The position numbers were made by a program, and so were the translations under genes. The notes under the pieces are model-generated. The model saw only the letters and a program-made list of their open reading frames with translations. It made no database searches and was not told where the DNA came from. From the NCBI RefSeq assembly GCF_025446935.1, contig NZ_JAOEGN010000011.1, positions 1-64,000 of the forward strand: a DNA stretch of 64,000 nt, written 5' to 3'. Numbering within the stretch: position 1 is the stretch's first letter; each line of letters starts with the position of its first letter. Below are positions 1 to 64,000 of this stretch, in pieces. The stretch comes from Paracholeplasma vituli (lineage in GTDB: Bacteria > Bacillota_I > Bacilli_A > Acholeplasmatales > UBA5453).

Positions 1-921
1 CCAATGAAGTCTATACACTCCCTAGAAGTCACTTCATCAAGAAAGTATCCAAAGAGATTGAATTAGTTTCAAAACAAATTCATAAGCACACAACCGAATT
101 AAACCATTTAAGTGACTTATCGTTAGACATACCTACACCCACATGTATCCAAACCAATCAAAGAAATCACCATCAAGTCTTACTATGATGGTCAATACAT
201 CGAAGTGGTTTATGTGTATCTAGATGAAACACCTCAAGCAACGATAGAAGATTCTACCGAAACGATGGGAATAGATTTTGGTTATAACAATCTAGCATTT
301 TGTTCAGTCACGAATAATGAGCATTTATTGTTAGATGGCAAACGGTTAAAGAGTATGAATCAGTTTTATCATAAACGAATCGCGAAACTAGCGAGTAGTA
401 GACCCAATCAAACTATCTTAACCAAACAAATGATTCGTCTGATGGATAAACGGAACCATCAAATGGATTATGGCATCTATAAAGCAGCTAAACTCATTAT
501 TCATCACGCGATAGATAATAAAGTGAAACAAATCATCATTGGTTATAATGATATCTTTAAAGATGAGCGACTATCTGACACGTATAATCAGTGGACGAAA
601 AGTATACCTATAGCGAGACTAAGAGACCGAATCCTTTATTTAGCTGAACAGATAGGTATTGAAACCAAAGTGATTAATGAAGCATATACTTCCAAAGCGT
701 CCTATCTAGATCAAGATGAATTCGTAAAAGGTGATTTCTCAGGTGTTAGAATCAAAAGAGGTTTATATAGAAGTAAAAAAGGCATCTTGATCAATGCTGA
801 CCAAAATGCCTCATTAAATATGATTCGAAAAGGTAATCCCGATGCCATATGGATAGGAAGGGTGAATCACGATTCACCTCTAGCGAACACACCTAAGCGT
901 ACATATCTATTTGGTGTGTAG
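1..921 (+). pseudogene. tnpB: TnpB (IS200/IS605 OrfB), frameshifted and cut by the window edge
   Basis: TnpB is an RNA-guided RuvC-like nuclease carried by IS200/IS605 elements. Reading frame 3 from base 3 encodes a stretch matching about residue 121 onward of the intact copy at 19373-20644. At about 150-156 five bases present in that copy are missing, and the frame shifts. The rest, with an internal ATG at 205, continues in frame 1 to the stop at 919-921. The RuvC motifs survive in the second frame: GIDFG, a Glu in VINEAYTSKAS, and NADQNAS. The usual CxxC...CxxC zinc ribbon between the last two is absent. The C-terminus carries a short insertion (residues NHDSPLA) that the intact copy lacks; it encodes a hairpin at 861-878. 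A full-length product is not possible from what is visible. Confidence 0.88.
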
Positions 922-1001
922 TCCCTTTAAATAAGATGAGATTATCGTTAAGAGGCAATCAAATCATTCCGTAAAGGGTGATTTATTCACCTCTTTGTTC
1001 T
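922..1001 (+). ncRNA. Predicted 3' part of the TnpB guide RNA (omega RNA) and element right end
   Basis: In characterised IS200/IS605 elements the guide RNA spans the 3' end of tnpB and the right end, and its guide is the flanking DNA just outside the element. This 80-base non-coding tail is conserved between both tnpB copies, as expected for a structured RNA. It ends in a hairpin with arms GGTGA (979-983) and TCACC (987-991 region), extended by AAAG/CTTT with one bulge. The guide would start at base 1002. The RNA itself is inferred, not observed. Confidence 0.5.
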
Positions 1002-1061
1002 TAAATTCATTATGAAAAATCTAGTTTTTTTCAAAAATAGTTCAATGTTATACTAAGGTCG

Positions 1062-1090
1062 TTGAAAAAGTCAGTTAAATGCACTATAAT
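1062..1090 (+). promoter_or_regulatory. Sigma-A promoter for the 1117 gene
   Basis: TTGAAA at 1062-1067 and TATAAT at 1085-1090 are separated by 17 bases. The Shine-Dalgarno AAAGGAGG follows at about 1101-1108, with ATG at 1117. The promoter lies just outside the tnpB element end. Confidence 0.8.
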
Positions 1091-1116
1091 GAGATAAACT
1101 TAAAGGAGGTTTTGAA

Positions 1117-1758
1117 ATGAAGTATGGTTATGGTTGGGTTTTAAAATTTGTACTCGCAGCCATTCTATTGGGGATGGGTATTTATATGGTATTCGCCGAT
1201 GAAGTGGTATACCTCATTACTGGCGTAGTTATCGTAATCTTCTCTTTATTCAGAGTAATTCCTCTGATGAAGACTCTTAAAAAAGAAATCCTACGTACGA
1301 TTAATTTGATTGAAATCATTTTTGATACCCTCATTGGTGGGGTCTTGATCTATGTAGCAGCAACCGGTCAAATGGATAACAGCGACCTTTGGAAAGAAGT
1401 TTACCGTTACGCGCTCGCGTTCTTCTTCTATGCGAGAGGCTTAGTCTATTTGAACTCTGTGGTGTTCTTAGGTGAAAAAACCGAGATTCCTAAATTCTGG
1501 GTTCACATTCTCGCAATTACCCTTGGTACCTATATCGCGACCGCGCCTAAATTTTCTTATGAAACTGTGGGTTTATTCTTACTCATCGTCGCGTTGATTG
1601 GATCTGTTTACTTAGGTTTCGATGGTTTTGGTGGTTATAAGAAATACCGTCAGTTCCAACTAGAACTCAATCAGGGTAAGGAAAAAGAAAAACAAGTCGA
1701 AAAGAAAAAAGAAGTTATCTTGGATGAACAAAAAGAAGATCGTCCTTACGTTAACTAA
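1117..1758 (+). CDS. Multi-spanning membrane protein of unknown function
   Basis: I do not recognise this 213-residue protein. It has about six hydrophobic segments: near residues 9-27, 30-48, 66-82, 92-112, 124-140 and 150-168. They are followed by a charged cytoplasmic tail rich in Lys and Glu (residues 185-213) that is probably disordered or coiled coil. The size and layout resemble small helical membrane proteins such as HdeD-like or DUF308-like families, but I see no diagnostic motif. It is a single-gene unit with a consensus promoter at 1062-1090 and a terminator at 1775-1806. The start is fixed by an AAAGGAGG site 8 bases upstream. Confidence 0.75.
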   Translation: MKYGYGWVLKFVLAAILLGMGIYMVFADEVVYLITGVVIVIFSLFRVIPLMKTLKKEILRTINLIEIIFDTLIGGVLIYVAATGQMDNSDLWKEVYRYALAFFFYARGLVYLNSVVFLGEKTEIPKFWVHILAITLGTYIATAPKFSYETVGLFLLIVALIGSVYLGFDGFGGYKKYRQFQLELNQGKEKEKQVEKKKEVILDEQKEDRPYVN

Positions 1759-1774
1759 ACAAAGATAACATATG

Positions 1775-1806
1775 AGCCACTCTATTCAGGGTGGCTTTTA
1801 TTTTTA
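1775..1806 (+). terminator. Rho-independent terminator
   Basis: AGCCAC (1775-1780) pairs with GTGGCT (1791-1796) across a 10-base loop and is followed by TTTTATTTTT. Confidence 0.85.
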
Positions 1807-1823
1807 AATTTTCGTAAAAATGG

Positions 1824-1877
1824 GTATTGTGTTTCGCACAGTACTGTTATATACTGGTATTGTGTAAGACACAGTAG
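1824..1877 (+). promoter_or_regulatory. PadR-type promoter with two tandem operators
   Basis: Two near-identical inverted repeats of form GTATTGTG-N5-CACAGTAC/G lie at 1824-1844 and 1857-1877. Their centres are 33 bases apart, about three helical turns. A promoter sits between and under them: TTGTGT at 1827-1832 and TATACT at 1850-1855, 17-base spacer. The first operator covers the -35 box and the second covers the start-site region, so bound dimers on one DNA face would block RNA polymerase. Autorepression by the PadR protein encoded immediately downstream is inferred. Confidence 0.75.
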
Positions 1878-1886
1878 GGGGTTATT

Positions 1887-2201
1887 ATGAATTCTCAATT
1901 TAAAAAAGGCATTCTTGAGATGTGTATCCTCAAACTCATTGACGATAAAAAGATGTATGGTTTTGAAGTGATTGAAACCTTATCTCAAATTATGGATGTT
2001 TCTGAGAATACGGTTTACCCCATTTTGAGACGATTAACCACTTCAGGCTATTTTGATATCGAAATGGAAGAGACATCGTATGGTGCACCTAGAAAGTATT
2101 ATGTAACAACGAAACAAGGTAAAGAAGCGCTTAAGGTCTATACCGATGAATGGAGCGCATTTTTAAAAGGGGTCTTAAAGATCATGGAGGAAAAACAATG
2201 A
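1887..2201 (+). CDS. PadR family transcriptional regulator
   Basis: This is a 104-residue winged-helix repressor of the short PadR-s2 type. The N-terminus (FKKGILEMCILKLI) and the wing region (TSYGAPRKYYVTTKQGKE) are typical of the family. A helix-turn-helix containing NTVYPILRRLTTSGYF lies around residues 39-55, and the C-terminal helix would dimerise. It is translationally coupled by an ATGA overlap at 2198-2201 to a HAAS-domain membrane protein. PadR next to a HAAS/DUF1700 protein is a recurrent Firmicutes arrangement linked to envelope-stress responses. Two inverted repeats in its own promoter (1824-1877) are the probable operators. Confidence 0.9.
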   Translation: MNSQFKKGILEMCILKLIDDKKMYGFEVIETLSQIMDVSENTVYPILRRLTTSGYFDIEMEETSYGAPRKYYVTTKQGKEALKVYTDEWSAFLKGVLKIMEEKQ

Positions 2202-3154
2202 AACAAGACTATATCGACAGACTTAAATCTGAATTAAATCAATATACAACCAATTTCGCCGATGTGAAAGACATCGTTCGTGATTATGAGGAAATGTATG
2301 ATGATGCATTACAAACAGGTAAAACCCCTGAGGAAGTTGAAGCGATGTTAGGGGATCCCATAGACATTGTGGATGAGCTCAAAGAAAGTTTATCCTTGAA
2401 ACAAGAAAGACGTTCAAAAGGCAATAAGGTCGTCGCTGTATCGCCTTTTATCGCAACCATTTGTTTCTTCATATCAGGTTTTTATTTTGATGGTTGGGTT
2501 TTCGGTTGGCTTTTCTTCTTAATGATTCCGATGTTAGGAATTCTATTTAATACACCTCGAAAAGAAAAGTTCGTTGCGTTATCCCCATTTATCTCAGTCA
2601 TTTTACTAATTACGATTGGCTTTACAACCGGCCGTTGGGAGTTAGCCTGGTTACCCTTCCTATCGATTCCGGTTTTAGGGTACTTCTCTGATAATAAGAA
2701 ATGGGTCAGTTTTACCTTCTTAGGTCTCGTTCTACTTGGGATTATGGGGTATGTGTATGTCGGTGAAACCTACGGATTCCAGCTTGCGTGGTTAAGTTTC
2801 ATTCCAGCCATTATTTTCTCGATTATTCGCGGTCAAATAGTGCTCTCATTTGGAGACTTAAAAGGTCAAGAACGAAAGAAAGTCTTAAGTTTGATTGGGG
2901 TAATCCTACTCACGATTGGCTTATTTATTGGATTAGGTTTAGCCTTTGATGGCTGGGGATGGTCTTGGATGTTTGTGTTAGGGATACCTATGACTGCGAT
3001 TATATTATTTGCGAAAGGGAATATTGTTGCGCTCATGCCGTTTATCTCTGTTGTGATTTTCTATTCACTTGGGTTCTTCTTTGATATGTTCCACATCTCA
3101 TGGATAGCGTTTCTATTAATACCCATCACAGCGATTTTAGTTTCAAAAGATTAA
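2198..3154 (+). CDS. HAAS (DUF1700) domain membrane protein, PadR partner
   Basis: The start at 2198 is chosen because ATGA overlaps the padR stop and GGAGG lies at 2186-2190. An in-frame ATG at 2150 lies inside padR and is less likely. The 318-residue product has an N-terminal soluble HAAS domain. It contains a YIDRLKSELNQ helix, a DYEEMYDDALQTGKTPEEV segment and an LGDPIDIVDEL segment (residues 1-75). About nine hydrophobic segments follow. HAAS domains are thought to act as small signalling adaptors coupled to PadR repressors. What signal this protein transmits cannot be read from the sequence. Confidence 0.85.
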   Translation: MKQDYIDRLKSELNQYTTNFADVKDIVRDYEEMYDDALQTGKTPEEVEAMLGDPIDIVDELKESLSLKQERRSKGNKVVAVSPFIATICFFISGFYFDGWVFGWLFFLMIPMLGILFNTPRKEKFVALSPFISVILLITIGFTTGRWELAWLPFLSIPVLGYFSDNKKWVSFTFLGLVLLGIMGYVYVGETYGFQLAWLSFIPAIIFSIIRGQIVLSFGDLKGQERKKVLSLIGVILLTIGLFIGLGLAFDGWGWSWMFVLGIPMTAIILFAKGNIVALMPFISVVIFYSLGFFFDMFHISWIAFLLIPITAILVSKD

Positions 3155-3174
3155 GGGGATTTCCCCTTTTTTTT
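3153..3174 (+). terminator. Rho-independent terminator
   Basis: AAGGGG (3153-3158) and CCCCTT (3163-3168) form a short GC stem with loop ATTT, followed by a run of eight or more T. It ends the padR operon. Confidence 0.85.
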
Positions 3175-3242
3175 AAGCTTATGGCTAATTGTGTAAAATT
3201 AAATTGTATGCAATGCTTTTTGATAGACAGATGAAAATAGTT

Positions 3243-3270
3243 TTGATACACTAGTACACGAAAGTAATAA
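3243..3270 (+). promoter_or_regulatory. Probable promoter of the cobalamin-binding/ABC operon
   Basis: TTGATA at 3243-3248 and TAATAA at 3265-3270 are 16 bases apart. The -10 match is moderate. The 159-base gap to the previous terminator shows no better candidate. Confidence 0.45.
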
Positions 3271-3313
3271 AGTTGTGTTAATGTAAATAAGAATGCAAAT
3301 TAGGAGGCTTATA

Positions 3314-3949
3314 ATGAACCCTTATTATCCAAAGTTCTTAGACCTTGTGAATCACGAGAATAAAGATGAGGCCATGCTTTATGTATTAGAGTTATTAAAA
3401 GAAAAAAAGATTGAACTTTATGACTTGTATGATTTCTTTTTAAGACCTGTTTTAAATGAGTTTGAGTGTAATTCAGAGGATGAAGAGATTTGCATTTGGA
3501 AAGAACACGTCAGAACCTCAATTGTCCGAACCATTCTCGAATCGACTTATCCATATTTAATTGAAAATAAAAAGACGGTTAAAAAGAACAACAAAAAAGT
3601 CGTTGTCGTTTGTCCAAGTGAAGAGTTCCATGAAGTGGGCGCCATCATCGTGACTAACTACTTCACCTTAGCTGGATTCGATGCACAGTACATTGGTGCG
3701 AATACTCCAAAGAATGATATTGTATCGGCTGTAAAAGCATTAAAACCCGATTACCTCGCATTATCGGTAACCAATTACTATAACTTAGTCGTTACCAAAC
3801 AAATCACCGAACAAGTGAAGGGATTATTCCCAAATGTCAAAGTGATTCTTGGAGGGAACGCCTTTAATAAACCAGGTGCTTTAGATCATTTAGTGTATGA
3901 TTACCACTTAAAAACCAAAGAAGACATCTTCATTTTAGGGGGCAAATAA
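3314..3949 (+). CDS. Cobalamin (B12)-binding domain protein
   Basis: The start at 3314 is chosen for AGGAGG at 3302-3307. The 211-residue protein has the two-part layout of B12-binding modules. A helical cap (residues 1-85) comes first, then a Rossmann-like domain starting at VVVVCPSEEFHEVGA. The family cobalamin signature DxHxxG is present as E104-x-H106-x-x-G109, so the lower-ligand histidine is kept. LALSVTNYY and VILGGN occupy the family SxL and GG positions. The W(x)9EH motif of CarH/LitR photoreceptors is not met: EH is at 64-65 but the expected Trp position holds Ser. There is no attached methyltransferase or HTH domain. Two bases separate it from an FtsX-type ABC permease, so it is cotranscribed. 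Its role is unknown; a corrinoid or redox sensor is possible. Confidence 0.8.
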   Translation: MNPYYPKFLDLVNHENKDEAMLYVLELLKEKKIELYDLYDFFLRPVLNEFECNSEDEEICIWKEHVRTSIVRTILESTYPYLIENKKTVKKNNKKVVVVCPSEEFHEVGAIIVTNYFTLAGFDAQYIGANTPKNDIVSAVKALKPDYLALSVTNYYNLVVTKQITEQVKGLFPNVKVILGGNAFNKPGALDHLVYDYHLKTKEDIFILGGK

Positions 3950-3951
3950 GC

Positions 3952-5121
3952 ATGAAACTCGCATTTCAAATCGCTAGACGGTTCTTATCGTCTGGTAAAC
4001 TACAGACTTTATTTATTGTATTAGGGATTGGTGTAGGGGTTTCTGTTCAAGTCTTTATCGGAGCCTTAATTTCTGGTCTTCAAAAAAGTTTAGTCGACAC
4101 CACCATTGGGAACAGTTCTCAAATTACTGTTACCTTAAAAGATGAAGACAATCCTTATATCTCCAATTATGACGATTTAATTGTTGAAATATTAAACAGT
4201 GATTCCAACATCCGTGTCGCAACCGGTAATTTCAACGTCGCGGGGACTTTAGAAAAAAACAGTGAAACCCTCCCCGTATTGGTTCGTGGGTTCGATATGA
4301 CTTCCGCGGATGGCATTTATAAGTTTTCAGATAAACTCACATCTGGTAGACTCCCTAATCAAACCAATGAAATCATTTTAGGGAATTTCTTTCAAACAGA
4401 ATTAAATTTAAACGTCAATGACACGATTACCATACAAGTGCCTCTTAAAGCCAATCAAACGTTAACTGTAGTTGGCTTCTTCGACTTTGAAGTTAAAAGC
4501 ATCAATGAATCGTGGGCAGTATCCACTTTATCAACCACTCAAGGGTTATATGGTGTAGCTGACATCGTGACTTCGATTGAATCGCAAGTGAAAGAATCTG
4601 CGTATTTTGAAGCAGATGCGATTTCTTTAAAAGTTGCAGACAAAATCGGTTCAGATTACGCAGTCACAAACTGGATTGAAAATAACGCATCCTTACTATC
4701 AGGTTTACAAGGCCAAAGCATTTCTTCTTTAATGATTCAAGTCTTCGTGTTGATCTCTGTTGTATTAGGGATCGCATCCATTCTAGCGATCATCGTTTTA
4801 CAAAAATCCAAACAAATTGGGATTCTTAAAGCGATGGGAATTAAGAATAGTGACGCTTCCTTAATCTTCTTATTCCAAGGTTTAATCCTCGGTGTATTTG
4901 GAGCCTTAACTGGGGTATTGTTAGGGATTGGTTTACTCGTATCCTTCCAAACCTTCGCTATAGACGCAACAACGGGCGAACCGGTCATTCCGCTCAATAT
5001 CGAATATGACTTCATCGCGTTATCGGCTTTAATCGCCATCGCAGTTTCAACTGCCGCGGCGTTAGTTCCAGCCCGTAAATCCTCTAAACTATCTGTAATC
5101 GAGGTGATTCGCAATGCTTAA
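3952..5121 (+). CDS. ABC transporter permease, FtsX/MacB type
   Basis: This 389-residue permease has the FtsX/LolC/MacB layout. One N-terminal transmembrane helix lies near residues 18-40, then a large extracytoplasmic domain (about 45-255), then three C-terminal helices near 265-290, 310-340 and 355-378. The cytoplasmic loop QKSKQIGILKAMGIKNSD carries the conserved coupling-helix pattern of this family. The stop overlaps the start of the ATPase at 5114 by 8 bases. Such pairs export or extract lipoproteins, peptides or small molecules, or transmit mechanical signals; the substrate cannot be assigned. Cotranscription with a B12-binding protein is unusual. Confidence 0.88.
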   Translation: MKLAFQIARRFLSSGKLQTLFIVLGIGVGVSVQVFIGALISGLQKSLVDTTIGNSSQITVTLKDEDNPYISNYDDLIVEILNSDSNIRVATGNFNVAGTLEKNSETLPVLVRGFDMTSADGIYKFSDKLTSGRLPNQTNEIILGNFFQTELNLNVNDTITIQVPLKANQTLTVVGFFDFEVKSINESWAVSTLSTTQGLYGVADIVTSIESQVKESAYFEADAISLKVADKIGSDYAVTNWIENNASLLSGLQGQSISSLMIQVFVLISVVLGIASILAIIVLQKSKQIGILKAMGIKNSDASLIFLFQGLILGVFGALTGVLLGIGLLVSFQTFAIDATTGEPVIPLNIEYDFIALSALIAIAVSTAAALVPARKSSKLSVIEVIRNA

Positions 5122-5803
5122 TACCGTTATGGAACTCAAAGGTATCACTAAAGTTTATGGTGAAAAAATCAAGACTCAAGTATTATTTGGTGTCGATTTA
5201 AAATTCTATGAAGGCTCATTCAACGCCATCATCGGTCAAAGTGGATCTGGTAAATCGACTTTATTGAATATTTTAGGGACACTCGATAACCCAACCGATG
5301 GTGAAATCTTCATCAATGGACAAAATACAAAGAACATGAAAGCCAATCAAATTTCCTTCTTAAGAAATCAAAACATTGGCTTCATCTTCCAATTCCACTA
5401 TTTACTCCCTGAATTTGCAGCTTTTGAAAACGTCTTAATGCCTTATAAGATTTCAAAACAAAAAATTACCCCTGAAATTTTGGATAGAGCCAATGAACTC
5501 TTAGATTTTGTGGGTTTAAAGAAAGTTAAAAACAACTTGGCTAAGAATATGTCTGGGGGTCAACAACAAAGGGTTGCGATTGCGAGAAGCTTGATCAACA
5601 ATCCAAAGATTATTCTCGCTGACGAACCAACCGGGAACTTAGACAGCGATTCAACCGAACAAGTCTATACCCTACTTCGTGAGATCAACGCGAAATACAA
5701 AACCACATTCATCATCATTACCCACGACCGAAAGATTGCTGAAAAAGCAGACCGTATCATCGAAATCAAAGATGGACGAATCAACTTAGATGTCATTAAC
5801 TAA
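5114..5803 (+). CDS. ABC transporter ATP-binding protein (LolD/MacB type)
   Basis: This 229-residue nucleotide-binding domain partners the permease just upstream. Visible motifs are Walker A GQSGSGKST, the Q-loop in FQFHYLLPEF, the signature MSGGQQQR, Walker B IILADEPTGNLD and the H-loop IITHD. The LDEPTGNLD-type sequence and the length place it with the LolD/MacB/FtsE group. The ATG at 5114 follows GAGGTG inside the end of the permease gene, which gives translational coupling. A strong terminator at 5802-5829 begins at the stop codon. Confidence 0.92.
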   Translation: MLNTVMELKGITKVYGEKIKTQVLFGVDLKFYEGSFNAIIGQSGSGKSTLLNILGTLDNPTDGEIFINGQNTKNMKANQISFLRNQNIGFIFQFHYLLPEFAAFENVLMPYKISKQKITPEILDRANELLDFVGLKKVKNNLAKNMSGGQQQRVAIARSLINNPKIILADEPTGNLDSDSTEQVYTLLREINAKYKTTFIIITHDRKIAEKADRIIEIKDGRINLDVIN

Positions 5804-5829
5804 AGAAGGACGAGAGTCTTTCTTTTTTT
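5802..5829 (+). terminator. Rho-independent terminator of the B12/ABC operon
   Basis: AAAGAAGGAC (5802-5811) pairs with GTCTTTCTTT (5816-5825) with one G-U pair and a GAGA tetraloop. A T run follows. Confidence 0.8.
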
Positions 5830-5838
5830 ATCAAAAAA

Positions 5839-5865
5839 TTTGCACTCTATACTTGACAGTGCCAA
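5839..5865 (+). promoter_or_regulatory. CIRCE element (HrcA operator)
   Basis: TTTGCACTC (5839-5847), nine spacer bases, then CAGTGCCAA (5857-5865). The known CIRCE consensus is TTAGCACTC-N9-GAGTGCTAA. The left arm matches at 8 of 9 positions, the right arm at 7 of 9, and the spacer is exactly 9. It overlaps the -35 box of the hsp20 promoter, the position used by HrcA to repress heat-shock genes. Confidence 0.85.
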
Positions 5866-5881
5866 TTTATTGATTTATAAT
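5853..5881 (+). promoter_or_regulatory. Consensus sigma-A promoter of hsp20
   Basis: TTGACA (5853-5858) and TATAAT (5876-5881) with a 17-base spacer is a perfect match to the sigma-A consensus. Such a strong promoter needs tight repression, which the overlapping CIRCE element would supply. Confidence 0.92.
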
Positions 5882-5933
5882 ATAGGTGAACTTAGAAAAT
5901 AAGTTCAGGACAATTAGAAAAGGAGCGATGTTT

Positions 5934-6344
5934 ATGTTGAGTTTACTCAAAAAAGACCGAGACTTCTTTGATAGCTTGTTCGACGAATTCAGAGTAGCAC
6001 CATTTGGTAATGATGTCTCCATGAGAACAGATATCAAAGAAAGTGAACATGTCTATGAATTAGCCATTGAAATGCCTGGATTTGATAAGGCAGATGTGAA
6101 AGTGAGCCTAGATAATGGCTACTTACTTGTAGAAGCGGAAAGAAAACATGAATCCAATGAAGACGATTCTAAAGGCAAATTCATCCGCCGTGAACGTTAT
6201 TATGGGGTCATGAGACGTAGTTTCTACGTAGGTGATATTCACATGGATGAACTCAAAGGTTCTTTCGATAAAGGGGTTTTAAGAATCCAAATTCCGAAAG
6301 AAGCTAAAAAAGTAGAAACCAAGAAATATCTACAACTTGAATAA
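5934..6344 (+). CDS. hsp20: Small heat-shock protein (Hsp20/alpha-crystallin family)
   Basis: This ATP-independent holdase chaperone binds unfolding proteins in the cytoplasm. The start at 5934 leaves 8 bases after AGGAG (5921-5925); the ATG at 5928 is too close. The 136-residue product has a short N-terminal arm. The alpha-crystallin domain follows, from MRTDIKESEHVYELAIEMPG to DNGYLLVEAERK and the GSFDKGVLRIQIPK segment. That last segment matches the family A-x-x-x-G-V-L motif, with the leading Ala replaced by Ser-Phe context. It is a single gene, controlled by a perfect sigma-A promoter and a CIRCE operator. No groE or dnaK gene is in the window. Confidence 0.93.
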   Translation: MLSLLKKDRDFFDSLFDEFRVAPFGNDVSMRTDIKESEHVYELAIEMPGFDKADVKVSLDNGYLLVEAERKHESNEDDSKGKFIRRERYYGVMRRSFYVGDIHMDELKGSFDKGVLRIQIPKEAKKVETKKYLQLE

Positions 6345-6348
6345 GTAA

Positions 6349-6375
6349 AATCGGAGCCGTTATTTGGCTCCGATT
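6349..6375. terminator. Bidirectional terminator between hsp20 and the DEAD-box gene
   Basis: AATCGGAGCC (6349-6358) pairs perfectly with GGCTCCGATT (6366-6375). It sits between convergent genes and has A/T-rich flanks on both sides. Confidence 0.8.
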
Positions 6376-6377
6376 CT

Positions 6378-7793
6378 TTATTTAACTGCTCTTCTGTTTT
6401 TATTGTTTTGATTGCGTTTAGGTTGTTGTGCCTTATAGCTCGTGACACCTTTATTAGTTGGTCCGAACTTTGATTTTGGCGAGAGGTTTTTTAATCCTGT
6501 CATAGCTTTCTTCTCCGTGATGGGTTGTGTTTCTTTATTCGTTTTATTCGATTTTGGTTTATTATTTTTTTTCGTATTTAATTTAAAAGCTGGTTTTTGA
6601 GAAGGTTTATTCGATTTTGGTTTGTTATTTTTGGATGTTGTTTCTTTAGGTGTCGCATCTAGTACCACAGTATAAGCATGTGACACAACAGGAATCGTCA
6701 TTTTGATATTTTTTTCAATATCATTTAATAGACTTCTTTCTTTTGGATCACATAAGGAAATCGCCTTGCCATCTTTTCCTACACGACCGGTTCTTCCGAT
6801 TCTATGGATATAGGTTTCAGGGGTTTCAGGTAAATCGTAGTTTACGACATAGCTTAACGAATCGATATCGATGCCTCTAGCCGCGATGTCTGTAGCAACC
6901 AACACTTGGGTTTTCCCTTTTTTAAAGTTTTCTAAAGCACGTTCCCTCGCACTTTGAGATTTATTGCCGTGAATGGGTTCAGCAGTGACATTTTCTTTGG
7001 TAAGTTCAGTCACAAGCCTATTCGCTGTGTGTTTGGTTCTCATGAAGACTAAAACGGATTTCATCTTTTGAGATTTGACTAAATCGAGTAAGAGTTGGGT
7101 CTTTTTTTGCTTATTGACGTGGTATAACGATTGTTCGATGATGTCAATCGTTTGATTGACCGGAACAATCGAGACACGTACGGGTTCGTTTAAGATGGTT
7201 TTCGATAGTGTTTCGATTTCTTTCGGCATGGTTGCTGAAAAAAGCATGGTTTGACGGGCTTTCGGAACCAAGTCAATAATCTTATTCACATCTTTGATAA
7301 AGCCCATATCAAGCATACGGTCGGCTTCATCTAATACTAAATAAGATACTGCATTCAACTTGATATGGCCTTGATAGACTAAATCTAATAATCTACCTGG
7401 GGTTGCGATTAAAATATCGACACCTTTTTTCAAGGCTTCTTCTTGTTTCTTTTGTGAGACACCTCCATAAATGACGGTGCTTCTTTGATTGACAAACTTC
7501 CCATAAAGGGTAAAGTTTTCATAGATTTGACTCGCAAGCTCGCGGGTGGGCGTGAGGATTAAAGCTTTGATTTGTCTATGGTCAGAGTGTGGCTGTTCTA
7601 AATATAGATTTTGGAGGATTGGGATGGCAAATGCGGCTGTTTTACCAGTTCCGGTTTGTGCACTGCCTAAAATGTCCTTTTTCTCTAAAAGTACTGGGAT
7701 GGCGTCAGTTTGGATTGGGGTAGGTTCTTTATACCCAGCAATCGCGACGGATTTTAAAATCGGTTCAATAATGTTTAATTCTCTAAATGTCAT
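6378..7793 (-). CDS. DEAD-box ATP-dependent RNA helicase
   Basis: This 471-residue RNA helicase of the CshA/RhlE-like group remodels RNA in ribosome assembly, decay or cold adaptation. The Q motif PTPIQTDAIP comes first, then Walker A AQTGTGKT (45-52), PTRELA, the DEAD box in VLDEADRMLDMGF, SAT, GNKSQSARE, ATDIAARGID and HRIGRTGR, so both RecA-like domains are complete. The last 100 residues are a basic, low-complexity RNA-binding tail. It contains a duplicated NKPKSNK block, encoded by a 27-base direct repeat (6543-6569 and 6606-6632, one mismatch). It has its own extended -10 promoter (7873-7881), with a terminator-like hairpin between promoter and start codon. The Shine-Dalgarno sequence is weak (AGTGGA). 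Confidence 0.93.
   Translation of the reverse strand: MTFRELNIIEPILKSVAIAGYKEPTPIQTDAIPVLLEKKDILGSAQTGTGKTAAFAIPILQNLYLEQPHSDHRQIKALILTPTRELASQIYENFTLYGKFVNQRSTVIYGGVSQKKQEEALKKGVDILIATPGRLLDLVYQGHIKLNAVSYLVLDEADRMLDMGFIKDVNKIIDLVPKARQTMLFSATMPKEIETLSKTILNEPVRVSIVPVNQTIDIIEQSLYHVNKQKKTQLLLDLVKSQKMKSVLVFMRTKHTANRLVTELTKENVTAEPIHGNKSQSARERALENFKKGKTQVLVATDIAARGIDIDSLSYVVNYDLPETPETYIHRIGRTGRVGKDGKAISLCDPKERSLLNDIEKNIKMTIPVVSHAYTVVLDATPKETTSKNNKPKSNKPSQKPAFKLNTKKNNKPKSNKTNKETQPITEKKAMTGLKNLSPKSKFGPTNKGVTSYKAQQPKRNQNNKNRRAVK
6543..6632 (-). repeat. 27-base direct repeat inside the helicase tail
   Basis: Two copies of TTTATTCGATTTTGGTTT followed by (A/G)TTATTTTT lie at 6543-6569 and 6606-6632, 63 bases apart. 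They differ at one position and encode the repeated NNKPKSNK block of the basic tail. Confidence 0.85.
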
Positions 7794-7810
7794 GTAAGTC
7801 CACTTTCTTC

Positions 7811-7841
7811 AAAAAAATAAGGGATGTTTGGTAACATCCCT
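7811..7841 (-). terminator. Terminator of the ABC-2 operon, inside the helicase leader
   Basis: AGGGATGTT (7820-7828) and AACATCCCT (7833-7841) form a perfect 9-base-pair stem. On the minus strand a run of seven T (7817-7811) follows. It lies downstream of the ABC-2 permease stop. It also lies downstream of a candidate helicase promoter (7873-7881), so it may act as a terminator or attenuator for both. Confidence 0.8.
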
Positions 7842-7872
7842 AATAAATTGCTTTTATTTTTTGTTACAAGTG

Positions 7873-7881
7873 ATTATATCA
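7873..7881 (-). promoter_or_regulatory. Extended -10 promoter of the DEAD-box helicase
   Basis: On the minus strand TGATATAAT reads as an extended -10 element; no good -35 is seen 17 bases upstream. The predicted start near 7866 puts the hairpin at 7820-7841 in a roughly 70-base untranslated leader. Confidence 0.55.
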
Positions 7882-7913
7882 CACGTATGTGTAAAAAACT
7901 ACAACTTTGTTTA

Positions 7914-8657
7914 TTATTGTAATTCTAGTTTCTTATCGATGATGAGATAGGTTAATACGTAGAATCCGGCACTCAAAATAAAGTAGATGGCAATAAATAC
8001 CCATACCGACGCAAAATCTGTCATAAATGATGAAGCGAAAGACACGTAAGTCCCAATGAAGGCACTTGAAACGAGTCCTGCTACTTGATTGACAACAAAG
8101 TATAATAGTATCCCAAATAGGATTTTCTTTTCGCCTTTATAAATCATATTGAGTAATGCGAATAAGAAGAATAACATCCCAATGGTATAAAGCGCGTAGA
8201 CAATTCCAGCAGTAACCACAGTCACAGCTTCAAATGGGTAGTTTCCGATCAATTTGAATACTTCTGTGAAAATATTCAATACGTTCTCTCTGAATGCAGA
8301 AAGGATGAATAGTGAGGCTGCGAACACAGATACGACTACCGATAATAAAAGCCACATCATGTTGATGACCACTTTAGAGACCATAATCTCTAGGGTAGTC
8401 GCAGGGGTCGTAAATAGTAAATACCCTGGTTTACCAAAAACACGCTGTCCTAGGTTAATGATGATGGTATAAAAGGTAAATAACATCGTAATCCCAATGA
8501 GCGTAAATAATAAGAATGTAAACGTCATCCCTGCAGATATATTCTCAATGTTATAGGTGAAAGATGTCAGTAAGGTTAAAAGAATGATTGCACCATAAAT
8601 CGGTAAGAACTTACGGTAAGAAGATAAAATCTCATGTTTCATCAATTTAGCGAGCAT
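7914..8657 (-). CDS. ABC-2 type transporter permease
   Basis: This 247-residue protein has six predicted membrane helices, near residues 15-37, 42-65, 100-125, 140-165, 178-200 and 215-238. The layout matches ABC-2 permeases of the YtrC/D type. The loop INLGQRVFGKPGYLLFTTPATTLEIMVSK between helices 2 and 3 matches the pattern in which a conserved TTP-like segment precedes the coupling helix. It overlaps the upstream ATPase gene by 11 bases and must be its partner. The substrate is unknown; related systems respond to cell-envelope antibiotics or export peptides. Confidence 0.82.
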   Translation of the reverse strand: MLAKLMKHEILSSYRKFLPIYGAIILLTLLTSFTYNIENISAGMTFTFLLFTLIGITMLFTFYTIIINLGQRVFGKPGYLLFTTPATTLEIMVSKVVINMMWLLLSVVVSVFAASLFILSAFRENVLNIFTEVFKLIGNYPFEAVTVVTAGIVYALYTIGMLFFLFALLNMIYKGEKKILFGILLYFVVNQVAGLVSSAFIGTYVSFASSFMTDFASVWVFIAIYFILSAGFYVLTYLIIDKKLELQ

Positions 8658-9351
8658 ACTTGAAGACCTCCTTGAATATTTCTAATAAAGACTTATTCTT
8701 TTCAGCAATCAATTCGTCTAAGTTTTGATGTAACATCACATGGCCTTGTTTTAAGAATACGACTTCATCAAAGAGCTGTTCGACATCATAAATTTGGTGG
8801 GTCGATAAAAGGATGGTTGCGTCGGTATTTCGGTAGTTCATAATCGTTTCTAAGATGATTTCACGTAACGCTGGGTCTACCCCACCAATCGGTTCATCAA
8901 AGATATAGAGCTTCGCGTTTCGTGAAAGCACGAATGCCAGTTGAAGCTTTTCTTGATTACCTTTGGATAATTTTCGAATTAAATCGCGTTTTGGAATTTG
9001 AAACTGCTGGATGAGCTCATCAAAGCGTGCTTCATCAAAGTCGTTATACATGTCCATGAAATAACGCTTTAAATCCATGATTTTCATCCATGAATCGTAA
9101 TACAGTTGGTCTGGTAAATACGAGACCACACGCTTGGTATCTTTAGAAATTGGCATACCATCAATTTTAACTTCACCTTCAAACTGTTGTAAAAGTCCAG
9201 TTAAGATTTTGATTAATGTCGTTTTCCCTGATCCATTCGGACCTAACAAGCCGATGATTTTCCCTTTTGGAAGTTCTAAATTAACATCCACGAGAGCTTC
9301 TGTTCGACCGTAGGATTTTTTTAAGTTTTGAATACTGACAATACTGTCCAT
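8647..9351 (-). CDS. ABC transporter ATP-binding protein (YtrB-like)
   Basis: The ATG at 9351 has AGAGG 8 bases upstream; an in-frame GTG at 9360 has no usable ribosome site. The 234-residue ATPase shows Walker A GPNGSGKTT, the Q-loop in SYLPDQLYY, a divergent signature LSKGNQEKL, Walker B LYIFDEPIGGVDP and the H-loop STHQ. The signature (SKGNQ instead of SGGQ) and the GGVDP D-loop are typical of the YtrB/BcrA-like group. The GntR-type regulator that often precedes such genes is absent here. The promoter is at 9372-9400. Confidence 0.9.
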   Translation of the reverse strand: MDSIVSIQNLKKSYGRTEALVDVNLELPKGKIIGLLGPNGSGKTTLIKILTGLLQQFEGEVKIDGMPISKDTKRVVSYLPDQLYYDSWMKIMDLKRYFMDMYNDFDEARFDELIQQFQIPKRDLIRKLSKGNQEKLQLAFVLSRNAKLYIFDEPIGGVDPALREIILETIMNYRNTDATILLSTHQIYDVEQLFDEVVFLKQGHVMLHQNLDELIAEKNKSLLEIFKEVFKYAR

Positions 9352-9371
9352 AACGATCACCTCTAAGTATG

Positions 9372-9400
9372 ATTATAAAGCAATTACATAGCGATGTATA
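9372..9400 (-). promoter_or_regulatory. Promoter of the ABC-2 transporter operon
   Basis: On the minus strand TATACA (9400-9395) and TATAAT (9377-9372) are separated by 17 bases. The ribosome site and ATG follow at 9351. Confidence 0.65.
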
Positions 9401-9421
9401 CCTATTAATGAAAATAAGTAA

Positions 9422-9451
9422 AAATTGAAACAGTTTTATTAATCAATTTTA
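9422..9451 (-). terminator. Weak terminator-like hairpin after the Nudix gene
   Basis: AAAATTGA (9422-9429) and TCAATTTT (9444-9451) are inverted repeats with a 14-base loop at the Nudix stop codon. The stem is all but one pair A-T, so function is doubtful. Confidence 0.3.
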
Positions 9452-9906
9452 ATACTAAAATCTTGTTTAACCCAATCTTTAATCCACGCATAATCGGTTG
9501 GTTTGATTGGGTTTGGTAAGCGGTCTCGATGATAAAAATCCAAACCAAACGATTCTTCGTCGTGAATCAAGACTGGTTTTTCATGGATTTTCTTGTAAAA
9601 GACTATCACGACATAATGGGTGACATCGCCATTTGGATACACACCAATTTGATCTTTACCTGAGTAGATTCCAAACAAAGTAAGGTCATCTAATTGAAGA
9701 CCGGTTTCTTCAAACATTTCTCTTTTAACACCTTCTAGGATTTTTTCATCCAGTTCGATATTCCCGCCCGGTGTACCGTAATCTAACGTATCACTACGGT
9801 GTTGCAAGAGGATTTGATCTTCGTATTCGACAATGACTGCAGCAGAAACACTTCTTATTGGAATATGTCCAACGACACTTCTAATATCTTTAATGTAGTT
9901 CGCCAT
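9439..9906 (-). CDS. Nudix hydrolase
   Basis: This 155-residue pyrophosphohydrolase carries a complete Nudix box: G-x5-E-x7-REMFEETGL beginning at GNIELDEKILEG. These residues coordinate the catalytic magnesium. The N-terminal RSVVGHIPIRSVSAAVIVEYEDQILLQHRS segment, with LDYGTPGGNIEL before the box, resembles ADP-ribose or nucleoside-diphosphate Nudix enzymes. The precise substrate cannot be read. The start has AAAGGAGA 6-7 bases upstream. It lies downstream of the oxidoreductase operon, from which a terminator at 9937-9967 separates it. Its own promoter must overlap that terminator. Confidence 0.88.
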   Translation of the reverse strand: MANYIKDIRSVVGHIPIRSVSAAVIVEYEDQILLQHRSDTLDYGTPGGNIELDEKILEGVKREMFEETGLQLDDLTLFGIYSGKDQIGVYPNGDVTHYVVIVFYKKIHEKPVLIHDEESFGLDFYHRDRLPNPIKPTDYAWIKDWVKQDFSIKID

Positions 9907-9936
9907 AGATTTCTCCTTTAGTTATTAAAATCATAA

Positions 9937-9967
9937 CACAAAAAAGGAGACACAAGTGGTCTCCTTT
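9937..9967 (-). terminator. Terminator of the leucine dehydrogenase/oxidoreductase operon
   Basis: AAAGGAGAC (9943-9951) and GTCTCCTTT (9959-9967) form a perfect 9-base-pair stem. On the minus strand a TTTTTTG run follows. It lies 6 bases after the last operon gene. Confidence 0.87.
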
Positions 9968-9972
9968 ATAAG

Positions 9973-10500
9973 TTATACAGTTTGTCCAAGATTGAAGGCT
10001 TTTTTATTCACTTCAATCAAGTGTTCTTTTTTAGAACCAAAGAAGTATTTTAAAGCTTCCATAATGGTATTTTCATCAAAAATTGGGTTTTGTTTTAAAT
10101 ACGCACCGAGTAATACAAAGTTGATGGCTCTTGGTTCTCCCACTGAGAGGGCTAAATCGTTCGCCTTAACCCCTTTTACTTGATATTTAGGGTTCTCATC
10201 AATTTGAATTAAAGATTCGTTAAAAAGCATAAATCCATCGGATTTGACGGTGTGTTTAAACTTTTGATAACTTGGTTCATTCAAAACGATTAAGTCATCA
10301 GAGTCTTTGAATACAGGTGAATAGATCGGTGTATCGGAAATCGTAACCATACAGTTTGCGGTTCCGCCTCTGGTTTCAGGACCGTAAGTCGGTACCCAAA
10401 TCGCATTCATGCCTTGAATGGTTGCGCTATAAGCGAGGATTTGACCGAGTAACATCACACCTTGTCCACCAAATCCTGCGATTCGAATGGTTTTAGTCAT
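9973..10500 (-). CDS. 2-oxoacid:ferredoxin oxidoreductase, gamma subunit
   Basis: This is the 175-residue gamma subunit of a four-subunit 2-oxoacid:acceptor oxidoreductase. It opens with RIAGFGGQGVMLLGQILAYSA, and PTYGPETRGGTANCMVTIS follows. Both are hallmark segments of this subunit, which contributes to coenzyme-A binding. It overlaps the beta subunit gene by 8 bases and is the last gene of the operon. With the alpha, beta and delta (ferredoxin) subunits it would convert a branched-chain 2-oxoacid to acyl-CoA plus CO2 while reducing ferredoxin. Confidence 0.92.
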   Translation of the reverse strand: MTKTIRIAGFGGQGVMLLGQILAYSATIQGMNAIWVPTYGPETRGGTANCMVTISDTPIYSPVFKDSDDLIVLNEPSYQKFKHTVKSDGFMLFNESLIQIDENPKYQVKGVKANDLALSVGEPRAINFVLLGAYLKQNPIFDENTIMEALKYFFGSKKEHLIEVNKKAFNLGQTV

Positions 10501-11239
10501 GTTTGGTCACATCCTTAAATACACCTAATGGGAATACAGGAACCATTTTCTCTTCGACCCACTTCATCGCGTCGATTGGCGCCATGCCCCAGTTGACTGG
10601 GCAAGTAGATAATACTTCAACCATGGTAAATCCTTTTTTCTCTTGTTGGATGGTAAATGCTTTTTTAACCGCATTTTTAACTTTCTTCACATTTTGAGGG
10701 CTCGTTAACGCAACTCTTTCAAGATACGCAACGCCTTCAATGTATTGGAACATTTCTGATACACGGATTGGATAGCCTTGATTGTGTGGATCACGGCCTA
10801 ATTGTGAAGTGGTCGTTTTTTGTCCTACTAAGCTGGTCGGAGCCATTTGCCCACCAGTCATACCGTAGGTTGCGTTATTCACAAAGATTACAGTGATGTT
10901 TTCACCGCGGTTCGCAGCGTGAATGGTTTCTGCAATCCCAATGGATGCGAGGTCACCATCGCCTTGATAGGTGAATACGATATTATCGGGTAATACGCGT
11001 TTCACACCGGTTGCGACTGCACAAGCACGTCCATGAGGGGCTTGTTGCATATCACAGTTAAAGTATTGATAGGAAAATACAGAACAACCGACAGAAGCGA
11101 TGCCAACGGTGTGATCTAAGACACCTAATTCGACCAAAACTTCGGCTACGATTTTATGCAATATACCGTGAGTACATCCTGGACAATAATGCGTTTTTGC
11201 ATTCGTTAAACCTAAAGACTTTTCGTATTTAACGGTCAT
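10493..11239 (-). CDS. 2-oxoacid:ferredoxin oxidoreductase, beta subunit (TPP-binding)
   Basis: The start at 11239 forms an ATGA overlap with the alpha-subunit stop; an in-frame GTG at 11251 is less likely. The 248-residue subunit binds thiamine diphosphate and a 4Fe-4S cluster. The early YCPGCTHGILHK and a later Cys in GIASVGCSVF supply cluster cysteines. GDGDLASIGIAETIHAANRG-type sequence with the following NN is the TPP/Mg motif (GDGD...NN). MTGGQMAPTS matches the family. CPVNWGM near the C-terminus supplies another conserved Cys. Confidence 0.93.
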   Translation of the reverse strand: MTVKYEKSLGLTNAKTHYCPGCTHGILHKIVAEVLVELGVLDHTVGIASVGCSVFSYQYFNCDMQQAPHGRACAVATGVKRVLPDNIVFTYQGDGDLASIGIAETIHAANRGENITVIFVNNATYGMTGGQMAPTSLVGQKTTTSQLGRDPHNQGYPIRVSEMFQYIEGVAYLERVALTSPQNVKKVKNAVKKAFTIQQEKKGFTMVEVLSTCPVNWGMAPIDAMKWVEEKMVPVFPLGVFKDVTKHD

Positions 11240-12303
11240 GATATCACCCACTTCTTAAAGTTTATAATCGCATCTCTAATTTCGGTTGGGTCTGGAACAA
11301 TCCCGCCAGTACGGCCATAGAAGGCAATTTCATGTCTACCTTTATCGGAAATTAATACGTCATCGAGCATTTGACCCATTGACATTTCAGTGACTAAAAT
11401 ACCTTTACAAGATTCAGGAATTAAATCAAATGCTTTTTTCGGGAATGGCCAAACAGTAATTGGACGAATCATACCGACGTTGATACCCACTTCTTTAAGC
11501 ATTTCAATCGAGCTTCTCGCGATTCTCGCAACTGACCCATAAGCGACGATTACGTAATCCGGATTCTCCATATTGATCATTTCGAATTTAACTTCTTCCT
11601 TTTTCACCATATCATATTTGGCTTTGAGGTTATTGTTGTGTTCTTCTAATTTAGGCGCGTCTAGATACAATGAGTTGATGATATTTCTACCAGAATGGTG
11701 TGCCATGCCAATGGTTGCCCATGATTTATTAGGTAAGTTACGTTTAGGCACTTCACGTTCTAAATCGACCGCTTCCATCATTTGACCAATTAACCCGTCG
11801 ATTAGAATCATTACTGGGTTACGGTAAATATCGGCGATATCAAAACCTTGTTTGATATAATCGACTGTTTCTTGAATGGATTCAGGTGCGATGACGATGG
11901 TATGGTAATCGCCATTCCCACCCCCACGGGTTGCTTGGTAGTAGTCTGCTTGTGAAGGCTGAATTCCACCTAAGCCTGGACCACCTCTCATCACAGATAC
12001 AATCACACATGGGAGTTCAGCCCCTGCTATGTAAGAAATCGCTTCTTGTTTTAAAGCAATCCCTACAGAGGAACTCGACGTCATCACGCGTTTACCTGCA
12101 CCGGCAGCGCCATAAACCATGTTGATGGCGGCGATTTCAGATTCGGCTTGAACAAACACTTTACCGTGTTCCGGTAAGTATTTGGATAAATACTCTGGTA
12201 CTTCGTTTTGTGGGGTAATCGGATAGCCGAAATACGCATCGACACCCGCTTTAATCGCAGCTAACGCGATGGCTTCGTTTCCTTTAATGAGGCGCTTAGG
12301 CAT
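11236..12303 (-). CDS. vorB: 2-oxoacid:ferredoxin oxidoreductase, alpha subunit (VorB-like)
   Basis: This 355-residue subunit contains the pyrimidine-binding domain (GNEAIALAAIKAGVDAYFGYPITPQNEV, then ESEIAAINMVYGAAGAGKRVMTSSSS). The transketolase C-terminal-like domain II follows (PDYVIVAYGSVARIARSSIEM...). The alpha subunit is VorB-like rather than a fused pyruvate oxidoreductase. With leucine dehydrogenase at the head of the operon, the likely substrates are 2-oxoisovalerate, 2-oxoisocaproate and related oxoacids. Substrate choice is inference; 2-oxoglutarate enzymes share this layout. Confidence 0.9.
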   Translation of the reverse strand: MPKRLIKGNEAIALAAIKAGVDAYFGYPITPQNEVPEYLSKYLPEHGKVFVQAESEIAAINMVYGAAGAGKRVMTSSSSVGIALKQEAISYIAGAELPCVIVSVMRGGPGLGGIQPSQADYYQATRGGGNGDYHTIVIAPESIQETVDYIKQGFDIADIYRNPVMILIDGLIGQMMEAVDLEREVPKRNLPNKSWATIGMAHHSGRNIINSLYLDAPKLEEHNNNLKAKYDMVKKEEVKFEMINMENPDYVIVAYGSVARIARSSIEMLKEVGINVGMIRPITVWPFPKKAFDLIPESCKGILVTEMSMGQMLDDVLISDKGRHEIAFYGRTGGIVPDPTEIRDAIINFKKWVIS

Positions 12304-12517
12304 CGGTTCTTACCACCTTAATCACAGAGTCTGGACAAATGACGGCACAAAAGGCGCACCCGATACATTTGTCAATGTTTAATACGTCCACGAGTGTATA
12401 ACCCGAGGCATTCGTTCTTGAGATTGACATCCCAAGGATTTTAACAGGACAACTGTTGACACACAGTTCACAGCCCTTACAGGCGTCGTTGTTAAAATCA
12501 AGTTGATACTTAGCCAA
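12296..12517 (-). CDS. 2-oxoacid:ferredoxin oxidoreductase, delta subunit (2x[4Fe-4S] ferredoxin)
   Basis: The preferred start is TTG at 12517, 8 bases after AGGAG (12530-12526); the in-frame GTG at 12526 sits inside that site. The 73-residue protein has two cluster motifs: CKGCELCVNSCP and CIGCAFCAVICP, each CxxCxxCxxxC followed by Pro. This is the delta subunit that passes electrons from the catalytic centre to free ferredoxin. It overlaps the alpha subunit gene by 8 bases. Confidence 0.92.
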   Translation of the reverse strand: MAKYQLDFNNDACKGCELCVNSCPVKILGMSISRTNASGYTLVDVLNIDKCIGCAFCAVICPDSVIKVVRTDA

Positions 12518-12529
12518 CAGAATCACTCC

Positions 12530-13612
12530 TTATCTTTTGGGTATATAGTTATCGTGTAAGTTCTTAATGGTTTCAATACGGTTTTTAGCAAATACTTTCG
12601 CAGCTTGTTGTGTATGGATATCTTGAGTTTTCGCAATCTCAAAGATTTGTAATAAACGGTCGTAGATTAATTTAACATCTGCCATGGCTTTTTCTTGTGG
12701 CCAGTTGTTTAATTCAACATACACGTTGATTAAACCACCCGCGTTGATGACAAAGTCAGGCGCGTAAAGAATGCCACGTTCTTTAATCATTGGTCCATGA
12801 ATATCTTCATCTAATAATACGTTATTTGCAGTACCTGCAATGATTTTCGCTTTGATTTGAGGGATGGTTTGATTATTCAATACACCACCTAAGGCACATG
12901 GTACAAATACATCCACATCCATGCTATAAACTTGATCTGGGTTGACAAATTCGACTTCAGGATGTTCTTGTTTCATTCTTTCAATATACTTTGGATTAAT
13001 TTCTGAGAAATAAACTTTCTTCGCTCCAAGTTCTACTAAGTGGTTGATGAGGTAGTATCCAGTTTGACCTGCACCTTGAACGGCGAAGGTATACTTAGAA
13101 ATATCTTCATCTCCAAAACGGTACTTAAGGGATGCTTTAATACCATATAAAGCTCCTAAGGCTGTAACTGGTGATGGGTTCCCTGATTTGCCTTCTAGAC
13201 CAACAACGAAGTCTGTTTCCATATGGACATAGCCCATGTCTTTTGTGCTGGTGTTGACGTCTTCAGCTGTGATGTATCTACCGTTTAAGGATTGTACATA
13301 ACGCCCTAAGGCTCTGAAGTACGCTTCACTCTTCACTTTGGTAGCGTCCCCAATCAATACAGTTTTACCGCCACCTAAGTTTAGACCTGCCGCAGCTGCT
13401 TTATAAGTCATGCCTCTAGCCAGTCTTAAGCAGTCCATGACTGCAGCATCCTCGGATTCATAATTCCAGATTCTAGTGCCACCAAGGGCTGGCCCTAATG
13501 TGGTGTTATGAATCACGGTGATGCCTTTCAATCCTGTAGTTCTATCGTAGAAATAGACTACTTGTTCATACTTGTGTTTTTCCATGTACTCAAATACTTT
13601 AAAATCATTCAT
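12530..13612 (-). CDS. bcd: Leucine/branched-chain amino acid dehydrogenase
   Basis: This 360-residue enzyme oxidatively deaminates leucine, valine or isoleucine to 2-oxoacids with NAD. The substrate-site lysine lies in ARGMTYKAAAAGLNLGGGKTV, which also carries the family GGGK glycine-rich segment. A Rossmann fold begins at FAVQGAGQTGYYL (GxGxxG). APDFVINAGGLINVY is a leucine/phenylalanine dehydrogenase signature. It is the first gene of the operon that continues with ferredoxin oxidoreductase subunits, so its 2-oxoacid product is passed to that complex. The transcript starts at an extended -10 (13654-13661) and carries a CRE-like sequence over the predicted start site. Confidence 0.9.
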   Translation of the reverse strand: MNDFKVFEYMEKHKYEQVVYFYDRTTGLKGITVIHNTTLGPALGGTRIWNYESEDAAVMDCLRLARGMTYKAAAAGLNLGGGKTVLIGDATKVKSEAYFRALGRYVQSLNGRYITAEDVNTSTKDMGYVHMETDFVVGLEGKSGNPSPVTALGALYGIKASLKYRFGDEDISKYTFAVQGAGQTGYYLINHLVELGAKKVYFSEINPKYIERMKQEHPEVEFVNPDQVYSMDVDVFVPCALGGVLNNQTIPQIKAKIIAGTANNVLLDEDIHGPMIKERGILYAPDFVINAGGLINVYVELNNWPQEKAMADVKLIYDRLLQIFEIAKTQDIHTQQAAKVFAKNRIETIKNLHDNYIPKR

Positions 13613-13634
13613 GTATGTTATTCTCCCTTCGAAA

Positions 13635-13648
13635 TAAAAGCGTTTACA
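13635..13648 (-). promoter_or_regulatory. CRE-like site (catabolite response) at the amino-acid fermentation operon
   Basis: On the minus strand TGTAAACGCTTTTA matches the CcpA consensus TGWNANCGNTNWCA at all but one position. It lies just downstream of the -10 box, over the predicted transcription start, a position at which CcpA represses. No ccpA gene is in the window. Confidence 0.6.
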
Positions 13649-13653
13649 TTGGT

Positions 13654-13661
13654 ATTATAAC
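13654..13661 (-). promoter_or_regulatory. Extended -10 promoter of the leucine dehydrogenase operon
   Basis: On the minus strand TGTTATAAT gives a TG-extended TATAAT. The -35 region (TAATAA) is a poor match, as in several other promoters of this window. Confidence 0.6.
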
Positions 13662-13718
13662 ATAGTTATATCTTTTTTATTACTACTATCTAATCTAGTT
13701 TTGGAGTTTTATGTTTAA

Positions 13719-13747
13719 AGAAAAAAGAAGGTTTTTTTATACCTTCT
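13719..13747 (-). terminator. Terminator of the NERD/helicase unit
   Basis: AGAAGGT (13726-13732) and ACCTTCT (13741-13747) form a stem. On the minus strand a T-rich run (CTTTTTTCTTT) follows. It lies 11 bases after the stop of the 1100-residue gene. Confidence 0.78.
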
Positions 13748-13757
13748 AAGTGTTATT

Positions 13758-16700
13758 TTATCCTAGTTTTTTTATGATCGGTAAATCAGCTGCTGCGAAA
13801 TCATAATTACTCATTTCATCCACAGTCAGCCATTTCGAATCTAAATGCTCAGATATGGTAAGGTCACCATTAACTATCTCACAATTGTAAGCATGCATGG
13901 TTAAAATAAAACCACTATACTCATGGTCAACTGTTGTTATGAATTTATTAACCTTAATATCGGTAGCTAGTTCTTCCTTGATTTCTCTAATTAGCGCTTG
14001 CTGATGAGACTCATTCGCTTCAATCTTGCCGCCAGGAAACTCCCATTTTTTAGCTAACTCCCCTGCATTTTTTCTTTGTGCACAGAAATACTTTCCGTCT
14101 TTTTGAATTACTGCAGCAACCACTTCTATACGTTTTTTCATTTCTTTATACTCCGTTGTTAGTCTATAGTAAATATCTTCTGGTACTTCATGATCTAAGG
14201 CAAGTCTAAAACGAATCGGATTATTCATCTCATAACTCATCACTTTTGCAGTTCCTAGATAGATCATTTTAGTAGTATAATACTTAGTATTTTTACCACC
14301 TTTTTTAACAAAGAGATGGATTTTTATACCACGTTGTTCATGGTTGATTAAATCTTGACCTATAGGACTTTCTTGAGAGGTCTTTCTCATAGACTCCCAC
14401 TGTAATATTTTTCGACTTAAGAACTTATCCTTAAAGTTAATCTCTTCTTTAACATTGCCTTTATCTAGAGTAACAAAAAGGTAGAAATTCTTTTCATATA
14501 AAGACACTCCAGATTGAATAACATGAATACTATCGAATCGTGCAATCTGTGTAACATCCCTTAATTCATATTGATAAAATAGTTTAAAGTTCGGATAGTC
14601 AGAAATCTGTCTTCCAAACTCATGTTGATACCGATTAATCCCGTACTGAATACTATCTGTTACATACTCTTTGAATAGGGGATTACGTAATAATTCATTA
14701 AAATTCGGATCTAAGAAAATACCTTTTTCCGTTTGTATTAGAGGGGATTTAAATCTAGATTTATCAAGACTGGTTAAAAGATCACCAGTTAAATGCTTAA
14801 TCGCATGACTTATATCCTGTTGATCGATTACAGAGATATACTTGTACAATTCATTTTCGATAAATCCAAAGTGAATACTGACTTCATTAATCATCATATC
14901 TAAAATCACGAATTCATGAACTCTCTTGAGCGGTAAAAAGTTATCAATGAAACGGATATACTTCAAAGCATCTGTATTACTTAATAAGTATTCCATATTG
15001 GCATTTTCGTTTACTGAATTTACAAATTCAAAGTAGGATTTCGATTTATCAATGAATCTGACTGGATCAAAACCATCGAATCCAAAATCACTTAGTTTTG
15101 GTAATCTATCTTTCAATTGTCTTTTAACATCAAAGAAAATCTCTTCTAAGTATTCTTTTTTATCAAAATCTGTTTTTTCTAATTGGTTTAGAATGTGTTC
15201 TTTGGATACTCGATCCATTCGAATAAAAGTATCTCCCGGAACACCCATAAAGTCTCTTGAGGTTTCAAGCATGATATCTTCTTTATCATAGGCTCTATCC
15301 CCTGTTAATGCAACAGGAATCATGAAAGAACGATTATGATTACCGATAAAATCAAGTACAGTAAGATACTCTTTTTGTTCATGTAGTCTGAGTCCTCTGC
15401 CTAATTGTTGTGTGAAAATGATCGGTGATTTCGTAGGTCTAAGCATTAAGATCAAGTTTAAACTCGGTATATCAATACCTTCGTTTAGAATGTCTACAGC
15501 GAATATGTAACTTAGTGAATGAGTGTTATCCTCGAGTTGTTCAATATACATATCACGAAGAAACTCTGAATCATCCTTGGTGAGTGCTACGGCAGATAAA
15601 CCACGTAAGTTAAACTGTTCAGCCATGTACTGTGCGTGTTTAATGTTTGCACAAAAACCAATCGCTTTGGTTTTGTTACCGCTATGCCCATACTTATTAA
15701 TATTTTCAACGATGAGATTAACTCTAGCCTTAATATTAAGTCTTTCAGCCATTTCATCGATGTCTTTGGAAATATCAATGCCTTCATAATCTGTAACAAT
15801 ATCTGTAATACCAAAATAATGGAAAGGTACTACAAGTTTTTCACCTAAAGCATCTCTTAACCGTATCTCAGCAGCAACCTGATTATCGAATAGCTCAAAA
15901 ATACTGTTAGCATCAGTTCGTTCTGGTGTAGCCGTAAGGCCTAATAAGAACTTAGGTGTAAAGTGTTTAATTACCTTCAAGTAAGTTGGTGCAGCAGAGC
16001 GGTGTGCTTCATCGATCACGATATAATCAAAAGTATCGGGTTTGAGTTGGTAAAGATTGTCATTTCTACTAATAGTTTGAATAGAAGCGAACACATAATC
16101 TGAATCCAAGGATTTGTGATTACCAGTATAAAGTCCGGTTTTGACATTTAGGATATTTCTAAATGTTTTTTCTGCCTCCTTTAAGATTTTTTCTCTATGA
16201 ACGATAAATAATAAGCGTTTTGGATTGACTTGAAGTGCATCAAACGCGGCAAGATACGTTTTACCTGTCCCTGTGGCTGCAATTACTAATCCCTTATCTG
16301 AACCCAGTTCTCTAAGGTTTTTTAATGATTCTAAGGCTTTTTCTTGCATGGGATTCGGTTTAATATCCAAACCAAGTCCATTGTTATAAATGACTTCTTT
16401 AACCTCTTCCGGTGATATATCATAGCTTTCAACGATTCGATTGATTAAATCGGTATCTACGTTATCTTTTAGGAACTCCGCAAGCTCTTTAAATATTTGT
16501 TGCTGATTAACCTTAGAGTATTTGTTCGAATTATACGCCAGCTCATATTCCTTGATATAATCTTCCGTTAATGGAATAACGTTATCTTCATCAAACCAAA
16601 GATCCTCAAACTCCGATCGGACGTTTTGAATTACTCGAGAATTCTGATTTGAATAGTAGGTCATATTCCATTCATGATTACTTTTGAGTGCATTAGATGT

Positions 16701-17060
16701 TAAGTTTGACGACCCTATAGTGACTTGAGTGTCCTCATCTCGCGTAAAGTAATAGCCTTTGGTATGGAAACCTCTGTTGTTATTTTTTAGAGTAGAATAT
16801 ACTTTAACTTGAATGTTATTAAAACTTAAAAGTCTTCTTAGTGCTTTAGGGTCGGTACCAAACATATAATCCGACGTGATAATTCTACCTTTCACACCTC
16901 TTTTTTGAGCATCACAGAACGTATCTGTGAGTAATTGAATTGCGGCATCCGATATAAAAGCAACCGAAAAATCGAAAGATTTGGCACTTTCGATGGATGA
17001 TATTAAATGAAAATAGAAATTGTTGTTACTTTCGTTACTTATGAACCGGACTTGTCCCAT
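13758..17060 (-). CDS. PLD nuclease - SF2 helicase - DUF3427 - Nudix fusion protein
   Basis: This large four-part protein has 1100 residues. Residues 1-165 are a phospholipase-D-like nuclease domain with one HKD-type motif (H99-x-K101, then GSSN 116-119 and E130). Residues about 235-620 are a superfamily 2 helicase with Walker A ATGTGKT (262-268), DEAH (350-353), TATP (376-379) and motif VI QQLGRGLR. The region near 820-965 fits DUF3427 (conserved TSQESPIGQDLINHEQRG and IHLFVKK). The C-terminal 130 residues are a MutT-like Nudix domain with EFPGGKIEANE and REIKEELA; the last Gly of the Nudix box is Ala. PLD/helicase/DUF3427 proteins occur in bacterial defence contexts. The Nudix fusion and the NERD partner 8 bases upstream make this unit notable. 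A role in degrading or restricting foreign nucleic acid is inference. Confidence 0.9.
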   Translation of the reverse strand: MGQVRFISNESNNNFYFHLISSIESAKSFDFSVAFISDAAIQLLTDTFCDAQKRGVKGRIITSDYMFGTDPKALRRLLSFNNIQVKVYSTLKNNNRGFHTKGYYFTRDEDTQVTIGSSNLTSNALKSNHEWNMTYYSNQNSRVIQNVRSEFEDLWFDEDNVIPLTEDYIKEYELAYNSNKYSKVNQQQIFKELAEFLKDNVDTDLINRIVESYDISPEEVKEVIYNNGLGLDIKPNPMQEKALESLKNLRELGSDKGLVIAATGTGKTYLAAFDALQVNPKRLLFIVHREKILKEAEKTFRNILNVKTGLYTGNHKSLDSDYVFASIQTISRNDNLYQLKPDTFDYIVIDEAHRSAAPTYLKVIKHFTPKFLLGLTATPERTDANSIFELFDNQVAAEIRLRDALGEKLVVPFHYFGITDIVTDYEGIDISKDIDEMAERLNIKARVNLIVENINKYGHSGNKTKAIGFCANIKHAQYMAEQFNLRGLSAVALTKDDSEFLRDMYIEQLEDNTHSLSYIFAVDILNEGIDIPSLNLILMLRPTKSPIIFTQQLGRGLRLHEQKEYLTVLDFIGNHNRSFMIPVALTGDRAYDKEDIMLETSRDFMGVPGDTFIRMDRVSKEHILNQLEKTDFDKKEYLEEIFFDVKRQLKDRLPKLSDFGFDGFDPVRFIDKSKSYFEFVNSVNENANMEYLLSNTDALKYIRFIDNFLPLKRVHEFVILDMMINEVSIHFGFIENELYKYISVIDQQDISHAIKHLTGDLLTSLDKSRFKSPLIQTEKGIFLDPNFNELLRNPLFKEYVTDSIQYGINRYQHEFGRQISDYPNFKLFYQYELRDVTQIARFDSIHVIQSGVSLYEKNFYLFVTLDKGNVKEEINFKDKFLSRKILQWESMRKTSQESPIGQDLINHEQRGIKIHLFVKKGGKNTKYYTTKMIYLGTAKVMSYEMNNPIRFRLALDHEVPEDIYYRLTTEYKEMKKRIEVVAAVIQKDGKYFCAQRKNAGELAKKWEFPGGKIEANESHQQALIREIKEELATDIKVNKFITTVDHEYSGFILTMHAYNCEIVNGDLTISEHLDSKWLTVDEMSNYDFAAADLPIIKKLG

Positions 17061-17068
17061 AATATCCT

Positions 17069-17809
17069 CTATTCTGTTTTAATTAATTCCTCTATATCTT
17101 CAATGTGTTTTGCTTTAACTTCATCCGAGGCGAGTGTCGCTTTTTCAAGTTTTAATATCATTGAGATGACTTCATCATCTGTGAAAATATCTGGTTTCTT
17201 TTTATACTGTGATTTTATAAATTTATGAAGATCATTTAACTGGAATAAATATTTATCTCCCGAATCAACCTTAGATAACTTAGAACGATTAGAGAACACT
17301 ACTACTGGTGTAATCCTCGATTGTTCGAGTTCTAAGTAATCCTCAATCGCTTTGGTGTGTGCGTAGTTTTGTCTAAATGGATTATAGAATGTATTCTTAC
17401 TAAAACGATTTAATACCTGTGTCCAATACTCATCTTTATAAGAACCATATATATACCCGCCATAATTCTTCATTTCAAAGACATAAATGCCTTTTTTTGT
17501 TACTGCGACCATATCAACCTCAGTTTTTTCTGTATTTTGTGAATCTAAATATAGATTAGTTAATACCTGATCTTTATGGAACTTACGGAGTAGTTTCTTA
17601 TACAATTTAAACTCACCATAATGACCTTTATCAAATAAGGTTGATAAAAGTTTATGACCAGATTTAACCTTATACTTAGATGTATAAAATGTGATAACAT
17701 CAAATAAAAACATTATAAGTCTCATTAATACATAGATTAACGAATAAATGATGTATACAACCATTTCTAGTAATACATCAAATGGGGATTGTCTTCTACG
17801 TCTTGACAT
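17069..17809 (-). CDS. NERD-domain protein with N-terminal membrane anchor
   Basis: This 246-residue protein begins with basic residues (MSRRRRQ) and hydrophobic helices at about 12-45. These are followed by a nuclease-related (NERD) domain. Visible NERD features are the GHYGEFKLYKKLLRKF helix, then TEKTEVDMVAVTKKGIYVFEMKNYGG with the PD-(D/E)xK-like D-x(n)-E-x-K core (EVD...FEMKN). A C-terminal KLEKATLASDEVKAKHIEDIEELIK helix closes it. It is the first gene of a two-gene unit with the PLD/helicase/Nudix fusion, 8 bases apart. A membrane-tethered DNA nuclease acting with the helicase is the simplest reading, but this is not shown. Confidence 0.85.
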   Translation of the reverse strand: MSRRRRQSPFDVLLEMVVYIIYSLIYVLMRLIMFLFDVITFYTSKYKVKSGHKLLSTLFDKGHYGEFKLYKKLLRKFHKDQVLTNLYLDSQNTEKTEVDMVAVTKKGIYVFEMKNYGGYIYGSYKDEYWTQVLNRFSKNTFYNPFRQNYAHTKAIEDYLELEQSRITPVVVFSNRSKLSKVDSGDKYLFQLNDLHKFIKSQYKKKPDIFTDDEVISMILKLEKATLASDEVKAKHIEDIEELIKTE

Positions 17810-17864
17810 GAAAAGCCTCTTTCTAAAATTGATAAATGATTGCTTATTTATACTTACTGATTCA

Positions 17865-17873
17865 ATTATACCA
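17865..17873 (-). promoter_or_regulatory. Extended -10 promoter of the NERD/helicase unit
   Basis: On the minus strand TGGTATAAT provides a TG-extended TATAAT. It lies 56 bases upstream of the NERD start at 17809. The -35 region is poor. Confidence 0.55.
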
Positions 17874-17880
17874 GGTTAGA

Positions 17881-17910
17881 AATAAAAAAACCGTAACTAA
17901 TTTACGGTTT
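17881..17910 (-). terminator. Terminator overlapping the DsrE-like stop codon
   Basis: AAACCGTAA (17888-17896) and TTACGGTTT (17902-17910) form a perfect 9-base-pair stem. On the minus strand TTTTTTTATT follows. The stop codon at 17902-17904 lies inside the first arm. Confidence 0.87.
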
Positions 17911-18207
17911 TATGTATGCGTAGCCTTGATTCTGTAAAAACACAATCTGATAAACCCCACTCTTAGTGAGTTCAGTGCCTTGGAGTAATTCTCTTGGATT
18001 AAGATTTCTAGTTACTAATGAATTCTCACAAATGTAGTATTTAACATTGGGTTCGAGTTTGACTGTCGATTTAATGAACAATTCGACTGCCTCTGAGTTG
18101 ATTACAACTGCAACCTCCATGTTTGGACTGGCTTGTAAAATGTTTTTGACGTTCATAGATAATAGTGGCCATTTGTGACGTTCATCAATATGGAATAATG
18201 CTTTCAT
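17902..18207 (-). CDS. DsrE/DsrF-like family protein
   Basis: This 101-residue single-domain protein has the DsrE-like fold pattern. An N-terminal strand (KALFHID) comes first, then an ILQASPNMEVAVVINSEAVELF segment, and a Cys in KYYICENSLVTRNL at the position of the family active-site cysteine. SGVYQIVFLQNQGYAYIKP closes the domain. Family members carry sulfur or act in redox chemistry, but single orphan copies such as this are mostly uncharacterised. It follows the GH5 gene by 9 bases and is probably cotranscribed with it. Confidence 0.78.
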   Translation of the reverse strand: MKALFHIDERHKWPLLSMNVKNILQASPNMEVAVVINSEAVELFIKSTVKLEPNVKYYICENSLVTRNLNPRELLQGTELTKSGVYQIVFLQNQGYAYIKP

Positions 18208-18216
18208 AGGTTCTCC

Positions 18217-19221
18217 TTATTCAAAATGATTAGGTAATAAATGATGTTCAATCATACGTCTGAAGTCCCAATGCAAATGGGATTCACGGTCAATCTTATA
18301 ACTCCAGAAATAAAAGCCAAACGCTTGGTTATAGACATAAAGCTGAGTATCGGCTAAGAGTCTTACAAATAGGTTCTTTGTAAAGGTGTCTTTAAAGTTT
18401 AATGGGCCTTCACGTAAACCTAAAGACCATTCACCGATGATGACTCTAACAAACTTAGAGATTTTTTGAATCATGTGGTGACGTTCTTCAAAGACTGTTT
18501 TAAGGTGGGTATCGGTGTCGCTATTGGCGAGTTTGTCATCAAAACAGTGGTATAAGTGTAAGTCGAATGCGACATTCTCTTTACCTTTAAAGAAAGATTC
18601 CCAAACTGGTAAAGTCGGTCTGAATGCGTCATGAAACACAATCAGTTTAGAGGTAATCTTGCGAATCGCTTGATAGCTTCTTTGGTAAAAATCTAAGATG
18701 ATGTTGATATCTATTGAACTATGTGGTTCATTTAATACTTGAATGCCTAAGAAGGCTTCTTCTTCGTGATAAAGTTTCGTTAAGGTTTCTAGTACTTCAA
18801 TGGTTTTATCGATGTTTTTGGGGTCTTTTGGCCAGTCGATGACGCCGGTAATACCGCCATTATCAAACCCGTTTTGACAACCAGGTGCGGTATGTAAATC
18901 GACTAAGATTTGAATACCGTATTTTTTTGCGTATTGAAACGCTCTATCGATGTGTTCTTTAGACCTGTGGTAAAGGTTTGTACCTAAGAACCACCAAGGT
19001 ACAGGTAAACGAACTTGAGTGATGCCTTTATCTTTAAGATATTTAAAGTCTGCTTCTGTAATGAAAGTTTGATAGTGTGCCTCTAAGGCTTCATGGGGAT
19101 TCGGATGAAATTCCATAAAGTGGGTTTCATCGGGTCCTTTGAGTCCTTCAAATAAAGCTGGTCTCATCCACGATTCTAAGACAAACCAACCACCTAAATT
19201 AACGCCTTTAATGATTGCCAT
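18217..19221 (-). CDS. Glycoside hydrolase family 5, exo-beta-1,3-glucanase-like
   Basis: This 334-residue TIM-barrel glycosidase has no signal peptide. GVNLGGWFVLESWMRP at the N-terminus is characteristic of GH5 exo-beta-1,3-glucanases. The catalytic acid lies in GIQVLNEPHSS (E of NEP) and the nucleophile in RVIIGEWSLG (E of GEW). Other active-site features are the conserved Arg in TQVRLPVPWW, and HLYHCF. The lack of a secretion signal suggests hydrolysis of imported oligosaccharides or glycolipid-linked sugars in the cytoplasm. The ribosome site is AGGAGG. The upstream TGATATAAT at about 19240 is an extended -10 promoter. Confidence 0.88.
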   Translation of the reverse strand: MAIIKGVNLGGWFVLESWMRPALFEGLKGPDETHFMEFHPNPHEALEAHYQTFITEADFKYLKDKGITQVRLPVPWWFLGTNLYHRSKEHIDRAFQYAKKYGIQILVDLHTAPGCQNGFDNGGITGVIDWPKDPKNIDKTIEVLETLTKLYHEEEAFLGIQVLNEPHSSIDINIILDFYQRSYQAIRKITSKLIVFHDAFRPTLPVWESFFKGKENVAFDLHLYHCFDDKLANSDTDTHLKTVFEERHHMIQKISKFVRVIIGEWSLGLREGPLNFKDTFTKNLFVRLLADTQLYVYNQAFGFYFWSYKIDRESHLHWDFRRMIEHHLLPNHFE

Positions 19222-19268
19222 AAGTATAGTCCTCCTAGGTCATTATATCATGATTGATATCGTATCTT

Positions 19269-19285
19269 AAGCATTGGGCATGCTT
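19269..19285. repeat. Short inverted repeat beside the tnpB element end
   Basis: AAGCAT (19269-19274) and ATGCTT (19280-19285) are separated by 5 bases. The repeat lies just outside the element boundary at 19292, within the predicted guide sequence. There is no T run, so it is not an obvious terminator. Confidence 0.6.
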
Positions 19286-19291
19286 TTGATT

Positions 19292-19372
19292 AGAACAAAG
19301 AGGTGAATAAATCACCCTTTACAGAATGATTTGATTTCCTCTTAACGATTTAACTCGTCTTATTTAAAGCGA
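19292..19372 (-). ncRNA. Predicted 3' part of the TnpB guide RNA (omega RNA)
   Basis: This 81-base tail after the tnpB stop is conserved with 922-1001 and ends in the same GGTGA/TCACC hairpin. The predicted guide is the minus-strand sequence immediately beyond it, from 19291 downward, starting AATCAAAAGCATGCCC. The existence of the RNA is inferred from characterised TnpB systems. Confidence 0.5.
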
Positions 19373-20644
19373 CTACACACCAAATAGGTTTGTACGCTTA
19401 GGTATGTTCACACCTTTAGTCCCTATCCATAAGGCATCGGGATTACCTTTTCTAATCATGTTTAATGACGCATTTTGGTCAGCATTAATCAAAGTGCCTT
19501 TTTTACTTCTATATAAACCTCTTTTAATTCTAGTTCCAGAGAAATCGCCTTTAACGAATTCATCTTGGTCCATATATGAAGCTTTTGATGTGTACGCTTC
19601 ATTAATTACTTTAGTCTCAATACCTAATTGTTCTGCTAGATAGATGATTCGATCTCTTAATCTAGCGATGGGTATACTTTTAGTCCACTGATTATACGTA
19701 TCCGATAGTCTTTCATCTTTGAAGGTATCGTTATAACCAATGATGATTTGTTTTACCTTATTCTTAACTGCGTGACTCATAATGAGTTTAGCTGCTTTAT
19801 AGATTCCATAATCCATTTGATGGTTACGTTTATCCATTAGACGAATCATTTGTTTCGTTAAGCCATTATGATTAGGTCTAATGCTAGCTAGCTTGGCTAT
19901 CCGCTTATGATAAAACTGATTCATGCTTTTCAATCGTTTACCATCAATCAATAAGTGCACATTGTTCGTAGTTGAACAAAACGCTAGGTTGTTATACCCA
20001 AAATCAATCCCCATGATTTCTGTATAATCTTTGGTTTCTATTTTAAGGGTTTCATCTATATAGACATAAATCACTTCAATGTACTTTCCATCATAATAGG
20101 ACTTGATGGTGATTTCTTTGATTGGTTTGTTTTGGATACATTCTGGTGTTTGGATGTCTAAAGATAAATCACTTAAATGGTTTAATTCGCTTGTGTGCTT
20201 GTGAATCTGTTTTGAATCCTTTTCTAGTTCTTTCGATACTTTCTTGATGAAGTTACTTCTAGGTAAGGTATAGACTTCATGATTTGGTTTATAGACCATT
20301 CGGTCATAGATGGGATAATGGGTGTCTTTCTTTAAGTATCTCGGAAGTCTGATGGTTTGTTTAACGTTAGACTTCAATAATCCAAAGAAGCCTTTCATCG
20401 CTTCATCGACTTTACGAATGACCATTTGACCTTGAGTGGTACTTAAGTAACGATAGTGTTCACTGTCTTTGAGTAGTTGATAGTTTTCGTTATAGGATAA
20501 GTAGCCATTGGTTTTTATAAAATGTTGTCTTACATTATAAAGGGCTTGATTATAGAGACTTCTTGAAGCACGCATTAAAGATAATATAAACTGATGTTGA
20601 TTTGAATTAAGATAGAGTCTTGTTTTAAGGGCTTTATAAGGCAT
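19373..20644 (-). CDS. tnpB: TnpB, RNA-guided RuvC-like nuclease of an IS200/IS605-type element
   Basis: This 423-residue full-length protein starts MPYKALKTRLYLNSNQHQF, typical of OrfB N-terminal helix-turn-helix domains. The RuvC catalytic triad is visible: D214 in MGIDFGYNN, E349 in VINEAYTSKAS and D389 in NADQNAS. The four-cysteine zinc ribbon normally found between the last two motifs is absent. Its place is taken by DEFVKGDFSGTRIKRGLYRS, a sequence type seen in one known branch of OrfB proteins. An extended -10 (TGGTATAAT, 20671-20679) precedes the start. The intact triad suggests the protein can cleave DNA. Confidence 0.93.
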   Translation of the reverse strand: MPYKALKTRLYLNSNQHQFILSLMRASRSLYNQALYNVRQHFIKTNGYLSYNENYQLLKDSEHYRYLSTTQGQMVIRKVDEAMKGFFGLLKSNVKQTIRLPRYLKKDTHYPIYDRMVYKPNHEVYTLPRSNFIKKVSKELEKDSKQIHKHTSELNHLSDLSLDIQTPECIQNKPIKEITIKSYYDGKYIEVIYVYIDETLKIETKDYTEIMGIDFGYNNLAFCSTTNNVHLLIDGKRLKSMNQFYHKRIAKLASIRPNHNGLTKQMIRLMDKRNHQMDYGIYKAAKLIMSHAVKNKVKQIIIGYNDTFKDERLSDTYNQWTKSIPIARLRDRIIYLAEQLGIETKVINEAYTSKASYMDQDEFVKGDFSGTRIKRGLYRSKKGTLINADQNASLNMIRKGNPDALWIGTKGVNIPKRTNLFGV

Positions 20645-20670
20645 AAGTGCATTCCCCCTTTCCTACTTAA

Positions 20671-20679
20671 ATTATACCA
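20671..20679 (-). promoter_or_regulatory. Extended -10 promoter of the intact tnpB
   Basis: On the minus strand TGGTATAAT lies 27 bases upstream of the ATG at 20644. No good -35 is seen; an A/T palindrome occupies 20690-20707. Confidence 0.5.
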
Positions 20680-20689
20680 TAAACATCCG

Positions 20690-20707
20690 ATAAAATATAT
20701 ATTTTAT
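20690..20707. repeat. 18-base perfect A/T palindrome upstream of tnpB
   Basis: ATAAAATATATATTTTAT is fully self-complementary. It could be the left-end hairpin of the tnpB element or a protein-binding site. There is no second intact left end in the window to test this. Confidence 0.6.
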
Positions 20708-20833
20708 ATGAATATTTAATTATATAGAAAGTCATTAAAAGAGGGCATTTTAAATGTTGTTTTAGAGAAAATTTTATAAAAGTCACAAATCAATTGTTAT
20801 TAGATAGAACAATAAAAGACGAACTTTCCTAGT

Positions 20834-20866
20834 AAATAAAAAAAGATATCCTGTTTTGGATATCTT
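20834..20866 (-). terminator. Terminator of the winged-helix/membrane gene pair
   Basis: AAGATATCC (20843-20851) and GGATATCTT (20858-20866) form a 9-base-pair stem. On the minus strand TTTTTATTTAC follows. It overlaps the stop codon at 20865-20867. Confidence 0.87.
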
Positions 20867-21047
20867 ACTTTTGATTGGGTTCCCACTTGCAGCGGATTTT
20901 TGAAATGATCTTTTCGTCTTTCTTTAAGGCCTTCATCGCTTTATCTACGGTTTTAGGGTCTAATCCTGATTTCGCTTCAATTTCTTTTTGAGTAAGCGGG
21001 ATGCATGCTCGTGTCATCACTTCTAATACTTTTTCTAAATCGTCCAT
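20865..21047 (-). CDS. Small winged-helix-like protein
   Basis: This 60-residue protein looks like a lone winged-helix DNA-binding core. A first helix (LEKVLEVMTRA) is followed by a helix-turn-helix (LTQKEIEAKSGLDPKTVDKAMKALKKD) and a short wing (EKIISKIRCKWEP). No dimerisation or ligand domain is visible. The start has AAAGGAT upstream and lies 5 bases after the stop of the membrane protein gene at 21053-21496. The two therefore form an operon, and the small protein may be a regulator for it. I do not recognise the family. Confidence 0.7.
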   Translation of the reverse strand: MDDLEKVLEVMTRACIPLTQKEIEAKSGLDPKTVDKAMKALKKDEKIISKIRCKWEPNQK

Positions 21048-21052
21048 ATATT

Positions 21053-21496
21053 TTATCCTTTCTTAATATCCTTTCCAAACTTTTTAAATAAATCGACATT
21101 GAGTAGTAACAACAGTGGGATAGCGTAAACAGATACCGCGAGTACAGTTTCAAAGTACGCATTGAGTGCGGTGAGTTTAGCTGGGTAATAACCTAGATTA
21201 ATCCACAAATAATGAATGGTATAGGCTGGTAGAATACCTGAATCTACTGGGGTGATTTCAAATAAGACAATTGTAAACCACACAAAATAGAAGGTTGCTA
21301 AAATGATTGCCATAAGGTTCGGTTTGACCTTATAGGTAAAAACACCATAAAGGATGTTGAATAAGATCATGGTAAATAAAAATAATACAATACCAGAGGA
21401 CCCTTCATAACGGGCAAAACCAAATAGAAGCTGTAAGTAAATGATTGTATATATGAGATATAAACCAAGATAAATCCATTTTTCGTATCGTTTCAT
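21053..21496 (-). CDS. Membrane protein of unknown function
   Basis: The start at 21496 has AGGAGG 7 bases upstream; the longer frame from 21526 has none. The 147-residue product has four or five hydrophobic segments: near residues 5-25, 31-50, 58-80 and 112-135. It contains an ILPAYTIHYLWINLGYYPAKL loop. The pattern of Trp, His and Tyr in the loops resembles integral membrane families such as the Pr6Pr type, but I cannot assign it. It is cotranscribed with the small winged-helix protein. Confidence 0.65.
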   Translation of the reverse strand: MKRYEKWIYLGLYLIYTIIYLQLLFGFARYEGSSGIVLFLFTMILFNILYGVFTYKVKPNLMAIILATFYFVWFTIVLFEITPVDSGILPAYTIHYLWINLGYYPAKLTALNAYFETVLAVSVYAIPLLLLLNVDLFKKFGKDIKKG

Positions 21497-21522
21497 CGTA
21501 TCCCTCCTATCCTTATTATACA

Positions 21523-21556
21523 ACAAAAAACGTTTAGAATGTCGGTTCTAAACGTT
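21523..21556 (-). terminator. Terminator of the cyclic-di-GMP gene pair
   Basis: AACGTTTAGAA (21529-21539) and TTCTAAACGTT (21546-21556) form an 11-base-pair stem. On the minus strand a TTTT run follows. The stop codon at 21548-21550 lies inside the first arm. Confidence 0.87.
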
Positions 21557-22912
21557 GAATAAATCGTAATTTCTTTGATCTTTTTGTTTTTTGTCTTTAT
21601 ACATATTTTGATCGGCTTCATGAATGACTGCGTTGATATCGCTGTTATTTGAGAGTTTCGCAATCCCAAATGAAATTGATACTGTGTAAGGCAATGCGTT
21701 AGATACATTTTGAATATCATTCATCAAACGGTTCGCGATTTTATGCGCGAGTTCTAAATCACAATCCTCTAAAATGATGATAAATTCGTCGCCGCCAAAG
21801 CGGAAACAGAGGTCATTCGCTCTTAGGGATTCGTTCACCATTTGAACAACTGTTTTCAATACAGTATCGCCAGCTAAATGTCCATGCGTATCGTTGATGG
21901 TTTTCAAATCATCAAAATCAATCATCACGAGGCTTGCGATCCAACTTGAATCGTATCTTCGATTAAAAGTCTTCGCGTACCGGTCAAAGTAGCTTCTCGA
22001 ATAAGCACCCGTTAAGGAATCGACATCGGCGATTTGTAGGATTTCTTCTTTTTCGATGTTGGTTGAAATGACCAATTGTTGAGCTTTTTTAAATACCGCT
22101 GTGTTGAAGATCGTAAATGCGATAAAAATGATGAGGATGAGGGCGATAATGCTATACTTGACGATGGAATTCGAATTACCGTACAAATCGGTATTATTGA
22201 TGGATATCACATAAAAGATTTGATTTCCTGGGAATACCCCAATGTAGTCAACGTGATCATCGTGTAAGTACAAAGTCGTATTATCTACTTTAATCTGTTT
22301 TGAATTTAAATAGATTTCTTGGAGTTCACTATTATTTGGATAAAGCGATAACGATAAATGTTGGTGCGAGGTAAGGATGGGTTCTAACTCAAAATATACA
22401 ACCACATAACCCACATTCGTGACATTTAAAGTGACAGGATAGGTAATTCTTAAAATGTCTTTGGTATCGGTTTTTATGAGCTTATGTCCATAAAAATTCA
22501 TGATAATTTCTGAATAAGGATAGGTTTCTACACTAGTCCCATAACTGCTTAAAAATTCGTTATTCGCACCAATTTCAGCGTATAGTACACCTTCATAAAT
22601 TTCAAGGTGTTCCTTAAAAGCAACATCGAAATAAGCAGTGATTTCTGCTTTAGTTTGGTTGCCTTCCCAATAGTCGATCAACCGAGTTTTGGTATCATAG
22701 TCTGATGCTATCACATGCACATCTTGAAAAGCATTAGAAATAAAGGACTCAATCGAATCGTGGTAGATTTCGGCTGCCGTGATGAAGTGACTCCTTTTTT
22801 CCTTTTCTATGGTTTGTGATAGCGGGCTATAAATCCCAAAAATGGTGAGCACTGAGAGTAGCGTGATAAAAGTGATCAAAAAGACTTTGATGCGTTTTAA
22901 CAGGCTATCCAT
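21548..22912 (-). CDS. Membrane-bound diguanylate cyclase (GGDEF)
   Basis: This 454-residue enzyme makes the second messenger cyclic-di-GMP from two GTP. An N-terminal membrane helix (about residues 8-28) is followed by a roughly 220-residue extracytoplasmic sensor region and a second helix near 250-270. A complete GGDEF domain closes the protein: DSLTGAYSRSYFDRY at its start, then FRFGGDEFIIILED at the active site. The inhibitory I-site RxxD is present as RAND, five residues before GGDEF, so product inhibition is expected. The gene follows the PAS/GGDEF/HD-GYP gene by 11 bases, so synthesis and breakdown of the messenger are encoded together. Confidence 0.92.
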   Translation of the reverse strand: MDSLLKRIKVFLITFITLLSVLTIFGIYSPLSQTIEKEKRSHFITAAEIYHDSIESFISNAFQDVHVIASDYDTKTRLIDYWEGNQTKAEITAYFDVAFKEHLEIYEGVLYAEIGANNEFLSSYGTSVETYPYSEIIMNFYGHKLIKTDTKDILRITYPVTLNVTNVGYVVVYFELEPILTSHQHLSLSLYPNNSELQEIYLNSKQIKVDNTTLYLHDDHVDYIGVFPGNQIFYVISINNTDLYGNSNSIVKYSIIALILIIFIAFTIFNTAVFKKAQQLVISTNIEKEEILQIADVDSLTGAYSRSYFDRYAKTFNRRYDSSWIASLVMIDFDDLKTINDTHGHLAGDTVLKTVVQMVNESLRANDLCFRFGGDEFIIILEDCDLELAHKIANRLMNDIQNVSNALPYTVSISFGIAKLSNNSDINAVIHEADQNMYKDKKQKDQRNYDLFNV

Positions 22913-22923
22913 ATGTACTACTC

Positions 22924-25095
22924 CTAATCAAATATATGCACAAATACCTCTACGATATCTGGGTCAAACTGAGTACCAGCATGTTTTTTAATTTCTTCAA
23001 TGGCTTCTTCGTGTGTTTTTTTCATGCGGTAGGGGCGGTCTTGTGTGATCGCGTCATACGCATCGATGATAGATACAATTCTCGCGATGAGCGGAATGTC
23101 TCTACCACTAATTTTATTAGGATATCCCTTACCATCAAAGCGTTCGTGGTGATTTAAGATGCCTTCTGCGATCGGTTTCAAATCGACCGATGAAATCGCG
23201 ATTTGGTACCCGATTACAGGATGGCGCTTCATCACTTCCCACTCATCATTGGTTAGAGGACCTGGTTTGTTGATGATATGATGAGGTACACCGATTTTAC
23301 CGATGTCATGTAACATCGCTAATAAGTATAAATCATCCATGGTATATTGTTTTAAACCTAATTTAGCGCCAACTTTTAACGCAATCTCTCCCATGCGTTC
23401 CATGTGGTCTTGGGTTTCTTGTGAGTTCGCCAGCATCGTCGCTTTGATTGAGGTTAACGAATCACGATTAGAACGGCTTCTCGCTAATAGTTTACGTCTA
23501 TGCATGTAATCTTCTGCACAGCGAATCACATCACGAATGGCAGTTTCTTCAGAAACCTTAGTTTCAAACCCACAGGATACTGTGAGTTGGTAAGTTAAGT
23601 TATCCGGACCGTTGTAAGTGTGTAGTTTGGCTTTTTCTTGGATTTCAATCATCACATCATAGGTTTCTAAAGTACTTGAGTTCGTGAGGATGATGGAGAA
23701 TTCATCCCCACCGGTTCTCGCCACACAGTAACCCTTCTTCTCATAGGCTCTAATGACATTTGAAAAATCCATAATGACTTGATCCCCGACCGCACGGCCA
23801 AATGAATCATTGATCATTTTTAAGTTATCGATATTGGCGATCAATATACCAAACGGATACGCTTTTTCATCGTCTAATTTTTGAATGGTTTCATCAAAGG
23901 CTAGGCGGTTTTGAAGACCCGTTAATTGGTCATGATACATCATGTGTTCAATTTCAAGGTCACGTTCACGACGTTTATTCAAGTCGATGATGATGCCTTC
24001 TAAAGCAATTGGGTTACCCGCTTCATCATAGACTGGTTTGCCTTGTTCGTAAACCCATTTATTTTTACCATCTTTGGTGATGATCATATATTCTTTTTCA
24101 AAGTTAGTATGTTCGTTAATGGTAGTTTTCCAAGCTTCTACCAAAATTTTTCGATAGTTTGGATGAATGATGTCATTAAAAGCGATTCGCTCATTGTTGA
24201 TGACTTCAAATACTTCATACCCAGTCAGAATTTTAAACCCTTCACTGACATATTCCATCGTCCAATCCTCATCAATCTTACAACGGTATATCATCCCTGG
24301 TAAGTGGTTCACTAGTATTTCCTTGGTATGTTCACTTTCTTCCACTTGTCGTTTGAGTCCTTCTAGTTGGGTCACATCTTGGAATGAGATGACATAACCA
24401 ATATCAGAGTTTTTGCCTGGTTTTATTAAAATCGACATGGATACATCGACCCAGGAATCGTCAGCTTTTTGAAACCTTGAAAAACGGTTAAACACTGGTA
24501 ATTTATCCAGATTTTGAATGAATTTTTGTTCTTTCTCTAAATAGACTTCCCTGAATAAGACATTAAATATATTTTTACCCATGAGTTCGAAAGAATCATC
24601 GTAGCCTAAAATATGGAAGGCACGTTGATTCATATGGGTGATTTCATGTGTTTTAGAAAGGACAATAATGCCTTCTGCGATCGCATTCAAAATCAAATTT
24701 TGTTCAATCTTTGAAGTTTCAAATGCTTGTTTATAGGAGTCAAAAAGATCGATACTAGATACAAATTCATCTTCACTGATTCGAAATGCTTTCACATAAT
24801 ATGTTTTTCTAAGTAAACTTGAATACTGAATGAATTCAATCGTATCAGAGGTTGTAAAAACCTTCTCGTAGGATTTTATCCAACCCTCTAAATAGTGATT
24901 CGTTTCATTTGATAAAAACGAAATGCGTTTACCAATGAGCTGTTCTTTTGTCGCGCTCATGTAATTGAAATACGCGTCGTTCGCATTCAAAACAATATAA
25001 TCAATGGCTTGATTTTCTTCATCAAAGATCATTTTGTTATGAACCATACCTAAACTAGACTCGCTAAAGAGCCTCTCGTAAACTTCCTTATTCAC
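22924..25095 (-). CDS. PAS-GGDEF-HD-GYP cyclic-di-GMP signalling protein
   Basis: This 723-residue soluble protein appears to have three PAS-type sensor regions: residues about 1-110, 125-245 and 255-375. The last carries the PAC-like GKNKWVYEQGKPVYDEAGN. A GGDEF domain follows (YHDQLTGLQNRLAF and ARTGGDEFSIIL), then an HD-GYP phosphodiesterase domain (LLAMLHDIGKIGVPHHI, ILNHHERFDGKGYP). The GGDEF active site is intact but the I-site position reads KKGY instead of RxxD. The start is a GTG at 25095 after GGGGAAA. Promoter TTGTAA/TATAAT lies at 25133-25161. Which activity dominates cannot be predicted. Confidence 0.92.
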   Translation of the reverse strand: MNKEVYERLFSESSLGMVHNKMIFDEENQAIDYIVLNANDAYFNYMSATKEQLIGKRISFLSNETNHYLEGWIKSYEKVFTTSDTIEFIQYSSLLRKTYYVKAFRISEDEFVSSIDLFDSYKQAFETSKIEQNLILNAIAEGIIVLSKTHEITHMNQRAFHILGYDDSFELMGKNIFNVLFREVYLEKEQKFIQNLDKLPVFNRFSRFQKADDSWVDVSMSILIKPGKNSDIGYVISFQDVTQLEGLKRQVEESEHTKEILVNHLPGMIYRCKIDEDWTMEYVSEGFKILTGYEVFEVINNERIAFNDIIHPNYRKILVEAWKTTINEHTNFEKEYMIITKDGKNKWVYEQGKPVYDEAGNPIALEGIIIDLNKRRERDLEIEHMMYHDQLTGLQNRLAFDETIQKLDDEKAYPFGILIANIDNLKMINDSFGRAVGDQVIMDFSNVIRAYEKKGYCVARTGGDEFSIILTNSSTLETYDVMIEIQEKAKLHTYNGPDNLTYQLTVSCGFETKVSEETAIRDVIRCAEDYMHRRKLLARSRSNRDSLTSIKATMLANSQETQDHMERMGEIALKVGAKLGLKQYTMDDLYLLAMLHDIGKIGVPHHIINKPGPLTNDEWEVMKRHPVIGYQIAISSVDLKPIAEGILNHHERFDGKGYPNKISGRDIPLIARIVSIIDAYDAITQDRPYRMKKTHEEAIEEIKKHAGTQFDPDIVEVFVHIFD

Positions 25096-25132
25096 TTCTA
25101 TTTCCCCGATTTCTAAGTCTAACTACCCCCTC

Positions 25133-25161
25133 ATTATAAGATATTTTTAATATTTTTACAA
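25133..25161 (-). promoter_or_regulatory. Promoter of the cyclic-di-GMP operon
   Basis: On the minus strand TTGTAA (25161-25156) and TATAAT (25138-25133) have a 17-base spacer. The GTG start is at 25095. Confidence 0.75.
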
Positions 25162-25246
25162 TAAATTATCGGACTAAAGCCATAATAACGGGTTTAAGGC
25201 TCAATTCGATATTTTTTTGATACAATGGAGTCATGAGGTATGTACT

Positions 25247-25744
25247 ATGAAATCTATTTACTGTCCACATTGTGGCATGCGTCTACTTGAACGTATCATC
25301 GGGGATGAAGGCTTAGTGCCTTACTGTGAAACCTGTTCAAAGCCGGTTTTTGATCACGCCCCAGTTTGTATCTTAACGATGGTGATCAACGAATTTGAAG
25401 AGGTTGCTTTATTGAGACAAGACTATGTCACCAAAACCCATAAAGTATTCGTTGCAGGATACTATAAACCAGGCGAATCCGCAGAAGATACCGTTAAACG
25501 TGAGGTTTATGAAGAAATTGGTCAAACGGTAGAATCGTTAAAGTTTGTCGAATCATTTTATCATGAACGCTTGGATACGCTCTTCTTATGTTATATATCA
25601 AGAGTTAAACAAGTCCCATTTGTATTGTCTAAAGAAGTCGATGAAGCTTCTTGGTATAAACTGCCGATTGATGAATCACTACTCAATCCAAAAGGGGTAG
25701 CCTATATTATTTACCAGAGGTATAAACACCATGAGATTGGATAA
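25247..25744 (+). CDS. Zinc-ribbon Nudix hydrolase (NudC-like)
   Basis: The start at 25247 is preceded by GAGGTA. The 165-residue protein opens with a four-cysteine ribbon (CPHC and CETC), as in NADH pyrophosphatase NudC and related enzymes. The Nudix domain follows, with a complete box: G-x5-E-x7-REVYEEIG, beginning at GYYKPGESAEDTVK. The NudC-specific SQPWPFPxS-type signature is not evident, so the substrate is uncertain. Candidates are NAD(H), ADP-ribose or a nucleotide sugar. It overlaps the pseudouridine synthase gene by 14 bases and is cotranscribed with it. Confidence 0.85.
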   Translation: MKSIYCPHCGMRLLERIIGDEGLVPYCETCSKPVFDHAPVCILTMVINEFEEVALLRQDYVTKTHKVFVAGYYKPGESAEDTVKREVYEEIGQTVESLKFVESFYHERLDTLFLCYISRVKQVPFVLSKEVDEASWYKLPIDESLLNPKGVAYIIYQRYKHHEIG

Positions 25745-26435
25745 ATACTTAGCCCATGCGGGCCATGGTACCCGCAGTGAGGTCAAAAAAATAATCCAAA
25801 AAGGTTTGGTTGAGGTGAACGGTGTCATCATTAAAAAAGATGACCAAAAAATCGATGAAGAAAACGATGAAATCATCGTCAGTGGTGAGAAGTCTAATTA
25901 CACTAAACATGTCTATTTAATGTTACATAAACCAGCTGGTGTGATTTCATCTAATTATGACCCCAATCATAAAACAACCAAAGATTTGATTAAAGGGTAT
26001 GAACACTACGCAACGTTTCCTGTCGGTAGACTCGACTTAGATACTGAGGGTTTATTAATCATTACCAACGATGGGTTATTAGCCCATCAGTTGTTATCAC
26101 CAAGGTATCATGTCGATAAAACCTATTATGTTGAGTTCAGTGGGGATTACCAAAGTATTTACACTGCTTTATTCGAAACTGGGGTAACCTTAGAGGATGG
26201 GTATCTATGTATGCCAAGTAAGATTGAACTCTTAGAACCTCAAAAAGCCCTACTCACTATTAAGGAAGGCAAATACCATCAAGTTAAACGGATGTTTATG
26301 GTTTTAGGCATGACTGTTACCTATTTGAAGCGCGTATCCTTCGGTCCAATTGCCTTAGATGAAACCCTTCCGAAAGGCAAGTTTAGACCGCTTTCTGAAA
26401 CAGAGCTTGAAGCCCTCAAAAAAGTGGTTTCATAA
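25731..26435 (+). CDS. Pseudouridine synthase, RsuA/RluB family
   Basis: This 234-residue enzyme isomerises uridine to pseudouridine in ribosomal RNA. The N-terminal S4 RNA-binding domain is MRLDKYLAHAGHGTRSEVKKI, then VEVNGVIIKKDDQKI. The catalytic domain contains the invariant Asp in PVGRLDLDTEGLLIITNDG and the KTYYVEF and GKYHQVKRMF motifs of the family. Whether it acts on 16S or 23S rRNA cannot be decided from motifs alone. The ribosome site AGAGGT is within the preceding Nudix gene. Confidence 0.92.
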   Translation: MRLDKYLAHAGHGTRSEVKKIIQKGLVEVNGVIIKKDDQKIDEENDEIIVSGEKSNYTKHVYLMLHKPAGVISSNYDPNHKTTKDLIKGYEHYATFPVGRLDLDTEGLLIITNDGLLAHQLLSPRYHVDKTYYVEFSGDYQSIYTALFETGVTLEDGYLCMPSKIELLEPQKALLTIKEGKYHQVKRMFMVLGMTVTYLKRVSFGPIALDETLPKGKFRPLSETELEALKKVVS

Positions 26436-26494
26436 GTGATTTTATCGGTACAGTTTATTTACTTCTATGTTAGAATAATGGAGGTGGTGATTCT

Positions 26495-27058
26495 ATGTGG
26501 AATAACTTTGTAGAGATGTTAACAATAACACCGATTTCGGAACTGTTATTGATATTTATAGCGAAAATTATTGAAGTCTCGATTGGGACAATGCGCATCA
26601 TTTTAATTTCTAAAGGTTACCGTAAAATTGGTACATCTTTAGCGATTATCGAAATCTTCTTATGGGTGTTTGTTGCGAGTTCTGTCATAAACGGGATAAG
26701 CGAATCGCCAATGAAGGGTGTCTCATACAGCTTTGGTTTCGCAGCCGGTGTGTATGTAGGGTCCTTAATCGAACAAAAACTCGCATTTGGTAAAGTGATG
26801 ATTCAAACCATTACGAGTAAAGCCTTATCGAATGATATCGCGAGTTTATTAAGAGCCTCTGGATTTGGTGTGACAACCCTTCAAGCGATGGGCAAAGACG
26901 ATGAGAAAACCATGTTAATGATTTACGCGAACCGTCGTGATGCCGGTAAAGCCGTTCACATCATCAAATCGGTTCACGAAGCCGCTGTGATCGTATCGAA
27001 TGAAATATCGAATGTATCGGGTGGCTACATCAATCCGATGAAAAAATTACTCAAATAA
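26495..27058 (+). CDS. UPF0316 (YebE-like) membrane protein with DUF2179-type domain
   Basis: This 187-residue protein has three N-terminal membrane helices (residues 15-35, 45-65, 75-97). A cytoplasmic domain follows, with GKVMIQTITSKALSNDIASLLRASGFGVTT, the alternating strand/helix pattern of DUF2179 domains. Length and layout match the UPF0316 family (B. subtilis YebE). Function is unknown. The ribosome site GGAGGTG precedes the ATG. It ends at a strong terminator shared with the convergent gene. Confidence 0.85.
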   Translation: MWNNFVEMLTITPISELLLIFIAKIIEVSIGTMRIILISKGYRKIGTSLAIIEIFLWVFVASSVINGISESPMKGVSYSFGFAAGVYVGSLIEQKLAFGKVMIQTITSKALSNDIASLLRASGFGVTTLQAMGKDDEKTMLMIYANRRDAGKAVHIIKSVHEAAVIVSNEISNVSGGYINPMKKLLK

Positions 27059-27062
27059 AAGA

Positions 27063-27092
27063 AAGCACTCGGCTAATATTTGCCGAGTGCTT
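27063..27092. terminator. Bidirectional terminator
   Basis: AAGCACTCGGC (27063-27073) and GCCGAGTGCTT (27082-27092) form a perfect 11-base-pair stem. T runs follow on both strands. It overlaps the stop codon of the minus-strand gene at 27091. Confidence 0.92.
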
Positions 27093-27432
27093 ATTTTTTA
27101 CGAATTAACGTTAACGTGACTGAATCTTCTGTGTGTTTAACAACCAATTCGTCGATGAATATGCCTAATAAATCGAGGTCTTCTTTCGAATCGAGTTCAC
27201 CTAATAATTCGAAGTAGGTTTGTTCAAAGGCTTCTTCGCGGGGTTGATCGATTTGGGTTTGAATGCGTTTGATGAGTTCTTCACGCATGTGAGGTACATC
27301 GATAACATAAATTTCTTGTTTCTCATCACTTTGAAAATCGATTCTAAACTCTGTATACCCATGAAACAGTAAAAACAAGGTTAACTCTTCAATGATTTGG
27401 GCTATCACTCTGCGTTCTTGTTTGGGGTTCAT
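27091..27432 (-). CDS. Hypothetical protein, partner of DUF1576 gene
   Basis: I do not recognise this 113-residue soluble, acidic protein. It reads as alternating helix and strand: a long helix (ERRVIAQIIEELTLFLLFHG), strands EFRIDFQSDE and EIYVIDVP, two helices, then a strand-rich end (LVVKHTEDSVTLTLIRK). It has no cysteine and no membrane segment. It overlaps the DUF1576 membrane protein gene by 4 bases (ATGA), implying translational coupling and a functional link. The fold resembles small ATPase-like or ferredoxin-like modules, but this is a guess. Confidence 0.7.
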   Translation of the reverse strand: MNPKQERRVIAQIIEELTLFLLFHGYTEFRIDFQSDEKQEIYVIDVPHMREELIKRIQTQIDQPREEAFEQTYFELLGELDSKEDLDLLGIFIDELVVKHTEDSVTLTLIRKK

Positions 27433-28694
27433 AGGGTATCCTCCACAATTTTATCTTTACGTATGAAATCAAATAACGGAATCATGATCGCCGCGACAAA
27501 GCCTGCTGCGAATCCGTTATTGTATAAGTCAAATCCACCCTGGAATGGATAAGTCAGTGGGGTAAACATCACATGGGTAAAGCCTGCGAGAATACCAACT
27601 AAGAACCCATGACGTCCAGCTACTGGCGCGATGGCTGTAACGAATAACACACCAATTTGAAGACCAACACCAACCGTACCTGTTGAATATCTGACATATA
27701 AAAACCAGATAGTCGCTCCAAGCATGACAGGAATAGAATTCTTGGGGTGTTTCCCAAAGGCTGCGAAGCCCATGACGGTTAAGATCCCTGAAAATACCGG
27801 CCCGTTGATTTTAATCTCTAAGACTGTAATGAACAACAAGGAGATTAAACCCATAATTCCGACATTAAGCATCGTTGTTTCTTTTGAGGTTTCACGCATG
27901 TAATCGGAAACCAAACGGCCACTACTCTTCAATATTATTGGATAGTCTTTGAAGGCGTCTTTTTTACTGACTAACGCGAGGATGATTGTGAGTATTGAAC
28001 CTATTAAAATCAATATATATAAGAATAGATGGTAGTCTTCACTGGTAGAGGAATCAAAACCAAACAAGTCAAGTTTTAATACATTTCTAAAGATGGCTGA
28101 GAAGAATAGTGAGACCAACCCCATCGTAAATCCAATGTTATATAGGTTATAACCTTTATGAAATCTAATCATATGTACCGATAGTATTGGTAACATAAAT
28201 CCAACCAGTATCCCTATCACAATCCCCAGTGGAATCGATAATAGATAATCATATCCAGATCCAAAAACCATATAACTTACAATCGGTCCAATCCCGGTTG
28301 ATAATAAGAGTACAATGATCAACGATTTAAATTCAACTTTTTGGAAGCGACTATTTAAATATATCCCTAAATAAATCGGTAGCGCATTGATGACGTTTTT
28401 ACCAAAGAATGCGAAGCCTGCAATCGTTAAGAGTCCAGCAAAGATTGGGCCATTGAGTTTGAGTTTTAATAAGCGTATGAGTAGTACATTGATCAGTATT
28501 ACAATGGCTAGATTCATTAAGGACCCGCCAAGTCCACCGATTCTTAAATAGTCAGATATGAGTAACGATGGGCTAATTTGAATTTCTATAAACCCTTCAT
28601 AAATAGACTTTGGATCATCTACAAAAAAGGGTAGTGCAAATAGAATGATTAGGGTAATATAAGTTAATGGTTTCGTATGTAAAATGTTCTTCAT
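27429..28694 (-). CDS. DUF1576 multi-spanning membrane protein
   Basis: This 421-residue protein with about ten to twelve membrane helices belongs, by its signature segments, to DUF1576. It is an internal duplication. KLNGPIFAGLLTIAGFAFFGK in the first half recurs as KINGPVFSGILTVMGFAAFGK in the second, and YNLYNIGFTMG recurs as FDLYNNGFAAG. Inverted or tandem two-fold repeats of this type are common in transporters, so a transport role is reasonable but unproven. The start has GAGG 8 bases upstream. The promoter is an extended -10 at about 28720-28728. Confidence 0.82.
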   Translation of the reverse strand: MKNILHTKPLTYITLIILFALPFFVDDPKSIYEGFIEIQISPSLLISDYLRIGGLGGSLMNLAIVILINVLLIRLLKLKLNGPIFAGLLTIAGFAFFGKNVINALPIYLGIYLNSRFQKVEFKSLIIVLLLSTGIGPIVSYMVFGSGYDYLLSIPLGIVIGILVGFMLPILSVHMIRFHKGYNLYNIGFTMGLVSLFFSAIFRNVLKLDLFGFDSSTSEDYHLFLYILILIGSILTIILALVSKKDAFKDYPIILKSSGRLVSDYMRETSKETTMLNVGIMGLISLLFITVLEIKINGPVFSGILTVMGFAAFGKHPKNSIPVMLGATIWFLYVRYSTGTVGVGLQIGVLFVTAIAPVAGRHGFLVGILAGFTHVMFTPLTYPFQGGFDLYNNGFAAGFVAAIMIPLFDFIRKDKIVEDTL

Positions 28695-28866
28695 TTTGGG
28701 GTCCTCGAGTTACTCGTCTATTATATCATGTGTTTGTTTCGAAAATACACAGTTTTTCTTCATATTTAACGAGAATTTTACACCTAGATTAAAAGAATAA
28801 CTCTATATTATTAATTTATAATTATTCTTATTAATTATCTAGAAAAGTTTTTATTGGGCACTTCAT

Positions 28867-28895
28867 TTTACCTAATCTTTTAACCGTGCTAAAAT
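28867..28895 (+). promoter_or_regulatory. Promoter of the aquaporin gene
   Basis: TTTACC (28867-28872), a 17-base spacer, then TAAAAT (28890-28895). A TG dinucleotide one base before the -10 gives an extended element. AGGAGG follows at 28903-28908. Confidence 0.6.
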
Positions 28896-28919
28896 GCTTT
28901 TTAGGAGGTATATATAACT

Positions 28920-29582
28920 ATGAAAAAATTATTTCAAAAAGGTGTAGCAGAATTTTTAGGTACATTCGTATTAGTACTATTCGGTACCGGGGTCGCAGTC
29001 ATGACCGGTGGTGACCGTTTAGTCACAGCTTTAGCATTCGGTTTAAGCGTTGTCTTAATGGCATTCGCAGTAGGTCACATTTCTGGGGGTCATTTCAACC
29101 CAGCAGTCTCCTTAACCATGTTCTTAAAGAAAAAATTATCCACAGTTGAATTAGGGGTTTATAGCTTAGGTCAACTTTTAGGTGCGATTGCAGGTAGTGG
29201 ACTGCTTGTTCTATTCTTAGGTTCTAACGCAGCACTTGGTGCAAACACAGTTTCCGCTGCATTACCACAAGACGGTTTTGTTGAACTCTTAATGGGTGGT
29301 GTGGTTGAAATGATCATGACATTCATCTTCATGTTCGCAATCCTTGGCGCGACTCGTTCAGAAAAGACTCAACCATTCGCTGGTTTAATCATTGGGTTAT
29401 CCTTAGTGGTTGTGATTCTATTCGGATTTGACTTAACTGGTGTCGGTGTAAACCCTGTTAGAAGCTTAGCCCCTGCATTATTCCAAGGTGGCATCGCATT
29501 AGAACAATCTTGGGTATTTATTGTATTCCCATTACTTGGTTCTGTATTAGCCGCACACGCTTCTGATCAACTCGATTTCTAA
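28920..29582 (+). CDS. Aquaporin (MIP family water channel)
   Basis: This 220-residue MIP channel has six membrane helices and two half-helix loops. The first loop has a standard NPA (N60-P61-A62 in SGGHFNPAVSL). The second reads NPV (N179-P180-V181) followed by the selectivity-filter Arg182, in GVGVNPVRSLAPA. The short length and GVGVNP context favour an AqpZ-type water channel over a glycerol facilitator, which usually has longer loops. It is a single gene with its own promoter and terminator. It would serve osmotic adjustment. Confidence 0.9.
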   Translation: MKKLFQKGVAEFLGTFVLVLFGTGVAVMTGGDRLVTALAFGLSVVLMAFAVGHISGGHFNPAVSLTMFLKKKLSTVELGVYSLGQLLGAIAGSGLLVLFLGSNAALGANTVSAALPQDGFVELLMGGVVEMIMTFIFMFAILGATRSEKTQPFAGLIIGLSLVVVILFGFDLTGVGVNPVRSLAPALFQGGIALEQSWVFIVFPLLGSVLAAHASDQLDF

Positions 29583-29598
29583 TTTAATATGTTTATAT

Positions 29599-29626
29599 AA
29601 GACATCCGAAAGGGTGTCTTTTTTTA
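29599..29626 (+). terminator. Rho-independent terminator of the aquaporin gene
   Basis: AAGACATCC (29599-29607) pairs with GGGTGTCTT (29612-29620) across a GAAA tetraloop. TTTTT follows. Confidence 0.87.
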
Positions 29627-29648
29627 TTGATTTATGAGCTTAGAAAGA

Positions 29649-29678
29649 TTGACTAATCCTCCTAAAAAGGCTTATAAT
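29649..29678 (+). promoter_or_regulatory. Promoter of the arsR operon
   Basis: TTGACT (29649-29654) and TATAAT (29673-29678) are 18 bases apart. The -10 is directly followed by the predicted ArsR operator. Confidence 0.78.
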
Positions 29679-29680
29679 AT

Positions 29681-29711
29681 TGATAGATATCTATATTGAT
29701 GTTTATCTATA
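29681..29711 (+). promoter_or_regulatory. Predicted ArsR operator (tandem 15-base boxes)
   Basis: TGATAGATATCTATA (29681-29695) and TGATGTTTATCTATA (29697-29711) are direct copies of a 15-base box spaced at 16 bases. The first contains the perfect palindrome ATAGATATCTAT. Their position right after the -10 box fits repression by the ArsR-family protein encoded at 29729. Confidence 0.65.
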
Positions 29712-29728
29712 TAAAGAAGGGAATTCTT

Positions 29729-30022
29729 ATGACTAAAGAACACGCATCGAATCTTTTCAAAGTCCTATCCGATCCAAACCGCCTTTTAATTCTTAAGCGA
29801 TTGATTGATGGTGAAACGTGCGGCTGTACACTGATTGATAATCTAGATATCTCTCAACCGACACTTTCTTACCATTTGAAGACTTTATCGGATATTGGGT
29901 TAACCACCGCTAAAAAAGAAGGGACTTGGAAAAAACACACAGTCAATACCGATTTGATTGATGAGTTGATAACATTCTTAATTGATCTCAAATCGAGTGA
30001 ACCAGGGTGTAAGACTAAATGA
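29729..30022 (+). CDS. ArsR/SmtB family transcriptional repressor
   Basis: The start at 29729 follows AGAAGGG; the longer frame has no ribosome site and runs through the operator. The 97-residue winged-helix protein has an N-terminal LFKVLSDPNRLLILKRLIDG helix pair. ETCGCTLIDNLDISQPTLSYHLKTLSD follows, with a CxC motif at the metal-binding helix typical of arsenite/antimonite sensors and an HTH recognition helix. A further Cys lies near the C-terminus (EPGCKTK). An ATGA overlap couples it to the permease gene. It probably represses its own operon until metalloid binds. Confidence 0.93.
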   Translation: MTKEHASNLFKVLSDPNRLLILKRLIDGETCGCTLIDNLDISQPTLSYHLKTLSDIGLTTAKKEGTWKKHTVNTDLIDELITFLIDLKSSEPGCKTK

Positions 30023-31032
30023 ACCTCTGGCAAGCTTTCAGTGACTTATTCTTAAAAATGACTTGGCTGAGTGATTTTTTCGAATGGTTATTTCAAACTT
30101 TAGGGTTAACACCCGATTCACCATTTTATGCTGGCATTGTCTTCTTCTTTTTCGATGTCATCAAAATTTTCATCTTGTTATCCATTTTGATCTTCTTATC
30201 GAGTTATATTCAGTCTTATTTTACCCCAGAAAAAACGCAAGCCTTGTTGGGTAAGTTTAAAGGTTTATGGGCGAATACACTCGGGGCTTTAATGGGTACA
30301 GTGACGCCTTTTTGTTCGTGTTCATCGATTCCGATTTTTATTGGATTCACGAAAGCAGGCTTACCGATTGGTGTGACCTTCTCATTCTTAATTTCATCGC
30401 CTATGGTAGACCTCGCTTCGATTCTACTTCTCGCAACCATTTTTAATGGGTGGGTCGCACTGGCTTACGTCGTTACTGGGTTACTCATCGCGATCATCGG
30501 TGGGTGTTTAATTAGCCTGCTTAAAATGGAAAAATATGTCGAAGAGTTTGTTAAAGAACCCACACCTATGATGATGACCGATTTAGGTGAAGTTTTACCC
30601 ATGACTAAAAAAGACCGCATGCATTACGCATTCAATCAAGTGAAAGAAATCATTCATAGAGTATGGCTTTATGTATTAATTGGGGTGGGAATTGGCGCGA
30701 TTATTCACGGCTACATACCACAATCCTTTATTGAATCCATCTTAGGTCAAGATAACCCATTCTCGGTATTAATCGCGACACTTGTGGGGATTCCGATGTA
30801 CGCAGATATCTTTGGAACACTACCAATCGCGGAAGCTTTAGTGTCTAAAGGGGTCGGTTTAGGCACTGTTTTAGCCTTTATGATGGCTGTTACGACACTA
30901 TCCTTACCTTCGCTCATTTTATTAAAGAAAGTCGTTAAACCCCGTTTACTTTTTACCTTTTTAGGGATTGTTACGACAGGGATTATACTCGTCGGTTACT
31001 TATTCAACGCGTTAGGTTATTTATTCATATAG
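30019..31032 (+). CDS. ArsP/YraQ-type (DUF318, UPF0718) permease
   Basis: This 337-residue membrane protein has about eight helices. The conserved GTVTPFCSCSSIPIFIGFTKAG motif, with a Cys-Ser-Cys triplet, is the hallmark of the DUF318/ArsP permease family. ISSPMVDLASI and a mirrored GIPMYADIFGTLPIAEAL complete the two-fold pattern. Characterised ArsP members export trivalent organoarsenicals; other members are of unknown substrate. The operon context (ArsR with CxC upstream, thioredoxin-like protein downstream) supports a metalloid export role. Confidence 0.88.
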   Translation: MNLWQAFSDLFLKMTWLSDFFEWLFQTLGLTPDSPFYAGIVFFFFDVIKIFILLSILIFLSSYIQSYFTPEKTQALLGKFKGLWANTLGALMGTVTPFCSCSSIPIFIGFTKAGLPIGVTFSFLISSPMVDLASILLLATIFNGWVALAYVVTGLLIAIIGGCLISLLKMEKYVEEFVKEPTPMMMTDLGEVLPMTKKDRMHYAFNQVKEIIHRVWLYVLIGVGIGAIIHGYIPQSFIESILGQDNPFSVLIATLVGIPMYADIFGTLPIAEALVSKGVGLGTVLAFMMAVTTLSLPSLILLKKVVKPRLLFTFLGIVTTGIILVGYLFNALGYLFI

Positions 31033-31042
31033 GAGGCTACAC

Positions 31043-31303
31043 ATGGAAATCAAAGTCTTAGGTTCAGGCTGTGCCAATTGTAAAAAGCTTTATGAGAATG
31101 TATCTAAAGCGGTCAGTGAAATGGGGTTAGATGCACAAGTATTATATGTTACAGATTTAAAAGCGATCGCACAATCTGGTTTGATGAGAACCCCAGGGGT
31201 GGTTGTCGATAACGTGATTGTGACTTATGGTCGTGTATTAACTATCGAAGAAACGAAAAAACTCATTGAGAATTTTGACCGTTTAAGAGCTAGAAAATTA
31301 TAG
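31043..31303 (+). CDS. Small thioredoxin-like redox protein (CANC)
   Basis: This 86-residue minimal thioredoxin fold has the active site GSGCANCKKLYENV (CxxC near residues 10-13) and a cis-Pro segment GLMRTPGVVVDN. The size and GSGC start match the small redox-active disulfide proteins that regularly accompany ArsR/DUF318 permease genes. It lies 10 bases downstream of the permease with AGGAGG as ribosome site. It probably reduces or hands over the permease substrate, but this has not been shown for the family. Confidence 0.9.
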   Translation: MEIKVLGSGCANCKKLYENVSKAVSEMGLDAQVLYVTDLKAIAQSGLMRTPGVVVDNVIVTYGRVLTIEETKKLIENFDRLRARKL

Positions 31304-31306
31304 AAA

Positions 31307-31334
31307 AAACCAAGTGCTTTTATACACTTGGTTT
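31307..31334 (-). terminator. Terminator between converging arsR operon and recD2
   Basis: AAACCAAGTG (31307-31316) and CACTTGGTTT (31325-31334) form a 10-base-pair stem. A TTTTTT run follows on the minus strand (31309-31304). The plus strand has no good T run. Confidence 0.85.
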
Positions 31335-31340
31335 CAAAGT

Positions 31341-33542
31341 TTATTCCAAAAAGTCGTACGGCGACACATCAACTTCGACAGATTCTATGGACTCATTTAG
31401 ATAGTGAGCCAAACGGGTCTGTCTTTTTTCATTCAACACCTTAGAAGCTTGTTCGATTAGTCTTAAGTCTCCTAATAAGGATAAATGGGTTTTGGTTCTG
31501 GTGATGCCAGTATAAAGTAGTTCCTTACGCAGTAATCTCATATAAGCTCTTACTAAAGGCATAATGACAACTTTGTATTCAGACCCTTGAGATTTATGGA
31601 TTGAAATCGCGTAGGCGTGGTTTAAGTCTTCTAAGTCCCCTTTTTGGAATGGGATCACATGGTCATCAAAAGAGATATAGATGATGTCTTCGTTGTCTTT
31701 GGATTTTGAGATGTCTTTAATGATTCCGATATCCCCATTCATAATGCCTTTTTCAGGGGAGTTCGTGAGTTGAATGACTTTATCGCCAATCGTGAAGACT
31801 TTTTCACCATACGTGATGGTTTTAGAAAATGTCATTAAGGTTTCTTGTAAGGCTTTATTCACAGCGTCAATCCCAAGTGGGCCTTTATACATTGGGATTA
31901 AGACTTGAATGTCTTCATATAAATCATACCCCATCGATAAGGCTTGTTTGATGGTTTCTTTGATTGTATCGATGATTTTATTCGGTTCAAGATACATGAA
32001 CTTAATGTCTTCTCTCGATTCAAAATCGGTATCTTCAACACGTTGTTCGTTCACCACTTGAGCGAGTCCAATGATATTCGAATTCTTCGCTTGGCGGTGA
32101 ATTTCTTTTAATCGAATCACCGGGACTTGGTTAGAAGCGATGATATCACCTAAGACATACCCAGGTCCAACCGATGGCAACTGGTCTTCATCCCCTACGA
32201 TAATCACCTGTGTATGAGCAGGAATCGACTTAAAGAGGTTTTCAGCTAAGAAGATATCAATCATTGATGCTTCATCAATAACAACTAAATCGTGTGGCAG
32301 TTGATAGTTCTCGTTATATAAGAAAATGCCGTCATAATTATAGCCTAGCGCGCGGTGAATCGTCATCGCTTTGACATTCATCACGGCTTGCATCCGGCGT
32401 GAAGCACGTCCGGTCGGCGCGACTAAGAGAATCTCTTCACTCGCAGACTCTAAGCCTAAGTCAATCTTATTGAGTTTTGAATACACATACAATATCCCTG
32501 AAATAACCGTGGTTTTTCCTGTACCAGGTCCCCCAGTAACAACTGAGATTGAGGATGAAAGTGCGGATAATATCGCGTCTTTTTGTTTTTCAGTATATTC
32601 AATCCCTAAATCAAACTGTGCCCGCTCAATCAAGTTTAAGATTTCATTGGTACGGTCTTCGATCGGTACCATCAAACGCTTGATATGATTCGATACAGCG
32701 AGTTCGGTATCGTAAATAGTTTTTAAGAAATACTTATTGTCTTCTTGTAAGAGGTGATTCGATTCGATGAGTCGATTTAAACCTTCTGATTTCTTTTGAT
32801 CAGAAATCTCAGGTAACATCACCTCATAAATCGTATCGAGTTGCTTATTAAATAAGAAGGTATCCCCTTTCGAGAATGAATAGGTTTTGATCCCGTAAAG
32901 AATTGCGGCTTCAACCCGTCTTGGGTCATCCTTTTTAATTGAGAAAAGTTCAGCGATGGCGTCTGCTTTTTGGAAGCCGACCCCTTCGATGTCTTCGATC
33001 AATCGATATGGGTTATTTTGTAAAACAGATAGCGTCTCATCTTTATACTTATTGAATAGTCTCATCGCCATCTTTGAAGATAAGCCATACCCATAGAGTT
33101 TCACAAGCGTTGATTCGATCACTTGATTGTCGTAGAGTTGTTGATAAAAGCGTTCGATTTGAAGTCGGTTTAAACCAACTTCCATCAAAATGAGTTTATC
33201 GTCTAAGATCTTTTTGATCGCTTGATCGCCAAATAAATCAACCATCTTACGGGCTTTGACAGGTCCAATCCCTGTGAATAAGTCTGAAGATAGATAGGCG
33301 ATTAGGCCTTCTTTATTTTGGACATCGGCTTTATCAAAAGCGATGACTTTATATTGAATCCCATACTTTGGATGGGTCGTTTCTTCACAGTTAAATGTAT
33401 AGGTAACTTCTTTCGAAAGTTCAGGAAAATACCCAGTCATGATGACTTCGGATTCATCCTCTAGGATCACTTTCGCAATCGAATACCCGTTATCTTGATT
33501 TCTAAATAAATAATGGGTGACATTACCGGTTAATATTCTCAT
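31341..33542 (-). CDS. recD2: RecD2 family ATP-dependent DNA helicase
   Basis: This 733-residue superfamily 1 helicase resembles the stand-alone RecD2 proteins that work in DNA repair and replication-fork upkeep. The N-terminal region (about 1-300) carries a helix-hairpin-helix-like region (LSSDLFTGIGPVKARKMVDLFG, and IEDIEGVGFQKADAIAELF). The helicase core has Walker A GGPGTGKTTVISG, DEASMIDIFLAE, VGDEDQLPSVGPG, and the C-terminal SIHKSQGSEYKVVIMP and YTGITRTKTHL. It overlaps the MFS gene by 4 bases and is the last gene in a run that starts at nadD. Confidence 0.93.
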   Translation of the reverse strand: MRILTGNVTHYLFRNQDNGYSIAKVILEDESEVIMTGYFPELSKEVTYTFNCEETTHPKYGIQYKVIAFDKADVQNKEGLIAYLSSDLFTGIGPVKARKMVDLFGDQAIKKILDDKLILMEVGLNRLQIERFYQQLYDNQVIESTLVKLYGYGLSSKMAMRLFNKYKDETLSVLQNNPYRLIEDIEGVGFQKADAIAELFSIKKDDPRRVEAAILYGIKTYSFSKGDTFLFNKQLDTIYEVMLPEISDQKKSEGLNRLIESNHLLQEDNKYFLKTIYDTELAVSNHIKRLMVPIEDRTNEILNLIERAQFDLGIEYTEKQKDAILSALSSSISVVTGGPGTGKTTVISGILYVYSKLNKIDLGLESASEEILLVAPTGRASRRMQAVMNVKAMTIHRALGYNYDGIFLYNENYQLPHDLVVIDEASMIDIFLAENLFKSIPAHTQVIIVGDEDQLPSVGPGYVLGDIIASNQVPVIRLKEIHRQAKNSNIIGLAQVVNEQRVEDTDFESREDIKFMYLEPNKIIDTIKETIKQALSMGYDLYEDIQVLIPMYKGPLGIDAVNKALQETLMTFSKTITYGEKVFTIGDKVIQLTNSPEKGIMNGDIGIIKDISKSKDNEDIIYISFDDHVIPFQKGDLEDLNHAYAISIHKSQGSEYKVVIMPLVRAYMRLLRKELLYTGITRTKTHLSLLGDLRLIEQASKVLNEKRQTRLAHYLNESIESVEVDVSPYDFLE

Positions 33543-34708
33543 ACTTTCACCCGCTTATTGTATATAAATAATAAAACGGCACTGATTCCTAAAATACCGG
33601 ATAACACAATAAACATCCAAACCCCAATATCGTCATAAATGAGTCCAGCGATGAGTGGTCCGATGATCGCGCCTAATGAAATCGCACTTTGACGAGACCC
33701 CATTAAGACCCCAGGTGAGATTTCAGTGTACTTCGATAAATGGTAAGCCACAGCGGGTTCATAAATAGCTTTACCCGCGGTGTAGACCATAAAGAACGTA
33801 TACCCCCAAAGTAGGAAATGGCTTTGATTGAGTCCAAACGTTAAGGCTGTAAAAACAGCTTGAAGAATGACTACAACCAACAAGGTTTTCGTTTCTTTGA
33901 AGTGTCTATTGAGATAAGGTACGACGAGAAAACTGACCAACAACGTGACCATTCCAGTCGTAAAGACTAAGGTACCAATCGTTGAAGGCATATACCCTAA
34001 GTCGGTAATATACATATCTAGATATTTTGAAAAGTTGGTTTGTGCAATCGAAACCAACGCGATGATGATAATGAGTAAGAAGAGTTCTTTGGATAACTCT
34101 TTGATTTGTAAAAGTTGCGCAATCGCACTTTGACGTTTTTTAACGATTTTCACTTCTTCATCCATTCGAATGAATAGTAGCGTAAAGATAGCCAATAGGA
34201 TATTGAATCCCGCTTGAATGTACATCAAGACCGATTCTTGACCCACAAAATAATCGCCAATGGTTCCGCCAATATAGTAACCCAATGTTGATCCAATGAC
34301 ATTGAACGCTACAAAAAGCGAAATCAGTTTCGCTTTATTTCGGCCAAAGGCTGGATTGACAGAGATGTGGGCTAAACCATTAGAAAGAATGGCACAGGCG
34401 AAAATGCCAGCTGTGAATCTAACTAAAATGATTAAATAGACGTTTGTAAAATATCCAAACAATAATTGTGAAATCGCGTAGCCTAAGATACCAATAAAGG
34501 CGACCATCGTTCGGTTCTTTTGGTCACCTAAATTACCCCAAATCGGAGCGAATATGAATTGTCCTAAGTTCATGCTGGCAAATAAGACACCAAACAGTGA
34601 TTTATTAATCCCGATGGAGTCTAAATGCGCTGGGGTTACAGGATGGGCTAAATTCATCCCGAGTCCAACTAAGAGTGAAAAGGCAAGTAAGAGCCAAGCT
34701 TTATGCAT
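33539..34708 (-). CDS. MFS transporter
   Basis: This 389-residue protein with twelve predicted membrane helices is of the major facilitator superfamily. The loop between helices 2 and 3 reads APIWGNLGDQKNRTMVAF, the family G-x(3)-D-x(2)-G/N-R/K-R motif. A second-half counterpart is less clear. Short-chain drug/proton antiporters and sugar exporters share this layout, so the substrate is open. It overlaps mnmA by one base and recD2 by four, and is clearly part of their operon. Confidence 0.88.
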   Translation of the reverse strand: MHKAWLLLAFSLLVGLGMNLAHPVTPAHLDSIGINKSLFGVLFASMNLGQFIFAPIWGNLGDQKNRTMVAFIGILGYAISQLLFGYFTNVYLIILVRFTAGIFACAILSNGLAHISVNPAFGRNKAKLISLFVAFNVIGSTLGYYIGGTIGDYFVGQESVLMYIQAGFNILLAIFTLLFIRMDEEVKIVKKRQSAIAQLLQIKELSKELFLLIIIIALVSIAQTNFSKYLDMYITDLGYMPSTIGTLVFTTGMVTLLVSFLVVPYLNRHFKETKTLLVVVILQAVFTALTFGLNQSHFLLWGYTFFMVYTAGKAIYEPAVAYHLSKYTEISPGVLMGSRQSAISLGAIIGPLIAGLIYDDIGVWMFIVLSGILGISAVLLFIYNKRVKV

Positions 34709-35835
34709 CAGTAGTTTCTTCTTTCTTCATTCATATATACGGTATCGATGAAGCCGCCTGCCACACAGACATCGCCTTCATAAATCGCGCACGCTTGACC
34801 CGGGGTCACAGCGCGAACGGTGGTTGGATAGGTGACTTCCAAAGTGGTGTCATCCAGCCATTTTAAAAATACATCGGTATCTTTTTGACGGTATCTAAAC
34901 TTCGCTGTAAAGGTTCTACCACTTAAGTCTTTTTCATAACGCCAGACGACGTCTTTGACGATACAACGGTTGGAATATAAGTATGGATGGTGGAAGCCTT
35001 GTTCAACGAACAAAATGTTCTTTTCGACATCCTTACCGACGACGAACCACGGTTCTAAATCGTATTCTTTTAATCCCCCGATACCCAAACCTTTACGTTG
35101 ACCAATGGTATAGTTCATCAAGCCATCGTGAGCTTTGATGAATGTCCCATCGAGTTTCGTCATTTTACCTGGTTTTTTATAGATGTAGTTACTTAAAAAT
35201 TGATTGAACTGACGTTCTCCAATAAAACAGATTCCAGTGGAGTCTTTCTTTACAGCGGTAGCGAGATTGTGTGCTTTCGCGATTTCTCTGACTTCTGGTT
35301 TATCAATATCCCCTAGTGGGAATAATGCTTTTTCAATTTGAGCTTCTGTGAGTTGTGATAAAAAGTAGGTTTGGTCTTTGTTATCGTCATGGGCACGTTT
35401 TAAGAGTACTTTTCCATTGACCATTTCCGTTTTCGCGTAATGTCCCATTGCGATGTAATCTGCATCTAAACTCTTCGCGTAGTGTAAGAACGCTTTGAAT
35501 TTGATTTCCGTATTACATAAAATATCTGGGTTTGGGGTTCTACCACGTTTATATTCACTTAAAAAATATTGAAATACTTGATCCCAATATTCTTGTGTAA
35601 AATCCACTTTATGGAGTTTGATACCAATTTGATTGGCTACTTTTAAGGCGTCTTGATAGTCGACTTCTTGAGCACACATCTCATCGTTGACGGTTGGATT
35701 GCCATACACGTCTTGATTCGCTGCCGAGTCCCAGTTGCGCATAAATACGCCTTCGACTTCATAGCCTAATTCTAAGAGTTTGATGGCTGCGACACTACTG
35801 TCGACACCACCGGATAAGCCTAGGATTACTTTCAT
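34708..35835 (-). CDS. mnmA: tRNA-specific 2-thiouridylase MnmA
   Basis: This 375-residue enzyme puts sulfur on U34 of Lys, Glu and Gln tRNAs. The PP-loop GLSGGVDSSVAA binds ATP. The two catalytic cysteines lie in NPDILCNTEIKF and DSTGICFIGER. GQRKGLGIGG and AVTPGQACAIYEGDVCVAGG follow, as in all MnmA proteins. The start has an ATGA overlap with nadE. Sulfur would be supplied by a cysteine desulfurase, which is not in the window. Confidence 0.96.
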   Translation of the reverse strand: MKVILGLSGGVDSSVAAIKLLELGYEVEGVFMRNWDSAANQDVYGNPTVNDEMCAQEVDYQDALKVANQIGIKLHKVDFTQEYWDQVFQYFLSEYKRGRTPNPDILCNTEIKFKAFLHYAKSLDADYIAMGHYAKTEMVNGKVLLKRAHDDNKDQTYFLSQLTEAQIEKALFPLGDIDKPEVREIAKAHNLATAVKKDSTGICFIGERQFNQFLSNYIYKKPGKMTKLDGTFIKAHDGLMNYTIGQRKGLGIGGLKEYDLEPWFVVGKDVEKNILFVEQGFHHPYLYSNRCIVKDVVWRYEKDLSGRTFTAKFRYRQKDTDVFLKWLDDTTLEVTYPTTVRAVTPGQACAIYEGDVCVAGGFIDTVYMNEERRNY

Positions 35836-37694
35836 TTAATCACCACTTTGATGTCACTAGGCATTCTAAAATCGCCTCTTGGTGAGAGCGTAATGTCTAG
35901 GATTTTAGGTCCGTCAGGTAAGACTTGACGTTTGAATTGCTGGTTGTAAAAACGGTTTAGGAAATAATTTGCACGGGTTTCAGCTTCTTCACTTGTGAGC
36001 TTAAAGACGTGCTTAAGTAAAAACGCCATTTTAGCGGGTTCATCACCGCAGCGTAAAAGTCTATGTAAGAGAAAATCGTTAATCATGTACTTCCCTAAAA
36101 TATCTTCTGTCTTTTGATTTTTAATGAGTTCAGGAGATACAGGGGTATGAACAACATCGAGTAAGGTTTCTTTTAAATTTTCATGGACAGTAGAATACAT
36201 TTCTACCATAAAACGTACTAAGGTTTTTGGTAAGCCTGCATTGATGCCATACATACTCATTTGATCGCCATTATAGGTCATAAACCCTAAGGCGATTTCG
36301 GATAAATCGCCAGTGCCTAAGACAATGCCTTTGTGTTTATTCGCTAGATTCATAAGTGTCATCGTGCGAATACGAGCCTGGGTATTCTCATAGGTAATAT
36401 CGGTCAAATTCGGGTCTTGGTCAATCATATCAAAATGTTTATGGGTTTCATCCACAATCGAAATTTCTTGATGGGTAATCCCCAGTTTTTTCATCAAAAT
36501 TAACGCATTTTCTTTGGTGCGGTCTGAGGTACCTAATCCAGGCATCGTAACCCCAAAGATACCTTTTGGGTCCCATCCTAAGAATTGATAGGTTTCATGG
36601 GCTATCAATAAGGCTAATGTCGAGTCTAACCCACCAGAAACCCCAATGACTAAAGTAGGTAAGTTGACATGTAATAAGCGTTTCGCAAGTGCTTGAACTT
36701 GAATGCGTTTGATGTCTTCAAACGCTTTTTTAGCTTGTTTTGGTTTTGGAACAAAAGGCATTTCATCGAGTTTTTTTGAAAACTCAAAGTTTGGATCGTC
36801 GGTGAAACTGACCGGAATGCGTGTTACATCCATCTTCATACGGTGTAACGCATCTTTTAAGTTCGTATCATGACGTCTGGTGAAATGGATCTCACCAAAA
36901 TCCACTTCAGTGAGTAACACTTTAGTGGTCGGGCTATTGAAGAATTTTTCATCACGAAGTTGGCCATTAATCGCGACCATATTGTGTCCTGAAAACACGG
37001 TGTCTGAAGAGGATTCCATCATCCCTGAGGAGACATAGACATAGGCTCCTGCATTACGGCGTGAGTTTTCAATCACGACCATCCGTCTAGAAGCTTCTTT
37101 GTCTAAATACTCATTAGAAGCAGATAAGTTTAAAATCATATTCGCGCCGTTTAACGCTAGCGCATTCCCTGGTGAAAAGTTTGTCCACATATCTTGACAA
37201 ATTTCGACACCAAAACGGATATTTTTATCATTATCTTCAAAAATCAAATCGCCAAACGGCACCATTTGATTCAAGAGTAGTACTTCTTTGAGTTGAATAT
37301 CTAAGCCGGAGTTGAACCAGCGTTTTTCATAATATTCATAGGTATTTGGTAAATACTTCTTCGGGATCACACCAAGGATTTTATTCCCTTGAATCACTAT
37401 AGCGGTGTTATATAAAACCCCTTCAATATCTAAAGGTAGACCTACCAATAAAATCCCTTTAAAGGTCGATTCATTTAAGAGTCTTTGAAGTTCTCTTTTC
37501 GCAGTTTGAATTAAACTGTCTTGGTAAAAAAGGTCACCGCACGTATACCCAGTAATGGATAACTCAGGAAAAAGTGCGATGCCGGTATTTAAACCGTCAA
37601 TCGCTTTTAGTATTTCATTGACATTGTAGACTGGGTTTCCGACTTCCACACTTGGGGTCACTAAAGCCAGTTTGAGAAATCCTTCACGATACAT
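35832..37694 (-). CDS. nadE: Glutamine-dependent NAD synthetase
   Basis: The ATG at 37694 with GGAGT 9 bases upstream is preferred over an in-frame GTG at 37703. The 620-residue two-domain enzyme makes NAD from deamido-NAD, using ammonia released from glutamine. The N-terminal nitrilase-type glutaminase has Glu in ALFPELSITGYTCGD, Lys in VIPKKYLPN and Cys in FGVEICQDMW. The C-terminal synthetase has the PP-loop GVSGGLDSTLALL and the GTGDLSEIALGF motif. It follows nadD in the same operon, so the last two steps of NAD synthesis are together. Confidence 0.96.
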   Translation of the reverse strand: MYREGFLKLALVTPSVEVGNPVYNVNEILKAIDGLNTGIALFPELSITGYTCGDLFYQDSLIQTAKRELQRLLNESTFKGILLVGLPLDIEGVLYNTAIVIQGNKILGVIPKKYLPNTYEYYEKRWFNSGLDIQLKEVLLLNQMVPFGDLIFEDNDKNIRFGVEICQDMWTNFSPGNALALNGANMILNLSASNEYLDKEASRRMVVIENSRRNAGAYVYVSSGMMESSSDTVFSGHNMVAINGQLRDEKFFNSPTTKVLLTEVDFGEIHFTRRHDTNLKDALHRMKMDVTRIPVSFTDDPNFEFSKKLDEMPFVPKPKQAKKAFEDIKRIQVQALAKRLLHVNLPTLVIGVSGGLDSTLALLIAHETYQFLGWDPKGIFGVTMPGLGTSDRTKENALILMKKLGITHQEISIVDETHKHFDMIDQDPNLTDITYENTQARIRTMTLMNLANKHKGIVLGTGDLSEIALGFMTYNGDQMSMYGINAGLPKTLVRFMVEMYSTVHENLKETLLDVVHTPVSPELIKNQKTEDILGKYMINDFLLHRLLRCGDEPAKMAFLLKHVFKLTSEEAETRANYFLNRFYNQQFKRQVLPDGPKILDITLSPRGDFRMPSDIKVVIK

Positions 37695-37699
37695 AGGGG

Positions 37700-38263
37700 T
37701 CACACTCCATATAGATGATGCTTATAGATATAATCTAAGACCTTGGGTTCAATCATGTCTTGATAGCGAACTGGGTCTTTTCGAAATAAGGAAGACGCGG
37801 TAGAGATGTCTAATGATACCACATCGAAATGGTCTTGATATAAAGGGTAATGCTTAAGGATTTTATCTTTCGCGCTACCATTACGGTCAATCGCGATGAA
37901 CTGATTTTCTTTAAGTAAGCGTTCGTATTCAATCCAGTTCGGTAAATCGAGTAAGTTATCTAACCCTAAAACAAACTTTACGGGTTCATTGTATTGGATT
38001 TTAAAATGATCTAACGCAGACACACTGCCTTTAAAAGGTGGGTGCTGTTCAATATCTGAAACCAATACGGAAGGCACGTGGTTGGTTAGGATTTCAAGCA
38101 TCGCTTTACGGTGTTTAAAATCGATCAATTCTGGCTTTGGATATGCCGAACCCACTGGTAAAAAGATAAAAAGCGATGGTTGATATCGACTCATTAGCGT
38201 TTCAAAAATTGTTTTGTGTGCCTTGGTCGGTGGGTTGAATGCCCCACCAAAGACTAAAATCAT
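37700..38263 (-). CDS. nadD: Nicotinate-nucleotide adenylyltransferase
   Basis: The start at 38263 gives MILVFGGAFNPPTKAHKTIFE, the nucleotidyltransferase GGxFxPxxxxH motif with His in the second position, after a GGTGATGGT ribosome site. The 187-residue enzyme adenylates nicotinate mononucleotide to deamido-NAD. FLPVGSAYPKP is the substrate loop, and ISTASSLFRKD replaces the ISSTxIR segment near the end. A -10 (TATAAT, 38279-38284 on the minus strand) lies so close that the untranslated leader would be only about 10 bases long. It heads the nadD-nadE-mnmA-MFS-recD2 run. Confidence 0.92.
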   Translation of the reverse strand: MILVFGGAFNPPTKAHKTIFETLMSRYQPSLFIFLPVGSAYPKPELIDFKHRKAMLEILTNHVPSVLVSDIEQHPPFKGSVSALDHFKIQYNEPVKFVLGLDNLLDLPNWIEYERLLKENQFIAIDRNGSAKDKILKHYPLYQDHFDVVSLDISTASSLFRKDPVRYQDMIEPKVLDYIYKHHLYGV

Positions 38264-38278
38264 ACCATCACCGCACAT

Positions 38279-38339
38279 ATTATATCATACTCTATGAGTA
38301 TTTATAGTCAGTGATGATTCAGATGTGCTATGATATAAT
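38279..38339. promoter_or_regulatory. Divergent promoters of nadD (-) and plsC (+)
   Basis: On the minus strand TGATATAAT gives an extended -10 at 38279-38287 for nadD. On the plus strand TGATATAAT at 38331-38339 gives the same element for plsC. Both lack clear -35 boxes. Confidence 0.6.
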
Positions 38340-38371
38340 AGTTAAGTAGTTAATCTTATTTAGGGGTCATT

Positions 38372-39145
38372 ATGGAACCAAACGACGATTTAAAACCCAA
38401 AACCGAAAATGAGCATACGTTTAAAACCATTGAAGCGAAGCCGGTAGATTTACCACCTGACTTTGACTACTTTGGTCAAAAGTGGCATCGCCGTATTCTA
38501 TCGAAGATCTTGGTTTTCTTAATCAAGGTTATTTTTGTCTATATCTACGGCTACTTCTTCTTACGTTTCCGCGTCCGTAATAAAAAGATTATGAAGCAGT
38601 ACCGTAAAAAAGGCGCTGTCATCGTATCTAACCATGTCCACCAATTTGATTCCTTCTTACTTGGGGCTTCGTTTTATCCAAAGCGTATTTACTACACCAT
38701 GTTAAAATCGAACCTCGGTTTGCCAATTGTAGGTAAACTATTTCATATCATTGGTGGCGCACCCATTCCGGATACTAAAGAAGGAATTTTGCGTTATCAA
38801 ACCTTGTTAAATGAACGTTTACACCACAGCAATATCATCGCTGTATTCCCTGAAGCCTCCCTGCGTCCTTACTGTGACCACATTCGTCCTTTTAAAAAAG
38901 GAGCATTTCGTTTCGCATTTAACGCGAATGTTGATATAATACCTATGGTATTTATATTCAAGAAACCGAAAGGCTTTTATAAGTACCTTAAGCGCAAACC
39001 GTGTGTAGAATTGCATATTTTGGACCCCTACCAATTAAAACAACTAGAGACCAAATACGAGACGTTATCTTTTAACACTGAAGAACTTCAGAAGATAATT
39101 ACTGCATACTACAATACGCACAGTGACTATGTAGGAGGTAATTAA
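38372..39145 (+). CDS. plsC: 1-acyl-sn-glycerol-3-phosphate acyltransferase (PlsC family)
   Basis: This 257-residue membrane-associated acyltransferase makes phosphatidic acid from lysophosphatidic acid. The catalytic HX4D motif is NHVHQFD, preceded by VIVS. The phosphate-binding motif appears as FPEASLRPYCDHIRPFKKGAF, with the usual EGxR replaced by EASLR. One membrane helix lies near residues 45-65. It is followed with no gap by a Fur-family gene, so both are translated from one message. Confidence 0.9.
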   Translation: MEPNDDLKPKTENEHTFKTIEAKPVDLPPDFDYFGQKWHRRILSKILVFLIKVIFVYIYGYFFLRFRVRNKKIMKQYRKKGAVIVSNHVHQFDSFLLGASFYPKRIYYTMLKSNLGLPIVGKLFHIIGGAPIPDTKEGILRYQTLLNERLHHSNIIAVFPEASLRPYCDHIRPFKKGAFRFAFNANVDIIPMVFIFKKPKGFYKYLKRKPCVELHILDPYQLKQLETKYETLSFNTEELQKIITAYYNTHSDYVGGN

Positions 39146-39571
39146 ATGGACTCAAGAGAGACGTATTTAAATAAGTTACGCAAGAAAAATCTCCGTATTA
39201 CCAATAGCCGTAAAGCGATGATCGATGTCCTTGAAAATAACCACTTAACCTTCAAGGAAATTCAAACTGCTTTAGCTAAAAAAGGGTTTACGAACATTTC
39301 CACCATATACAACAACTTAGACTTTTTAATCGAGCAGCGTATCGTGGTTGAACTTTTCATCAACGATACCAAGTATTATGACCTCGCGATTGATAACCCA
39401 ATGCACAACGCTGATAGCCATATCCACGTCGTGGTTAAGGATACCAATAAGATTACAGAAATCAACAATACCGATGTATTTGAATTCATCAAGCAAATTC
39501 CTGAATTGAAAGACTTACAAATCGATTACGTTCGAATTACCATTGGTGCCCGTAAGAAAAAATCATATTAA
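39146..39571 (+). CDS. Fur family transcriptional regulator
   Basis: This 141-residue protein has the Fur layout. The N-terminal winged helix is LRKKNLRITNSRKAMIDVLENNHLTFKEI, then FTNISTIYNNLDFLIEQRIV; TIYNNLDFL is the recognition helix. The C-terminal dimer domain has SHIHVVVKDTNKI with the conserved HxH metal ligands. It has no cysteine, so the CxxC structural zinc site of Fur, PerR and Zur is missing. It starts at the base after the plsC stop, with AGGAGG inside the plsC end. Its metal or peroxide specificity cannot be assigned. Confidence 0.9.
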   Translation: MDSRETYLNKLRKKNLRITNSRKAMIDVLENNHLTFKEIQTALAKKGFTNISTIYNNLDFLIEQRIVVELFINDTKYYDLAIDNPMHNADSHIHVVVKDTNKITEINNTDVFEFIKQIPELKDLQIDYVRITIGARKKKSY

Positions 39572-39577
39572 TAACAA

Positions 39578-39600
39578 AAATCCCTCAAAACGAGGGATTT
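39578..39600 (+). terminator. First of two tandem terminators after the Fur gene
   Basis: AAATCCCTC (39578-39586) and GAGGGATTT (39592-39600) form a 9-base-pair stem. The T run afterwards is short. Confidence 0.7.
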
Positions 39601-39604
39601 ATTC

Positions 39605-39637
39605 TTGAAAAAGAAGGCAGTTTGCCTTCTTTTTTTT
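39605..39637. terminator. Second, bidirectional terminator
   Basis: AAGAAGGC (39611-39618) and GCCTTCTT (39624-39631) form an 8-base-pair stem with eight or more T on the plus strand. A TTTTC run on the minus strand lets it serve the convergent DUF2804 gene too. Confidence 0.87.
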
Positions 39638-40658
39638 ACCAGTGATTGATAACCCGTTCTGCGAAACCCATGAGATTATTAAATTCAATCTTCTTTCCAT
39701 CTGGGAGTTTAAAGAATCCACTAAACTTCCCAAAGACTTGGTGTTGAATCGATTTGATAATGATGACATTTGAAGCGCTAGAACGATCGAGGATCGGTTC
39801 GAATAACAATTCGATATCACCCGATTGAGAGGTAAATGACCAAGGACTTAAATAGTCATATTGGTCATTCTTCTTCGGGATATTGAATATAACGTGATCA
39901 AACTTATAACAAGCGCCGTCATAATAAAACATATTTTCACTCGCTTTTGAGGTATCTCCAAAGCCATACCCTAAGTTAAAGCCAATCGTTTTTTGTTGAT
40001 ATAATCCGGAGGCGCTAGACCAATACCAAGTATTCTTGTATGTCCAGACCCCTCTACCCCAGTCTAGTGTACCAAATGCACCTTCTAGTGGATAGGTTGA
40101 ATTCCCAACGGTAAAGCTGCCTTCTGTTTCCATGAGGTTAATCTTATGGTTGTAGTAAAAATGTCCTTTTTTATGAAATGGTGTGGCAATCACTAAGGAT
40201 GTATTTTGGTTTTCTTTTAAATAAATATCCGCGGATAATCTTTGATTAGCCTTGTAGTTATCCATACTTACTATTAAATGACGTCGATCATTTTCAAGTA
40301 AAAACTCAAATGAGAATCCTTTTTTCTTAAATACGACATTCCCCACACGAGACGAATTTGGCATACCTAATCGTTTCATCGGGAAAAAGCCCATGAGTGA
40401 TTTGGTGTGCTCTTGTTTGAGTTCAAATTCAAATGTGGTAATCGAAACCAACCACATATAAGAGTTGTCCGCTACCGTCAACGCGATACCGTGTTTTTGA
40501 TTACCAATGTAATAGTAATCCCATTCCTTGATGCGCATGCCTTTAACCGTAATGTCTTTACGATCGTAAGCCCGAATTAAATCTTCGTGATACCCGCTCT
40601 CAATAAGATTTCCACATTCATCGAGCAGAGGGCCTTTGGTGAGTCGTTGTTCTGCCAT
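39636..40658 (-). CDS. DUF2804 family protein
   Basis: This 340-residue soluble protein is rich in aromatic residues. KGPLLDECGNLIESGYHEDLIRAYDR at the N-terminus matches the DUF2804 opening. LEGAFGTLDWGRGVWTYKNTWYWSSASG in the middle carries its most conserved segment (LDWGRG). The family is predicted to be a beta-sandwich lipocalin-like fold and has no known function. It is a single gene with an extended -10 promoter (TGATATAAT at 40682-40690) and an in-line ribosome site. Confidence 0.86.
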   Translation of the reverse strand: MAEQRLTKGPLLDECGNLIESGYHEDLIRAYDRKDITVKGMRIKEWDYYYIGNQKHGIALTVADNSYMWLVSITTFEFELKQEHTKSLMGFFPMKRLGMPNSSRVGNVVFKKKGFSFEFLLENDRRHLIVSMDNYKANQRLSADIYLKENQNTSLVIATPFHKKGHFYYNHKINLMETEGSFTVGNSTYPLEGAFGTLDWGRGVWTYKNTWYWSSASGLYQQKTIGFNLGYGFGDTSKASENMFYYDGACYKFDHVIFNIPKKNDQYDYLSPWSFTSQSGDIELLFEPILDRSSASNVIIIKSIQHQVFGKFSGFFKLPDGKKIEFNNLMGFAERVINHW

Positions 40659-40733
40659 CTTAACACCTACCCTATGGGTTTATTATATCATAGTGCGTTT
40701 TTGAAACTGAATTAGAAATCTTAACTAACCTAA

Positions 40734-40767
40734 TGAAAAAAATAAAAAGTGTGCGGCTGCACACTTT
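40734..40767 (-). terminator. Terminator of the LtaS-rsmH-PLD operon
   Basis: AAAGTGTGC (40746-40754) and GCACACTTT (40759-40767) form a 9-base-pair stem. On the minus strand TTATTTTTTTC follows. It overlaps the stop codon at 40766. Confidence 0.87.
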
Positions 40768-41845
40768 AGCTGAATAGTTTTTCAAAAAATGATTTCACTT
40801 TAGAGTATTTAATTGGATTCATTTGGATGGATGATTGAATCACTTCATGGTGGTTATCTAGAAAGGCTTGGTTTAAGTCTTTATGGCTTCTAACGACTAA
40901 AGAACATTCACCGAGTTGATAATAAGCTGAGTTATTTAAATTCGTAGACCCGACAATGAGCGTATCATCGACGAGTAATGCTTTCGCATGGACTAACCCT
41001 TCAAATAGATAAATCTTCGCGCCAAGTTTTTGAAGTTTATTCATCCAGTAGAGATTGTATTCAGTTTGAAGATTTGAAACACGTGAGGTTACGATGATGA
41101 CTTCAATACCGTGTTTTAAAGCACTTTCTAGCGCGTTCATCGCGGGTTTCGCTCCGAAATAAGCCATGTGCATTAAAATGCGTTTTTGAGCCTTTTCTAT
41201 AATTTCTGTTAAGTCTTTTTGAACATTAAAGACACCGTTTCTGTTCATGATGTAATCCATGGGTCTTAAGGCACTATAAGGGGTTTTTTGATTAAAGCGA
41301 TCGAGGAAATACGCGACTTCCTTTGAATCCTCGATTCGAACCATATAGTCTAGATAACGTCTACCTTGAATATCTTTACCATCTTCTTTATCTTCAACAT
41401 TGATACCGCCAATATAAAGGATTTTGTCATCGATGATATAAAACTTGGTATGGTCTTTTAAGATTGTACTTTTGAGGGTTAAATTGGGATGTTTTATGAA
41501 TCGTTCTAAGGCTTGGTTTTGGTTTTGACGATACCCTTTGGGTTTACGCTTATCGTGATATCCGATATCGATGATACGGGTTAAAAATTGGAGTTTCTTA
41601 TTGTGGGGTTTATGGAATAAGCTCTGTTTATTTTCTTCGGCTTTTTCGAAAATCGAACCGAACGCGTCTTTTTGAATGGTGACTTTAACACCACGGTCTA
41701 AGGCTTTTTGAACGTGACTCAATAAGCGATTGCCAATGTTGTCATCACGCCAAATAAACATTTGAATGAGGATAGAGCCTTGAGCTTGATCGATGTCTAA
41801 AATGATTTCATTGAAGGCGTTATGCCCATAATTAATCCATTTCAT
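40766..41845 (-). CDS. Phospholipase D family protein (cardiolipin synthase-like)
   Basis: This 359-residue protein has two HKD half-sites: DHTKFYIIDDKILYIGGIN in the first half and VHAKALLVDDTLIVGSTNLN in the second. Each half-site shows HxK-x4-D and the G-G/S-x-N element. It lacks the two N-terminal membrane helices of classic bacterial cardiolipin synthases, so it would be cytoplasmic or peripheral. It overlaps rsmH by 4 bases. A phosphatidyl transfer or phospholipid hydrolysis role is likely; a nuclease role is possible but less so. Confidence 0.87.
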   Translation of the reverse strand: MKWINYGHNAFNEIILDIDQAQGSILIQMFIWRDDNIGNRLLSHVQKALDRGVKVTIQKDAFGSIFEKAEENKQSLFHKPHNKKLQFLTRIIDIGYHDKRKPKGYRQNQNQALERFIKHPNLTLKSTILKDHTKFYIIDDKILYIGGINVEDKEDGKDIQGRRYLDYMVRIEDSKEVAYFLDRFNQKTPYSALRPMDYIMNRNGVFNVQKDLTEIIEKAQKRILMHMAYFGAKPAMNALESALKHGIEVIIVTSRVSNLQTEYNLYWMNKLQKLGAKIYLFEGLVHAKALLVDDTLIVGSTNLNNSAYYQLGECSLVVRSHKDLNQAFLDNHHEVIQSSIQMNPIKYSKVKSFFEKLFS

Positions 41846-42750
41846 GACTTAACCTCGTTTTTAATCGCGGCTCTCAGTTTCGCACTATTCGAGCGGCTAT
41901 TTTCTGCGAGTTCTTGTTCGCTCGGTAAAATTGGTTTTTTTGAGATTAGTCTAAGCGGTGGTGTCGGTAAGTTGAGCATCGGAATGCCTTTAGGAACATG
42001 AACTTCACTGTTTGTTTTAAAGAAGTGTTTCACGATCCGGTCTTCTAACGAGTGGAAGGTTATGATGGATAGTACCCCACCCGGTTTTAAAATCTTTAAT
42101 AGTTTCGGTAAGGTTCTTTCTAAAACCCCAAGTTCATCGTTGGTTGCGATACGGAGAGCTTGAAAGACTTGTTTCGCGGAGTGAGATTTAGACTTATATT
42201 TATACATATCGGTGATTTTCACCAAATCAAAAGTGGTTTCTAGTGGTCTTAGTTCAATGATTTTCTTCGCAATCGGTCTAGCGAAGTCTTCTTCTCCGTA
42301 CACTTCAAAGATGTACACAAGTTCTTCAAACGACGCGTAGTTCACGATATCGTAAGCCGTCTTGGTTTGAGATTGATTCATGCGCATGTCAAGTTTCGCA
42401 TTCTGCATATAAGAAAATCCTCTTGACGCGTCGTCGATTTGGAAGGAGGACATCCCTAAATCCATGACAACGCCATCGATTTCAGTAATGCCACGTTTTT
42501 GAAGTTCTTCTTCAATGAATTCAAAGTTCGATTCTACTGCAGTGAAGTTATTGAATTTAGATAAACGTTCTTTAGCGGTTGCTAACGCGTATTGGTCTTG
42601 ATCAAAACCATATAAATGACCCCCAGATAACGCCAATAAAATGGCTTCACTGTGACCGCCCCCACCGAGGGTTGCGTCCACGTAAATGCCATTTTTCTTG
42701 AGGTTCAGTGCGTCAATCGATTCTTTTAGTAATACACTGTAATGTTTCAT
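41842..42750 (-). CDS. rsmH: 16S rRNA N4-methylcytidine-1402 methyltransferase RsmH
   Basis: This 302-residue SAM-dependent enzyme methylates C1402 in the ribosomal decoding site. The opening HYSVLLKESIDAL and YVDATLGGGGHSEAIL (SAM-binding loop) are diagnostic. So are GLxGFDQD-type LYGFDQDQYAL, MDLGMSSFQIDDASRGFSY, and the C-terminal ITFHSLEDRIVKHFF and NSRSNSAKLRA. In walled Firmicutes it sits with mraZ, ftsL and pbp genes. Here it lies between an LtaS-like gene (1-base gap) and a PLD gene. Confidence 0.96.
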   Translation of the reverse strand: MKHYSVLLKESIDALNLKKNGIYVDATLGGGGHSEAILLALSGGHLYGFDQDQYALATAKERLSKFNNFTAVESNFEFIEEELQKRGITEIDGVVMDLGMSSFQIDDASRGFSYMQNAKLDMRMNQSQTKTAYDIVNYASFEELVYIFEVYGEEDFARPIAKKIIELRPLETTFDLVKITDMYKYKSKSHSAKQVFQALRIATNDELGVLERTLPKLLKILKPGGVLSIITFHSLEDRIVKHFFKTNSEVHVPKGIPMLNLPTPPLRLISKKPILPSEQELAENSRSNSAKLRAAIKNEVKS

Positions 42751-42751
42751 A

Positions 42752-44725
42752 TTATTCTTTATCGAAATAACGATATTTCAGTATCGCATCGTTCACTAAT
42801 TTATATTTTAAGAACCACTCTTGAATCTCAAGGGTTTTATCTGCAAATGCTTCATTATCTACTTCAAGCGCTGGTACGATTAAGTGATAATCGTCTGTGA
42901 ATAAATCAAGCGTCATTGGATTATAGGAGAATGAGCGGTTGTTCGAGGTGATTTCTACCCCAAAATGATACACTTCATTAAGGTTAAAGAGGTTGCTGAC
43001 GGTACGTTTGATATCGGCTTGACCACGTACTAAAGATGTATTTAAGTCAAATCCAGATAAATCCATGCCAGGCGCGTAAATTAGGAATGGAACATTATGA
43101 GCCAGTTCTTGGAATTGATGATGTGTGATGTCTGGGTAGATTTGTTTTAAGTCACCCATAGTCATGTTTCCTGTATGGTCACCATACATCATAAACACCG
43201 TGTCTTTAAGGATATCGAGTGTTTCAAGTTCCGTAAAGAATGCTTCTAAGACTTTATCAAAACGGTGGTTAAAGTCGAAGTAATTACCTAAATCACGAAC
43301 GATGGTTTCTTCCCAAACATTCACACTGGTAATACCTTCAACATCAAAATACGGGGTATGTGTAACCGTCGATAAACCGAAGACGAACTGATCTTCGTCT
43401 TTTTGAAGGACATCGGTAATGTAATCAAAGATGACCGTATCGTCGACCCAGCCGTTGATGATATCTTGTTCTGGATCAAAATAATTTTCTGCAAGTAAAC
43501 GTTCTGCTGGAACAAACTCTTCAAAACCAAGTAGTTCATAGTTGATGAACCGTTTGTAGAAGGATTCGGTTGAACCGTTGATGCCATAAGTCTTATAGCC
43601 CTTATCTTTGAATAAGCTAGGGATGGTTTCAAAGTTGGTTGCGAGATAATCAAAATACGTTACAATTTGACCGGTTGGATAGAGTCCTGTCAGTGCTGCG
43701 AATTCTGCGTCACTGGTCTTACCGACACCGAAATTCGAATAGAATTTGTCATAGTATAGAGTTGAGTCTGAATTCACGATGCTATTCATGAATGGCATGA
43801 TTTCATATGAAATGCCATCGACTTCTACCGATAGATTCATCATATAGTCGTTTAAAGCTTCTAATTGTAAAATGACCAACTTCTTACCTTCAAAAATACC
43901 TGTTAGATCTGCATTTATACAACTTGGATTACCTTCATAATTGAGCGGGCAAGTTTGTTGTGCATTATCAATAAACGCGTCGACTTGCGCTTTAAGGGTT
44001 GGCTTTTGTTCAAGTTCAACCACTTCTTGTGGAATGACTGTATAACTGATTAAGTCCACTAAGTAATAGTTATAAATTCCCATGGTTTGAACACCTTTTA
44101 AAGCGTTACGGTGTTCTTCATAGAAGGTATTATTGATATGGTTATAATAAACCATTTGCGAGAATGTTGTCATTAATAGCCCTGTTAAGATGGTGGTGAT
44201 GGCAAGTTTTCGTCTTCTGTTTTGGTTTATAAATTGTGGGGTTTCTTTAAAGCGTTTATGGGTAAATAAAGTGATTCCTAAATAGATGAATAAGAATGCT
44301 GGAATTAACGCGATATATTGACCCATTCTAAATAGATTACGCCAGAGGTGAATGGTTAATTGTTGACCTAAGACTGGTGCACTGTTGGAAAATGTTCTCG
44401 CATTGAAAAACGAGAATGCAGTTCCGTAATAGAATGCATAAATCTTTAAGGAAAAGACTAACACAGATAAGGTGATGCCTAAGATTAGGACGGATAGTGA
44501 AAAACTGCGTTTGGTTTTAAATAGAATTAAAAATAGGCCTACTAATGCTAGTAGTAATCCCAAGTCTCCCATCCAAGCATTTAAACGAATCATCAAGGAT
44601 TCGTAATATAAATTCATACCTGGATTAAAAAATTGTGCGGTGACCATAACACGATTGAGCATAGTGAGTACTACAAATGCTGTTATAATCAAAAGGATAT
44701 ATCCTTTGTCTTTAATTCTTCTCAT
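42752..44725 (-). CDS. LtaS-like sulfatase-fold membrane enzyme
   Basis: The ATG at 44725 with GAGG 7 bases upstream is preferred over a TTG at 44731. The 657-residue protein has five N-terminal membrane helices (about residues 10-205) and a long extracellular sulfatase-type domain. The nucleophile Thr sits in FGVGKTSDAEFAALTGLYPTG. Metal ligands are in the KTSDAEF region, EALNDYM and MYGDHTGN. The layout is that of lipoteichoic acid synthase, which polymerises glycerol phosphate from phosphatidylglycerol. In a wall-less bacterium it may decorate glycolipids instead; that is inference. Confidence 0.88.
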   Translation of the reverse strand: MRRIKDKGYILLIITAFVVLTMLNRVMVTAQFFNPGMNLYYESLMIRLNAWMGDLGLLLALVGLFLILFKTKRSFSLSVLILGITLSVLVFSLKIYAFYYGTAFSFFNARTFSNSAPVLGQQLTIHLWRNLFRMGQYIALIPAFLFIYLGITLFTHKRFKETPQFINQNRRRKLAITTILTGLLMTTFSQMVYYNHINNTFYEEHRNALKGVQTMGIYNYYLVDLISYTVIPQEVVELEQKPTLKAQVDAFIDNAQQTCPLNYEGNPSCINADLTGIFEGKKLVILQLEALNDYMMNLSVEVDGISYEIMPFMNSIVNSDSTLYYDKFYSNFGVGKTSDAEFAALTGLYPTGQIVTYFDYLATNFETIPSLFKDKGYKTYGINGSTESFYKRFINYELLGFEEFVPAERLLAENYFDPEQDIINGWVDDTVIFDYITDVLQKDEDQFVFGLSTVTHTPYFDVEGITSVNVWEETIVRDLGNYFDFNHRFDKVLEAFFTELETLDILKDTVFMMYGDHTGNMTMGDLKQIYPDITHHQFQELAHNVPFLIYAPGMDLSGFDLNTSLVRGQADIKRTVSNLFNLNEVYHFGVEITSNNRSFSYNPMTLDLFTDDYHLIVPALEVDNEAFADKTLEIQEWFLKYKLVNDAILKYRYFDKE

Positions 44726-44814
44726 AAACAAACCTCATTTTTAATAATTCATGAATATCTTATAACTAAAGCGTTACTTTGTAAAGCCATTTATACTTCA
44801 TGTAACCGCTATGT

Positions 44815-44839
44815 AAAGAAAAAGATGCCCATCGGCATC
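44815..44839 (-). terminator. Terminator of the yceD-rpmF operon
   Basis: GATGCC (44824-44829) and GGCATC (44834-44839) form a 6-base-pair stem with a 4-base loop. On the minus strand TTTTTCTTT follows. Confidence 0.72.
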
Positions 44840-44854
44840 CTTCTTTAAATCTGA

Positions 44855-45040
44855 TTATTCAGATTCTTTGACGTTAACTACTTTATTGCCTCTGTATTCG
44901 CCAGTAACTGGGGATACTCTGTGAGGTAATACTAAGTCACCTGTTTGTGGGTCAACCACTAATGTAGGTTTGCTTAGTTTGTAGTGTGTACGACGTTTTC
45001 TTTTTGCAGTCTTAGACGTGCGGCGAAAAGGAATTGCCAT
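44855..45040 (-). CDS. rpmF: 50S ribosomal protein L32
   Basis: The start [10 protein letters not shown] at 45040 has AGGAGG 7 bases upstream. The 61-residue product is a complete L32 with the opening VPxRRTSK-type sequence and [13 protein letters not shown]. The zinc-binding cysteines present in some L32 proteins are absent, making this the C-minus form. It follows the DUF177 gene by 11 bases, the usual conserved arrangement. Confidence 0.96.
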
Positions 45041-45051
45041 CTTCACACCTC

Positions 45052-45501
45052 CTATTTTTTGTCAAAATGGTCTTTTAATTGAGCGAATACTTCATTGATT
45101 TTCGGTTCTTCTTCAAACTGATCACGTGGAGCATCCTCCGCGTAGACTTGCATTGGGATCATCGGAATGATGGCTCCCCATACGATGTCGCCTAAGTGGA
45201 TTTTGTCTTCGATGATTCGGTATTCAGCGTCACTGGTCTCTGAAACATCTTCTTCAATTTTGAAACTGAGCGGGTAAATCACCGGTTTAAGTGTAATGGC
45301 ACACGGTAGGGTTAATGTCGTTTCAATAGTTAAATCGAAATGGACATAACGGCTCTGTAAAAACTGGACTTGGCCAGTTACCTTAACCAAATCAATGTCA
45401 TACATCAGTGTTTGATCTTTTAAGCGATTTTTGAAGTCGAGTGTAAGATTCATGCCCTGATTGGCATATTCGGTTTTGAGCTTTTCAAGTGTTAATATCA
45501 T
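45052..45501 (-). CDS. DUF177 (YceD-like) ribosome-associated protein
   Basis: The start [12 protein letters not shown] at 45501 has GGTGATTGT upstream; the longer frame starts without one. The 149-residue soluble protein has [23 protein letters not shown] in the middle, where the family has its conserved Cys-x-R-type region. The acidic [15 protein letters not shown]-like segment ([17 protein letters not shown]) follows near residue 105. The yceD-rpmF gene pair is widely conserved and implicated in 23S rRNA synthesis or large-subunit assembly. Confidence 0.88.
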
Positions 45502-45575
45502 ACAATCACCAGCTTGATTAATTATACATGGTTTTATACTGTTTGTCAAACATAATTAATATCGATAATCTCAAG

Positions 45576-45600
45576 TAAAAAGCCCACGTTTTCGTGAGCT
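45576..45600 (-). terminator. Terminator after the 45599 gene
   Basis: AGCCCACG (45581-45588) and CGTGAGCT (45593-45600) form a stem with one mismatch. On the minus strand a TTTTT run follows. It overlaps the stop codon at 45599. Confidence 0.75.
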
Positions 45601-46186
45601 ATAAGCCGCGTTTAGCGCGTAGCAGTTTCATTATGTTATGTAAGACTGTTTGGGTATCTTCAGGAATCGAAACGCCTGCTTGAAGAATCTTTCGATCCAC
45701 AACTACATCCTTCATTCTTACGGTAATCGCGTGATCATTCACGAGATATAGTTGGAAATCGATGTAATGGTGATTGGTCCCACGTTCATAGAAACGAATG
45801 GAGTTGGTTTCAATCGACACAATTGATCCATACGGAATCTCAACGGTATAGTCATCTGTAAATGCGCCACGTTCATGGTCAATCAGTGCTGTGTAGTAAA
45901 ACAGTTGATGCTCACCAAAAAGAAATACGGTAACACGGGCTTGATTATAGCGAATATGGTCATTTTTCTTAGACATTTTAAAGAGAATGCTCGATCCTTT
46001 AAAAAATGCTTCAGGTAAAGATACGACTAACGGGTTTAATTCATTGGTTTCCGCTTCGGTTAAGCCAAGAATGCTTCTAGCTCTCACTAAGGCTTTGTTA
46101 TAGTCCTCTTGTGCATAAGCATCAAAATCCTGTGCTCCTTTAATTTTCTTCCTAAAATACTTTTTCATGAATTTAGCGCGGTCCAT
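45599..46186 (-). CDS. Protein of unknown function
   Basis: I do not recognise this protein. The ATG at 46186, preceded by GGGAG, is chosen; the longer frame starts with a TTG that lacks a ribosome site. The 195-residue product has a basic helical N-terminus (MDRAKFMKKYFRKKIKG). A strand-rich core follows (ARVTVFLFGEHQLFYYTALIDH, YTVEIPYGSIVSIETNSIRFYE) that resembles a PH-like or bPH domain. It closes with a helix. No membrane segment is visible. It is a single gene between secG and yceD. Confidence 0.68.
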   Translation of the reverse strand: MDRAKFMKKYFRKKIKGAQDFDAYAQEDYNKALVRARSILGLTEAETNELNPLVVSLPEAFFKGSSILFKMSKKNDHIRYNQARVTVFLFGEHQLFYYTALIDHERGAFTDDYTVEIPYGSIVSIETNSIRFYERGTNHHYIDFQLYLVNDHAITVRMKDVVVDRKILQAGVSIPEDTQTVLHNIMKLLRAKRGL

Positions 46187-46334
46187 CAGCTCATCTCCCT
46201 CATGTGATGAATCTAAGTTTATTTTATCAAGATAATCGAATTTAGTCAATGAAACCCACCTTTTCTGACCTGTTTATTGAATAAATTAGACTTTTATATG
46301 AAGTAATCGATTCATTGAACGTATTTATACGGCA

Positions 46335-46364
46335 AAAAATCCCTTAACTAAATAAGGGATTTTT
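46335..46364 (-). terminator. Terminator of secG
   Basis: AAAAATCCCTTA (46335-46346) and TAAGGGATTTTT (46353-46364) form a 12-base-pair stem, with T runs on both strands. It lies 22 bases after the secG stop. Confidence 0.85.
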
Positions 46365-46386
46365 ATTGTTTTTTGAGTAAGTTATT

Positions 46387-46611
46387 TTAGTGGGTAAGGA
46401 TGGACGTGATGACCATAGCCACAAATAACACGGAAACGACAGCTGTGAATCTTACTAAGAAGAGTTCTAAGCCTCTCGCTTTTGAATTTTTAAATAACTC
46501 TGATTTTTCACCAGAGAATGCCGCTGCGACATCGTCTTGTGAAGATTGTAAAGCAACTGCTACAATGAGTAATAAACCCAATACCATAGCGATATAATCA
46601 GCAAAATTCAT
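46387..46611 (-). CDS. secG: Preprotein translocase subunit SecG
   Basis: The start at 46611 has AGGAGG 7 bases upstream; the longer frame begins inside the leader. The 74-residue protein has two membrane helices (residues 5-22 and 52-72). The conserved LQSSQDDVAAAFSG loop, with the family S-x-A-F-G-like pattern, sits between them. It is the auxiliary subunit of the SecYEG protein-export channel. It is a single gene with a strong promoter at 46637-46665. Confidence 0.93.
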   Translation of the reverse strand: MNFADYIAMVLGLLLIVAVALQSSQDDVAAAFSGEKSELFKNSKARGLELFLVRFTAVVSVLFVAMVITSILTH

Positions 46612-46636
46612 GTGGGTACCTCCTAAAATACACTTT

Positions 46637-46665
46637 ATTGTATCAATTAATCGTTTTGTTGTCAA
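46637..46665 (-). promoter_or_regulatory. Sigma-A promoter of secG
   Basis: On the minus strand TTGACA (46665-46660) and TACAAT (46642-46637) are separated by 17 bases. A second TTGACA lies just upstream (CGTTGACAGTTGACAAC). Confidence 0.85.
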
Positions 46666-46711
46666 CTGTCAACGGTGTGGTTCGCTGGTTCTCTCTTTAA
46701 GAGTCTGTTTA

Positions 46712-47716
46712 TTAGGCAACAAACAGGGCCTTCACATCGTTAATCATTGTAAGGGTGGATTGATAACCCCCACTGACAATGTACCACGCAACCGAATCTA
46801 ATAAGACCATACGGTCATTTTTAGCTGCGTTCGTTGAATTGACAAGCGCGTTATCTAATACACCTATAGAGGCTTCACCACCGATGGCTGCGGCACGGTC
46901 GACGATGAAAATAACGTCTGGATTTAAAGTTTGGATATATTCAAATGAAACGATATCCCCATGCGTGTTTGCATCCCCATTACCAAAATTCGCATCTGCA
47001 GCTAGGAATCCAAGTTCGTTATGGATGAATCCAAAACGAGACCCAATCCCATAACCTGAAATGTCATCGCCATTGGTCATGAAAATTAAAGCCTTAAATG
47101 TGCTATTTTGAGCTAAAGTTTTCACTTCAGAAGTCTTGGTTTCTAGAGTTGAAATCATGGTGTCAAAAGATTCCACACCACCAAATATTTTCTTTAGGTT
47201 GGTAATGTTGTTTACGACACTTTCTAAATACTTCGTGTTGTTCACAGCGACATTTAAAACCGCGACACCACCAAGTTCACTTTTAAGTTTGTCATAGGTC
47301 CAGGCACTTCTACTGGAAATAATGACTAAGTCTGGGCTAAATAAATCTAGGTTATCAAAGTTCGGTTCGAATAACGTACCTGCATTGGTGACGCTATCGA
47401 CATTATATTTAGATAAATACGCTGGAACGTTGGATTTTACAATCGCTAAATTTTCAATACCAAGTTCATCGATTCCGATGGCATCTAAGATATCTAATAC
47501 GCCAAAATCAAAGATGGCGACATTTTTTGGATTAGTTGGAATAACCTCATCGACCGTTTCGTTGGACTTATTGGTATCTGTACTTGAAGTCGCGTGTGTA
47601 ACGGTTTGGGTAATGGTGACCGTTTCTGGATAATTCTTATTGTCATCCACGATGGTGCACGCCATTAGGCTAAAACTTAAAACGAATATAAGGCTTAAGT
47701 ATAATAATTTTCTCAT
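46712..47716 (-). CDS. Siderophore ABC transporter, substrate-binding lipoprotein
   Basis: This 334-residue lipoprotein has a signal peptide with lipobox LMAC, lipidated Cys at residue 20, followed by a Ser/Thr-rich linker. The two-lobed domain begins at NPKNVAIFDFGVLDILDAIGID and contains LFSPDLVIISSR and LNPDVIFIVDRAAAIGGE. This pattern fits CeuE/YclQ-type binding proteins for catecholate siderophores. It is the last gene of a four-gene permease-permease-ATPase-binding protein operon, the same order as B. subtilis yclNOPQ. The exact ligand is not certain. Confidence 0.9.
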   Translation of the reverse strand: MRKLLYLSLIFVLSFSLMACTIVDDNKNYPETVTITQTVTHATSSTDTNKSNETVDEVIPTNPKNVAIFDFGVLDILDAIGIDELGIENLAIVKSNVPAYLSKYNVDSVTNAGTLFEPNFDNLDLFSPDLVIISSRSAWTYDKLKSELGGVAVLNVAVNNTKYLESVVNNITNLKKIFGGVESFDTMISTLETKTSEVKTLAQNSTFKALIFMTNGDDISGYGIGSRFGFIHNELGFLAADANFGNGDANTHGDIVSFEYIQTLNPDVIFIVDRAAAIGGEASIGVLDNALVNSTNAAKNDRMVLLDSVAWYIVSGGYQSTLTMINDVKALFVA

Positions 47717-48492
47717 AGTTTGTCATCTACACTTTCTTGATAATATATAAAGTATTTTTTTCCATTCACACCCGCAATACAAAACTCATGGTCAAAGACA
47801 TAATCTAAAACATCTTTCTCCATGATTTGATCTGGTGTACCTTCTTTAATGATTTTTCCGTCTTTCATCGCGATGATGTGATCTGAGAAGGTCGCGGCGA
47901 AATTGATGTCATGTAAGACTATCATAACAGTCTTGTTGAGTTTCTTAACCAAGTCTTGAAGGATGAGCATCATATCCACAGAATAACGCATATCGAGGTT
48001 ATTAAGAGGTTCATCTAATAAGACATATTTAGTATCTTGTGCTACAATCATCGCGATGTAGGCACGTTGTTTTTGCCCACCCGACAGCTGATTGATGTTC
48101 TTATGTTCGACTTCTTTTAATCTTAAAAATTGAATGGCTTCGTTGATTTTTTGTTCATCAAAAGTAGTCAAATTTCCTTTAGAGTGTGGCCAACGTCCAA
48201 AACTTACCAATTCACGAACAGTTAGGTTCACGTTAATTTGATTGGTTTGTTTTAATATCGCGATGGCTTTCGCGAAGTTGTGAGGTTTCACTTTAGAAAT
48301 GGGTTCACCATCTAATAAAACGGTGCCTTGATCAGCTTCAAGCAATTTGGAGATGACACCCAAAAGCGTAGACTTACCTGCGCCATTTGGTCCAATTAAA
48401 GCGGTGACTGCACCTTCTTTAATGGTGAGATTGATATCGTCTAGTACAACCAGACTGCCATATTTTTTATGAACATTTTTAATTTCAATCAT
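47713..48492 (-). CDS. Siderophore ABC transporter, ATP-binding protein
   Basis: This 259-residue FecE/YclP-type ATPase has Walker A GPNGAGKSTLL, the Q-loop in AILKQTNQIN, signature LSGGQKQRAYIA, Walker B YVLLDEPLNNLDM and the H-loop VLHDINF. It overlaps the neighbouring permease and binding-protein genes by 4 bases on each side. It powers uptake of an iron chelate through the two permeases encoded upstream. Confidence 0.94.
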   Translation of the reverse strand: MIEIKNVHKKYGSLVVLDDINLTIKEGAVTALIGPNGAGKSTLLGVISKLLEADQGTVLLDGEPISKVKPHNFAKAIAILKQTNQINVNLTVRELVSFGRWPHSKGNLTTFDEQKINEAIQFLRLKEVEHKNINQLSGGQKQRAYIAMIVAQDTKYVLLDEPLNNLDMRYSVDMMLILQDLVKKLNKTVMIVLHDINFAATFSDHIIAMKDGKIIKEGTPDQIMEKDVLDYVFDHEFCIAGVNGKKYFIYYQESVDDKL

Positions 48493-49466
48493 GCTTTTTT
48501 ATCTCCTTTTACGAGAATTGAGATCATATAAAGACCTCCAATTAAATTGATGAGTACTGCGAGTGAAGTATTCAAATTCAATGTGGTTAAGACTAACTGT
48601 CCTAACACTAAGAATACAACCCCAAGCATCGAACTCATCCATAAGAGTGGTTTGTGGTAATCGGTCTTGATCAGTTCTCGAGCTAGATTAACCGTAATTA
48701 ATCCTAAGAACATGAGTGGCCCAACTAATGCGGTCGATACCGAAATCAAAATCGCGATATAGACTAAGTTTCGGTTCATAAGTTTGTAATAAGAAACCCC
48801 TAAACTCTTAGCTTGGTCTTCACCTAAATTCATGACGTCAAAGGATTTGGTGTCTCTAGACATCAAAAATATAACGACAATCATAATCGGTAATGCCAAA
48901 TACCAAAGGATATCGGTATTCATATTCGACAGGCTCGCCATTGAACGCGAAGTCACTACGAGAAAGTCGTCCGGATCAATAATTCTCGATAGGAAGGACG
49001 TTAGACTGCCCATCAGTGTTCTAAAAACCAAACCCACTAATAAGAGTAAAGCGAGGTTGTTCTTCCCCTTTTTAAGGACGAATCCATAAAGTAATAAGGA
49101 AGAAAGAACCATTACGGTGGTTGATATTACAAAATTATAGTAAGGATTGCTGATGAAGAGTGAAGACGAACCAAACAGGAATACAATTAAGGTTTGTGAC
49201 AACACAAACGTCGAATCGAATCCAATGACACTCGGTGTCAAAATTCGATTTTGAGTAAGTGTTTGAAAGAACAAACCTGTCATACCCATCGTGATTGCGA
49301 CCACAATCATGGCGACCACACGAGATGCGCGTCTACTTAACCCACGTTCAAGTTGACCTATTGTGATGACGTCAATCCCAATCAGCCAGAACGTTAAGTA
49401 TAAAACAATAGAAACTACTACCAACAACCCAATCCATAACATCGGTTTCATAAATTTACTTGGCAT
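48489..49466 (-). CDS. Siderophore ABC transporter, permease 2 (FecCD type)
   Basis: This 325-residue permease has about nine to ten membrane helices, of the BtuC/FecCD family. RRASRVVAMIVVAITMGMTGLFFQTLTQNRILTPSVIGFDS is the family helix 2-3 region. LGEDQAKSLGVSYY is the coupling segment contacting the ATPase, and GPLMFLGLITVNLAREL is the conserved C-terminal motif. It corresponds to YclO. It overlaps permease 1 by 11 bases. Confidence 0.93.
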   Translation of the reverse strand: MPSKFMKPMLWIGLLVVVSIVLYLTFWLIGIDVITIGQLERGLSRRASRVVAMIVVAITMGMTGLFFQTLTQNRILTPSVIGFDSTFVLSQTLIVFLFGSSSLFISNPYYNFVISTTVMVLSSLLLYGFVLKKGKNNLALLLLVGLVFRTLMGSLTSFLSRIIDPDDFLVVTSRSMASLSNMNTDILWYLALPIMIVVIFLMSRDTKSFDVMNLGEDQAKSLGVSYYKLMNRNLVYIAILISVSTALVGPLMFLGLITVNLARELIKTDYHKPLLWMSSMLGVVFLVLGQLVLTTLNLNTSLAVLINLIGGLYMISILVKGDKKA

Positions 49467-50412
49467 GATACACCCTCCTATAAATTAAATATAAGAAAAT
49501 GATCGAGCCTAATACGCCCATAGTTAAGGATACTGGAATTTCATAAGGATAAATGATCATTCTCGATAAGATATCTCCGATTAAAACGAAGATACTACCG
49601 AATAATGCGATATCAAGAGCGTTCTTCTTCACGTTGTCGCCATAATAAATCGAGACGAGATTAGGAACAACCAATCCAATGAATGGAATGGACCCCACAA
49701 CGACGAAGATAGCAGCGGATACCATCGATATGATCACTAAACCAATCATCATCGTACGTTTATAGTTCACACCTAGATTCTTGGCGAAATCTTCACCAAT
49801 CCCAATAATGTTAAACTGAACCATATATATAAATGCCAAAATGAGTGGCGGTACAATCACATAAAGTAATTCATAGTTCCCAGCGATTTTGGTTGTAAAA
49901 CTACCCACCCCAATCGTATCGACAAATTGGGTCGCGTTGAACTGATACGCTAAGAATGAAACAATCGCAGCGACAATGCTACCAAACATCATCCCGATTA
50001 GTGGGACATAGATTTCATTCTTAAATTTAATTTTGTTTAAGATCGTGATAAACATGAATGACCCTAATACAGCGAACCCAAACGCGAATACCAACTTGAA
50101 GGTTAGGGAGAGTGTCCCTAACAATAAGTAAGCGAGTAATATACCGAGCTGTGCAGAATCAGTCACACCGACCACAGAAGGGGATATGAATTTATTCTTA
50201 CTGATGGTTTGTAAAATCAATCCTGAAATGGACAAGCCTACAGCAGTTAAAATAATCGCTAGTGTACGAGGGATTCTTGAAGTCCATAATAAGAACCACG
50301 CCTCTTTGTTTAGTGATACGATATCTTGTATTTTGATGTCAGAAACGCCTACAAAAATAGACATGACTAACAGCACAATAAATAACAAATATAAATAAAG
50401 CCGTTTTTTCAA
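49456..50412 (-). CDS. Siderophore ABC transporter, permease 1 (FecCD type)
   Basis: This 318-residue FecCD-family permease corresponds to YclN and heads the operon. The start is TTG at 50412 with AAGGTGG 7 bases upstream. TSRIPRTLAIILTAVGLSISGLILQTISKNKFISPSVVGV is the opening family region. GEDFAKNLGVNYKRT is the ATPase-coupling loop, and IPFIGLVVPNLVSIYYG is the C-terminal motif. The promoter at 50441-50469 is good. A Fur-regulated operon would be expected, but no convincing Fur box is seen. Confidence 0.93.
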   Translation of the reverse strand: MKKRLYLYLLFIVLLVMSIFVGVSDIKIQDIVSLNKEAWFLLWTSRIPRTLAIILTAVGLSISGLILQTISKNKFISPSVVGVTDSAQLGILLAYLLLGTLSLTFKLVFAFGFAVLGSFMFITILNKIKFKNEIYVPLIGMMFGSIVAAIVSFLAYQFNATQFVDTIGVGSFTTKIAGNYELLYVIVPPLILAFIYMVQFNIIGIGEDFAKNLGVNYKRTMMIGLVIISMVSAAIFVVVGSIPFIGLVVPNLVSIYYGDNVKKNALDIALFGSIFVLIGDILSRMIIYPYEIPVSLTMGVLGSIIFLYLIYRRVYHAK

Positions 50413-50440
50413 TGGAAACCCACCTTTTTAATACAAACCT

Positions 50441-50469
50441 ATTATATTTTTTTAGAGTTGACAATTCAA
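50441..50469 (-). promoter_or_regulatory. Promoter of the siderophore operon
   Basis: On the minus strand TTGAAT (50469-50464) and TATAAT (50446-50441) are 17 bases apart. They lie upstream of the TTG start at 50412. Confidence 0.78.
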
Positions 50470-50529
50470 AAAATATAGTAAAGATTATAAATAACTAGGT
50501 TTTTATCTCATAATAAGGCGATTTTTAGA

Positions 50530-50556
50530 AAAAAATCTAGGACATATAGTCCTAGA
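50530..50556 (-). terminator. Terminator of the cysK-cysE operon
   Basis: TCTAGGAC (50536-50543) and GTCCTAGA (50549-50556) form a perfect 8-base-pair stem. On the minus strand seven T follow. It overlaps the cysE stop codon. Confidence 0.88.
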
Positions 50557-51193
50557 TAGTAGATTCGTCTTTTGAAGCTAATTGCTTTTGAAGTTCTTCT
50601 AACCGCTCTTTGATTTGAGCGAGTTCTTGTTTCATGATTTCACATTCGCAAGTCGAGTCGTATACACGCTTGCCATCAATTGATATAAAACGCATCGGGT
50701 TACCGACGACCACACTTTTTTCAGGTAAGTCCTGTTTCACAATGGTGCTCGCACCAATGATAGAATCATCACCAATTTTCACGGGCCCAACCAAGGTCGC
50801 GTTCGCATATATCGTGACGCGATTACCTAAGATTGGGTGACGATTGCCTTTTGAATTGGTTGAGTTGGACCCAAGGGTTACCCCATGGAACATCACACAA
50901 TCATCACCAATCACTGCAGTTTGTCCGATAACAACACCTGCTCCGTGATCGATAAACAAACCTTTACCAATTTTAGCACCTGGGTGAATATCAATATTGG
51001 TGAATGTTCTGCCTATATTGGATATAACACGTGCTAATCCAGTAAAGCGTAATTTATAGAAAAATCTCGCTACACGATAATACATGAGCGCATGAATCCC
51101 AGGATAAGCTAATAATATCGTTAGCTTTGACGGGGCTGATGGGTCATGTTTCTTCGCTTGATTGATCGTCAAGCGGAGTTCTTTGAAGAACAT
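50552..51193 (-). CDS. cysE: Serine O-acetyltransferase
   Basis: This 213-residue enzyme makes O-acetylserine from serine and acetyl-CoA. A helical N-terminal domain (1-70) is followed by a hexapeptide-repeat beta-helix (IHPGAKIGKGLFIDHGAGVVIGQTAVIGDD). The catalytic His sits in FIDHGAG and MFHGVTLG, and IIGASTIVKQDLPEKSVVVGNP closes the helix. The C-terminal extension ends in a coiled coil (QELAQIKERLEELQKQL). It overlaps cysK by one base, so both steps of cysteine synthesis are cotranscribed. Confidence 0.95.
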   Translation of the reverse strand: MFFKELRLTINQAKKHDPSAPSKLTILLAYPGIHALMYYRVARFFYKLRFTGLARVISNIGRTFTNIDIHPGAKIGKGLFIDHGAGVVIGQTAVIGDDCVMFHGVTLGSNSTNSKGNRHPILGNRVTIYANATLVGPVKIGDDSIIGASTIVKQDLPEKSVVVGNPMRFISIDGKRVYDSTCECEIMKQELAQIKERLEELQKQLASKDESTI

Positions 51194-52119
51194 TATTCAA
51201 ATACCCCCGTGGATAAGTAACGTTCACCAGAATCTGGTAAGACGACCACAATGTTCTTATTTTTATAGATTGGATTTTTAGCCACTTTCACTGCCGCAAC
51301 TAAAGCAGCACCTGAAGATATGCCTACAAAGACACCTTCTGTCTTCGCCACTAATTTCGCCATATGAATGGCTTCATCGTTGGTTACGCGGATGATTTCA
51401 TCAATTACTTTCATATTTAATACATCCGGAATGAACCCCGCACCAATCCCTTGAATACGGTGTGATCCAGGTTTTTCTCCGGATAGTACTGAAGAATCGT
51501 AAGGTTCAACCGCAACAATTTTAACGTCTTTAAGGGTTTGTTTTAAGACTTCACCAACACCGGTGATGGTACCACCGGTACCGACACCCGCTACAAACGC
51601 AGCGACTTCGCCGTCAGTATCGTTTAAGATTTCCACAGCGGTTGTCTTACGGTGCATTTCGACATTCGCAAGATTTTTGAATTGTTGTGGCATGATATAG
51701 TTTGGGTGTTCTGCAAGGAGCGCTTCTGCTTTCGCAATCGCACCTTTCATACCCATAGGACCTTCGGTTAAGATTACAGTTGCACCTAAGGCTTTTACTG
51801 TCATAACGCGTTCTTTTGTTACAGTTTCAGGCATGATAATGATGAGTGGAATATTTTTAGCAGCACAGATAAAGGCTAATCCAATTCCCGTGTTCCCAGA
51901 CGTTGGTTCCACAAGTACTGTGTCTTTTTTGAGTAGACCTCTTACCTCTAGGTCATCAACCATCGCTTTCGCAAGTCTGTCCTTGACACTAGAAAGCGGG
52001 TTAAAACGTTCAATTTTAGCAATCAATCTGCCTTCAGTTTGAGTTTCTTTTTCGAGTGTGTGTAATCTGAGTAATGGCGTATTGCCCACCAACTCAGCAT
52101 AATTTTGATAGATTTTCAT
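51193..52119 (-). CDS. cysK: Cysteine synthase (O-acetylserine sulfhydrylase)
   Basis: The start at 52119 has GGAGG 8 bases upstream. The 308-residue PLP enzyme makes cysteine from O-acetylserine and sulfide. PLP lysine lies in NPLSSVKDRLA. TSGNTGIGLAF binds the substrate carboxylate, GVGTGGTITGVGEVL binds the PLP phosphate, and SSGAALVAAVKVA closes the site. It is transcribed from TTGTAA/TACAAT at 52140-52168, divergent from the MBL-fold gene. Confidence 0.95.
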   Translation of the reverse strand: MKIYQNYAELVGNTPLLRLHTLEKETQTEGRLIAKIERFNPLSSVKDRLAKAMVDDLEVRGLLKKDTVLVEPTSGNTGIGLAFICAAKNIPLIIIMPETVTKERVMTVKALGATVILTEGPMGMKGAIAKAEALLAEHPNYIMPQQFKNLANVEMHRKTTAVEILNDTDGEVAAFVAGVGTGGTITGVGEVLKQTLKDVKIVAVEPYDSSVLSGEKPGSHRIQGIGAGFIPDVLNMKVIDEIIRVTNDEAIHMAKLVAKTEGVFVGISSGAALVAAVKVAKNPIYKNKNIVVVLPDSGERYLSTGVFE

Positions 52120-52139
52120 AGATAGTACCTCCATACCTT

Positions 52140-52168
52140 ATTGTATGCTTTTAACGCATTATTTACAA
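52140..52168 (-). promoter_or_regulatory. Promoter of the cysK-cysE operon
   Basis: On the minus strand TTGTAA (52168-52163) and TACAAT (52145-52140) are 17 bases apart. The predicted leader is too short for a T-box or other riboswitch. Confidence 0.75.
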
Positions 52169-52188
52169 ACGATTTAGTTGCTTTTGCT

Positions 52189-52217
52189 TTTACCTTTCTA
52201 AAGAAAACGCTATAATA
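52189..52217 (+). promoter_or_regulatory. Promoter of the MBL-fold hydrolase gene
   Basis: TTTACC (52189-52194), a 17-base spacer and TATAAT (52212-52217). GAGG and ATG at 52236 follow. Confidence 0.7.
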
Positions 52218-52235
52218 GGACATGAGGTAAGAAAC

Positions 52236-52850
52236 ATGCAAATAAAACGATTCACACTTGGCGAAATCCGTAGCAACTGTTACGTCGTCTATCATAACCA
52301 ACATGCGATGGTCATTGACCCAGGATTTGATACTTATGAGGTCAAAGAATTCCTCGCCGACAATAACTTAACATTAGACATCATCTACGCCACCCATGGT
52401 CATTTTGATCACATTGGTGGTATCAACGGGTTAAAGGCACTCTATCCAAAAGCAGTGGTGATAGCTCCTAAAAAGGATGCTGTATTCTTTGATCCAGCTT
52501 TTGGTATTTCACGCTTAAACTACAAAGTCCATGTCGATGAGTTTCTAGACGATGACATCGAACAAGTGATTCCATTCCAAGGCTATGAATTTAGAGTCAT
52601 TCATACACCAGGACACTCAGAAGGCGGTACGTGCCTATATACAGAAGGCGTTTTATTTTCAGGGGACACCCTGTTTTATATGACTGTTGGTAGAACCGAT
52701 TTATACCATTCTTCATTCGATGCACTTAAAAAAAGTATCTTAGAAAAACTTTATATACTACCTGAAAACACTTTGTGCTATCCAGGCCATGGTCGAACAA
52801 CACATATTGGATTTGAACAAATAAATAATAGTGTGGTTAGAAAACCTTAG
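52236..52850 (+). CDS. MBL-fold metallohydrolase (glyoxalase II-like)
   Basis: This 204-residue metallo-beta-lactamase-fold enzyme has the binuclear metal site signature T-H54-G-H56-F-D58-H59. It also has a third His in HTPGHSEGGTC, the bridging Asp in LFSGDTLF and a final His in YPGHGRTTHIG. The short length resembles the YcbL/YqgX glyoxalase-II-like group, which often acts on thioesters such as S-lactoylglutathione or the bacillithiol equivalent. The true substrate is uncertain. It is divergent from cysK. Confidence 0.9.
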   Translation: MQIKRFTLGEIRSNCYVVYHNQHAMVIDPGFDTYEVKEFLADNNLTLDIIYATHGHFDHIGGINGLKALYPKAVVIAPKKDAVFFDPAFGISRLNYKVHVDEFLDDDIEQVIPFQGYEFRVIHTPGHSEGGTCLYTEGVLFSGDTLFYMTVGRTDLYHSSFDALKKSILEKLYILPENTLCYPGHGRTTHIGFEQINNSVVRKP

Positions 52851-52885
52851 TTTTGTTTTATAATAGATTTACGCGGTAATTGAAA

Positions 52886-54238
52886 ATGAAGAAAATTGAG
52901 GCTTTCCTAAAATCGAATGTGTTCCTAATACTCGTCAACGGTTTGACGTTTTTTGGTTTCATCTCACGAGGTGAAAATCAAATATATAACACGTACGTAC
53001 TCTTGACTTTCTTGATTTTGCTATCACTTATTCTAATCTTCTTTAAGAATACAATTTATACTGTACCCTTCATGATGGGTATCATGTATGGTTTTAACAT
53101 GCAAAACCCGAACTTGAATACCATCAGTGAGTTAGGTTTTGTCTATTTAATCCCGGTATTTGTTGTCGCTTCCATCGTTATCCACTGGATACGCTTCAAG
53201 CCTAAATTTACTAAAGGGGTGCTCACAAAACCCTACCTATGGATTGCGTTAGCGTATATTGGTTCCATATTCTATGTAAATATTACGGTAACCTACCTTC
53301 AATTATCACTTGTCGGATTCCTATACCTAATGGTCTATCAATTTTTCCGTCAAACCATGAAGACCGATGAATCCTATATGATGCGAATACTGTTTTTCGC
53401 ATCACTCTTATTACTAGCTGAGCTTTCTTATAATATTGGCCTCGGCTTCTTCTTAGAAAACTTAGAAAAACCGATGCGAGAACGCATTTCACTTGGCATG
53501 AGAGCGTCTTGGTTCAATGCCGATTTCGGATGGGCTAACATCAACGATGTGGTCATCCATATCACTTTATTAATGGGTGCACAGTTTTACTTAATCTTAA
53601 AATATCCTAAAAACATCTTGCTTTGGATTTTCCCACTGTTAACCGGTTTTGTTGTGTTTGTCTCGGCTTCACGTGGTGGGTATTTATCGATGGCATTATC
53701 ATTCTTATTCTATATTCCATACGTCATAAAGAAGACCAACAAGTGGGGCATTCTCAATATGATTTACGCCTTCATCATCGTTGGACTCACATTATATGAA
53801 CTGAGATTATTGGTGGAAATCGCTTATGAGATTGCGATCCAAGGTGGGTGGGATGATTTAGATAGTTTCTCATCGAGTCGAATCACACTTTATAAACATG
53901 CTTTAGATATATATAAAGAATTCCCTGTGTTTGGTGGGGGATGGGAATCGATGACCGATATCGGTAATCCAGACCGAATCCAAGTCTTCCATTCTACAAT
54001 ATTCCATTCACTCGCTGTGATGGGCACCTTTGGATTACTTGGCTTATTCTACTACTTCTATCAAACTTTTAAGTACTTATTTACGAAACGTAATCTGGTG
54101 AAAAGCGTCATTTTGATAGGCATTTTAGTTTCACAAATCCATGGTTTAATCGATAACACCATGTATATGATTGTCTATACTTTCGCAACCCTCATCCTAT
54201 TCAGTATGTTAGAAAATCTTGAACAAAATACCATCTAA
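52886..54238 (+). CDS. O-antigen ligase-like (Wzy_C) membrane protein
   Basis: This 450-residue protein has about ten to twelve membrane helices and a large loop near residues 310-360. FVSASRGGYLSMALSF and FHSTIFHSLAVMGTFGLLGL are the typical Wzy_C-family segments, with the conserved Arg after Ser and His in the periplasmic loop. Such proteins ligate or polymerise glycans on lipid carriers at the outer face of the membrane. With the LtaS-like enzyme this suggests glycan or glycolipid decoration of the cell surface. The ribosome site is weak. Confidence 0.82.
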   Translation: MKKIEAFLKSNVFLILVNGLTFFGFISRGENQIYNTYVLLTFLILLSLILIFFKNTIYTVPFMMGIMYGFNMQNPNLNTISELGFVYLIPVFVVASIVIHWIRFKPKFTKGVLTKPYLWIALAYIGSIFYVNITVTYLQLSLVGFLYLMVYQFFRQTMKTDESYMMRILFFASLLLLAELSYNIGLGFFLENLEKPMRERISLGMRASWFNADFGWANINDVVIHITLLMGAQFYLILKYPKNILLWIFPLLTGFVVFVSASRGGYLSMALSFLFYIPYVIKKTNKWGILNMIYAFIIVGLTLYELRLLVEIAYEIAIQGGWDDLDSFSSSRITLYKHALDIYKEFPVFGGGWESMTDIGNPDRIQVFHSTIFHSLAVMGTFGLLGLFYYFYQTFKYLFTKRNLVKSVILIGILVSQIHGLIDNTMYMIVYTFATLILFSMLENLEQNTI

Positions 54239-54249
54239 GTATAATTAAA

Positions 54250-54285
54250 ATCGGAAACCCGTTTAAAAGGTTTCCGATATTTTTT
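54250..54285. terminator. Bidirectional terminator
   Basis: ATCGGAAACC (54250-54259) and GGTTTCCGAT (54269-54278) form a 10-base-pair stem. ATTTTTTT follows on the plus strand. The minus strand has TTTTAATT after the stem. Confidence 0.85.
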
Positions 54286-56594
54286 TAGTCGTTTGCGCGA
54301 AGCGCTTCTACTGGGTTCTTCTTCGCAGCTAAGGACGCTGGGAATAAACCGGCAATGAAGGTTAAGGTAATCGACACCGCAATCATCGACAATACATGTA
54401 CCCATGTGAGTTGTAAGATTTGTGCCATTTGTTCGTTTAAGTTTTCCACAATTAAATTGATTGGGAAAGATAGAATGTAGGTTATGGATGACCCGAGGAT
54501 ACCTGCAGTTAAACCAATTAAGAAGGTTTCTGAGTTAAATACGCGTTTTACGTCTTTCTTACGCGCACCCAGTGCACGTAAGACCCCAATTTCTTGAGTT
54601 CTTTCAATAACTGAGACATAGGTAATGATACCAATCATAATTGAGGATACTACCAAGGATATACCTGCAAAAATAACTAAGACAATCGAAATCATATTCA
54701 CGACACTACCTAAAGCAGAACCAATCGTTTCAGCTAAATCTAAGTAGATTATCTTATCGGTTTCAGAGACGGTTTTATTATAAGCCTCAATCACATCGAT
54801 GATACCTTCTTTAGATTCATAGGATACTGGATAAATGCTGATGGATATAGGCTTTTGATCGACTCCGATAAAGGATTCAACGAGTGGTCTTTCCATCGCT
54901 TCTGCAACAAAGTTAGTTCCTGCAGGTCTCAAGCTTTGTCCTTGAGCACGGAAGTCCATGACATAGTAATTCGAATTTTTTTGAGCGATACCAACTTGTG
55001 AAGTTAACGCCTTTTGTAAGAGGACGTTATTAAAGTCATCAAGATGGTAAACACCATCATCAATCGTAAATACGTTTTCTACTTTCGGTGCTAGAACCGC
55101 AGAGATTTTTAACACCATACCATTGTTGAATGCATTCGATAAATCGGTGTTAGGTTTGAAAATCGTCTTACCAGCTAATGTGGTCGAATCCGCTTGATAG
55201 TAATCGTTATAGTAAGGTGATACGAGTGTTTTACCCACTAAATCTGTATACGCAACTGACCCATCTGTTGGTAAGTTAAAGGCTTCTAAGACACGTTTAT
55301 CGACACCAAACTCATCGTTTAACAAAATGAATATTTCATAGACATTTGGGTCTGTCACAGTTAACGATCCTGCCATGATGTCAAAGTATTCATTCAAGAA
55401 CGCTTTATTGGTTTGTGCAAATTGAATGGATTCTTTATCAACTAGTCTATAAACGCCCGCGTTTTGTTGTAAGAGTAGCGTTTGAACAGCGTATTCATAT
55501 TCAATACTGGTGAAATCATTTGGATTTAGATTTTGTTCTAAATAACTTATAAAAGCAGGGGATAAGTTATTCAAATAAGCCGATGGTGGAATGCTCGAGT
55601 CGTATGGTTTTACATAACCATTCGATACCGGTGCAGGTGCATCAAAATCCGGTGGACCAAACGTCACTGAATACTGATTAATCATGATTGGAATGGACAC
55701 CAAAGCGCCACGTTCAAGGTCTGATACGGTCTTGTTAAAGCCATTACCGACACCGAGGACTAATAAGACCCCAATGATCCCAATCGAGCCTGCAAACGCT
55801 GTAATCAACGTTCTAGCCAGTTTAGTTCTTAAATTATTAAAGGATAATTTAATCGCTTGTAAGTAAGACATCGAAGTCTTCTTAGGGGTGTAGACAGTCT
55901 CATCATTTTTGGTGGATTGTGTGGTTTTGGTATCGGATACGACATTACCATCCAATAGTCGAATGGTTCTCGTCGCATAGGTATCTGCTAACTCTTGGTT
56001 ATGTGTAACCATGATGACCAATTGTTCTTTCGCAATTTCTTGGATTAACTCCATGATTTGAACAGAAGTTTGAGAATCTAACGCACCTGTTGGTTCGTCC
56101 GCTAAAATGATTTCTGGGTCATTCGCAAGTGCTCTCGCAATTGCAACACGTTGTTTTTGTCCCCCAGAGAGTTGAGCTGAACGCTTGTACATTTGGTCTT
56201 TTAAACCCACTCGAATTAAGACTTCTTCTGCCTTTTTACGACGTTCTTCGATCGATTTACCTGCAAGGGTCATCCCGAGTTCGACGTTTTCAATAATGGA
56301 GATGTGGTTGATCAAGTTGTAGTTTTGGAAGATGAATCCAACTTTGTTGTTACGATAAGCATCCCAGTCACGATCATCAAATCGTTTGGTGGATTTATTC
56401 TCAATAATCAAATCCCCAGATGTGTATTGGTCTAACCCACCAATTAGGTTTAGTAGGGTTGTTTTACCACATCCAGATGGCCCTAGTATCGCAACAAATT
56501 CGCTACGATCAAAGGTTAGATTGATATCATGCAGTGCCGTAAACGGCTTTCCCGCAATGAGATAATCCTTCTTAATATGTTCTAATTTAAGCAT
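54285..56594 (-). CDS. MacB-like ABC transporter, fused ATPase and permease
   Basis: The start at 56594 has AATGAGG upstream. The 769-residue fusion begins with a LolD-type ATPase (residues 1-230: GPSGCGKTTLL, FIFQNYNLINH, LSGGQKQRVAIARAL, IILADEPTGALDSQ, MVTHN). It continues as an FtsX-type permease with a first membrane helix near 265-285. An extracytoplasmic domain of about 320 residues follows. Three C-terminal helices enclose the QEIGVLRALGARKKDVKRVF coupling loop. This order (ATPase first) is that of MacB. Macrolide, peptide or lipoprotein export is possible; no periplasmic adaptor gene lies nearby. A palindrome covers the promoter/ribosome-site region at 56603-56623. Confidence 0.92.
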   Translation of the reverse strand: MLKLEHIKKDYLIAGKPFTALHDINLTFDRSEFVAILGPSGCGKTTLLNLIGGLDQYTSGDLIIENKSTKRFDDRDWDAYRNNKVGFIFQNYNLINHISIIENVELGMTLAGKSIEERRKKAEEVLIRVGLKDQMYKRSAQLSGGQKQRVAIARALANDPEIILADEPTGALDSQTSVQIMELIQEIAKEQLVIMVTHNQELADTYATRTIRLLDGNVVSDTKTTQSTKNDETVYTPKKTSMSYLQAIKLSFNNLRTKLARTLITAFAGSIGIIGVLLVLGVGNGFNKTVSDLERGALVSIPIMINQYSVTFGPPDFDAPAPVSNGYVKPYDSSIPPSAYLNNLSPAFISYLEQNLNPNDFTSIEYEYAVQTLLLQQNAGVYRLVDKESIQFAQTNKAFLNEYFDIMAGSLTVTDPNVYEIFILLNDEFGVDKRVLEAFNLPTDGSVAYTDLVGKTLVSPYYNDYYQADSTTLAGKTIFKPNTDLSNAFNNGMVLKISAVLAPKVENVFTIDDGVYHLDDFNNVLLQKALTSQVGIAQKNSNYYVMDFRAQGQSLRPAGTNFVAEAMERPLVESFIGVDQKPISISIYPVSYESKEGIIDVIEAYNKTVSETDKIIYLDLAETIGSALGSVVNMISIVLVIFAGISLVVSSIMIGIITYVSVIERTQEIGVLRALGARKKDVKRVFNSETFLIGLTAGILGSSITYILSFPINLIVENLNEQMAQILQLTWVHVLSMIAVSITLTFIAGLFPASLAAKKNPVEALRAND

Positions 56595-56596
56595 AA

Positions 56597-56623
56597 TAAA
56601 AAACCTCATTTCTTCAATGAGGT
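56597..56623 (-). terminator. Hairpin overlapping the MacB-like gene leader; terminator of the upstream gene
   Basis: ACCTCATT (56603-56610) and AATGAGGT (56616-56623) form a perfect 8-base-pair stem. On the minus strand a TTTTTTATT run leads into the ATG at 56594. The 3' arm contains the ribosome-binding sequence. It is placed to stop messages from the 56710 gene, or to hide the ribosome site. Confidence 0.65.
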
Positions 56624-56624
56624 C

Positions 56625-56633
56625 ATTATATCA
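56625..56633 (-). promoter_or_regulatory. Extended -10 promoter of the MacB-like gene
   Basis: On the minus strand TGATATAAT sits 2 bases upstream of the hairpin. Its start site would fall within the 5' arm. Confidence 0.5.
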
Positions 56634-56709
56634 CTGATTCAATAAATTCTTATGTACTAATACACATTTTTTTGAAAGTAAGAATTTATTTAGTAAAATG
56701 TCTTAACTT

Positions 56710-57987
56710 TCACATTTTCTCTAGTCTAACAATCGTTTCTGTTTCAATCGTATGATAGAACATTTTAACTGGTGTCACTGAGGTTACACGATAATGTGCT
56801 TTAAGCATGTTGATGTCTCTTACTAATGATTTTAAATCACAGGAAACATAGATAATCTCTGGAACTAGATGTGTTAATAACAATTGTTTAGTGTGATCAT
56901 CTAACCCACTTCTTGGCGGGTCAAAGACGATGGTGTCCGCTAAAGGTAAGTAGCGTTCAATCGCTAACGAAACATCCGATTCAATCAATTGAACATTTCG
57001 AATGCGGTTTTCCTCTAACGCAATCTCAGCGGATAAAATGGCCTCGTGGTTTGATTCTATTGCGTAAACTCGATCGACCCGATCAGATATAAACTGTCCA
57101 ATTGAAGCCATCCCTGCATAAGCATCAATGACCACTTTCCCTTTTATGAGAGATTTTACTTTTTCATACATGCGTAACGCAATCGGTGTATTGATTTGGA
57201 AAAACGCCTGTGGTTTTAATGAGAACTTTAAGTTACCTAAGTTCACTTCAAGGGTTTCATCTCCAAAAAGTAATATGGAGGTTTTACCCATATTTTCATA
57301 ATCATTATCTAAGATATTCTGATAAATAGATGAGATGATTGGTAAGCTTAAATGACTTAAGAAGATGTCTTTTTCAGACCATTCAGGTTTTGTTGTCCCA
57401 AAAATAAGCATCACTTTTTGTTGGAAAGAGCGTAGTGTAATGTGTTTTAGAGTATCGTCTTGTAGCTGAACCATTTTGAATATTTCATTCAGTTTTAGTA
57501 TCACTTTTTGAATCGGGTCGCTCGCGAGCACCATATGCTTAACTGGATATAAACGGTTCGACCCGGGTTCAAAGACACCCATTTTTAATGTGTCAAGCTT
57601 GGCTACGTGTAGAGTCACTTTGTTTCGGTAATGGCGGTCACGATTATCACACAAGATTGGGTCAATAGAAACATCCATTTTCGCAATCTTTCTGAAGGTT
57701 TCTTCGGTGATTTTTTGTTGCCAATCCAACTGGGATTGAACATTTAAATGTAATAAGGGAGCGTAATGTAAGTCGTCTGGGTTGTCTACATTAACGCGTA
57801 ACATGCTCGTGGTTTTCAGATTAATCAGTTCGCCAATAAAATAGGTTTTCTTATCTTTGGTAATACGAACCAATCCGGTTTCCCCTTTTAACATGCCCTT
57901 TACAAAAACAACTTTTTCTTGATAACGACAGACACCTTGACCTTGATAATCGAGGTCTAGCGCTGTTAACATAACGGGTTCTTTCAT
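56710..57987 (-). CDS. RNA m5U methyltransferase, RlmD/TrmA-like
   Basis: This 425-residue SAM-dependent uridine-C5 methyltransferase acts on 23S rRNA or tRNA. A TRAM RNA-binding domain (residues 1-60, with ALDLDYQGQGVCRYQEKVVFVKGML) is followed by the catalytic domain. VVIDAYAGMASIGQFIS binds SAM, IVFDPPRSGLDD is motif IV and EIIYVSCDLKSLVRD contains the nucleophile Cys. The four-cysteine iron-sulfur motif normally found after TRAM (CGGCxxQH) is not present; the same position reads LLHLNVQSQLDW. Target nucleotide is uncertain. It overlaps the serine dehydratase gene by 4 bases. Confidence 0.88.
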   Translation of the reverse strand: MKEPVMLTALDLDYQGQGVCRYQEKVVFVKGMLKGETGLVRITKDKKTYFIGELINLKTTSMLRVNVDNPDDLHYAPLLHLNVQSQLDWQQKITEETFRKIAKMDVSIDPILCDNRDRHYRNKVTLHVAKLDTLKMGVFEPGSNRLYPVKHMVLASDPIQKVILKLNEIFKMVQLQDDTLKHITLRSFQQKVMLIFGTTKPEWSEKDIFLSHLSLPIISSIYQNILDNDYENMGKTSILLFGDETLEVNLGNLKFSLKPQAFFQINTPIALRMYEKVKSLIKGKVVIDAYAGMASIGQFISDRVDRVYAIESNHEAILSAEIALEENRIRNVQLIESDVSLAIERYLPLADTIVFDPPRSGLDDHTKQLLLTHLVPEIIYVSCDLKSLVRDINMLKAHYRVTSVTPVKMFYHTIETETIVRLEKM

Positions 57988-59180
57988 TTCTTTTGCTTAT
58001 AGAAATAGGCCATCCCAGCTTCGGCCGTTTCTTTGTATTTTGGATGCATATCTAATCCTGTCTGATACATCGTATGAACTATCATATCAAAGGATATCTT
58101 ACGTGTATCTGTTAAAAATTCAGAGAGTCCTGAAGCGTTGATTGCACGAATCCCAGCGACGGCGTTTCGTTCGATACATGGGATTTGGACATACCCGTCA
58201 ATCGGGTCACAGGTAAGGCCTAAATGGTGTTCCATCGCGATTTCAGCGGCGTATTCGATTTGTTCGATTTCTAAATCAGATAAATACGCATGAGCCGCTG
58301 CTGCCATCGAACAGGCAGACCCAACCTCAGCCTGACAGCCTCCAACCGCGCCACTGATGGTCGCGTTTGTTTTAATGATATTGCCAATTATACCTGCAAC
58401 TGCCAAGGATTCGATGATTTTTTGATCGGACATTTGGTGATGGTGCTTCATATAGTATAAGACCGCTGGTAATACTCCAGACGCACCACAGGTCGGTGCG
58501 GTAACGATGATACCCCCAGCCCCATTTTCTTCTGAGGCTGCGAAGGCGTAAGCCGAGACCAATCGGTTTTGTCTTTGGGCGTCAGTTTCAGTCGTTTTAG
58601 CACGGTCCATCAAGGTTTTCGCTTTTCTTTGAACCTTTAAATCCCCTGGTAAAACCCCTTCGGTTTTCAATCCGGTTTCAACTGTCTTTTGAAGTTGAGT
58701 CCATATTTCATTTAAGAACGTATCAATAGTAGGCCCTTCAAATCGTTTAACGTAAGTATATAGATCAAGCTCTTCCTTTTTACAGTAAGCCTTAATCTCA
58801 TCAAAGGATTGGTGTGGATAAATCATCTCGATGTGGTTTTCTTCGTTATCATAAAGGATATCACCACCGCCAATCGAACGAACCGATACCGTATCGATGA
58901 GTGTCTCATTATGATAAACTTCAAACACAAAAAAGTTTGGATGTTGTTTGATATCGATGTTGAACTTAAATTCAACAGGAATGGGTGATAAGGTTTGTTC
59001 AATGATGGCGTCTGTTAAATGGCCTTTACCGGTTAAAGCGAGGGAATTATATAGGGTCACCACATAGCGGGTAGCATTTTTATGTTTTTCTTTAACATAG
59101 GAAGCTGCGAAACCAGGTCCCATCGTATGAGATGACGATGGGCCATGTCCAATCTTATATAGTTTACGTAAGGACTGCAT
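57984..59180 (-). CDS. L-serine dehydratase, iron-sulfur type, single chain
   Basis: This 398-residue enzyme converts L-serine to pyruvate and ammonia. The substrate-binding GHGPSSSHTMGP (residues 11-22) opens the beta domain. The alpha domain contains the likely cluster cysteines in APTCGASGVLPAVLYY, GGCQAEVGSACSMAAAAHAYL and LTCDPIDGYVQIPCIERNAVAG. The beta-then-alpha fusion makes it a single-chain SdaA-type protein. The 4Fe-4S cluster is oxygen-sensitive, which suits an anaerobic amino-acid fermenter. Cotranscribed with the methyltransferase and probably with the M32 peptidase gene, 8 bases upstream. Confidence 0.94.
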   Translation of the reverse strand: MQSLRKLYKIGHGPSSSHTMGPGFAASYVKEKHKNATRYVVTLYNSLALTGKGHLTDAIIEQTLSPIPVEFKFNIDIKQHPNFFVFEVYHNETLIDTVSVRSIGGGDILYDNEENHIEMIYPHQSFDEIKAYCKKEELDLYTYVKRFEGPTIDTFLNEIWTQLQKTVETGLKTEGVLPGDLKVQRKAKTLMDRAKTTETDAQRQNRLVSAYAFAASEENGAGGIIVTAPTCGASGVLPAVLYYMKHHHQMSDQKIIESLAVAGIIGNIIKTNATISGAVGGCQAEVGSACSMAAAAHAYLSDLEIEQIEYAAEIAMEHHLGLTCDPIDGYVQIPCIERNAVAGIRAINASGLSEFLTDTRKISFDMIVHTMYQTGLDMHPKYKETAEAGMAYFYKQKK

Positions 59181-59188
59181 ACACCCTC

Positions 59189-60691
59189 CTAGGCTTCAAT
59201 GCCTAATAACTTCGAATACTTCTCTTTGAGATAATTCACATAATAATTAGGATTAAATGATTCTTGAGTCGCTTTTAAAATGAGGTCTTTAGGTTCTATC
59301 GATTTACCATATTGATGGATATGATCCTTTAACCAAAGATTGATTTTCTCAATTTCATTGTTTCTAACAGTACTTTCAATGTCTAAATCTTGATTCATTC
59401 TATGGTAGATTTGTGCAGAAATCGCTGAGCCTAATGCGTAAGTTGGGAAGTAACCAAAGGATCCAAATGCCCAGTGGATATCTTGTAACACGCCTTCGGC
59501 ATCGGTTTTTGGATTCAGACCTAAATATTGTCTATAAAGACGGTTCCAAACCTTCGGAAGATCCTTCGCTTTTAATTTACCATTGAATAGCATCTTCTCA
59601 ATTTCATAGCGTACCATCACGTGTAAACTATAAGTCAGTTCATCAGCTTCAACACGGATGAAATCGCGTTTAACTTGGTTGATGTATTTCATGAACTCTG
59701 CTTGGGTCACATTCTTGAGTTCTTTTTCAAAAACAGTTTGAAGTTTTTCATAATGGGTATCCCAAAACGCTTCACTACGGCCAATCATATTTTCGTAGAA
59801 ACGGGATTGAGATTCATGAATGCCCATTGATACTCCACCTTTTAACTCAGTGTAATCGTATTCTGGTTTCACTTGCTGTTCATAAATGGCGTGACCCATT
59901 TCATGGATGGTTGAGAAAATCGCACTTCTGACGTCATTTTCATGATAAGCGGTTGTAATACGTGTATCGACACTCGCGACGCCTGAGGTAAATGGGTGTG
60001 CACTTTGTTTTAATACACCCTTTTTCAAATCGTATTTAAAGACATCTAATAAATAAGTGTTAAATTCAATTTGTTTCGCTTTAGAGAAATGACCTTTTAT
60101 CAGTTTTTTGGATAACTTTTGAGGCACTTTAGAGGCTTTTAAAGCGAATGGAACCAAATCGGTTTTAAGGGTATTAAAGAAGTGATCATAATCTTCTACA
60201 GTCATCCCTGGTTCATACATATCGAGTAAAACATCATAGCCTTTAACAGTGTTTGTTTCTAAATATTTAACCAAACGTTTTTGATAGTCAATGACCTTCT
60301 CTAAGGTTGGTAAATAAGCAGCGAAGTCGTTATTCTTTTTCGCATTCGACCAGATGAAGCCTGCTTGCGAGAGTAAGACTTGGAAATCAATGTATTCCTG
60401 TTTAGGAATTTTACGCAATTGATCGAGTTCTTTCTTCACCCGTTTGATTTCAACCTTTAAATCGTCTGTGAGGTCTTTATCATTTGAAGCTAAGTAATCA
60501 ATCGCTTGAATACGGTCTTCTGCCATTTCGACGTCGTATGCTAAACCGGATAAAACTTCAATTTGTTGACTTCTATATTCTAAAGCACCTTCTGGGGTTT
60601 CGGTTTCGACATCCCAAGACAATAGCCACATGGCGTATTGGTAAGCCAGTTTTTGTTTTCTGGCGTTTAAGTAAATTTCTAAATGGTTCAT
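59189..60691 (-). CDS. Carboxypeptidase M32 (thermostable carboxypeptidase 1 family)
   Basis: This 500-residue cytoplasmic zinc carboxypeptidase removes C-terminal residues from peptides. The metal site is HEMGHAIYEQQ (HExxH) with the third ligand Glu in GIHESQSRFYENMIG. The helical N-terminal region and DPRIT-type SVDTRITTAYHENDVRSA also match the M32 family. No signal peptide is present, so it would process imported oligopeptides. With serine dehydratase and leucine dehydrogenase in the window it supports peptide use as a carbon and energy source. Confidence 0.93.
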   Translation of the reverse strand: MNHLEIYLNARKQKLAYQYAMWLLSWDVETETPEGALEYRSQQIEVLSGLAYDVEMAEDRIQAIDYLASNDKDLTDDLKVEIKRVKKELDQLRKIPKQEYIDFQVLLSQAGFIWSNAKKNNDFAAYLPTLEKVIDYQKRLVKYLETNTVKGYDVLLDMYEPGMTVEDYDHFFNTLKTDLVPFALKASKVPQKLSKKLIKGHFSKAKQIEFNTYLLDVFKYDLKKGVLKQSAHPFTSGVASVDTRITTAYHENDVRSAIFSTIHEMGHAIYEQQVKPEYDYTELKGGVSMGIHESQSRFYENMIGRSEAFWDTHYEKLQTVFEKELKNVTQAEFMKYINQVKRDFIRVEADELTYSLHVMVRYEIEKMLFNGKLKAKDLPKVWNRLYRQYLGLNPKTDAEGVLQDIHWAFGSFGYFPTYALGSAISAQIYHRMNQDLDIESTVRNNEIEKINLWLKDHIHQYGKSIEPKDLILKATQESFNPNYYVNYLKEKYSKLLGIEA

Positions 60692-60700
60692 AGGGTCTCC

Positions 60701-61660
60701 TTATAATAAAATGATGGTTGCTAAAGTGAAATAAATCGTTAGTGCGATGACGTCATTTATGGTCGTCATGAATGGTCCCGAGGCGACACTTGGGTCGATT
60801 TTAAGTTTTCTTAATAGGATTGGTACCAACGCCCCAGTGAATGCGCCAATGAGTAAGGCTGCAAATAGTGAAATCGCGATGGTGAGACTGAGTTTAATGT
60901 CGGCACTATCGTTTTTAAAAACCCATAAGAATAGATAGCTGAAGATAAACCCAACAACAGCTAAGAATAAGCTATTCATGAGGCCAATTAAAAGTTCTTT
61001 CATGACAAACGATTTCATATTGGCATCGGGGTCCTCGTTGATGACGAGAATCGCTTTCGCTAAGGATTGTGTGGAAATATTCCCAGCTGAATCCAGAATC
61101 ATCGGTTGAAATAATATTAATACGATAATCGCTTCTAAAGTCGCTTCAAAAAACGACAATACCGAGGCGGTAATCAATGAAAACCCGAGGAGTAATAAGA
61201 GCCATGGTAATCGTTTTTTACTTCGCATCCAGGGTTTAGAATGGACATCATACTCATTTAAGAATGCCATTTTATGGAAGTCTTCTAAGGTTTCATCCGC
61301 AAGTAAATCTAAAGCCATTTCCGCTGTAATTACACCAAGCAGAGCTTTCTTCTTAGACAAAATCGGGATCATATGTCGGTCGTAGTTTTGAACCGTATCA
61401 ATCGCTTTTGAAATTGGATCATCTTCATAAACAAAGTGATAATTTTTTAACATCAATTGATCAATTCTCAGTGGACTTCTCGCAATAATTAGAGCTTTCA
61501 AATCCACAACACCCACCAATTGACCTTGATCAATGACGTACAGAATATCAATGAGTGAGTCCTCATCAGATTGTTTAACCACCACTTTCATGGCGTCTTT
61601 AACATCCATCTCAGGCGTTAACGTGAGAAAGTGTGTATTTATTACATCTTTTAGTCTCAT
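60701..61660 (-). CDS. MgtE-like transporter lacking the N-terminal domain
   Basis: The start at 61660 forms an ATGA overlap with the upstream mgtE; GGGTGAT is the ribosome site. The 319-residue protein begins directly with a paired CBS domain (residues 1-125). A membrane domain of about five helices follows (160-318), containing ILFQPMILDSAGNISTQSLAKAI and SVASGPFMTTINDVIAL. The MgtE N-domain, which senses Mg and closes the channel, is missing. Paired with the full-length paralogue, it may form a heterodimer or be a less tightly gated channel. That is inference. Confidence 0.88.
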   Translation of the reverse strand: MRLKDVINTHFLTLTPEMDVKDAMKVVVKQSDEDSLIDILYVIDQGQLVGVVDLKALIIARSPLRIDQLMLKNYHFVYEDDPISKAIDTVQNYDRHMIPILSKKKALLGVITAEMALDLLADETLEDFHKMAFLNEYDVHSKPWMRSKKRLPWLLLLLGFSLITASVLSFFEATLEAIIVLILFQPMILDSAGNISTQSLAKAILVINEDPDANMKSFVMKELLIGLMNSLFLAVVGFIFSYLFLWVFKNDSADIKLSLTIAISLFAALLIGAFTGALVPILLRKLKIDPSVASGPFMTTINDVIALTIYFTLATIILL

Positions 61661-62985
61661 AATATCACCCCAATCATCCATGTGGCGATACCGTAATAGG
61701 TCAGTATGGTTGTAATATCAATCACAGTGGTGAGTAAAGGCCCTGAAGCACTGGCTGGGTCTAACCCCACTTTATGGATGACTACCGGAATGATGGCTGA
61801 GAAAAATGTACCAATGATTAAAGATAACAATACACTGATTCCGACAATACTACCGAATAGGTATGGATTTTCAGACAAACTTGGGTTGAAAACGATGAAT
61901 AAAAGCGTTACGACAAATGAGATTAAAGATAGTAACAACCCGGATAAGGCTGCAGAGGAAACTTCATAGAAAATATTTCGTTTGATGACTTTATCTGGTT
62001 CCTCATCTGCAATCATAATTAAGCTAAAGGTTAATGTTTGAGTCCCTGCGTTCCCAATCATCGATAGAATGAGGGGTTGTAAAATGATGATGATTGTATA
62101 ATCTTTTAAAACGCCTTCAAACTGTAATGCGAGATTTGCAATCGGTAACGCAAGTAATAATAAAACAACCAACCAGGGTAATCTTTTAAGTGCACTGGTA
62201 AACGTTGAATCTGAAACATCTTCACTTAAAGTAGTCATTTTTTGGAAGTCTTCGATCATTTCATCTTCATAAGTATCGATGGCATCATCTACAGTTACTA
62301 TCCCTTTAAGCATATGTTGATCATCTAATACAGGTAAGATATTAATCGCTTCTTCTTGCATAAGGGTAGCTGTTTGTTCTTTATCATCGGTATCGAGTGC
62401 GAATAAAGATGGTTCATAAAGTGTTTCAATCGCACACGGTGATTTCGCTTTAATGAGCTTTTTTAGCGGAACAACGCCTAAGAAGGTGTTGTGTTTATCA
62501 ATGACAAAAAGTTTAGAGATGGTTTCCACATTTGGCGCTTCACTAATAAGTTTTTTCATTGCATCTTTCACATCCAAATCGGCTGTGAGCGTGATGAAAT
62601 CGGTATTCATGATGGAACCAGTCTCATCGTCTGTATAGGATTTTAAGGATAGAATATCTTCTTTTAATTCTTCCGAAAATTGTTCGATTAATTCTGTAGA
62701 GGTCTCTTCTTCAAGCTCATTAAGAATGTCCATCGCATCATCGGGATCCATTTCACTGAAGATATCGGCGGTATCTTGAGCATCCAATGTTTCTACAATT
62801 TCCGCTGCATCATCGACATCCAAATACGAAAGCAAATCCGCTTTTTGAGTGTCATCAAGTCGTTCGAATAATTCGACTTGTTCGTCTTCTGTAAGCGACT
62901 CATAAAGTTCTTTCAGGTCGTAGGCATGTAGAGATTCTAAATAGTTTTTTTGTTCTTCATATGTTAAGTTTCTGTAATCGATCAT
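61657..62985 (-). CDS. mgtE: Magnesium transporter MgtE
   Basis: The start at 62985 leaves 8 bases after AGGAGG. The 442-residue protein has the full MgtE layout. An acidic N-domain of helical repeats (residues 1-120, ESLTEDEQVELFERLDDTQKADLLSYLD...) comes first, then a CBS pair (about 130-255) and a five-helix membrane domain (275-442). The membrane domain contains IILQPLILSMIGNAGTQTLTFS and GLDPASASGPLLTTVID; Asp432-type pore residue context (DPASASGP) is present. It takes up magnesium passively, gated by cytoplasmic Mg. It is the first gene of a two-gene operon with a truncated paralogue. Confidence 0.94.
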   Translation of the reverse strand: MIDYRNLTYEEQKNYLESLHAYDLKELYESLTEDEQVELFERLDDTQKADLLSYLDVDDAAEIVETLDAQDTADIFSEMDPDDAMDILNELEEETSTELIEQFSEELKEDILSLKSYTDDETGSIMNTDFITLTADLDVKDAMKKLISEAPNVETISKLFVIDKHNTFLGVVPLKKLIKAKSPCAIETLYEPSLFALDTDDKEQTATLMQEEAINILPVLDDQHMLKGIVTVDDAIDTYEDEMIEDFQKMTTLSEDVSDSTFTSALKRLPWLVVLLLLALPIANLALQFEGVLKDYTIIIILQPLILSMIGNAGTQTLTFSLIMIADEEPDKVIKRNIFYEVSSAALSGLLLSLISFVVTLLFIVFNPSLSENPYLFGSIVGISVLLSLIIGTFFSAIIPVVIHKVGLDPASASGPLLTTVIDITTILTYYGIATWMIGVIL

Positions 62986-63075
62986 TGACATGCCCTCCTT
63001 CTATAGTATAACCCAAAAATGACCCAATTGGTTACAGAAAGGTTTCATCAATTGTGGTTTTTTAATGTTGAAAAC

Positions 63076-63102
63076 AAAAAGAAAAACCACCGAAGTGGTT
63101 TT
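63076..63102 (-). terminator. Terminator of the ABC exporter gene
   Basis: AAAACCAC (63083-63090) and GTGGTTTT (63095-63102) form an 8-base-pair stem closed by CGAA (TTCG on the minus strand). TCTTTTTG follows on that strand. Confidence 0.83.
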
Positions 63103-63113
63103 AGTTATAAGGT

Positions 63114-64000
63114 TCAATTCGATTTCTTTTGGTATTGTAATTCATATAAGTGATAATACAAACCTTTTTGTTTTAATAAATCTTGGTATGTGCCAGATTC
63201 TTTGATTTCACCCTTTTGCATGACGATGATTTTATCCGCGTGTTGGATGGTTGAAAGTCTATGTGCAACCACAAGCATTGTCGATAACTTCATCATCTTT
63301 TCGAGTGAGGTTTGAATCAAGGCTTCGGTCTCAGAATCAATATTCGCGGTCGCTTCATCTAAAATCATAACGGTGGGTTCATAGACTAAGGCTCTCGCGA
63401 AACTGAGTAGTTGACGTTGACCGGTTGAGAAGTTGTTACCGCGTTCTCTAACGATATGGTCATATGTGCCATCAAGTTTATCAATAAATGTGTTAGCACC
63501 GACGTATTCACTCGCTTCAATGACTTTTTCTCTTGAAATAGTTTTGTCATTGAGTGTGATGTTACTACCGATGGTGCCTGTAAATAAGAAGACATCCTGT
63601 GGCATTTGACCGATGTATTTTCGGAGACTACTACGTTTAATTCTTCTGATTGGGATGCCATCAATGAGGATTTCACCTTTTTGAATATCATAGTTTCTAA
63701 CTATCAAACTCATAATGGTGGTTTTACCTGAACCGGTCGCACCGACAAAAGCTACGGTATCGTTCGGATTCACTTTAAATGACACATCTTTTAAGACCCA
63801 TTCATCTTCTACGTATTGGAACCAAACGTTCTTAAATTCTATTTCACCTTTAAAGTTTTCTAGTTCGATTGCGTCATTTTCATCTTCTATTTCTGGTTTA
63901 GTATCCAAAACGTCAAAGATTTTTTCAGAAGATGCCATCGCACTTTGTAAGACGTTGAACTGTTCAGCGAGTTGTTGAACCGGTTCAAAGAGTTGAGAAG
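63114..64000 (-). CDS. ABC exporter, ATP-binding/permease protein (C-terminal part)
   Basis: The 5' end lies beyond the window. The visible 295 residues begin in the last part of the membrane domain, at LFEPVQQLAEQFNVLQSAM, typical of the helix before the nucleotide-binding domain in type IV half-exporters. They continue through a complete ATPase: FVGATGSGKTTIMSLIVRNY, QMPQDVFLFTGTIGSNI, FSTGQRQLLSFARAL, VMILDEATANID, VVAHRLSTIQ. The signature is STGQR instead of SGGQR. The H-loop and D-loop are standard. It is a drug or lipid exporter of the MsbA/LmrA type; a partner half-transporter may lie outside the window. Confidence 0.9.
   Translation of the reverse strand, partial: SQLFEPVQQLAEQFNVLQSAMASSEKIFDVLDTKPEIEDENDAIELENFKGEIEFKNVWFQYVEDEWVLKDVSFKVNPNDTVAFVGATGSGKTTIMSLIVRNYDIQKGEILIDGIPIRRIKRSSLRKYIGQMPQDVFLFTGTIGSNITLNDKTISREKVIEASEYVGANTFIDKLDGTYDHIVRERGNNFSTGQRQLLSFARALVYEPTVMILDEATANIDSETEALIQTSLEKMMKLSTMLVVAHRLSTIQHADKIIVMQKGEIKESGTYQDLLKQKGLYYHLYELQYQKKSN

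Follow-up and report, generated by a model that had tools for sequence, protein, structure and literature searches.

Locus organization

The window, by which we mean the whole 64,000-nucleotide stretch of Paracholeplasma vituli DNA that was analysed, holds two neighbouring open reading frames, one for a membrane NERD protein and one for a large protein joining a PLD nuclease, an SF2 helicase-like motor, DUF3427 and a Nudix domain, for which the profile match spans residues 976-1098 (Table 1). Both were found as given in a preliminary description of this DNA, as were the PLD residues it named and the motor motifs, which read ATGTGKT (K267), DEAH350, TATP376 and QLGRGLR552. Only 8 nt separate the NERD stop from the start of the fusion gene, so the two genes are likely carried on one transcript. 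The unit had also been credited with its own promoter and terminator. The terminator is matched by a hairpin 3' of the fusion gene, whereas the extended -10 element at 17865-17873 was not returned by a consensus promoter scan. Six terminator-like hairpins were found, compared with 2.7 +/- 1.8 in shuffled sequence. A tnpB element had been placed beyond the unit, and an open reading frame there matches the corresponding NCBIfam model. The site is a hotspot, and sister species hold m5C methyltransferase systems there instead.

Table 1. Features of the locus, in window coordinates.
Feature	Position	Strand	Basis
SauUSI-type IV restriction enzyme with C-terminal Nudix hydrolase fusion, 1100 aa	13758..17060	-	ORF and profile matches
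PLD nuclease domain, residues 20-155 (H99, K101, N119, E130)	16596..17003	-	PF13091 (PLDc_2) 1.4e-16
SF2 helicase-like motor, residues 233-559 (K267, DEAH 350)	15384..16364	-	PF04851 (ResIII), PF00271 (Helicase_C)
DUF3427, residues 706-968: part of coupler and SRA-fold target-recognition domain	14157..14945	-	PF11907 2.4e-54; alignment to SauUSI TRD
Nudix domain, residues 974-1100, NudG-like; separate gene in relatives	13761..14141	-	PF00293/PF14815; PADLOC PDC-S07 2e-50; NCBIfam PRK10546; junction comparison
GGAG, 9 nt 5' of retained ATG (14141) of former Nudix gene	14151..14154	-	junction sequence; kept in L022, L023, L027
Membrane NERD protein, 246 aa; occasional neighbour	17069..17809	-	PF08378 6.8e-27; distribution
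Terminator-like hairpin 3' of fusion gene	13726..13747	-	hairpin scan
Terminator-like hairpin between DsrE-like gene and NERD (upstream of NERD)	17887..17911	-	hairpin scan
TnpB ORF	19373-20644		NCBIfam guided_TnpB match

A SauUSI-family enzyme fused to a Nudix domain

Residues 1-970 of the fusion protein match the type IV restriction enzyme SauUSI (PDB 7clg, E=9e-161; PADLOC mREase_IV, 5e-164), and a single chain carries the PLD nuclease, SF2 motor and DUF3427/SRA in SauUSI order. By sequence, this part of the protein is a member of the SauUSI family of type IV (5-methylcytosine-dependent) restriction enzymes. The PLD histidine and lysine, the Walker A lysine and the DE of motif II are invariant in all 56 homologues compared, the window protein included. 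When the SRA domain is aligned with the SauUSI target-recognition domain, the equivalents of F841, D858 and W868 in the 5mC pocket are kept, and I842 is changed to V, M829 to Q and Y831 to V. By analogy with SauUSI, which cuts hm5C as well as m5C DNA and works by itself both in vitro and in E. coli (PMC3874153), the window enzyme would bind modified-cytosine sites, translocate and shred the DNA. Its catalytic residues are intact, and the SRA-like domain, which flips 5-methylcytosine in SauUSI, is the predicted target reader.

The locus had been presented as a candidate uncharacterised defence system. The assignment to defence is right, but the locus is not uncharacterised: its PLD-SF2-DUF3427 architecture is that of the SauUSI type IV family, for which structure and mechanism have been solved. 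We also considered the alternative, raised in the preliminary description, of a family with a housekeeping repair role found in every relative, and rejected it on the patchy distribution: the gene occurs in 18 of 61 relatives, and DUF3427 in 66 of 395 genomes of the class. A search of viral contigs returned only distant helicase matches.

As a separate observation, strong matches to PF00145 (m5C methyltransferase) occur in 3 of 17 SauUSI carriers and in about 14 of 44 non-carriers. The direction is the expected one but the trend is weak, and the window's own genome holds several such matches; a tendency of SauUSI carriers to avoid such host enzymes is not used as evidence here.

Compared with its relatives, in which the Nudix is a separate gene, the window is without one base at the SauUSI/Nudix junction, and it is this loss that fuses the two genes. 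The retained start codon at 14141 suggests that a free Nudix may also be made. The A6 run at the junction is equally long in L023, the nearest relative, and the base change lies beside it, making a homopolymer sequencing error less likely as the cause of the fusion. The fusion is not a recurrent architecture, as among 66 loci only the one in the window is fused. A fused Glaciecola case suggested by a contig scan was discarded, its Nudix being a separate upstream gene.

The neighbours of SauUSI

Within the 246-residue NERD protein, the NERD domain covers residues 61-173, preceded by an N-terminal hydrophobic stretch, and contains PD-(D/E)XK-like residues (E66, D99, E112-x-K114). If it and the fusion formed a dedicated two-gene module, as first proposed, the NERD protein would act as a membrane nuclease on the same foreign DNA. 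The short intergenic spacing in the window, the same gene order in another genome (G006) and a NERD gene near a Pseudoalteromonas SauUSI homologue speak for such a pairing, as does the finding that 5 of the 69 genomes searched carry NERD no more than 2 kb from SauUSI, where about 0.2 would be expected by chance. However, the other 64 have no NERD gene nearby, SauUSI is missing from some genomes with a close NERD orthologue (G028, G050) and distant from it in others (G005, G030, G032), and a sister genome (G004, locus L234) has SauUSI and Nudix at the same site with no NERD. On this distribution and site comparison we rejected NERD as a dedicated partner, a role we now regard as very improbable; it is an occasional neighbour. 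The functional pair is instead SauUSI and the Nudix, given that a Nudix gene is linked at 49 of 66 loci and NERD in only those five genomes.

Several observations support this pairing. Among the 66 SauUSI loci sampled across the class, the 49 linked cases (Nudix within 200 nt or fused) compare with about 0.04 adjacencies expected by chance. The loci show five arrangements (fused, downstream, upstream, convergent and divergent), and on the SauUSI tree the arrangement has changed at least 17 times. At the level of whole genomes, the Nudix is found in 56 of 66 with DUF3427 versus 34 of 329 without (p=9e-34), and SauUSI and Nudix divergence are correlated (Mantel r=0.46, 0/2000 permutations). In S. 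aureus, a Nudix gene lies 1 nt upstream of SauUSI (which scores 2066 bits against 7clg) and encodes the protein of PDB 5x1x, annotated 'MutT'; the pairing recurs in S. aureus 333, Hymenobacter, lactobacilli and a Glaciecola MAG. Comparative genomics shows that a NudG-like Nudix gene is a conserved partner of the SauUSI enzyme. It is not strictly required, since no Nudix was present at 15 of the 66 loci in the DNA examined (4 of them at contig edges) or at the plasmid-borne DUF3427 loci of proteobacteria and actinobacteria that were inspected.

The association extends beyond SauUSI. Where a genome has no DUF3427 protein, close relatives of the Nudix often adjoin other likely modification-dependent nucleases; about half of the best-scoring 15 Nudix carriers without SauUSI sit with nucleases of the modification type. 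One locus (L173) has a Nudix fused to a cytidine deaminase, and a MazG-like pyrophosphatase also adjoins SauUSI in L. plantarum and L. fermentum.

The Nudix hydrolase as a putative safeguard

The catalytic glutamates of the Nudix box (E53/E56/E57, MutT numbering) are invariant in all 46 SauUSI-linked partners, and in the same 46 the MutT Asn119 of the base pocket is replaced by Asp, as in NudG. This residue is consistent with, though not proof of, a cytosine substrate. The best substrate of NudG is 5-methyl-dCTP, with a kcat/Km of 1.3e6 M-1 s-1 (PMC5158307). We call the window domain NudG-like and not NudG itself because it scores 110.7 bits against NCBIfam PRK10546, below the equivalog cut-off of 156.

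We propose, with a probability of roughly 55%, that the locus encodes a type IV restriction module of the SauUSI kind, with the Nudix as a pool-cleaning partner that prevents self-restriction by keeping host DNA free of modified dCTP. Salvage of degraded methylated DNA, whether from phage, plasmid or host m5C sites, would return modified dCTP to the pool; the host genome encodes m5C methyltransferases and can thus itself supply m5C nucleotides. Incorporation would place m5C at random in the chromosome, and the cell would become a target of its own enzyme. By hydrolysing 5-methyl-dCTP, and perhaps 5-hydroxymethyl-dCTP, to the monophosphate, the Nudix would supply the protective half in a restriction system lacking a methyltransferase, while the NERD protein would be a separate passenger at a defence hotspot.

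The linkage to SauUSI and the NudG-type residue would fit equally well with the Nudix as a second weapon, destroying the 5-methyl- or 5-hydroxymethyl-dCTP of cytosine-replacing phages and blocking both modified DNA and escape. The activity of SauUSI on hm5C DNA (PMC3874153), the listing of the Nudix by PADLOC as a stand-alone defence candidate (PDC-S07) and the occurrence of relatives apart from SauUSI agree with this. Two weapons would be useful separately, however, so that common, unlinked Nudix-only carriers would be expected, and about half of the top 15 adjoin modification-type nucleases; protection is needed exactly where the nuclease sits. We consider the weapon model unlikely.

The Nudix might instead be a general cleaner of oxidised nucleotides (8-oxo-dGTP, 2-OH-dATP), carried along to keep mutation down once DNA has been shredded or the cell is stressed, or it might be a defence-island hitchhiker. 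Its MutT/NudG family membership, the action of E. coli NudG on 2-OH-dATP (PMC5158307) and the MutT label given to the S. aureus protein in the PDB would suit a cleaner, which we nevertheless find improbable given the loss of Asn119 from every partner. Hitchhiking leaves the immediate adjacency in five arrangements unexplained, and association with other modification-type nucleases argues against both. The preliminary description had assigned the Nudix to clearing either modified nucleotides or a nucleotide signal. The former is very likely. Regulation of SauUSI through a signalling nucleotide or ADP-ribose-like alarm has a precedent in the Nudix domains of NAD+/ADPr conflict systems (PMC7159879), yet is scarcely credible here: the sequence is of the MutT/NudG (NTP pyrophosphohydrolase) and not the ADPRase type, and SauUSI needs no helper in vitro or in E. 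coli (PMC3874153).

Type IV enzymes are usually viewed as lone nucleases whose one safeguard is that the host leaves their sites unmodified. We tentatively suggest, as quite possible but short of probable, that they are often two-part systems, an m5C/hm5C nuclease with a dedicated pyrophosphatase that would bar modified dCTP from host DNA and prevent autoimmunity, as a counterpart of the methyltransferase of R-M systems. This second part would be a NudG-like Nudix, and at times a MazG-like enzyme or a fusion with a cytidine deaminase. The S. aureus 'MutT' 5x1x would then be an unrecognised SauUSI partner, giving a solved protein its place, and self/non-self discrimination would also be guarded at the dNTP level, offering a testable handle on a main gene-transfer barrier in S. 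aureus. This view further predicts that the Nudix gene can flag unrecognised modification-dependent nucleases, such as a 399-aa neighbour at locus L154.

Relation to known systems

A literature search for a Nudix or MutT role in type IV restriction found only one figure legend, and no substrate assay was found for any SauUSI-linked Nudix. That legend (PMC7641849, Fig. 9) depicts the same gene pair in SauUSI-MutT neighbourhoods of Streptococcus, naming a 'DNA repair' neighbour and giving no survey, mechanism or fusion. PADLOC PDC-S07, a phage defence candidate, covers the same Nudix family, but the model is without a description in the library and names no partner or mechanism. NudG in E. coli is a chromosomal housekeeping gene, whereas SauUSI-linked Nudix genes are patchy and tied to restriction genes. 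The NudG/Orf135 CTP/5-methyl-dCTP pyrophosphohydrolase (PDB 2rrk) shares with the window domain the Nudix box and the Asp at the MutT-N119 position (similarity 5.6e-27). S. aureus SauUSI shares with the window protein the PLD-SF2-coupler-SRA(DUF3427) order, the catalytic residues and most positions predicted to form the 5mC pocket, and it adjoins the same Nudix. It differs in that its Nudix is separate and upstream, not fused at the C-terminus, and in the pocket positions Y831 and M829, and the sequences are only moderately similar.

SauUSI-type enzyme and its fusion junction

Both open reading frames of the putative two-gene defence module, with their domains and motifs, were present as first described, but the domain combination of the larger protein is not uncharacterised. 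Residues 1-970 of its 1100 match SauUSI, the Staphylococcus aureus type IV restriction enzyme (PDB 7clg, E=9e-161), and the PADLOC type IV model (E=5e-164), placing this portion by sequence in the SauUSI type IV family. In SauUSI, the PLD domain cuts DNA, the SF2 domain is the motor, and the C-terminal DUF3427 region contains an SRA fold whose predicted role is 5-methylcytosine flipping; DNA between modified sites is shredded (PMC7913695). In the window enzyme, the His/Lys pair of the PLD domain and the ATPase residues are intact (invariant in 56/56 homologues), and the predicted base pocket is mostly retained, with equivalents of F841, D858 and W868 and a Val in place of Y831. The named relative UBA6150 places the genome within or close to the Acholeplasmataceae.

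In nearly all relatives with both genes, Nudix is a separate gene overlapping or abutting the end of the SauUSI gene. The junction is 18 nt long in the window versus 19 nt in three species of the same genus, and it is because of this missing base that SauUSI and Nudix share one frame. The former Nudix start codon survives, as does a GGAG 9 nt upstream of it, so free Nudix may be made besides the fusion protein.

Features of the window and of compared loci (L-numbers, individual loci; C-numbers, contigs; G006, a compared genome)
Feature	Location	Detail
SauUSI-Nudix fusion gene	window 13758-17060 (-)	1100 aa
NERD gene	window 17069-17809 (-)	246 aa, membrane
Former Nudix start codon	window 14141	ATG
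Chromosomal site	window 12530-19221	
TnpB, IS200/IS605 type	window 19373-20644	absent there in G006, 336-aa protein in its place
m5C methyltransferases, window's genome	L211:6464-9778; L212:1-6673	C41 (two plus a 368-aa protein); C33
Nudix-NOV_C fusion	L165:3847-5247	466 aa, Nudix then NOV_C
Nudix-cytidine deaminase fusion	L173:4659-5459	
Protein overlapping high-scoring Nudix gene	L154:3830-5029	399 aa
MazG-like nucleotide pyrophosphohydrolase	L218:5311-5631; L231:5121-5432	downstream of SauUSI, lactobacilli also having Nudix
Long SauUSI homologue	L105:4462-8859	1465 aa; N-terminal extension of ~470-500 aa without Pfam match

SauUSI is linked to Nudix across the class

DUF3427 proteins occurred in 66 of 395 genomes in a sample spanning the class. 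We searched the DNA around these genes and the relatives' loci with a family-built Nudix model, seeded with some of the same SauUSI-linked Nudix proteins. A usable SauUSI ORF was available at 66 loci, and at 49 of these Nudix was fused to SauUSI or lay no more than 200 nt from it: 27 have it downstream in the same orientation (among them L032, where it abuts a split SauUSI gene), 11 upstream in the same orientation, nine convergent, one divergent and one fused. Two further loci had Nudix at 0.4 and 2.2 kb, and the model found none in the DNA surrounding 15, four of them cut by contig ends. The model is selective, since genome-wide it matched 101/395 genomes at E<=1e-22, mostly once per genome. 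Nudix was present in 56/66 genomes with SauUSI versus 34/329 without (p=9e-34, a guide only because genomes are not independent). Its arrangement changed at least 17 times on the SauUSI tree. Pairwise distances of the two proteins are correlated (r=0.46, 0/2000 permutations), but this partly reflects shared descent, and adjacency kept across rearrangements is therefore the stronger point. The linkage of SauUSI and Nudix is thus conserved.

The proposed pairing with NERD was not supported. In 5/69 genomes a Pfam NERD gene lies no farther than 2 kb from SauUSI or the linked Nudix, above chance but rare; orthologues of the window type are found close to SauUSI in G006 and G044, away from it in G005, G030 and G032, and in the absence of SauUSI in G028 and G050.

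On the S. aureus contig OR845003, SauUSI (953 aa) is almost the same protein as 7clg; the gene 1 nt upstream encodes a Nudix of 133 aa which, bar a few differences, is the 'MutT' of PDB 5x1x. Strain 333 has the same order, with SauUSI interrupted. The record OR845003.1, carrying SauUSI and its Nudix, is filed as a Staphylococcus phage and is probably bacterial chromosome sequence instead. A '(deoxy)nucleoside triphosphate pyrophosphohydrolase' is annotated at the same place on plasmids of Hymenobacter, L. plantarum, L. curvatus and L. fermentum, two of these additionally having a MazG-like 'nucleotide pyrophosphohydrolase'; similar genes lie near L024, L107 and L159. The proteobacterial and actinobacterial plasmid homologues of SauUSI examined were without Nudix, and none lies near the long homologue of L105.

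Modified cytosine and the role of Nudix

SauUSI-linked Nudix proteins keep the catalytic glutamates and, like NudG, have Asp at the MutT Asn119 position (46/46). The best reported NudG substrate is 5-methyl-dCTP (1.3e6 M-1 s-1, versus 4.7e4 for CTP; PMC5158307), and these residues are consistent with a modified-dCTP substrate, short of proof. The window's genome encodes several m5C-type methyltransferases, so the host has a source of m5C nucleotides and its SauUSI must tolerate those marks. In the favoured reading, pool cleaning, Nudix would keep host-derived m5C nucleotides from being scattered through the chromosome and so protect the host from its own SauUSI; in the main rival, Nudix would act as a weapon, destroying phage hm-dCTP or m-dCTP.

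The chromosomal site, between GH5/DsrE genes and a dehydrogenase/2-oxoacid:ferredoxin oxidoreductase operon, is a hotspot (window compared with L232, L233, L234, L235 and L027). In sister species it holds SauUSI and Nudix alone in G004 (where a second contig, C14, has GH5/DsrE genes, then NERD); NERD, SauUSI, Nudix and a zeta-like AAA protein in G006; two m5C methyltransferases with a Z1 protein in G001; an m5C methyltransferase with a MutH-domain protein in G002; and nothing in G003. The place occupied by an m5C-making system in some sister species is thus taken by an m5C-attacking one in others.

Genomes lacking DUF3427 proteins were surveyed qualitatively (~45 loci, no controlled count). 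High-scoring Nudix genes adjoin PLD-SF2 proteins recognised by the type IV model but lacking DUF3427 (L155, L163, L191), MrcB_N/NOV_C proteins (L159, L164), HNH proteins (L158, L169) and, in L157, an HTH protein that weakly matches AspBHI_N; low-scoring relatives are mostly beside housekeeping genes. The Nudix-NOV_C protein is an independent Nudix-nuclease fusion, and the deaminase fusion suggests that modified cytosine nucleotides are processed in two steps. These neighbourhoods point to a link with modified bases, not SauUSI as such. The 399-aa protein of L154, with no Pfam or PADLOC match, is a candidate unrecognised modification-dependent nuclease.

Relation to known systems

We found no paper proposing the pairing as a system in the literature searched, which covers few subscription journals. 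A published figure already shows the gene pair, with next to no comment (PMC7641849), and the window's Nudix is already a PADLOC candidate, undescribed. The window enzyme itself belongs to the known SauUSI family, and its Nudix fusion is a one-base variant.
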